Positions 1 through 26,108 of a stretch of 26,108 nucleotides of DNA are shown here, one piece after another. This stretch comes from a virus: the IMG/VR virus record IMGVR_UViG_3300032229_000191, positions 1 through 26,108 of that record, one strand, 5' to 3'. Position 1 is the first letter of the stretch. Every line of letters starts with the position of its first letter. The notes under the pieces are model-generated. The model worked only from the letters and a program-made list of their open reading frames with translations, searched no databases and had not been told where the DNA came from. A program made the translations under genes and the position numbers.

Positions 1-267
1 ACTACACAATTGAAGTTGATGGCCTATGGTCGTCCTCAAATCATCTTGTGGACATTGAATGGTGATGCACTTTTAGCAGGAGAAAAAGAAGGATGTGATG
101 TGACTGCAGGAACAATTCAAACCGGTGGAGCATTGGGTGACATTTATGGTTATTCAGTTACTTTCCAGGGGCAAGAAAAGTTACCAGCTTCATTCTTATC
201 TGGTTCAAACACAACTTCTCCATTAGGTGGTTTAACATCAAACTATACAGTAGTTTACGGAAGTTAA
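1..267 (+). CDS. C-terminal fragment of a candidate major tail (tube) protein
   Basis: The frame is open from the first base, so the gene starts outside the window; only the last 88 residues are seen. The fragment is rich in Gly, Ser and Thr. Its pattern, a short ILW strand, then EGCDVTAGT, then GALGDIYGYSVTFQGQE and PASFL, resembles the C-terminal part of tail-tube-like proteins in Bacteroidota phages, as I remember the family. There are no catalytic motifs. A strong terminator follows within 30 bases, so it ends its transcription unit, as expected for an abundant virion protein. A major capsid protein C-terminus is the main alternative. Confidence 0.45.
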   Translation, partial: TTQLKLMAYGRPQIILWTLNGDALLAGEKEGCDVTAGTIQTGGALGDIYGYSVTFQGQEKLPASFLSGSNTTSPLGGLTSNYTVVYGS

Positions 268-296
268 TTAAATCTTCAGTATAACGTAATAATAAG

Positions 297-324
297 AAGG
301 TATCCTATATGGATACCTTTTTTT
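297..324 (+). terminator. Rho-independent terminator after the candidate tail-tube gene
   Basis: A perfect 9-bp stem, AAGGTATCC (297-305) with GGATACCTT (311-319), encloses the 5-base loop TATAT. The right arm runs into a T tract reaching 324. It closes the upstream unit, and the next promoter-like motif begins only 26 bases later. Confidence 0.93.
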
Positions 325-349
325 GTTTTAACTATTTAAACGAAAATAA

Positions 350-364
350 GTGTTATTATTAGTA
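350..364 (+). promoter_or_regulatory. Candidate late promoter motif, copy 1 (GTGTTATTATTAGTA)
   Basis: The core GTTATTA at 352-358 lies 18 bases before the ATG at 377, in the gap just after the terminator at 297-324, where a new transcript must begin. No Bacteroidota TAnnTTTG element is present. The GTGTT and AACAC ends (350-354, 364-368) also form a short inverted repeat. Four further copies precede other virion or packaging genes. The promoter role is inferred. Confidence 0.5.
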
Positions 365-376
365 AACACATAGATA

Positions 377-739
377 ATGCTGGCCTATTATATCTCTCAA
401 TCCAATTCATACACTATTAGAACTGAACCAACGGGTTCTAACTCATTTACTATGAGTTTAACTGATATGATGGGTTTAAATACATTTACTGCATCCTTAA
501 CATCTGCATCGTACACTTCTTATGAAAGCATCTTAGCTTTTACTGCAAGTATAAGTGGAGCAGTTGTTGGTAGTGAGTATAGAGCAACTCTATACAACTC
601 TACTGATACAATATGGCATGGTTCGGTACAAGTCTACCATTCTCAATCCATTGATAAATCAGTTTATGAGAATCAGATTCCTTTGGATGGTAATGAAGTA
701 TCTCATGTCTCTGAAAACAAATATGTAATATACAACTAA
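377..739 (+). CDS. Small virion-associated protein, Bacteroidota-phage type
   Basis: A 120-residue protein rich in Ser, Thr, Tyr and Asn, predicted to be all beta, with no signal peptide or membrane segment. Its layout (alternating strands, a section FTASISGAVVGSEYRATLY, then a C-terminal ENKYVIYN) resembles short proteins encoded beside capsid and tail genes in Bacteroidota phages, where the ends read like GxVWVI. No function is established to my knowledge. It is the first gene of the unit that starts after the terminator, with the portal next: its TAA is followed by one T and the portal ATG. A decoration or minor tail role is a guess from position. Confidence 0.6.
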   Translation: MLAYYISQSNSYTIRTEPTGSNSFTMSLTDMMGLNTFTASLTSASYTSYESILAFTASISGAVVGSEYRATLYNSTDTIWHGSVQVYHSQSIDKSVYENQIPLDGNEVSHVSENKYVIYN

Positions 740-740
740 T

Positions 741-2033
741 ATGAATAAACAACAGAACTTTGCAATCATAAATGTCAACAATAATCAATTACCGATTATT
801 AGTGAAGACACAAAAACCCGTTACTCATGGGTGCCTTTTGGTGTATATGGCCAAGATGATTTCTTCGATGCAGTAATATCTGCATTTAACGTATCTACAT
901 CTAATGCTGCATGTATCGAAGGTATTGCAGATTTAATATATGGAAAGGGTTTATATTCTAAGAGTGTGGGATTCGATAAAGTTCTACAAAAGTTAATTCC
1001 ACAAGAGGAAGTTAAGAGAGTAGCATTTGATTTAAAACTTTATGGTAATGCAGCATTCCAAGTCTATTGGAATGATGACCATACAAAGGTAATTAAGTTT
1101 TATCATGTCCCAGCACAGACATTAAGAGCAGAAAAGATTTATGATAATCCTAAGATAGAAAATTATTACTATTGTACTGATTGGCATGACCAAAGAAAGA
1201 TTAAGGATAAAAAGAAAATACCAGCATTCGGTACATCTAATGAGAAATTAGAAATACTTTGGATTAAGAATTACTGTCCTGGTCTATACTATTATTCCCT
1301 ACCTGATTGGGTATCAGCAATGCAATTAGCAATATCTGATGGTGAGATAAGTAACTTACATTTTAATAACATCACTAATGGTTTCTTACCTGCAGTAATG
1401 ATTAACTTTAACAATGGAGTTCCTGCACCGGAAGAAAGACAAACAATAGAAGATTTAGTTCAAGCAAAGTTTACTGGTACTGATAACGCAGGTCGTTTCA
1501 TGTTATCATTTAACGATAGTCCTGAAACTAAACCAACCATAGATACAATACAAATTGATAACTTACATGAGAAGTATGAGTATGTTGCAGATTATATTCA
1601 AGATAGAATCTTAGTTGCACATAGAGTTACATCTCCTCTCCTTTTTGGTATAAGAAGTAAAGGAACTGGATTTAGTTCTCAATCAGAGGAAATGATGACA
1701 GCGTTTAGTATCTTACAAACAATGACAATCTCTCCATTCCAAAACCTTATTCTAAATGCATTAGATGCAGCACTAGCTGAGGGTGGATATTCAGATGCAG
1801 AATTATACTTTGACCAATTAACTCCTCTAGCAATTCTATCTCAACAAGCAGAAGAAACCGATAAGACGGTTGGACAAGTTGCAGATGAAACCAATAAAGA
1901 AATGGAAAACCCTGCAACTACGGAAGATAGTGATGACCAAGTTGCTGAAGAAGTACTACCAACTACAATGCGTTCTGCGTTCTTTAGACAAGAATATGAA
2001 ATGTATGATAATAATGGAAATAAATTAAACTAA
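741..2033 (+). CDS. Phage portal protein
   Basis: At 430 residues this has the usual size of a siphovirus portal, the dodecameric ring at one capsid vertex through which DNA is packaged and ejected and to which terminase docks. The order of elements fits: an N-terminal clip-proximal part with ACIEGIADLIYGKGL (about 54-68), a central FDLKLYGNAAFQVYW segment (about 95-109), the helical region around ISNLHFNNITNGFLPAVMINF, and a C-terminal stem with VAHRVTSPLLFGIR (about 293-306) followed by SEEMMTAFSIL. The last 70 residues are acidic and Gln/Glu-rich, probably disordered. It begins one base after the preceding stop, suggesting translational coupling. The family assignment rests on recognised pattern and context, not on a search. 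Confidence 0.85.
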   Translation: MNKQQNFAIINVNNNQLPIISEDTKTRYSWVPFGVYGQDDFFDAVISAFNVSTSNAACIEGIADLIYGKGLYSKSVGFDKVLQKLIPQEEVKRVAFDLKLYGNAAFQVYWNDDHTKVIKFYHVPAQTLRAEKIYDNPKIENYYYCTDWHDQRKIKDKKKIPAFGTSNEKLEILWIKNYCPGLYYYSLPDWVSAMQLAISDGEISNLHFNNITNGFLPAVMINFNNGVPAPEERQTIEDLVQAKFTGTDNAGRFMLSFNDSPETKPTIDTIQIDNLHEKYEYVADYIQDRILVAHRVTSPLLFGIRSKGTGFSSQSEEMMTAFSILQTMTISPFQNLILNALDAALAEGGYSDAELYFDQLTPLAILSQQAEETDKTVGQVADETNKEMENPATTEDSDDQVAEEVLPTTMRSAFFRQEYEMYDNNGNKLN

Positions 2034-2038
2034 GATAT

Positions 2039-2557
2039 ATGGCATACGCACTTTTTATAAACCGAAACGATATAATCAAAAACTCACCCTTACAAGGTGC
2101 AATTGATGCAGATGCTTTATTACCTTTCGTAAGAACAGCACAGGACAAATACTTAAAGAATCTTTTAGGAACTGTCCTATTTGATTTCTTACAAGACCAA
2201 ATTCTAACCAATACGGTCGGTTCTCTTTCTGCATATTATCAAGACCTTTTGGATGACCATATAAAGAATACTTTAATATGGTATGCTTGTGTGGAATATA
2301 TCCCCTTCAGCAGTGTCCAATTCAAATCCAATGGTGCAGTGAAGCAACAGAGTGAACAAGGAATAGCACCATCTAAAGGAGAAATAGATTATCTTCTAAA
2401 TAAGGCATTGAATAACGCTGATTACTATGCATTAAGATTACAAAACTATTGTGTAGCATATTCTCAATATATTCCACAATACAATCAATCAGTTGGTAAT
2501 CAAACTCAAATATATCCAGACCAAAGTAATCAATACTTCGGCGGTATACAATTGTAA
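2039..2557 (+). CDS. Neck / head-tail connector protein (DUF6712-like)
   Basis: A 172-residue, largely helical protein directly downstream of the portal, the usual place of a head-completion (adaptor) protein. The N-terminal NRNDIIKNSPLQGAID, the section AQDKYLKNLLGTVLFDFLQDQ (about 34-54), and a middle helix HIKNTLIWYACVEYIPF resemble a family common in Bacteroidota phages that I know as DUF6712. The C-terminal tail (about 140-172) is Gln/Asn/Tyr-rich and low-complexity. It would bind under the portal ring and form the upper neck. The start is the first ATG after the portal stop. Confidence 0.65.
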   Translation: MAYALFINRNDIIKNSPLQGAIDADALLPFVRTAQDKYLKNLLGTVLFDFLQDQILTNTVGSLSAYYQDLLDDHIKNTLIWYACVEYIPFSSVQFKSNGAVKQQSEQGIAPSKGEIDYLLNKALNNADYYALRLQNYCVAYSQYIPQYNQSVGNQTQIYPDQSNQYFGGIQL

Positions 2558-2560
2558 ACT

Positions 2561-3082
2561 ATGGCAGCAATTATTAATAATACAAATGTAAACTACACTT
2601 TATATTATAATTTAATTAATACATTGGGAGGATATTGTGCAGAACATCCATCACTTGCAGCAGTTGGAACTGAAGACTTTACTGATTTTGATAAAATACA
2701 ATTTCCTGCATATCCTGTTGCTAATATAAATGTTGTAACCACAAGATTTAGAGAAACAACTACTGATTACGAAATTCAAATCCTTATTGCAGATAAAACT
2801 AAGGTAAAGAATAATGAAAGTGATGGTAGAACAAATAGTATAGATGTACCATATTATGGTACTGATGATAAATATGATGTGTTAGCAAACACCTTAGCTA
2901 TAACGAATGATATAACTTCATTTCTACAAAGAGGAGTACAAGGATTTGATATCAATTCTGAAATAAATTGTCAACAATTTTATCAAAGATTTGATAATGG
3001 ACTTGCAGGATGGATAATAGGATTTATTTTAACAACACATAACGATAAGAATCGTTGCCTTTTTGAATTATACCCAAATTAA
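2561..3082 (+). CDS. Candidate tail-completion/terminator protein, short paralogue
   Basis: A 173-residue protein without catalytic motifs. It is clearly homologous to the N-terminal 170 residues of the next gene: both begin with NNT-x-x-NYTLYYN, both carry FPAYP or YPAYP followed by (V/I)(A/G)NI, then IADK-x-KV-(K/R)-(D/N)NES, QRGVQ and RFDNGLAGW, and both end the shared region with LTTHND-(K/R)-NRCLF. Its place after the neck protein suggests a tail-terminator or tail-completion role; I do not recognise the family by name. It ends right after CLF with a short tail, whereas the paralogue continues for 110 residues. The junction to the next gene is TAATATG. Confidence 0.6.
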   Translation: MAAIINNTNVNYTLYYNLINTLGGYCAEHPSLAAVGTEDFTDFDKIQFPAYPVANINVVTTRFRETTTDYEIQILIADKTKVKNNESDGRTNSIDVPYYGTDDKYDVLANTLAITNDITSFLQRGVQGFDINSEINCQQFYQRFDNGLAGWIIGFILTTHNDKNRCLFELYPN

Positions 3083-3083
3083 T

Positions 3084-3926
3084 ATGAACGTACCAATAGT
3101 AAATAATACCGGAACTAACTATACTCTTTATTATAATGCTCTAAATTATTTTAAGATTATAATGAGTAATCACCCATCAATTGAAGTGGTTACTACTGGA
3201 GATTTATTTGAGTTAGGTGAGAGGGAATACCCAGCGTATCCAATTGGCAATATTCAAATTTTAGAAACTGATTTCGGTACAAACGTAACAAATTATAGAT
3301 GTCAATTAGTCATAGCTGATAAAGTTAAAGTAAGAGATAACGAAAGTGAAGGTAGAGATAATGGACAGATTATTCCTTATTTCGGAGTTGATGATAAAGT
3401 AGATGTATATGCAAACGCTCTAGCGATTGTTAATGACCTAACCTCCTATACACAAAGAGGTGTTCAGAACTTTGAAATAAATGAGGATATTATTTGTACC
3501 CCATTTGCAGATAGATTTGATAACGGACTCGCAGGGTGGGTCGCAGAGTTTACTCTAACTACTCACAATGACCGTAATCGTTGTCTTTTTTTTTTGATAC
3601 CAGGTGAGAATGGATTTATAATTGAAGAATGTTTAACTGGTACAAGATATAAAGCAACATTGGATGGTGATATTCCTGTTGGAGGTGTATTTTCTACACT
3701 AAAGACACCCGGTCTATCAAATACATATGGTAACTTAGTTTGTTATACAATAGTAGAACCTATTCAAGATGATGATTTTAATTTTGTAAATTTACCTATT
3801 TTAAGACCAGGTGAATTACAAAATTGTAGTATATGTGAGTTGTGGATTAATCCTCAAGTTTGGATAACAACCCCAACCGCGTGGAGTGGAGTAGATGCTA
3901 ATTATAGAACATGGAGTACGACTTAA
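3084..3926 (+). CDS. Candidate tail-completion protein, long paralogue with extra C-terminal domain
   Basis: Starting at the ATG one base after the previous stop, the protein has 280 residues. Residues 1-170 duplicate the preceding gene. Residues 171-280 form an added beta-rich, Cys-containing domain (ECLTGTRYKATLDGDIPVGG, later NLVCYTIVEP, then LQNCSICELW), like small beta modules appended to Bacteroidota phage virion proteins. The boundary coincides with a run of ten Ts at 3586-3595; slippage there into either other frame would terminate within about a dozen bases and give a product the size of the short paralogue. Role is inferred from position in the neck/tail block. Confidence 0.6.
   Translation: MNVPIVNNTGTNYTLYYNALNYFKIIMSNHPSIEVVTTGDLFELGEREYPAYPIGNIQILETDFGTNVTNYRCQLVIADKVKVRDNESEGRDNGQIIPYFGVDDKVDVYANALAIVNDLTSYTQRGVQNFEINEDIICTPFADRFDNGLAGWVAEFTLTTHNDRNRCLFFLIPGENGFIIEECLTGTRYKATLDGDIPVGGVFSTLKTPGLSNTYGNLVCYTIVEPIQDDDFNFVNLPILRPGELQNCSICELWINPQVWITTPTAWSGVDANYRTWSTT
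3586..3595 (+). other. T10 homopolymer, possible slippage site
   Basis: Ten consecutive Ts inside the long paralogue encode part of CLFFL. In frame, translation continues through the C-terminal domain. A -1 shift reaches TGA at 3605-3607 and a +1 shift reaches TGA at 3595-3597. The tract sits exactly where the short paralogue ends. It may be a transcriptional slippage site, or simply the mutable junction of an added domain. Confidence 0.4.
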
Positions 3927-3941
3927 AATAAAATAAAAAAT

Positions 3942-6900
3942 ATGGGAAATTTATCAAACCTTTACATATCTCAATCGTATCAATCTCTAATTCATTTAGG
4001 GAGTGATAATACAGCATCATCTACATTAGTAGGGTTGCAAGATGGTTTAGGTAATTCAATAGGTATAAGTGTTAATACATCAGGTAGTTTATCTATTAGT
4101 GGTAGTTTCACAGCATCTCTTGCAAATGGATATGCATGGGTTGGTGATGGTAACAATAGAACATCGTTAGTTCCAACATCTTCTTTTGGTTCAGTAACAT
4201 CTGCAATCACAGGAAGTAGTTTAATAACTGCATCGTTTAGTGGTAATACCCTAACCTTTACTAAAGGAAACAATACTACATTTGGTGTAGTAATACCTGA
4301 TGTAAGTGGAAGTGGTCCAACTGATATTTCTGCTCTAAACGCATTCACTGCATCTCAATATACAATTAATAGTGCAATTGGAGCAAGTACAAGTTCTTTA
4401 AACTCATTTACATCATCAGTAGATACTAAATTTATTGCAGTAGGTAGTAGTACCGCTTCTTTAAATTCATTTACTTCTTCTCAGAATACTAAGAATAGTA
4501 CTTTAGCAACATACACTGCATCGATTGATACAAAGTTCTCTACCATAGGTTCACAAAGTGGTAGTTGGGATAACACAAACTTAAATGCATTTAGTGCATC
4601 AGTAAATACTAAATTTACTGCAGTAGGTAGTAGTACATCTTCTTTGAATGCATTTACATCATCTCAGAATACAAAAAATAGTACTCTTGCAACTTATACT
4701 GGTAGTAATGATACTAAGTGGAATACATTAGGTTCTCTAAGTGGAAGTTTAGTTAATAATATATACGCAACTGCTAATCCATTAGAATTTAATTATAGTT
4801 CAGCTAATGGTAACGTTACCAGTGTAACTTTAGTAGCATCTCCTGGTAGTACAATTGATACAGGTAGTTTTGCAACCACTGGAAGTAATTCATTTAATGG
4901 TGACCAAACAATAACAGGTTCATTAATTGTAAATTATGATACTAATAGTTTACCTCAATTAGTAATTGACAAAAATACATATGAGGTAACTTTAAGAAAA
5001 ATACAAGGTACACAACCAATGTTAATTGAAAATTCGGGTACTAGTAATATTCAAATCAATACTACTATATTTGATGATTCTTATAAAGTATTAGTAAACA
5101 ATAATGAATTTTATTATGATGGCGGCACATTTCTAAATCAATTACAAAAAACACAAATAAATGGTAAATTAATAGTTAATGGACCTATTACTGCAAGTGG
5201 TATAATATCTTCAAGTGCAGAAGTTTATGGAACATATTTTCAAGGTGATTCAGTGTATGTTAAAAATTTAATATATCCAACTGCTGGGTTTGGTCAAATA
5301 AGTAATGGTGGTAATGCTAGTTCATCAATGGATATATTCGTTGGTGGAAATAGTTCATTATTAAGAATACTTTCTGCTAATCAAATACAAATAGGTGATA
5401 GTGCCCCAAATAATAAAGGTGTTAGACTTACAGGTAGTTTAGATATATTAAATAATTTAACAGCATCACTTGCAAATGGTTTTACTTTTGTAGGTAATGG
5501 TAGTGGTAGAACTATAGCAGTTGCTACATCTTCATTTGTATCAACACCAACTGATATAAGTGCATTAAACGCGTTTACATCATCTCAGAATACAAAAAAT
5601 AGTACATTAGCAACTTATACTGCATCAGTAGATACTAAGTTCTCTACCATAGGAACTCAATCAGGTAGTTGGGATAATACTGCATTGAACGCATTTAGTG
5701 CATCACAAATTACTAAAGATTCTACTCTTGCAACTTATACCGCATCAGTAGACCAAAAGTTTTCTAACATAGGTTCACAATCTGGTAGTTGGGATAATAC
5801 AAATATAAACGCATTTACTCAATCAGTAGATACGAAGTTTACTGCCGTTGGTGTAAGTACTGCTTCTTTAAACTCATTTACGTCTTCACAAGATACTAAG
5901 AACTCTACATTAGGAACTTATACTGCATCAGTAGATACTAAGTTCTCTACATTAGGTTCTCAGAGTGGTAGTTGGATTACTGAAAGTGAAACGGGTAGTT
6001 TTGCTAGAACAAACGTAGATAATAACTTTAGTGTAAATCAAACATTCACAAACATCACTGCAGTTTCTGCATCGTTTACATATGTTCAAACTCTTTACGA
6101 AACCTCATCAGTAATTTACTCTAGTGGTTCAAACCAATTTGGAGATGAGTTATCTGATATACAAACTCTTAGTGGTAGTGTTAAGATACAAGGAAACCTA
6201 ACAATTAACGGAACGCCAGTACAAACAAGTTCAGTTGATATAAGTGCACTAAATGCTTTCACACAATCACAAGAAACTAAAAATAGTACATTAGGAAGTT
6301 ACACTGCATCAGTAGATACAAAATTTGTTGCAGTAGGTAGTAGTACCGCTTCCCTAAACTCATTTACTCAATCACAAGATACAAAGAACTCAACTCTTGC
6401 TAGTTATACTGCATCAGTAGATACCAAATTTAGTACCATTGGAACACAAAGTGGAAGTTGGGATAATACTTCTCTAAACTCATTTACTCAATCAGTAGAT
6501 ACAAAGTTTACTGCAGTTGGTAGTAGTACCGCATCTTTAAATGCGTATACTCAATCAAATGATACTAAGTGGAATACATTAGGTGGACAGACTGGTTCAT
6601 ATGTAACCTCAGCAATCACAGGGAGTTCACTAGTCACCGCTTCTTTTAGTGGTAATACACTTACCTTCACCAAAGGAGATAGTTCCACATTTGGAGTTAT
6701 AATCCCCGACGTGAGTGGTAGTACTGGTAACTTTGCTACAACAGGTTCGAACACATTCGTAGGTAACCAAACTATAACTGGTAGTTTATTTGTATCTGGA
6801 AATATCAATATGGTGAATGGTGCTGATATAGTAACACATCATGTTAGAGCAGAAGGAAGTAATGGATTAGAACTACAAACATCTAACGGAACTATTATAG

Positions 6901-9623
6901 TTCAAATGGGTGCGGGTGGTGGAACTCAAGCAGCATTCGTAGGAGCAGTTACTGCAAACTCCGTATCTGCATCAACCATAACTGGTATAGGTAATGTAAC
7001 AACATACTCATCATCAGTAGATAGTAGATTAGTTGCAGAAGAAGCATCATCATCTCTATTTGCAACTAAGTTCGCAACTATCGGAACTCAATCAGGTAGT
7101 TGGGGTGGTGGAGGAACTGATACTGGTAGTTTAATGGTAACTGGTAGTGTTGTTGGAAATGTTCTAACCTTCACTAAAGGAGATGCATCTCAATTCAGTT
7201 TGACAGTAGCAACGGGTAGTGGCGGAGGAGGTTCAACTGATACCGGTTCTCTTTTAGTTACTGCATCATTTGATACATCAACAAGAAATATAACCTTTAC
7301 CAAAGGAGATGCAACCGGATTTAATATAAGTGGATTTGCAACAACTGGAAGTAATACTGGTAATAATAGATTTGTAGGTGAACAACAAATAACAAGCTCC
7401 TTAAATGCTTTAACCATTTTAGGCTATGGTAAAAGATTAAACTTTGGTGATAATTCACAACAAGCTGATACAGCACGATTATTCTTAGTAGAGAGTGATG
7501 GTAATAATCAAGGAACTACATTACAATTCACAGGAGCAAACACAGGTGTTGTATTTTCAATAAATGATACGGCAACTCCATCAACGGGGTCTACTCCGGT
7601 CTCATTTGAGAATACATCACGTAGTGGTAGTATCCTATTTCTAAATAGTGGTAATACGGGTAATATTACTTTTCAAAATAATACAGGTAGTATAAACCTA
7701 AGGGCTGGTAGTTCAATCTCCATCTCAGGTAGTTCAACTACAATACAAGATGTAAACTTTATACCATTCAGTCAATCACTAAATAGTAGAATACTAGCAG
7801 TAACGGGTAGTTCTCTAATAACTGGTAGTGTAAGTGGTAATGTTCTAACCTTTACAAAGGGAGATGCATCAACATTTACTTTAACAGTAGCAACGGGTAG
7901 TGGTGGAGGTTCTACAATAGACACAGGTAGTTTTGCTACAACGGGTAGTAACGTATTTACAGGAAGTCAAACATATGCAGATAGTGGAAGTAATAGTATG
8001 ACTCTACACTCGCAATCTGGCTCATTAGTATATACCAATGGTAATATCGATAATTTCTTTAATGTAAGTTCTTCTTTAGGACTAAACCCAAATGGTAGAT
8101 TGGGTGGTAACTTATTATTTAAAAATGCTATTAACCAATCAGGAAGTTTAGTAATTAGTGGTAGTGGTAATATAATAAGTGGATTACCAACAGTTACCAC
8201 TGGTTTTAGGGGTCAATTATCAGCTGGAAATATAGTAAGTGCATTACCAAGTGTTAGTGCTTCTATGGCATTTCCTCTTAATATTAATAGTAATATCCTA
8301 CAATCTGGTCTAACATTTAGAGGACCAGCCAGTTCATCTGCATATAATATATCAACTAACTATTTTGGAGGTGGAGTAACGTTAGGAAGTTCAGCAGCAA
8401 ACAATTTTGAAAAGGCTGTTGCAGGTGTTACATTGAATAATAACGTTATTAATGCTGCTGTTTCTGCAGTTGCAAATACAACAAATTTAAATGCAGCATT
8501 TAGTATTATTAACTCTAATATTAATCAGGCACTTACAATAAACGCAACTAGTTCATCTGTTCAAATTGCTAATGCTAATATGGGTGGAGCAAGTGCAACG
8601 ATTAATAGTAGAGCGTTCCATACGGGAAGTAATAACTACACAGTTATAGCTTCAACTCTAACTTCTGGTCAAACAACTACAATAAATTCAGATGGAGCAT
8701 CTGCAACAAACGTAACTCCTGGAGTTGTAGCATCTCTAATAGGTGGTTCTCAAAGTGCTATACAATTAGGTTCAGTTGGTGTAACATCAGATTCAAATCA
8801 ATTAAGAAACTCTATTGTATTTGGATTACAATTACAAGTAACGGGTTCTAACTCAGTAGCAGCAAGTACTGCACAAGGTTCTGCTTTTTTAGGTAGACAG
8901 AATGCAACCGATGCTGGAAGAAATGATTCATCAAGAGTAGTTCTTGCAGTAGGTACTGGAACAAACACAACAACAGGTAGAAAGACTGGTTTCTTAATTG
9001 ATTCAGGTTCTAATACATTCGTAGAAGGTACATTAAACGTAAGTGGTAGTACAACTCTTAGTGGAAGTTTATATATCCAATCAGGTAGTACATTACCAGC
9101 AGCAACAGGTAGTTCAGTATTAACTTGGAACTCAGCAACGGGACAAGTATCTCAATCACCAATTGCAACTTTAATATCTTCATCATTTAGTGTAGGAGCA
9201 TTTAACTCAACTATAACACAATCGGGTAGTGCAGCAGTATCACAATCAATGACATTTAATAATACTGATATATCAAATGGTATTACTTTAAATGGTGGTG
9301 GTACTCAATTAACTATTGCAAATAGTGGAACATACAACATACAATTCTCAGCACAATTATTAGCAGATACAGGAGCAGATACAATATGGATTTGGTTAAA
9401 GAAAAATGGAACTAACGTTTCTAATACTGCAACTAAATTAGTACTAGCAAATAATGAAGCTAACGTAGCAGCATGGAACTTCGTTGTTCCGGCAGTTGCA
9501 AATGATTACTTTGAATTAGTTTGGCAAAATAATGGTGGACATACAAAGTTATTAACTGAGACTGCAAGTGGTAATTATCCTGCAATACCTTCGGTAATAG
9601 TAACAGTCACACAAGTAGAATAG
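3942..9623 (+). CDS. Giant modular tail fibre / receptor-binding-type protein
   Basis: 1893 residues, extremely rich in Ser, Thr, Gly and Asn, with no catalytic motif or signal peptide; the composition of an extended trimeric phage fibre. Residues about 129-272, 538-680 and 766-888 are arrays of roughly 19-20-residue units built on LN(A/S)FT-x-S-x-x-TK and GSQSGSWDNT. Interspersed are at least five copies of a beta module built on GNTLTFTKGD. Residues about 1300-1750 form a long SGN/ITGLP-like beta region. The last 140 residues (about 1756-1893) match the C1q/TNF-like jelly-roll end of many phage fibres: TYNIQFSAQL, IWIWLKKNGTNV, AAWNFVVPAV, DYFELVWQN, PSVIVTVTQ. This tip is the likely receptor-contact or trimerisation domain. 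Its position amid neck and tail genes supports a virion role. Confidence 0.85.
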   Translation: MGNLSNLYISQSYQSLIHLGSDNTASSTLVGLQDGLGNSIGISVNTSGSLSISGSFTASLANGYAWVGDGNNRTSLVPTSSFGSVTSAITGSSLITASFSGNTLTFTKGNNTTFGVVIPDVSGSGPTDISALNAFTASQYTINSAIGASTSSLNSFTSSVDTKFIAVGSSTASLNSFTSSQNTKNSTLATYTASIDTKFSTIGSQSGSWDNTNLNAFSASVNTKFTAVGSSTSSLNAFTSSQNTKNSTLATYTGSNDTKWNTLGSLSGSLVNNIYATANPLEFNYSSANGNVTSVTLVASPGSTIDTGSFATTGSNSFNGDQTITGSLIVNYDTNSLPQLVIDKNTYEVTLRKIQGTQPMLIENSGTSNIQINTTIFDDSYKVLVNNNEFYYDGGTFLNQLQKTQINGKLIVNGPITASGIISSSAEVYGTYFQGDSVYVKNLIYPTAGFGQISNGGNASSSMDIFVGGNSSLLRILSANQIQIGDSAPNNKGVRLTGSLDILNNLTASLANGFTFVGNGSGRTIAVATSSFVSTPTDISALNAFTSSQNTKNSTLATYTASVDTKFSTIGTQSGSWDNTALNAFSASQITKDSTLATYTASVDQKFSNIGSQSGSWDNTNINAFTQSVDTKFTAVGVSTASLNSFTSSQDTKNSTLGTYTASVDTKFSTLGSQSGSWITESETGSFARTNVDNNFSVNQTFTNITAVSASFTYVQTLYETSSVIYSSGSNQFGDELSDIQTLSGSVKIQGNLTINGTPVQTSSVDISALNAFTQSQETKNSTLGSYTASVDTKFVAVGSSTASLNSFTQSQDTKNSTLASYTASVDTKFSTIGTQSGSWDNTSLNSFTQSVDTKFTAVGSSTASLNAYTQSNDTKWNTLGGQTGSYVTSAITGSSLVTASFSGNTLTFTKGDSSTFGVIIPDVSGSTGNFATTGSNTFVGNQTITGSLFVSGNINMVNGADIVTHHVRAEGSNGLELQTSNGTIIVQMGAGGGTQAAFVGAVTANSVSASTITGIGNVTTYSSSVDSRLVAEEASSSLFATKFATIGTQSGSWGGGGTDTGSLMVTGSVVGNVLTFTKGDASQFSLTVATGSGGGGSTDTGSLLVTASFDTSTRNITFTKGDATGFNISGFATTGSNTGNNRFVGEQQITSSLNALTILGYGKRLNFGDNSQQADTARLFLVESDGNNQGTTLQFTGANTGVVFSINDTATPSTGSTPVSFENTSRSGSILFLNSGNTGNITFQNNTGSINLRAGSSISISGSSTTIQDVNFIPFSQSLNSRILAVTGSSLITGSVSGNVLTFTKGDASTFTLTVATGSGGGSTIDTGSFATTGSNVFTGSQTYADSGSNSMTLHSQSGSLVYTNGNIDNFFNVSSSLGLNPNGRLGGNLLFKNAINQSGSLVISGSGNIISGLPTVTTGFRGQLSAGNIVSALPSVSASMAFPLNINSNILQSGLTFRGPASSSAYNISTNYFGGGVTLGSSAANNFEKAVAGVTLNNNVINAAVSAVANTTNLNAAFSIINSNINQALTINATSSSVQIANANMGGASATINSRAFHTGSNNYTVIASTLTSGQTTTINSDGASATNVTPGVVASLIGGSQSAIQLGSVGVTSDSNQLRNSIVFGLQLQVTGSNSVAASTAQGSAFLGRQNATDAGRNDSSRVVLAVGTGTNTTTGRKTGFLIDSGSNTFVEGTLNVSGSTTLSGSLYIQSGSTLPAATGSSVLTWNSATGQVSQSPIATLISSSFSVGAFNSTITQSGSAAVSQSMTFNNTDISNGITLNGGGTQLTIANSGTYNIQFSAQLLADTGADTIWIWLKKNGTNVSNTATKLVLANNEANVAAWNFVVPAVANDYFELVWQNNGGHTKLLTETASGNYPAIPSVIVTVTQVE
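4326..4757 (+). repeat. Fibre repeat array A
   Basis: Degenerate in-frame tandem repeats of about 57-60 bases. Each unit encodes a variant of LNAFTSSQNTKNSTLATYTA or SVDTKFSTIGSQSGSW. Units are alike at the DNA level (for example repeated acttatact and gatactaagt), pointing to expansion by recombination. Confidence 0.85.
5553..5983 (+). repeat. Fibre repeat array B
   Basis: A second block of the same 19-20-residue units. It contains ASVDTKFSTIGTQSGSWDNT and close variants, starts after DISALNAF as array A does, and ends at GSWITESETGS. Confidence 0.85.
6235..6605 (+). repeat. Fibre repeat array C
   Basis: The third block of the same unit, again introduced by DISALNAFTQSQ. It is followed directly by the second copy of the AITGSSLVTASFSGNTLTF module. 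The order array then beta module is therefore not fixed: the first beta module precedes array A. Confidence 0.83.
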
Positions 9624-9624
9624 T

Positions 9625-10020
9625 ATGGCAAGTTTAAAAGACATATCTAAAAATACACCTACCTTAGCAGGAATTGCTAATACGATTAAAAAGACTGCAG
9701 TTAAACTTGCACCAAAGGATACAGGTAATTTAAAAAGACAATTAGATACCTACAATAGACCTTCTGGTATGGTTAAAAGTACTATCAATGGGGGTGTGAT
9801 GTCTTATTCTTTTGAATTAGATGTTTCACCTCCAGGAGCAGAATATGGTAAATGGTGGAATGACCCAACTGTCAGTAGAACTGTGAAAGGTAAACCGGAA
9901 GTAAACTTTGCTAGTAGAGCAATAAATTCACCTGAAGTTAAACAACTGATTGATAAATTAGTCAACGAAACTGCTAATAATATAGCAAATATGGTTAGTA
10001 AGGAATTACAATCACTTTAG
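9625..10020 (+). CDS. HK97 gp10-like neck/tail protein
   Basis: A 131-residue basic protein. The helical N-terminus leads to KLAPKDTGNLKRQL (about 28-41), the hallmark KxxAPxDTGxLxxS-like stretch of HK97 gp10-type proteins. The middle section YSFELDVSPPGAEYGKWWNDPT corresponds to the loop with YxxxxExGT in that family. Members sit at the head-tail interface or tail terminator of siphoviruses. It begins one base after the fibre stop (TAGTATG). An alternative is a baseplate-hub-associated small protein, but the APKDTGNLK signature makes gp10-like the best call. Confidence 0.7.
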   Translation: MASLKDISKNTPTLAGIANTIKKTAVKLAPKDTGNLKRQLDTYNRPSGMVKSTINGGVMSYSFELDVSPPGAEYGKWWNDPTVSRTVKGKPEVNFASRAINSPEVKQLIDKLVNETANNIANMVSKELQSL

Positions 10021-10045
10021 GCATCCAATACTTTTAATAAAAAAT

Positions 10046-10063
10046 GGGTTATTATTACTATAA
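10046..10063 (+). promoter_or_regulatory. Candidate late promoter motif, copy 2
   Basis: GGGTTATTATTACTATAA lies in the 55-base gap before the gene at 10076, with its GTTATTA core at 10048-10054, 21 bases before the ATG. The sequence up to TTATTA followed by C/G-TA is shared with the copy at 350. AATG and CATT flank it as a short inverted repeat. Confidence 0.48.
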
Positions 10064-10075
10064 CATTAAGATATT

Positions 10076-11236
10076 ATGTCATTATCCTTATTACAAGTCC
10101 CTGCAACAGCATCTTTAGCACAATCACCAATCATCTTTTCCGTATTAGAAAGTGGTGGTGTAACTGAATCATCTTCATTTCAATATGTAGGTGAATTATA
10201 TTTTTGGACAGGTTCTTTAACTAATTCAGGAAGTGCACCTCAATATACAATAGCAAAATTTCCCAACACACAAAATGTTGGTATCTTTGATTTGAATAGA
10301 ATTATTAATTCTACTCTAACACAACAAGCAACAGCATTTACATCTTCAGTAGTCTATTATGCAACTGATTTTTATTTCCAATACTATAATGGTTCTGCAT
10401 ATGTAACTGGTTCTCATTTAAAAACTGCAACATATAAGGCATTGGATGGATATGGTATATTTCAAGAACCAATTGGTCAACAATTGTATTCTAAATCACC
10501 ACATTGGCCTTTGATGACAGATGGACCTGCAACTCAAAGTTGTTTTGTAGATAATTACGGAATAGCATCAGTTTATGTTGGTGAGATAGGAACAACTACT
10601 CCAACAAAGATAGTTTATACCTCAGCATTAGGAACTGCTGATTATGCAGTTAGTGGAAATACTTCAACAACCGGTCAGATAGTTGGATATCCAATTGGGC
10701 CAGCAGAAAGTACTTTCCCTTTAAGTGGAAGTATTACATCTTTCACTACTCAAGCGTATTCATCAGGAACACCGCTAGGAACTGCAATACAGTACGATGT
10801 CGTTTGTACACAAAAGTATCCCAATATAAGAATTAAATGGAAAAACAGATACGGACAATTCGACTGGATGAACTTTAATATGATTAATAGAAAATCATTC
10901 TCAACCGAAAGGAAAACTTACCAACCTCAATTGGGAAGTTGGGAATCTTCAACTCTAACTTATCAAAACTATGATTCAGCAACACTTGCATATATCGTAG
11001 ATTCTAAACAAGGAATATCAGTAAATACCAATTGGTTAAGTGATTCATATAATGATATCTTAAAACAATTGTTAGTAAGTGATGAAATATATTGGATTAC
11101 AAATGAGTCAACAAACGCTTTGACTCCGATAACGATAACAACACAAAATATACAATTCAAAACTGGTGTGAATGATAAACTTATTCAATACCAATTTGAT
11201 TTCGCATTAGGTCAACCATATAAATTAATCTTATAA
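10076..11236 (+). CDS. Distal tail / baseplate structural protein (Bacteroidota-phage family)
   Basis: 386 residues, beta-rich. I recognise the architecture from Bacteroidota phage tail regions: an N-terminal SPIIFSVLESG followed by FQYVGELYFW (about 19-49), a middle NVGIFDLNRIINSTL, and a well-kept C-terminal block with WKNRYGQFDWMNFN, RKSFSTERKTYQPQLG, LSDSYNDILKQLLVSDEIYW and NDKLIQYQFDFALGQPY. That C-terminal half is the family's best-conserved part. No enzymatic residues are apparent. It is first in a unit preceded by the GTTATTA motif, and its stop overlaps the next start (TAATG), indicating coupling. The exact place in the tail tip is not known to me. Confidence 0.65.
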   Translation: MSLSLLQVPATASLAQSPIIFSVLESGGVTESSSFQYVGELYFWTGSLTNSGSAPQYTIAKFPNTQNVGIFDLNRIINSTLTQQATAFTSSVVYYATDFYFQYYNGSAYVTGSHLKTATYKALDGYGIFQEPIGQQLYSKSPHWPLMTDGPATQSCFVDNYGIASVYVGEIGTTTPTKIVYTSALGTADYAVSGNTSTTGQIVGYPIGPAESTFPLSGSITSFTTQAYSSGTPLGTAIQYDVVCTQKYPNIRIKWKNRYGQFDWMNFNMINRKSFSTERKTYQPQLGSWESSTLTYQNYDSATLAYIVDSKQGISVNTNWLSDSYNDILKQLLVSDEIYWITNESTNALTPITITTQNIQFKTGVNDKLIQYQFDFALGQPYKLIL

Positions 11237-13257
11237 TGGGGATAATTAGTACACAAGGATTTACATTTCGTCTTATGGCGAGTGGTAGTAATGGGTTTCA
11301 ACAATTAGATACATTTGATGATGAAGATATAAAATTATCAAATAATATAACTGGTTTGTTTGATGTCGGTGTACTACCTTCAGATTTTACTCGTCAAATT
11401 ACTTTGCCGGGTTCAAAAGTAAATAACGCGTTTTTTGAACACGTCTATGATATATCAATAACAGACCCGTATCTATTTGCTACCAATGTTAAGGTGGCAG
11501 CATACTTTGATTTTGATTCAATCTATCTTTCAAGTGGATATATTCAATTAAATAAGATAAATGTTAGAGCTAATAAATTTATTGAATCGTATGATATTAC
11601 AGTTTATGGTACACTATCATCATTTGGTAGAGATATCAACAAATATTTTCTTACTGATTTAACTTCTCTTTCTCAATATAATCATACATCATCTTATAAT
11701 AATATTATTAATAGTTGGAGTGGTTCACTTTTTGGAGGAGATATAGTCTATCCCCTAGCGGATTATGGAAATGCATATCGATATACCTCTGGCCAATATG
11801 AATTATTTGGTATGGATGATATCAATGGTGCACTAGCAATACAAAACTTTAAACCATCAATTAGAGTAAAGCCAGTATTAGATGCAATCTTTTCAGAAGC
11901 AGGATATACCTACTCATCATCATTTATGAATCAACCATTTGTAGATGATATCTATTTGCTATGTAATAATTCTTTAAAGTATCCTGAGTTTTCAGATGTT
12001 GATTTAGAAACTTATGGTAAAATTAAAATAGGTGCAATATCAGGTAGTGGAATGACGGATGTTAATTTACCTTCAGGTAGTTTTGTTACCTTACCCTGGT
12101 TTAATGTTCTATCAGACCCACAAGGGTTTTACAATAATGGTGCATATACTGTTGAGAAGAGAACTAATATAACTGGTGTCTTAAACTTAAATATAAATGT
12201 AAGTTGTTCCGTAAATAATATGCCGGGAACTCTTACTGCAAATGGAACGTGGCAAACAAGATTATTAGAGACTGGTAGTTCAACACCCGTTGCAACACAA
12301 GCAGTACAATCCTTTATATTTTTCTTTGACCAATTACAACAATCTCGTACAGGTGGTATCAATCAAAACTATGAATTGAGTACGGAAATTATTTATCCAG
12401 ATGTACCGGTTGGAACTTATTATTTTCAAATACGACAATCACCAAATTTTCCATCATCAGTTGCTGCCTTACCGGTTGTAACAATGGACCCACAATCAAC
12501 AACTAAATCTTATTTACAAATTAAAGAAGTAAGTCAAGCTGCAGATGGTAGGATATTGGATATTCCTTCTAATATGCCATATGGTACAAGTGGAATTAAA
12601 CAAATTGATTTTGTCTTAGGATTACAAAAGAAATTCAATTTGGTAATCTATGCAGATAAAACCAAACGAAATAACTTTATTATTGAAACTTTTAATGATT
12701 GGTATAAGAAGGGACAGATTAGAGATTTTAACAAATATATAAATTTAGATGAAACTATTGAAGTTGTTCCAGCTAATAATCTTGCAGTTAATAAATTAAA
12801 TTTTGGAGATACCTTAGACCAGGATTATATTTCACAACAATTTTCTAAAGAAGCAAATAGAGAATTTGGTAAACAATATTATATTGATACTACCAACTAT
12901 TTCTCACAAGGAAGTTTTGATGTTAAAACAACATTTGCATCAGACCCACTAATTAGAATAGCAGGTACTGGCTTATCAGGTAGTGTTGCTGGATTAACTC
13001 CTACTATAACACAATATCAAGTTGGATACTTAAAATCAAGTATTAAACCTGCAGATTTTGATACTTGCTTCTCATATTCATACCCACCATACTATACCTC
13101 AACCGGTACTATACAAACTGGATTAATTGCTTATGTAGACCCATATGGAAATACTCCATTAACTGGATATTCAAGTTTTGTAAGTCCTGATGGAGAAGCT
13201 TGGGATATAAATAAAATTACTGGTGAAATTGGATATGGAAGTGGAATCTTCTGTTAA
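11236..13257 (+). CDS. Large distal tail / baseplate protein (LPGSK family)
   Basis: 673 residues. The N-terminal 130 residues carry the pattern I associate with a tail-tip protein of Bacteroidota phages: DEDIKLSNNITGLFDVG, DFTRQITLPGSKVNNAFFEH (about 51-70), then a strand-rich YFDFDSIYLSSGYIQLNKI. A central stretch IRVKPVLDAIFSEAGYTYSS is typical of the same family, as are IKQIDFVLGLQKKFNLVIYADKTKRNNFIIETFNDW and the helix around 505-560. It lacks signal peptide and membrane segments. Its C-terminus stops just before the next gene, which encodes what looks like the family's usual terminal domain, so the two may be a naturally split protein. Confidence 0.65.
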   Translation: MGIISTQGFTFRLMASGSNGFQQLDTFDDEDIKLSNNITGLFDVGVLPSDFTRQITLPGSKVNNAFFEHVYDISITDPYLFATNVKVAAYFDFDSIYLSSGYIQLNKINVRANKFIESYDITVYGTLSSFGRDINKYFLTDLTSLSQYNHTSSYNNIINSWSGSLFGGDIVYPLADYGNAYRYTSGQYELFGMDDINGALAIQNFKPSIRVKPVLDAIFSEAGYTYSSSFMNQPFVDDIYLLCNNSLKYPEFSDVDLETYGKIKIGAISGSGMTDVNLPSGSFVTLPWFNVLSDPQGFYNNGAYTVEKRTNITGVLNLNINVSCSVNNMPGTLTANGTWQTRLLETGSSTPVATQAVQSFIFFFDQLQQSRTGGINQNYELSTEIIYPDVPVGTYYFQIRQSPNFPSSVAALPVVTMDPQSTTKSYLQIKEVSQAADGRILDIPSNMPYGTSGIKQIDFVLGLQKKFNLVIYADKTKRNNFIIETFNDWYKKGQIRDFNKYINLDETIEVVPANNLAVNKLNFGDTLDQDYISQQFSKEANREFGKQYYIDTTNYFSQGSFDVKTTFASDPLIRIAGTGLSGSVAGLTPTITQYQVGYLKSSIKPADFDTCFSYSYPPYYTSTGTIQTGLIAYVDPYGNTPLTGYSSFVSPDGEAWDINKITGEIGYGSGIFC

Positions 13258-13270
13258 AAAATAAACGATT

Positions 13271-13795
13271 ATGGCAACACAAAGAATACCAATATACATA
13301 CCAACTTACATAAGTAGTGCTACATACGAACCTGCTAGAGTTCTACCACGTATTCTATTTTTTAATGGAATGCTAGATTGTGAAAGATATTATATACAAA
13401 GTGGTAGTGTTGCTATTGGAGGTGTTTCATATGAACAAACCGCATTTCCTTATTTTGATAATTATAATGTAGTATCAGGTAGTTTTCCAACAACCGATTC
13501 TAAATCTTTACTTTTTACAAATGAGACAGCTGTTTATGGTGAAACACCAACTGTCAGTTTATATACTGAATATTGGGAAAAATATGTAGAATTATTGTAC
13601 AATCCTAGAACTCGTTTACTTAATTGTTCAGCGATTATTCCTTTAGCTGATTATTTCGATATCGAATTAAATGATATCGTTAATTTTAGAGGAAACTATT
13701 ATCACCTAAGAGCAATAAATGATTATTCCCTAAAAGATGGTACTTGTAATTTACAATTATTAGGACCGATTATAGCTGATTCGATAAACTCATAA
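13271..13795 (+). CDS. Tail-tip protein, probable split C-terminal partner of the preceding gene
   Basis: 174 residues. The C-terminal half, LYTEYWEKYVELLYNPRTRL (about 96-115) then LADYFDIELNDIVNFRGNYYHLRAINDYSLKDGTCNLQLLGP, resembles the closing domain found at the end of large distal-tail proteins in Bacteroidota phages. Here it is a separate gene starting 13 bases after the larger protein's stop, with a normal ATG and an A-rich leader. The N-terminus, PIYIPTYISSATYEPARVLPRILFFNG, also looks like an internal region of such proteins. It probably assembles with its upstream partner. This relation comes from remembered patterns, not alignment. Confidence 0.55.
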   Translation: MATQRIPIYIPTYISSATYEPARVLPRILFFNGMLDCERYYIQSGSVAIGGVSYEQTAFPYFDNYNVVSGSFPTTDSKSLLFTNETAVYGETPTVSLYTEYWEKYVELLYNPRTRLLNCSAIIPLADYFDIELNDIVNFRGNYYHLRAINDYSLKDGTCNLQLLGPIIADSINS

Positions 13796-13817
13796 GCTAA
13801 CTTATTTATTACAAAAT

Positions 13818-13830
13818 TAATGTTATTACA
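13818..13830 (+). promoter_or_regulatory. Candidate late motif, copy 3 (TAATGTTATTACA)
   Basis: This 13-mer lies two bases before the ATG at 13833. It is identical, at the same spacing, to the copy before the protease gene at 15750. If it is a -10-like element, transcripts would be nearly leaderless for the first gene; alternatively it is an operator or translational element. Confidence 0.48.
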
Positions 13831-13832
13831 AT

Positions 13833-13991
13833 ATGATTAAGAATTTAATTGATTTATTACAGGTGAATGATTTTATAGGTTATTCAGAAAGATTAGATAT
13901 CGCAAAAGGAAAATATGCTATTCCAACAACATTTGGTGGAGTATTTAAAAATATCAAACGAAGAATATGGCCGACAAACAAGTCAAAATAA
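13833..13991 (+). CDS. 52-residue protein overlapping the tape measure start
   Basis: ATG to TAA encodes 52 residues beginning MIKNLIDLLQ and ending RRIWPTNKSK. It has a hydrophobic helix-like N-terminus, a central FIGYSERLDIAKGKYAIPTT segment and a basic end. It overlaps the first 25 bases of the tape measure gene in another frame. Tail-assembly chaperones occupy this place in many siphoviruses, but those are larger, and I see no frameshift arrangement. The motif TAATGTTATTACA lies two bases upstream, exactly as before the gene at 15750, which favours a real start. Unknown function. Confidence 0.5.
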   Translation: MIKNLIDLLQVNDFIGYSERLDIAKGKYAIPTTFGGVFKNIKRRIWPTNKSK

Positions 13992-15718
13992 AAGTAGATA
14001 TAGATACTGCCAGTTCAATTGCAGATTTAAAAGCACTTAAAGCTGAATTAAAGAAGACTGCAGCTGGTTCTGCAGAATTCACCAAATTATATAACGCAAT
14101 AGATGATTTAGAAGATAAAATTAAATCAGCTAAAAACCAATCATCAGATTGGGTAGATAGTTTAGAAAGTGCAGGTGGACCATTGGGTGCATTAGGTGCT
14201 AGTATAAATAAATTAAAAGTTTCTACACAATCATTCGGAGCAGCATTAAAAGCAACTGGTATTGGTTTATTAGTTGCTTTAGTTGGAGGTTTAGCAGCAG
14301 CATTTAATCAATCAGATACTGCAGCGAAGAAGTTTGAACCTATCCTAATTGCATTACAAAGGATTTTAGGGGGTATTTTAGAGGCTTTAACACCACTAAT
14401 AGATGGATTTATCGAATTAGCCACAAAAGCTCTTCCTTTTGTATCTAAAGCGGTTTCAGTTGCATACTCTGCAGTCACCGCATTATTCCAATCATTGGGT
14501 AAATTAGGTGAAGCAATTGGTAAATTAGTTAAAGGTGATTTTGCTGGTGCATGGCAATCTGCAAAGGAATCGGTAACCTCATTCTCTACAAACTTTGATG
14601 CAGCACAGGAAAGATACATTGCAGGAACTAAGAAACTAACTAAGATTGAAAAAGAAAATCTTAAAGAAAGAAACGAAGCACAGAAAGCAGCAGCAGAAGA
14701 AGCAAAAAGAATTAAGGCAGAAGAATTAAAAGAATTATCTGAAGGTCAGAAGGAAGCAATGTTAGAATTACTTTCTGAAAGAGAACAAGAAGAATATAAA
14801 GTAAATGAACATTATGCAAATCTATTATATCTTGCAACCAAATATGGTGATGATACAACTCAATTAAAACTTGCACAAGCAAATGCATTAAAGGAAATTG
14901 ATGATAAGTACTTAAAAGAGGCGAAGGAGAAACAAGATAAAGAGGATGAGGAGAAGAAAAAGAAGTACGATGAGTTCATGAAGTACCAAATGGAGCAATA
15001 TGAGAAGATTAAAGAGTTAGACCAACAAAGAGAAGATTTAACCTTTAAGACAAATCAAATTATTGGCCAAAGTTGGGTAGATTTAGGAAGTAATATATCA
15101 GGTATCTTACAAAATTTAACCACAGTATTTGAACAAGGTTCTACTGCACAAAAAGTATTTGCAGTAGCAGCAGTTCTTATTAACGCAGCATCTTCAATTG
15201 GTCAAATCCTTTTGAATGGTGCAGCAGCACAAGCAGAATACAATAAGGCAATTGCAACAGGTAATGCTGCAATCCTATCAGGTATACCAAAATTAGTAAA
15301 CCCAATCACTGCACCAATTGGTATCGCAGAGATAGCAGCAGGTAAAGCAGCAGTAACAGGTGCGATTGCAGGTAAAGCTGCAACTAAAGTAAATACAACT
15401 TTACAAGTTGCTGCAGTAGGAGCATCATCTGCAATTCAGGTAGCAGCAATCCTATCCGCTAAGAAAGCAGGTGGTGGAGGTGGTGGAGCAAGTGGCGGTG
15501 GAGGTGGAGGAGCAGTAAATATTGCACCACCAACAGTAGCAGCAGTAGGTGCACCACAAATACAAAGTGGTCAAGGAGTAAATGCATCACAACAATTAGG
15601 TGAAACCATTGGTGGACAAATGAAAGGTGTTCGTGCATATGTAGTTTCTCAAGATATACAAAATCAATCTGCATTAGATAGAAGAACAAATAGAGCAGCA
15701 ACCTTTTCAGGCGGATAA
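13967..15718 (+). CDS. Tail tape measure protein
   Basis: 583 residues with tape-measure composition. Residues 1-60 are helical (VKIKVDIDTASSIADLKALKAELKK). Hydrophobic Ala/Gly/Leu/Val segments at about 92-112, 125-150 and 155-180 are the membrane-interacting type. A long charged coiled coil spans about 215-355. A second hydrophobic region covers about 395-500, then a glycine run (about 502-516) and a short basic end with VRAYVVSQDIQNQ, typical of Bacteroidota tape measures. It sets tail length and helps DNA entry; at roughly 1.5 angstrom per residue the length suggests a tail under 100 nm. The start overlaps the 52-residue gene by 25 bases. No peptidoglycan hydrolase domain is visible. Confidence 0.88.
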   Translation: MADKQVKIKVDIDTASSIADLKALKAELKKTAAGSAEFTKLYNAIDDLEDKIKSAKNQSSDWVDSLESAGGPLGALGASINKLKVSTQSFGAALKATGIGLLVALVGGLAAAFNQSDTAAKKFEPILIALQRILGGILEALTPLIDGFIELATKALPFVSKAVSVAYSAVTALFQSLGKLGEAIGKLVKGDFAGAWQSAKESVTSFSTNFDAAQERYIAGTKKLTKIEKENLKERNEAQKAAAEEAKRIKAEELKELSEGQKEAMLELLSEREQEEYKVNEHYANLLYLATKYGDDTTQLKLAQANALKEIDDKYLKEAKEKQDKEDEEKKKKYDEFMKYQMEQYEKIKELDQQREDLTFKTNQIIGQSWVDLGSNISGILQNLTTVFEQGSTAQKVFAVAAVLINAASSIGQILLNGAAAQAEYNKAIATGNAAILSGIPKLVNPITAPIGIAEIAAGKAAVTGAIAGKAATKVNTTLQVAAVGASSAIQVAAILSAKKAGGGGGGASGGGGGGAVNIAPPTVAAVGAPQIQSGQGVNASQQLGETIGGQMKGVRAYVVSQDIQNQSALDRRTNRAATFSGG

Positions 15719-15734
15719 TTATATTTCTTATTTT

Positions 15735-15747
15735 TAATGTTATTACA
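15735..15747 (+). promoter_or_regulatory. Candidate late motif, copy 4 (TAATGTTATTACA)
   Basis: Identical 13-mer to the copy at 13818, again two bases before an ATG. Extended by TTA it forms an inverted repeat, TAATGT-TATT-ACATTA (15735-15750), whose last base is the first base of the start codon. Confidence 0.5.
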
Positions 15748-15749
15748 TT

Positions 15750-17171
15750 ATGGAATTATTTGAATTAACAATAGAGGAGAAGATGGATGAGGTTTTTGCA
15801 ATTTCACTTGTAGAAAATCCTGCCATTGAATCTGATTTTATCTATTTCGGTAAAGAAGAAATTCAATTTGCAAAGGTTGATACCGAACAACGTATGTTAA
15901 TCGGACCAGTTCTTATTCCAGATAAAAAGATATTAAGAGTAGATGGTGAGGGTAAAGCGTATCAAGTCTACCTATCTAAAGATACGATTAAACAAGTTGC
16001 ACAGAATTACTTAATGAAAAAGTATACTGATAAAGCAACCTTAGAACATGATAAAACGATTAAGGGAGTTTATTTAGTAGAGAGTTGGATTAAAGAAGGT
16101 AGGTTAGATAAATCGAATTCTTATAAATTAGGTGGATTACCAGAAGGAACGTGGATGGGAATGTTTAAGATTACTGATGATAAACTTTGGAATGATTATA
16201 TTAAGACAGGTGTTGTAAAAGGATTCAGTATTGAGGGTTTATTCTCTCATAAATTAATTCATGCATCAATGATTAATGATAATATATTTGAAAAAGAAAT
16301 TAGTGAATTAACTGAAGAAGAAGCATTCGTAGTTTTAAAGAAATTAAAATATAGTATCAAGAATGATAATAGATTTAAAAGTGGAAAAACACTTTTAGAA
16401 GAAACTCATTCTGATTATCCAGATGGTGTAAAAAATAATGCTAAAAGAGCATTAGAATATGCAAATACAAATGGTTGGGGAAGTTGTGGAACTCCTGTTG
16501 GTAAAGTAAGAGCAAATCAATTGGCCAAAGGAGAACCAATTTCAGTAGATACAATAAAGAGAATGTATTCTTTTTTAAGTAGACACGAAGGAGATTTAGT
16601 ATCATCAACTGCATACGGAGACGGATGTGGTAAATTAATGTATGATGCATGGGGTGGAAAGGCTGCATTGGGTTGGAGTAGAAACAAATTAAGAGAATTA
16701 GGATTACTAAATGAAAATGAAGGAAATCCATCTATACCAAATTCATCTTATGCAGGTGAACCAGCAAAACGGAAAAAGAAATTCGTATCACCAGCAATGT
16801 TTGCAGAAGAGGATGTTTGTCCTCCAGCAACTCAAAACATTCCGCTTAACTTAGCGAATAGACAGAGATGTATTGATGAAGCTAATTATGGTCCTTTGAA
16901 TCCAAATGAACCAAATGAAGATTATTGGAAAGCTAAAGCAGACCAATTCAAAGGTGATGTAGAATCAGCAAAGAAAGCACTATGTGGTAATTGTTCATTC
17001 TTTGTTCAAACTAAAAAAATATTAGATTGTATTGCAAGTGGTATAAATGATACTAATGAGTGGGATACAATCAAAGCAGGAGATTTGGGTTATTGTGAAG
17101 CATTCGATTTTAAATGTGCTGCTAATAGAACATGTGGAGCATGGGTTGGCGGTGGACCAATTGTAGATTAA
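15750..17171 (+). CDS. XkdF-like prohead protease fused to two further domains
   Basis: 473 residues in three parts. Residues 1-170 match phage XkdF-type serine proteases: FAISLVENPAIESDF, QRMLIGPVLIPD, a likely catalytic His in LEHDKT (His100), GTWMGMFK, and a likely nucleophile in VVKGFSIEG (Ser160). Residues about 218-318 form a domain I have seen at the ends of phage head proteins, with YPDGVKNNAKRALEYANTNG, GKVRANQLAKGEPIS and MYDAWGG. Residues about 352-473 are Cys-rich (Cys357, 374, 412, 415, 427, 449, 456, 462), ending GYCEAFDFKCAANRTCGAWV-GGGP, a possible metal or Fe-S site. The protease would mature the prohead. Unusually for head genes it lies after the tape measure. Confidence 0.78.
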   Translation: MELFELTIEEKMDEVFAISLVENPAIESDFIYFGKEEIQFAKVDTEQRMLIGPVLIPDKKILRVDGEGKAYQVYLSKDTIKQVAQNYLMKKYTDKATLEHDKTIKGVYLVESWIKEGRLDKSNSYKLGGLPEGTWMGMFKITDDKLWNDYIKTGVVKGFSIEGLFSHKLIHASMINDNIFEKEISELTEEEAFVVLKKLKYSIKNDNRFKSGKTLLEETHSDYPDGVKNNAKRALEYANTNGWGSCGTPVGKVRANQLAKGEPISVDTIKRMYSFLSRHEGDLVSSTAYGDGCGKLMYDAWGGKAALGWSRNKLRELGLLNENEGNPSIPNSSYAGEPAKRKKKFVSPAMFAEEDVCPPATQNIPLNLANRQRCIDEANYGPLNPNEPNEDYWKAKADQFKGDVESAKKALCGNCSFFVQTKKILDCIASGINDTNEWDTIKAGDLGYCEAFDFKCAANRTCGAWVGGGPIVD

Positions 17172-17172
17172 T

Positions 17173-17523
17173 ATGGATACTAATATCGTATATAGTAAGA
17201 TACAGGAGTTTGTTAGTAGGGAAATATCCGTAAGTGAATTTTTATCTTTACTAAAAACATCTAGCAAGAGTGATAAAATGAATGTTAGATGGAGAACGGA
17301 AGGTTCTGCAGATGGAAGTGGAAGACCACCACACACTGCACAATACTTAATGTGGTGGGATGAGAATGAATATGTAGGTGGAAACGCCGGTGGTAGTGAT
17401 ACCAAAGAAGAACAAAACCAATTGAATCTGCGAGTAACAGATAATAGTGGTACATGGAGAACACTAAGTTATGATAACATAGATAGTGTAACCTTCAAAA
17501 ACAAAAAATATATTATAAAATAA
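17173..17523 (+). CDS. Unknown 116-residue protein with a WYL-like ending
   Basis: A hydrophilic protein: a helical N-terminus (VYSKIQEFVSREISVSEFLSLLK, about 6-28), a polar Gly/Asn/Ser-rich middle (WRTEGSADGSGRPPHTAQYL, WWDENEYVGGNAGGSD), and a C-terminus NSGTWRTLSYDNIDSVTFKNKKY that recalls the small SH3-like strands of WYL or similar ligand modules. No catalytic residues stand out. It begins one base after the protease stop (TAATATG), so it is probably co-translated with it. I cannot name its function; it may be virion-associated because its neighbours are. Confidence 0.6.
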   Translation: MDTNIVYSKIQEFVSREISVSEFLSLLKTSSKSDKMNVRWRTEGSADGSGRPPHTAQYLMWWDENEYVGGNAGGSDTKEEQNQLNLRVTDNSGTWRTLSYDNIDSVTFKNKKYIIK

Positions 17524-17536
17524 AAAAATAGAAATT

Positions 17537-17812
17537 ATGGGAACGATTATCAATCAACAACATTACGCTGAAAATGGACAATTCTCTGGTGGTGTATTAG
17601 TAACTCCATCTTCAGGTTCTACATTCTTTTCTGAGACAGGTTCATTTGGATTTGTTGCAGGTGGATTATATGTAGGATTACAAGGTACATTAGTTGCTAG
17701 AACAGTAGATGGTTCAGTATTAACATTTGCATCAGCATCAGGTTTTATTCCTGGTATTATTACTGCAGTATCTGCATCATCAACAGCTGGTAATATCATC
17801 GCATTTAGATAA
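17537..17812 (+). CDS. Small spike-base-like virion protein (RCAP_Rcc01079-type pattern)
   Basis: 91 residues, beta-rich. The run AGGLYVGLQGTLVARTVDGSV-LTFASASGFIPGIITAVSASSTAGNIIAF (about 40-90) follows the pattern of the small head-spike base proteins named after the Rhodobacter gene-transfer-agent protein, in which ALYVGxxGDVxVxTxDG, GxxLPIxVxRV and TATxIVAL occur in that order. The charged residues differ, so the match is by pattern. Such proteins sit on the capsid surface and support spikes. An A-rich leader (taaaaaaatagaaatt) precedes the ATG. Confidence 0.55.
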   Translation: MGTIINQQHYAENGQFSGGVLVTPSSGSTFFSETGSFGFVAGGLYVGLQGTLVARTVDGSVLTFASASGFIPGIITAVSASSTAGNIIAFR

Positions 17813-17835
17813 TATTATAGCAATAAATTAATACT

Positions 17836-18504
17836 ATGCAGTATTTAAGAAACACAAATCAGATACAGACAGTTGGTCTAAATAAACCTATTGGTGGTAG
17901 AGAAACATGTTATTATGGTTTTATTACCAATAATAGTTATATTAGTAAAAAACCTGGAGCATCATATGGGCCAACGACACCACAAAACGTTTTGTGGGAA
18001 TGGTTTCCATGTGATAATCCTACTGAGACTAATTTGTTATTGGGATGTGGTAATGTAAATCAATGTCTTGATAATGGTCCAACATCATCAATAGGATGTA
18101 TGTCTTCTACAAGATATACAATACCACCACCATCAATACCATTAGGTGATGGTGGAAGAGAAAACCAAATATTTTGGTCACCATTCACTTGTGAAACTGC
18201 ATTTACTCAATCAATGACAACGTATGAGTATGTAACGTTTACAGCTTTTGGTCCTAGTGGTAGTAGAGATAACGATACTCCATTTGCATTAGCATCTTAT
18301 ATACCATCGGGTTCAACTGATTATACCTATCAATTAGTACAATTGATTGGATATGATAACTACCCAGGTCCTGCTCAACAAGCACCTATAGCAGATACAC
18401 CCGTACTTGGCCCTATCGCAGTAGTATCAGGTTCTGCTTATTGGTCAAAAGGTTCAGGTACCCCTCAAACTACTGATAAAATAGTATACGCACCATACCC
18501 ATAA
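17836..18504 (+). CDS. Unknown Cys-containing virion-module protein
   Basis: 222 residues, Pro/Gly/Ser/Thr/Tyr-rich with little charge, predicted all beta, with no signal peptide or membrane helix. Cysteines cluster at about 25, 59, 71, 77, 87 and 118 (ETCYYG, WFPCDN, LLGCGNVNQC, SIGCMSS, FTCETAF). The composition resembles a surface or spike protein. It follows the spike-base-like gene, so it may be the spike mounted on it, but that is inference from adjacency only. I do not recognise the family. Confidence 0.55.
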   Translation: MQYLRNTNQIQTVGLNKPIGGRETCYYGFITNNSYISKKPGASYGPTTPQNVLWEWFPCDNPTETNLLLGCGNVNQCLDNGPTSSIGCMSSTRYTIPPPSIPLGDGGRENQIFWSPFTCETAFTQSMTTYEYVTFTAFGPSGSRDNDTPFALASYIPSGSTDYTYQLVQLIGYDNYPGPAQQAPIADTPVLGPIAVVSGSAYWSKGSGTPQTTDKIVYAPYP

Positions 18505-18522
18505 TCTAAAAAAATAAACACT

Positions 18523-18840
18523 ATGCCAGTAGATAAGCCAAAACCAGGAGAAACACAAGAAGAATATTTAAAATATTGTATACCCGCAGAAATAAATGAG
18601 GGTATGGAAGCAGACCAAGCAGCAGCAGTATGTTATTCTTATTGGGATAAAGATAAGATGAGTAAGATAAAAGATACTTCAGCTAAAGTAATGGCTAAGA
18701 TTGTATATAATGTAAAGTTTAAAGGTATCAATTTAGCAGAAGATGGTGACCCGTGCCAGTCAGGATATACTCAATACGGAACAAAGGATATGGATGGAAG
18801 AGAAGTTCCGAATTGTATACCAGATGAAAAAGAAGATTAA
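18523..18840 (+). CDS. Small Cys-motif protein of phage head-associated type
   Basis: 105 residues with two recognisable pieces. Residues about 12-43 (EEYLKYCIPAEINEGMEADQ, AAAVCYSYW) follow the pattern EExxxxCIPxxxxEGxxxDQAxAICxxxW, which occurs at the ends of phage portal and protease proteins. Residues about 76-100 (GDPCQSGYTQYGTKDMDGRE, VPNCIP) follow NPCxxGYxxxGxKxxxGxxVPNCVP, another short module of virion proteins in many phages. Here both are on a stand-alone gene a short distance after the protease, as though pieces of a longer protease fusion had separated. The stop overlaps by four bases the stop of the antisense endonuclease gene. Confidence 0.6.
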   Translation: MPVDKPKPGETQEEYLKYCIPAEINEGMEADQAAAVCYSYWDKDKMSKIKDTSAKVMAKIVYNVKFKGINLAEDGDPCQSGYTQYGTKDMDGREVPNCIPDEKED

Positions 18841-19325
18841 TCAGTAGGATATTTCCATCTGAATCCTCTGTATGTTCCTTTTGAAACTATAGCACCTCTT
18901 ATTGTAGATGGATGACCATTTATTGATTTAGCTGCTTCTTTAGTAGAAGAAAAAATATTAAGAATATTCCAATTTAAATCACATTGTTGAGTTATTTTGG
19001 AATATTTTTTTGCAATAATTTGACCACCTTTTCTACTTTTTTCTAATTCACCTTCTCTATTTTCTTTCCATTGTTTAGTAGCAGATATCCTTCCGGCCTT
19101 TTTTACATTTTCTATTCTAAACTTTTCGGTAGATTGTTTATATGTTGAAGTATCTATTTTATATCCGTATTGTTTTTGTAATTCAATCTCTCTTTTAGAT
19201 GCAATATCAATATCAGAATGAGTTTCTAATATTTCCCAATCAGATTTTGTTTGTTGATTTATTCTATTGTTAGGATTCTTAGTACAACCAATCTTAATTC
19301 CAGGTATATGATAGATGTAATACAT
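18837..19325 (-). CDS. GIY-YIG homing endonuclease with C-terminal DNA-binding repeat
   Basis: 162 residues, the only convincing antisense gene. Residues 2-25 (YYIYHIPGIKIGCTKNPNNR) are a GIY-YIG start with degenerate signature and a likely catalytic Arg at 21; the Glu at about 46-48 (ASKREIELQK) is the expected metal-binding residue. The middle (70-110) is basic. Residues about 112-160 (CDLNWNILNIFSSTKEAA, GHPSTIRGAIVSKGTYRGFRWKY) are a NUMOD1-like helix-turn-helix DNA-binding module of free-standing homing endonucleases. It has its own Bacteroidota-type promoter (19349-19380). It lies between the virion module and the bS21 gene and overlaps its convergent neighbour by four bases, consistent with a mobile gene inserted between modules. 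Confidence 0.85.
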   Translation of the reverse strand: MYYIYHIPGIKIGCTKNPNNRINQQTKSDWEILETHSDIDIASKREIELQKQYGYKIDTSTYKQSTEKFRIENVKKAGRISATKQWKENREGELEKSRKGGQIIAKKYSKITQQCDLNWNILNIFSSTKEAAKSINGHPSTIRGAIVSKGTYRGFRWKYPTD

Positions 19326-19348
19326 AATTCATTTTGTTTGTTATAAAG

Positions 19349-19380
19349 CTAAGATACAAAAAATATTTGATAAAACCAAA
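19349..19380 (-). promoter_or_regulatory. Bacteroidota-type promoter for the antisense homing endonuclease
   Basis: On the minus strand, TTTG (19377-19380), 20 bases, then TATCTTAG (19349-19356), one mismatch from the -7 consensus TAnnTTTG. The spacing is standard for Bacteroidota promoters. Initiation would give a short leader before the ATG at 19325. The element continues as TTAGCTTTATAA (19341-19352), shared with the promoter at 20074. Confidence 0.7.
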
Positions 19381-19384
19381 TAAT

Positions 19385-19522
19385 ATGGAAGATAGATTAC
19401 TACAATTAGAATTAGATTCAGAACATATTAAGAGAGATATCGAAGAATTGAGAGATATTCTTATAGCTTTATCCTGGAGTATAAGTGAATTAGAGAAAAA
19501 GATAGTTCAGTCCCATTCTTAG
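19385..19522 (+). CDS. Unknown 45-residue helical protein
   Basis: Starting at the ATG at 19385 (MEDRLLQLELDSEHIKRDIE), the product is 45 residues. It is mostly one amphipathic helix with charged repeats and LIALSWSISELEKKI near the end, likely a small coiled coil. A longer reading from 19334 would need TTG and would begin in the promoter region, so I prefer 19385. It precedes the bS21 gene by 32 bases and probably shares its transcript. No function recognised. Confidence 0.5.
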   Translation: MEDRLLQLELDSEHIKRDIEELRDILIALSWSISELEKKIVQSHS

Positions 19523-19554
19523 CGGGCAAGGTTAAAAGATAAATACAAAATGAT

Positions 19555-19797
19555 ATGAGTGTTACATTAGTTACAATTGAGGTTAGAAATAACGATATTA
19601 CAAAGGCATTGAAGTTATTTAAGAAAAGAGTAGAGGATAGTGGACATCTTCAAGAATTGAGGGAAAGAAAAGAATATAAAAAACCTTCAGTAGTTAAAAG
19701 AGAAAAAATGAATAAGGTTTTGTATAAAGCTAAAAAGGCTAGACAAAACGAAATAGATAGAGAGAATGGGGTAACCCATAGAAAGAAGACCAAATAG
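19555..19797 (+). CDS. rpsU: Phage-encoded ribosomal protein bS21
   Basis: 80 residues, strongly basic. VTIEVRNNDITKALKLFKKRVEDSG (about 6-30), LRERKEYKKPSVVKRE (35-50) and a lysine-rich helix (51-62) reproduce the bS21 pattern; KPSVVKR is the form I associate with Bacteroidota bS21 in particular. bS21 lies on the 30S platform beside the 3' end of 16S rRNA. In Bacteroidota, together with bS18 and bS6, it hides the anti-Shine-Dalgarno. A tyrosine at 57 (KVLYK) falls where I recall the host protein's anti-SD-contacting tyrosine. The last 18 residues (NEIDRENGVTHRKKTK end) are extra. No Shine-Dalgarno precedes the ATG. A terminator overlaps the stop codon. Phage bS21 genes are known from other uncultivated phages. 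Confidence 0.92.
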   Translation: MSVTLVTIEVRNNDITKALKLFKKRVEDSGHLQELRERKEYKKPSVVKREKMNKVLYKAKKARQNEIDRENGVTHRKKTK

Positions 19798-19807
19798 GTC
19801 TTTTTTT
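19786..19807 (+). terminator. Rho-independent terminator at the end of the bS21 gene
   Basis: AAGACC (19786-19791) pairs with GGTCTT (19797-19802) around the loop AAATA, followed by Ts to 19807. The bS21 stop codon TAG (19795-19797) lies in the loop and first stem base, so a ribosome at the stop would cover the hairpin. Confidence 0.85.
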
Positions 19808-19908
19808 GTTTTTGGGACTTTACCTTGTATTTATAAGCAGAATAGGGTTTACCGCCATTTACCCTACTTCCTTTGGTTTATGTATTGTCTTTCAATACAA
19901 TTGCTTTC

Positions 19909-19942
19909 ATCCCCCTTATCTTTGGATTTGGGGGATTTTTTT
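19909..19942 (+). terminator. Second rho-independent terminator downstream of bS21
   Basis: ATCCCCC (19909-19915) pairs with GGGGGAT (19930-19936) across a 14-base loop, followed by Ts to 19942. It lies about 110 bases after the first terminator, either as a back-up or as the end of an unseen small transcript. Confidence 0.75.
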
Positions 19943-20029
19943 GTATATTTGGAAATCCCATAATCCTACCAGATATATCCTAAATCGTTAGTTTTTAACA
20001 TTCGCCGTAACTTATTGATACTCAATTAC

Positions 20030-20067
20030 ATCATATATAAAAATATATTTATATAAAAATATATGAT
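20030..20067. repeat. AT-only tandem and inverted repeat
   Basis: Two tandem 16-base units, TATATAAAAATATATT (20034-20049) and TATATAAAAATATATG (20050-20065), differ at one base. ATCATATAT (20030-20038) and ATATATGAT (20059-20067) flank as inverted arms. Such a tract melts easily and could serve as an unwinding element or promoter upstream region. Confidence 0.8.
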
Positions 20068-20073
20068 AAAATA

Positions 20074-20105
20074 TTTGGAAATATGGGATTTTCTTCGTAG
20101 TTTAG
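20074..20105 (+). promoter_or_regulatory. Bacteroidota-type promoter for the GNAT-like gene
   Basis: TTTG (20074-20077), exactly 20 bases, then TAGTTTAG (20098-20105), one mismatch from TAnnTTTG. Initiation would occur near 20112, leaving a purine-rich leader before the ATG at 20139. The element continues into TTAGCTTTATAA (20102-20113). Confidence 0.72.
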
Positions 20106-20138
20106 CTTTATAAGATTAAGAGATAAAACATAAAACAC

Positions 20139-20822
20139 ATGAAAAGTAAGAAAAACATTTACAAAAAACTGGTTGGTTACGAATTACCTCACAAATTGGG
20201 TAGTATTAGTATTTTGGGTGAAACTAAACGTACTGAATGGAAAGGTGCTGCTAGTTTAAATAAAGCAGTTTCAAAGGTATATAGAGGATTACTTAATAGA
20301 ACCAATTATGTAAATTCTATTAAAAATGGTTCTGAATCTATACAAATACCATTATTAAAAATTACACAACAATATCGTGCATTTACTAATGCATTCTTTA
20401 ATTCATTCTCACCAAATTCAGCAACAGAATATGGTGGATGTTTTGATGATGTTGTTAGATGTGGTTATGAAATGGGTAACCCTGGTCATCCTGCAATTGC
20501 AGTAAATGTAACTGAAGAAATGTTAGATTGTGATTTTGGTGATTACCAATTAGCATTAGCACCATATCATGATGGAGTTATGTTAGTTAGTTTGACTATT
20601 GATGAATCTGAAAGAGGTAATGGTACTGGAACATTCGTTATGAATCGTTTATATGATATTAGTGAAGAACTAAATATTCCTATTTATTTGACACCATATC
20701 CTGCTGAACAATTTAAATCAGAAAAAGAACAGGAGTTAGTAGAAAGATTAGAAAAGTGGTATGATAAGATAGGATTTGGTCCTCTATCAGTTAATTCACG
20801 TTTATGGTGTAACTTTGAATAA
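20139..20822 (+). CDS. GNAT-fold acetyltransferase-like protein
   Basis: 227 residues. The C-terminal part has a GNAT core: strand MLVSLTID (147-154), then the acyl-CoA-binding turn ERGNGTGTFVM (158-168, R/Q-x-x-G-x-G/A type) and helix MNRLYDISEELN; then strand IPIYLTPYP (180-188) and LEKWYDKIGFGPL (204-216), matching the usual Y-x-x-x-GF near the end. The N-terminal 130 residues are less typical and contain an amphipathic AFTNAFFNSFSP segment. It would transfer an acetyl or similar group, target unknown. It is expressed from its own host-type promoter at the start of the replication block, as expected for an early gene that may modify a host component. It could instead have lost activity. 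Confidence 0.68.
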   Translation: MKSKKNIYKKLVGYELPHKLGSISILGETKRTEWKGAASLNKAVSKVYRGLLNRTNYVNSIKNGSESIQIPLLKITQQYRAFTNAFFNSFSPNSATEYGGCFDDVVRCGYEMGNPGHPAIAVNVTEEMLDCDFGDYQLALAPYHDGVMLVSLTIDESERGNGTGTFVMNRLYDISEELNIPIYLTPYPAEQFKSEKEQELVERLEKWYDKIGFGPLSVNSRLWCNFE

Positions 20823-20829
20823 TAAAATT

Positions 20830-20904
20830 ATGAGAAATAGAGATAAAATATTTTGGGGATTGGTAATCATTTGGTTAGTGATTACATTCAGTAAATCTAT
20901 TTAG
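20830..20904 (+). CDS. 24-residue membrane peptide
   Basis: ATG to TAG encodes MRNRDKIFWGLVIIWLVITF and SKSI: a basic start followed by one hydrophobic segment of about 14 residues, a plausible single-pass inner-membrane peptide. It begins 7 bases after the acetyltransferase stop and has a clean ATG. Genes this short arise by chance, but composition and spacing favour a real one. A superinfection-exclusion, anti-host or holin-accessory role is possible; none can be shown. Confidence 0.4.
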   Translation: MRNRDKIFWGLVIIWLVITFSKSI

Positions 20905-20915
20905 AATCATTCTAA
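20901..20915. promoter_or_regulatory. 15-bp perfect palindrome, possible operator
   Basis: TTAGAAT-C-ATTCTAA, 7-bp arms with a 1-base centre. It overlaps the stop of the small membrane peptide and precedes the DnaA-box hairpin. Its 7-1-7 geometry recurs at 21755-21769. Confidence 0.4.
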
Positions 20916-20920
20916 ATTAG

Positions 20921-20961
20921 AAAAAGTTATCCACATTCTTCGTGTTTGGGGATAACTTTTT
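20921..20961. terminator. 12-bp hairpin with T tail, carrying DnaA-box sequences
   Basis: AAAAAGTTATCC (20921-20932) is a perfect inverse of GGATAACTTTTT (20950-20961) with a 17-base loop. A and T runs at the ends make it a possible bidirectional terminator. The left part reads TTATCCACA (20927-20935), an exact DnaA box; the right part reads TTATCCCCA on the other strand (20947-20955), one mismatch away. It may therefore double as an initiator-binding site next to the replication gene. Confidence 0.7.
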
Positions 20962-21001
20962 ATACTTATATATAATATACATAAACTAAAAAAGAATATA
21001 A

Positions 21002-21532
21002 ATGGCACCACACAACACCTCAAAGATTATTAGAAGTGTAAATTCTTCTAAATTCAATTTCACACCAATCAGTAATGAGTTATTAAAATCAACTAAACTT
21101 TCTTTGGAAGCAAAGGGATTGTTATGTTTTATACTTTCGTTACCTGAGAATTGGGTAATTTACAAACAACAAGTTCAGAAATCATTAGACATGGCTCGAT
21201 TTAAATTCGATAGAATTTGGAAAGAATGTGCTGATAATGGATATATTACTACCCATAAGTTTAGAGATGGTGATGGTAAATTTTCATACTATTATGAAGT
21301 AACGGATGTTGTTTCCACCATTGTTGGGAAAACCGGCATCGGTAAAACCGACATCGGTAAACCGAACACTATAATAAAGAAAGAAGAAAAAAAGAAAGAA
21401 GAAGAAAAGATATATAGTAATAGTATAGTAGCTAATAGTATAGAAGCTAAGAAAGTTAATCCTAATACTCTTTTTTCTGAATTATTTTATTCTAATCCAA
21501 ATATTTCAGTAATAGAATACCTAAATCAATAA
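21002..21532 (+). CDS. Winged-helix phage replication initiator (replisome-organiser type)
   Basis: 176 residues. Residues about 8-98 carry the familiar opening of phage replication proteins: SKIIRSVNSSKFNFTPISNE, LLKSTKLSLEAKGLLCFILSLPENW, then a helix-turn-helix (VQKSLDMARFKFDRIWKECADNGYI) and the wing KFSYYYEV. A linker with the short repeat KTGIGKTDIGKP (about 114-125) follows, then a Lys/Glu-rich coil and a short C-terminal helix. Such proteins bind the phage origin and recruit a helicase loader or helicase. The DnaA-box hairpin directly upstream is a suitable target. No helicase or loader gene is seen in the window. The ATG at 21002 follows an A-rich leader. Confidence 0.78.
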   Translation: MAPHNTSKIIRSVNSSKFNFTPISNELLKSTKLSLEAKGLLCFILSLPENWVIYKQQVQKSLDMARFKFDRIWKECADNGYITTHKFRDGDGKFSYYYEVTDVVSTIVGKTGIGKTDIGKPNTIIKKEEKKKEEEKIYSNSIVANSIEAKKVNPNTLFSELFYSNPNISVIEYLNQ

Positions 21533-21533
21533 T

Positions 21534-21761
21534 ATGAATAACTTACAACCTAAACACCTATCTACTAAATCTAATTTAGAGTTTACTATTCAGCAAAAAG
21601 TTTTTATTCAAAACTTTATTACACAACATAGAAGTAAATTAGATAATTGGGAATTTAACTTCTTACTTGTACTCTTTAATTCTACCCATTACTCAGAACA
21701 ACAAAAGGATACATTAGAAAAAATAATTAAAAATAATTCACCCAAAAGCACCTTGAGGTAA
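21534..21761 (+). CDS. Unknown 75-residue protein after the replication initiator
   Basis: A helical, weakly basic protein (FTIQQKVFIQNFITQHRSKL, WEFNFLLVLFNSTHYSEQQK) without membrane segments or catalytic motifs. It starts one base after the initiator's stop (TAATATG), so the two are probably made in a fixed ratio and may interact. Its stop codon is part of the 15-bp palindrome that follows. Family not recognised. Confidence 0.6.
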   Translation: MNNLQPKHLSTKSNLEFTIQQKVFIQNFITQHRSKLDNWEFNFLLVLFNSTHYSEQQKDTLEKIIKNNSPKSTLR

Positions 21762-21769
21762 TTTACCTC
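21755..21769. promoter_or_regulatory. 15-bp perfect palindrome, possible operator
   Basis: GAGGTAA-T-TTACCTC, 7-bp arms with a 1-base centre. It spans the stop codon of the preceding gene and lies 19 bases before the ATG at 21789. Too short and T-poor for a terminator; a regulator-binding site or RNA hairpin is possible. Confidence 0.4.
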
Positions 21770-21788
21770 GATATTTAAACTATATACA

Positions 21789-22418
21789 ATGGCAAAATCA
21801 AAAAGAGGACCTATTCCTCAATTACAACCATCAGAATTTTTAACTTGTCTTAAATGTAAAAAGACTAAAGCATCATCAGAGTTTTACAAATGTGTTGCTA
21901 GACCAACTGGAAAACAACCCAATTGTAAGGAATGTAACAAAGAAGAAGGTATTTATTTCAGACATGTCCTTAGAGAAGAATACTATTGGTCTCAGAATGG
22001 AAAAGGTTATTTTCAAAAAGATTATAGAAAAACCTTAGATTACTATAACGATTATGCTCGTGCTGACAAAGTTCCGTTCCTATATTCAATAGAAACTCCA
22101 TCAGGTATTTATATTGGATGTTCTCGTTCTCTATTTGTAATCCGTAAAGGAAGACATAAAATCGATTACGGAAGATATCTCAGAGGTCAACAAGGTAGTT
22201 CTCTACCAGGATTACATTCAGCGTTTGATAAAGAAGGTGAAGATTGGATTAAATGTTTAGATACTATGAAGATAATAGAAACTTTTTCAAAAGATTTAAC
22301 ACAATCTCAGTTACTTACAAAAGAACGTAATTTAATCAAAAAATTAGAAGCACAAGGAATCACTCTTCTAAACATCGTTGGAACTAAAAACGATATTAGA
22401 CCACGAAAAACCAAATAA
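21789..22418 (+). CDS. Zinc-finger GIY-YIG endonuclease
   Basis: 209 residues. The N-terminal Cys20-x2-Cys23 and Cys46-x2-Cys49 pairs (FLTCLKCKKTKASSEFYKC, PNCKECNKEEG) form a zinc-ribbon-like module seen in HNH and GIY-YIG proteins of phages. Residues about 96-185 are a GIY-YIG fold: PFLYSIETPSGIYIGCS (96-112), basic R119/R122, and KERNLIKKL with a likely metal-binding Glu (E179). Free-standing forms often act as homing endonucleases, others cut host DNA. Unlike the antisense endonuclease it is on the sense strand within the replication operon, so it could be a resident phage function. It is not closely similar to the other endonuclease. Confidence 0.78.
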   Translation: MAKSKRGPIPQLQPSEFLTCLKCKKTKASSEFYKCVARPTGKQPNCKECNKEEGIYFRHVLREEYYWSQNGKGYFQKDYRKTLDYYNDYARADKVPFLYSIETPSGIYIGCSRSLFVIRKGRHKIDYGRYLRGQQGSSLPGLHSAFDKEGEDWIKCLDTMKIIETFSKDLTQSQLLTKERNLIKKLEAQGITLLNIVGTKNDIRPRKTK

Positions 22419-22419
22419 T

Positions 22420-22617
22420 ATGAAAAAAATCCGTATAGGTGACTGGGTTGAAGCAGGTATCCATTTTTTAACTTTAGGTTATGGGGAACGTATTTCATTG
22501 TTCATAGCGATAAAGCTCCTTAAATTGAACTCCTGCGGGTGCTGTGAACGAAAGGAATGGCTTAATCGTTTAACCAATAAGGATTACGATGGAAAAAGTA
22601 ATCAAATCAAATTTTAA
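22420..22617 (+). CDS. Small protein with CGCC-ERKEWLNR motif
   Basis: From the ATG at 22420, one base after the endonuclease stop (TAATATG), the product is 65 residues. A hydrophobic or amphipathic stretch (GIHFLTLGYGERISLFIAIKLL) precedes the motif NSCGCCERKEWLNRL (about 40-54). I have seen this CGCxxRxxxLN pattern at the C-terminus of many small phage and prophage proteins of unknown role; the cysteines may bind metal. An upstream start at 22378 would need GTG or TTG and overlap the nuclease, so it is less likely. Confidence 0.6.
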   Translation: MKKIRIGDWVEAGIHFLTLGYGERISLFIAIKLLKLNSCGCCERKEWLNRLTNKDYDGKSNQIKF

Positions 22618-22634
22618 ACTAAACAAAAACAAAT

Positions 22635-22934
22635 ATGTCACAAATTACATCAGCAGTTAGTGGTAGTTCATTCTTACCAACTGACAATTCAGCAACAAAA
22701 CAAATAGATGCAAATTCAGTTTACATCGTAGATTTTACCAAATTAAATTCGGTAAACGATTTAATTCTTATCCTTAGTGGATTAGGTATTGGATTTCCCG
22801 GTAATCACCCCTTAATTGAAAATCTAAAACCATTCCTTAATTTAGATAATCCAATTCCACAACAAGGGTTACAACAATCACAACAACAACCGGAACATCA
22901 CGAGTTAGAATTACCAAAACTTAAAAAAGTATAA
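22635..22934 (+). CDS. Unknown 99-residue protein
   Basis: An N-terminal Ser/Thr-rich segment is followed by two hydrophobic helices (VNDLILILSGLGIGF, LIENLKPFLNL) and a Gln-rich disordered tail (about 74-99, QQGLQQSQQQPEHHELELPK). No catalytic residues, signal peptide or clear membrane segment. It lies in the same-strand run between the nuclease and the sigma-like gene with short gaps, probably co-transcribed. I do not recognise it. Confidence 0.55.
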   Translation: MSQITSAVSGSSFLPTDNSATKQIDANSVYIVDFTKLNSVNDLILILSGLGIGFPGNHPLIENLKPFLNLDNPIPQQGLQQSQQQPEHHELELPKLKKV

Positions 22935-22944
22935 ACCAATCCGT

Positions 22945-23160
22945 ATGAAAGATTTAAATGAAATAGATTTACAAAAACTAAAAGATGTCATCAATGGGAT
23001 TCAAGGTGACACTTTTCCATCACAACATGCTAATTTCATTTGGAGTACATACAATCATATAAATGAGGGACACGAAAGTGAACCATGTCTATGTGGAAGT
23101 GCTGCGGATAGATGGAGAAGATACATCGAATTCCATAGAGAATATATTAAAAATAAATGA
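22945..23160 (+). CDS. Small CxC-motif protein coupled to the sigma-like gene
   Basis: 71 residues, mainly helical, with PCLCGSAADRWRRYIEFHRE (about 47-66). The CxCG-(S/A)-x-x-x-W pattern recurs in small Bacteroidota-phage proteins of unknown role. With two cysteines two residues apart plus nearby His residues it may bind metal or the next protein. Its stop overlaps the sigma-like gene's start as ATGA, so the two are translationally coupled. A cofactor or anti-sigma-type partner is possible but unsupported beyond the coupling. Confidence 0.6.
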   Translation: MKDLNEIDLQKLKDVINGIQGDTFPSQHANFIWSTYNHINEGHESEPCLCGSAADRWRRYIEFHREYIKNK

Positions 23161-23711
23161 TAAGTGGAAGTCTACAAGCAGAATGTGATAAAAGACTATC
23201 GGTCTTATATCACGACAAACATCGTTGGTTAATATCCGAAGCAAAGAAACTAACTAAGAATTTAGAAGAGGCAGAGGATTTAGTACAAGAACTTTTTGAG
23301 TATCTACATATCAAACAAAATCCAAAACTATTTTGGGGTGAATCTTATAACATCTTCTATTGTAATAAATTTCTATTCAGTAGGTATATGAATAAAACCA
23401 AATCCCTAAATAGAACCGAATTAATGGGTGATGTAAGAGTAGAACTCCTTTGGGAAGAAGATGTTCCGTATGATGAAGAATTTGATATGGAATTAGAAAG
23501 GGCACACAACGAAGTGATAAACGAATTGAAATCCTTATCCGTAACTCGTCTTTGGCCATCTGCAAAGATATTTGAATTATATTGGATGAGTGATGATACC
23601 TTAGATGAAACTGCAAAGAAAATCGGTATCAGTAAAAGTACAACCTTCATTGCAGTAAAGAAGATAAGAAAATATTTACAAAACACAATTAAATCTCCAT
23701 TCAATGAGTAA
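23157..23711 (+). CDS. Sigma-70-family-like transcription factor
   Basis: 184 residues, two-domain layout of a small (ECF-size) sigma factor. Residues about 20-50, HDKHRWLISEAKKLTKNLEE followed by AEDLVQELFEYL, match sigma region 2 (core binding and -10 melting; AEDLVQE is the usual core signature). Residues about 137-178, KIFELYWMSDDTLDETAKKI followed by GISKSTTFIAVKKIRKYL, match region 4 with its helix-turn-helix (-35 binding). An acidic linker (about 96-115) separates them. It lies just before the packaging and virion genes, typical of a late-gene activator. The upstream gene overlaps its start (ATGA) and the next gene overlaps its end by eight bases. An alternative is a related non-sigma phage regulator such as ArpU. 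Confidence 0.78.
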   Translation: MISGSLQAECDKRLSVLYHDKHRWLISEAKKLTKNLEEAEDLVQELFEYLHIKQNPKLFWGESYNIFYCNKFLFSRYMNKTKSLNRTELMGDVRVELLWEEDVPYDEEFDMELERAHNEVINELKSLSVTRLWPSAKIFELYWMSDDTLDETAKKIGISKSTTFIAVKKIRKYLQNTIKSPFNE

Positions 23712-24135
23712 AGAAGGTAAAGAGATATTCACTACAAGTACAGGTAGATTAAGGTGGAAGGAAGTGGGTAGTAATGGAAAGGAATATTGGAGATACTCCC
23801 GAATAGATAGGGTGGTTAACTCAAAAGAAAACTTTATCATTGCAGATGATAAGAGACCTTATATGCATAGTAAGACAGACCCGAACTATCTTGCGTACCA
23901 TAAAAGAAAAATGAAATTACGCTCAGTATATCCCAATTGGATGAAGATGGAGAGAGAAGAATGGTTAACATATTATAGACAGGTATTAGAATTAACTCAG
24001 ACAGATAGGGATTATAAAGAATACTTTGAAGTAACCTTAGAAGGATTAGTCCAAAAGGAGAAGAGAGGTAGATTAGAAAGAAAGATAGGGAGAAATAGAG
24101 AGAACCCTAATGGATTCCAAAGTGATGATTATTAA
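23704..24135 (+). CDS. Unknown basic 143-residue protein
   Basis: A strongly charged, soluble protein (TTSTGRLRWKEVGSNGKEYW, KRKMKLRSVYPNWMKMEREEW, RRGRLERKIGRNREN-like basic end) with many Trp and Tyr residues. It begins inside the last eight bases of the sigma-like gene and so is coupled to it. High Lys/Arg content suggests nucleic-acid or terminase contact. Its place before the terminase genes would suit an HNH-type or packaging accessory protein, but no HNH motif is visible. Unrecognised family. Confidence 0.6.
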   Translation: MSKEGKEIFTTSTGRLRWKEVGSNGKEYWRYSRIDRVVNSKENFIIADDKRPYMHSKTDPNYLAYHKRKMKLRSVYPNWMKMEREEWLTYYRQVLELTQTDRDYKEYFEVTLEGLVQKEKRGRLERKIGRNRENPNGFQSDDY

Positions 24136-24140
24136 AGCAT

Positions 24141-24323
24141 ATGAAAGAAGATAAGAAAGACAAATTAAATGAATTAGTGCAATTCATCGAATCAAACCCA
24201 ATAATCTACCAAACCTATAAGAAGCAATACGAAACGGATAAGGTCAACCCTGTCTTCTTCGAATCCTATTCCATTGAGGATATGGATACCTTCATTACTA
24301 CATGGAGTAGATTTATGAAATAA
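24141..24323 (+). CDS. Unknown 60-residue protein
   Basis: A helical, charged peptide (KLNELVQFIESNPIIYQTYK, VNPVFFESYSIEDMDTFITT) without membrane segments or Cys. It starts five bases after the preceding stop and ends the run that begins with the GIY-YIG gene. The next 85 bases contain the GTTATTA motif and the start of the terminase unit. No function recognised. Confidence 0.55.
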   Translation: MKEDKKDKLNELVQFIESNPIIYQTYKKQYETDKVNPVFFESYSIEDMDTFITTWSRFMK

Positions 24324-24377
24324 TCCGTATATCTATATATACATATATATTCCATCAACTACAATGAATCGATAGCA

Positions 24378-24392
24378 GTGTTATTATAGTAA
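24378..24392 (+). promoter_or_regulatory. Candidate late motif, copy 5 (GTGTTATTATAGTAA)
   Basis: The GTTATTA core (24380-24386) lies 22 bases before the small terminase ATG, in the only sizeable gap between the sigma-like operon and the packaging genes. It resembles the copy at 350 with one T fewer: GTGTTATTAT, then AGTAAA. A (TA)n-rich stretch precedes it (24328-24350). Confidence 0.5.
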
Positions 24393-24408
24393 ATTACTAA
24401 AGCATACT

Positions 24409-24750
24409 ATGCCATTTATTAAAGGACAAGACTCGAAACGAAATTTGAATGGAAGACCAAAAGGTGTTCCAAACAAAACTACTGCGGAGATTAAAGATAT
24501 CATTACACGCATTGTTGGTAATCAATTAGAACATATTGAAAAGGATTTAGATAAGATAAGAAAGAATGACCCTGCAGAGGCAATGAGGTTATCTCAAAAG
24601 TTTATTGAATATGTACTACCTAAACAAACTCGCATGGATTTAATTGGTGAAGTTAATCATAAGGTAGAGAAATTGGTTATTGAAATAAAAAAGAATGAAC
24701 ACACTAACAATACAAACGACAGTAACATTCGAACATCTACAGGAGAGTAA
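24409..24750 (+). CDS. Terminase small subunit
   Basis: 113 residues, basic. The N-terminus, GQDSKRNLNGRPKGVPNKTT followed by AEIKDIITRIV, is the GRPKGxPNKxT opening common to small terminases and related proteins of Bacteroidota phages and prophages. Then a helical oligomerisation region with KNDPAEAMRLSQKFIEYVLP, and a C-terminal tail that probably contacts the large subunit. It recognises phage DNA and regulates the motor. It overlaps the large subunit by 56 bases in another frame, which ties their synthesis together. No separate helix-turn-helix is obvious in the first 30 residues, as is usual for this family. Confidence 0.8.
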   Translation: MPFIKGQDSKRNLNGRPKGVPNKTTAEIKDIITRIVGNQLEHIEKDLDKIRKNDPAEAMRLSQKFIEYVLPKQTRMDLIGEVNHKVEKLVIEIKKNEHTNNTNDSNIRTSTGE

Positions 24751-25864
24751 TCACCGCATTGTTCAACTGATTGGTGGTACAAGAAGTGGAAAGACATTCG
24801 GTACACTGCAATGGTTAATAGTTCAAGGTTTAGATAGTAAACTAAATATCTCCATAGTTAGAAAGACAATACCCTCACTCAAAAGAACAGTGATAAAGGA
24901 TTTCAAAGAGATAATGCAGGGAATGGGTATATGGGTAGAAGATGAGTATAATGTTTCAGAAAGAATCTACACATTAGATAACGGCACACAATTCACATTT
25001 GTAAACACCGATGACCCCGATAAACTTCGTGGTTTCAAATCAGATATCCTTTGGTTAGATGAGGCATCAGAGATAGATGAGAATTCTTATTTCCAATTAT
25101 CCATTAGAACCGCAGGTAAGATTATCCTATCATACAATCCAACCGTCTCTCCTTTCCATTGGTTAAGGAAAATGACCGATTGTGATAGATATGTAACCAC
25201 ATATAGAGATAACCCCTTCTTGCCCGCTGAAATGATTAATAGCATAGAGGATTTAAAGGTAAAGAACGAAAGGATGTGGAAGGTCTATGGATTGGGTGAG
25301 TTCACTCCGAATGAAAAGGCGATATATAAGTTCCAAATAGTAGATGAGTATGAGGGTGAGTTCGTTGCGTTTGCATTAGACTGGGGATATTCACAAGACC
25401 CTACTGCATTAGTAGTGTGTTATAAGAATGGCCAGAACTTATACTTTGAAGAATTACTTTACGATAGAGGTTTAGTAATGAATGATATTATAACCAAATT
25501 AAAGGCATTGGGGATAGAGAGAGAAGAGATATGGTGTGATAGTTCTGAACCCCGCTCAATCGAAGAACTTGCAAGGGCAGGATTCAATGCGAAACCCGTA
25601 AAGAAGGGACCTGATTCCATTAAGTTCGGTATTGGTGTACTTCAGAACTACAACATCAACATCACTAAGAGTTCACAAAATCTAATCAATGAGATATACG
25701 CATACCAATACGCATCAGATAAATTCGGTTATGTTACTGATACACCTGATGGTGGAGATGACCACTTATTGGATTGTATGAGATATATCGCGATGATGAA
25801 ATTATCAATTAAACAACAAACAGCAGGAAAGTATGCAATCTCAATTGGACAATACAAATTCTAA
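24695..25864 (+). CDS. Terminase large subunit (ATPase-nuclease)
   Basis: 389 residues, complete. ATPase half: Walker A IGGTRSGKT (about 26-34), Walker B ILWLDEA (118-124; Asp122, Glu123), and the motor coupling region around LSYNPTVSPFHWL. Nuclease half with the RNase-H-like acidic residues: FALDWG (Asp229), WCDSSEPRSIEEL (Asp282), and DTPDGGDDHLLDCMRY (Asp355/356). It translocates phage DNA into the prohead through the portal and cuts the concatemer. This is the Terminase_3/PBSX-like branch. The start at 24695 lies inside the small-subunit gene; a later internal ATG would lose the first strand. The 3' end overlaps the next gene by 32 bases. Confidence 0.95.
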   Translation: MNTLTIQTTVTFEHLQESNHRIVQLIGGTRSGKTFGTLQWLIVQGLDSKLNISIVRKTIPSLKRTVIKDFKEIMQGMGIWVEDEYNVSERIYTLDNGTQFTFVNTDDPDKLRGFKSDILWLDEASEIDENSYFQLSIRTAGKIILSYNPTVSPFHWLRKMTDCDRYVTTYRDNPFLPAEMINSIEDLKVKNERMWKVYGLGEFTPNEKAIYKFQIVDEYEGEFVAFALDWGYSQDPTALVVCYKNGQNLYFEELLYDRGLVMNDIITKLKALGIEREEIWCDSSEPRSIEELARAGFNAKPVKKGPDSIKFGIGVLQNYNINITKSSQNLINEIYAYQYASDKFGYVTDTPDGGDDHLLDCMRYIAMMKLSIKQQTAGKYAISIGQYKF

Positions 25865-26066
25865 TGACCAGGTATGGAACGTAGAGGAGATAAGAGAACT
25901 CTTAGAATACGTTAACCACCTAAGAGAACATAATGAAACCCTTCAGGCAAGTGTCATAATGATACAAGCCAAATTAGATAATGAAGAGGCGAAAGTAAAA
26001 CATTTAGTAAGAACAATAAAACAAATTACATATGGTGCAGGAATTAACTTTACACATCCCAACTGA
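25833..26066 (+). CDS. Coiled-coil protein after the large terminase
   Basis: 77 residues, mostly one long helix with heptad-like spacing (VEEIRELLEYVNHLREHNET, LQASVIMIQAKLDNEEAKVK). It overlaps the large terminase by 32 bases and the next, truncated gene by 35, so translation is coupled through three genes. Possible roles are a scaffold, a packaging accessory or a head-assembly protein; the sequence does not decide. No recognised family. Confidence 0.6.
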   Translation: MQSQLDNTNSNDQVWNVEEIRELLEYVNHLREHNETLQASVIMIQAKLDNEEAKVKHLVRTIKQITYGAGINFTHPN

Positions 26067-26108
26067 TTGGAACGATGTGAGTTTAGATAGATATCTTAAA
26101 CTACAAAA
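26032..26108 (+). CDS. N-terminal fragment of a further phage gene
   Basis: An open frame from ATG at 26032 runs off the window, giving MVQELTLHIPTDWNDVSLDR then YLKLQ. The pattern IPTSWxDVxLxQYxxL is one I have seen at the start of Bacteroidota-phage proteins near terminase and head genes. It overlaps the coiled-coil gene by 35 bases. Without the rest no function can be assigned; the phrase and coupled position support a real gene. Confidence 0.6.
   Translation, partial: MVQELTLHIPTDWNDVSLDRYLKLQ

Follow-up and report, generated by a model that had tools for sequence, protein, structure and literature searches.

No settled explanation exists for why phages carry genes for the ribosomal protein bS21. 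In Bacteroidota a single bS21 residue helps decide whether ribosomes read Shine-Dalgarno (SD) sequences. Y54 of Flavobacterium johnsoniae bS21 stacks on A1534 of the 16S rRNA, and strong-SD reporters are translated more when the protein carries Y54A or has lost its C-terminal region (McNutt et al. 2023, PMC9976891). Y54A alone gives wild-type-like colonies, and a weak SD (AGGA) has virtually no effect whatever the rpsU background (PMC9976891). Tyr54 is present in 54 of 61 bS21 proteins of Bacteroidetes phages, the other seven also being aromatic, and phage bS21 was proposed to be substituted into ribosomes and to serve late-stage hijacking (Chen et al. 2022, PMC9723584).

We analyzed a bS21 gene in a 26,108-base virus record, which is a fragment and is called here, at its full length, the window. 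A first-pass annotation had proposed that its product either keeps the anti-SD hidden in favor of SD-less messages or makes specialized ribosomes. The general idea is already published (PMC9723584), and Tyr54 in phage bS21 is of a known kind; what is added here is that residue 54 is linked to initiation mode and that an Arg54 sister lineage stands in contrast to the window. Our literature search found no publication on SD use by bS21-encoding phages.

The window bS21

Judged by its sequence, the window ORF encodes a genuine phage bS21 with the masking tyrosine. The protein, MSVTLVTIEVRNNDITKALKLFKKRVEDSGHLQELRERKEYKKPSVVKREKMNKVLYKAKKARQNEIDRENGVTHRKKTK, scores above the curated cutoffs of Pfam PF01165 (S21; E value 1.5e-12, 47.5 bits, cutoff 27) and of the NCBIfam equivalog TIGR00030 (S21p; 43.5 bits, cutoff 28.95), and its best solved relatives in phmmer are bS21 chains. 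The complete 80-residue frame and the KPSVVKR motif named in the first-pass annotation were both confirmed, and its placement of Y57 at the host anti-SD tyrosine also held: phmmer pairs residues 12 to 57 without gaps with residues 9 to 54 of F. johnsoniae bS21 (7jil chain z), so that Y57 corresponds to Y54 because the two stretches have equal lengths, and MAFFT puts both tyrosines in one column (Table 1). The two proteins share a sequence core including KPSVVKR and the tyrosine at the A1534-stacking position (PMC9976891), but the window protein is 16 residues longer, is phage encoded, and has an mRNA without an extended SD.

Table 1. Features of the bS21 gene in the window
Feature	Position	Strand	Basis
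Phage rpsU (bS21, 80 aa, ATG to TAG)	19555..19797	+	ORF translation, Pfam, NCBIfam, phmmer
KPSVVKR motif, residues 43-49, start of C-terminal helix	19681..19701	+	Translation, alignment
Y57 codon TAT, equivalent to F. johnsoniae bS21 Y54	19723..19725	+	phmmer, MAFFT; role from PMC9976891
C-terminal 23 residues: predicted helix to residue 71, then basic tail	19726..19794	+	AlphaFold2; host lengths
SD-less rpsU leader, best 16S tail pairing -2.7 kcal/mol	19511..19554	+	Pairing scan; relatives' sequences
Intrinsic-terminator-like hairpin over last codons and stop codon	19781..19807	+	Hairpin search

The tyrosine is followed by 23 residues in the window protein and mostly by 9 to 11 (range, 6 to 14) in Bacteroidia hosts. 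The 18 extra C-terminal residues claimed earlier were therefore an overestimate; the excess is about 13 residues at the C terminus plus 3 before the tyrosine. An AlphaFold2 model from a 30-row alignment (mean pLDDT, 87.5) has helices at residues 15 to 29, 31 to 37, and 44 to 71, the helical fold with a basic C-terminal helix expected of bS21. The last predicted helix runs 14 residues past Y57, while the whole host proteins stop 6 to 14 residues after the tyrosine, and the extension is predicted to lengthen this helix. Compared with solved chains, the model gave a best Z score of 4.6 (rmsd 10.6 over 64 residues) with E. coli 30S chain U, 7jil not being among the aligned chains; the ribosomal contact considered was that of Y54 only, as described in later papers. 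The region of the bS21 gene holds two terminator-like hairpins, against 1.0 expected in shuffles, and the relative L002 shows the same hairpin and T-run.

In a tree computed with the residue-54 column omitted, the window protein and those of L002, L251, L004, L009, and L005 form one clade (98/89), separate from hosts and host-type phage bS21. The other five members carry Tyr (four) or Phe (one) at site 54 and are SD-less or unclear in their initiation signals. Because of these clade mates, and because 88 of 97 hosts are aromatic at this site, Y57 is more than a chance tyrosine. A host-derived gene carried as a passenger, with no role in infection, is very improbable: relatives differing at 14 to 49% of residues have kept the frame intact along with core residues and an aromatic at site 54, and viral ribosomal protein genes are under purifying selection (Mizuno et al. 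2019, PMC6375957).

A larger clade (99/85) unites the window group with the Arg54 phages and L006, apart from hosts and host-type phages. Within it, L006 (Tyr, SD-less; VKPSTLKRLQKQDAIYRENK) and L034 (Arg, SD-using locus; VKPTTKRRLQKQKAIREEQK) are nearly alike around site 54. Placing all Tyr54 sequences together was not rejected by the AU test (p 0.41 and 0.31), so that gain of Tyr54 by convergence within the phage clade is indistinguishable from its loss.

Host and gene neighborhood

The window encodes a terminase, a portal, an XkdF-type protease, and tail genes, a siphovirus-like set, with bS21 on the same strand. Its TerL is nearest to those of Flavobacterium psychrophilum phages (37.6%), and TerL relatives are present in 13 of 295 Bacteroidia genomes. 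A host among the Bacteroidota is strongly indicated. The Bacteroidetes phages of Chen et al. (PMC9723584) resemble the window in an aromatic residue 54, predicted Bacteroidetes hosts, and nearby structural genes. They are, however, 293- to 331-kb myoviruses whose bS21 gene lies within the TerL/portal/MCP region and opposite in strand to the structural genes; by this description of gene set and strand, the window falls outside their clades a to e.

Between the structural module and the bS21 gene lies a minus-strand ORF (18837-19325) that looks GIY-YIG-like by eye and had no Pfam or PHROG match; the relative L003 lacks it at the corresponding place. An inverted repeat (20915-20967) containing the DnaA-box-like TTATCCACA directly precedes the replication-initiation-like gene at 21002 and is a possible replication origin. 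Searches of the window for Rfam families and tRNAs returned no match.

Residue 54 and SD use across phages

In IMG/VR, 199 bS21-bearing phage loci were identified, and the comparison was made on about 125 distinct phage versions and on 97 distinct host bS21 sequences from Bacteroidia genomes. Hosts carry, in the Y54 column, Y (80), H (6), R (5), F (2), L (2), K (1), and S (1). For each phage locus, its own ORFs were scored for pairing of -6 kcal/mol or better between positions -22 and -4 and the Bacteroidota 16S tail, which we take to be ACACCUCCUUUCU, and a region 50 bases further upstream served as the mock control. ORF starts were set to the first ATG, which adds noise for SD-using and SD-less phages alike.

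By this measure the window is SD-less (SD at 2 of 25 genes; mock, 3 of 25), with A at position -3 in 80% of genes. Phages with Tyr54 had SDs at 25 of 383 ORFs (mock, 53) and phages with a nonaromatic residue 54 at 631 of 1,337 (mock, 151). Counted by distinct locus, Tyr54 phages were SD-less in 31 cases, SD-using in none, and unclear in 1; for nonaromatic residues the counts were 5, 73, and 8. This is an association and not a causal test, because about two changes of SD use suffice to explain the bS21 tree; only two independent pairs were available for a sign test, which thus had no power. Much of the pattern tracks host phylum, and this alone may account for both Tyr54 and SD-lessness. An aromatic at site 54 is also missing from five SD-less phages and from some Bacteroidia hosts, which do not use SDs. 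The idea that Arg54 is sufficient for SD use was rejected, since the stretches examined showed no SDs in two Arg54 phages (L252 and L247) or in five of the sampled Bacteroidia hosts that carry Arg54. The host sequences are L091, L102, L128, L132, and L133.

For the window, both the tyrosine position and the SD-less genes agree with the earlier suggestion that the anti-SD is kept hidden for SD-less messages. The suggestion of specialized ribosomes found no support for the window phage and fits the Arg54 sister lineage; the first-pass interpretation as a whole is partly supported. As Chen et al. 2022 see it, such ribosomes would prefer phage mRNAs through a divergent N-terminal half and a longer C-terminal helix, the tyrosine serving only as an anchor. 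The N-terminal half is indeed unlike that of hosts (VRN.DI versus VKEGENI) and clusters with that of bS21 from other phages, and the C-terminal helix is predicted to be longer. The window genes, however, carry no distinctive initiation signal beyond A-rich, SD-less leaders, which according to the literature host genes have as well, and we regard this explanation as quite unlikely.

The bS21 leader and host autoregulation

In F. johnsoniae rpsU is autoregulated; a 9- to 13-bp SD is frequent on host rpsU genes, and bS21-free ribosomes translate rpsU (PMC9976891). No such extended SD precedes the window gene, whose leader is identical in L002 and shared in part by L004. With a threshold of -12 kcal/mol or better, not one of the 40 aromatic phages scored as SD-less or unclear had an extended SD at its bS21 gene, versus 18 of 88 aromatic hosts (Fisher p 8e-4). 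As 78 of the 97 sampled hosts also lie above -12 kcal/mol, the lack of this element in phages carries information only in comparison with hosts whose rpsU is autoregulated. We infer that phage bS21 would escape host feedback, in hosts with an extended SD only. One genome, that of Tenacibaculum skagerrakense (G001), has four bS21 genes (L072, L074/L150, L062/L165, and L151), with an extended SD on L072 only.

The reading we favor, and consider somewhat probable, is that the window bS21 enters host 30S subunits, hides the anti-SD to the benefit of SD-less phage mRNAs, and is free of the host's autoregulation. During infection it would join the subunits by replacing or supplementing host bS21, and Y57 would stack on A1534 as host Y54 does, so that the anti-SD stays hidden, which would suit SD-less phage genes. 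Because its mRNA lacks the extended SD that couples many Bacteroidia rpsU genes to bS21-free ribosomes, SD-blind ribosomes could make phage bS21 without that feedback; by filling bS21-free ribosomes, the protein would reduce host rpsU translation as well. Entry into ribosomes has a precedent in the bS21 of Pelagibacter phage HTVC008M, likewise phage encoded and shown to enter E. coli ribosomes (PMC6375957). It is 40% identical to the window protein over residues 1 to 66, but its phage infects an alphaproteobacterium, outside the Bacteroidota anti-SD system.

Another role would be dosage: with bS21 loosely bound and limiting, a host-like copy added late would complete ribosomes and leave their specificity unchanged. 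Initiation on SD-less mRNAs is poor when ribosomes lack bS21 or its C-terminal region (PMC9976891), the tyrosine is kept, and the phage gene is free of SD control and ends in a putative terminator, all of which would suit such a role. The window protein is only 30 to 44% identical to sampled hosts and sits in a separate phage clade, however, a divergence in excess of what a top-up calls for, and we hold this account to be unlikely.

The Arg54 sister lineage

Whole-record maps were made for four Arg54 phages: G298 (288 kb; pieces L015, L319-L324, and L335-L343), G299 (287 kb; L033, L330-L332, and L344-L355), G300 (130 kb; L026 and L367-L373), and G301 (94 kb). Record-wide SD frequencies were near background in G298 (16%; mock, 15%), G299 (16%; mock, 13%), and G300 (22%; mock, 19%), and 24% against 8% in the shorter G301. 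SDs were concentrated within 12 kb of bS21 in G298 (12/25 versus 40/295 elsewhere; p 1e-4), G299 (11/23 versus 38/286; p 2e-4), and G300 (10/27 versus 14/83; p 0.035); the difference in G301 (8/24 versus 10/52) was not significant. A first hint from the ±8-kb loci that Arg54 phages are plain SD users was rejected for G298 to G300, where SDs outside the cluster are near background.

In the ~290-kb phages, about 50% of genes in the virion-gene cluster around bS21 have SDs. Their motifs, AGGAGA or AAGGA, start in most cases 8 to 13 bases ahead of protease-side, scaffold, and capsid genes. The phages' own bS21 gene is SD-less in G298 to G300 and has an SD in L010, L011, and L239. Twenty SD genes outside the cluster were tested; tail tube, baseplate wedge, and endolysin are among the families recognized, and DnaB helicase, thioredoxin, and a threonine-dehydratase-like protein are examples that depart from this pattern. 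No SD cluster around bS21 appeared in the Tyr54 records G303 (321 kb; 1/25) or G304 (348 kb; 0/27). Discordant ortholog pairs favored SDs in the Arg54 phages over G303 by 15:4, 20:3, 7:0, and 7:1, and over Flavobacterium phage immuto, which has a homologous cluster and no annotated bS21, by 6:0, 6:0, 3:0, and 6:0.

Promoter evidence on hosts covers G298 and G299, the leaders of G300 being too few. The Bacteroidota-type consensus, which we take to be TTG-N16-21-TAnnTTTG, has 17 forward matches and no reverse match in the leaders of G298, where 0.6 are expected, and 16 forward and 3 reverse matches in those of G299, where 0.5 are expected; judging from these promoters, both phages most likely infect Bacteroidota. 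Both ~290-kb phages also carry a tmRNA (L319 19030-19404; L332 18606-18951); the G299 tag, GVNNYALAA, resembles Bacteroidota tags.

Arg54 together with SDs is essentially one lineage. Microcystis phage Mel-JY01 has an annotated rpsU (L376 17152-17379) that encodes Lys54. It shares the protease-bS21-scaffold-capsid gene order with the Arg54 phages and has a similar SD frequency, so that the SDs of the Arg54 phages may go back to an ancestor whose host read SDs.

The Arg54 lineage may do the opposite of the window protein. We can offer only tentatively, as a possibility on the doubtful side, that residue 54 is an initiation-mode switch. Tyr54 phages such as the window's would hide the host anti-SD and have SD-less genes. 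The ~290-kb Bacteroidota phages with Arg54 would lack the masking residue and bear SDs mainly on virion genes, with their own bS21 gene SD-less in most, and late in infection their bS21 would enable SD-blind host ribosomes to read SDs.

Residue 54 thus tracks the initiation signals of these phages. Since Tyr54 and Arg54 lineages occur within one clade, the question of why phages carry bS21 can be reduced to a Tyr/Arg swap, and the Arg54 contrast makes both proposals, a hidden anti-SD and specialized ribosomes, directly testable.
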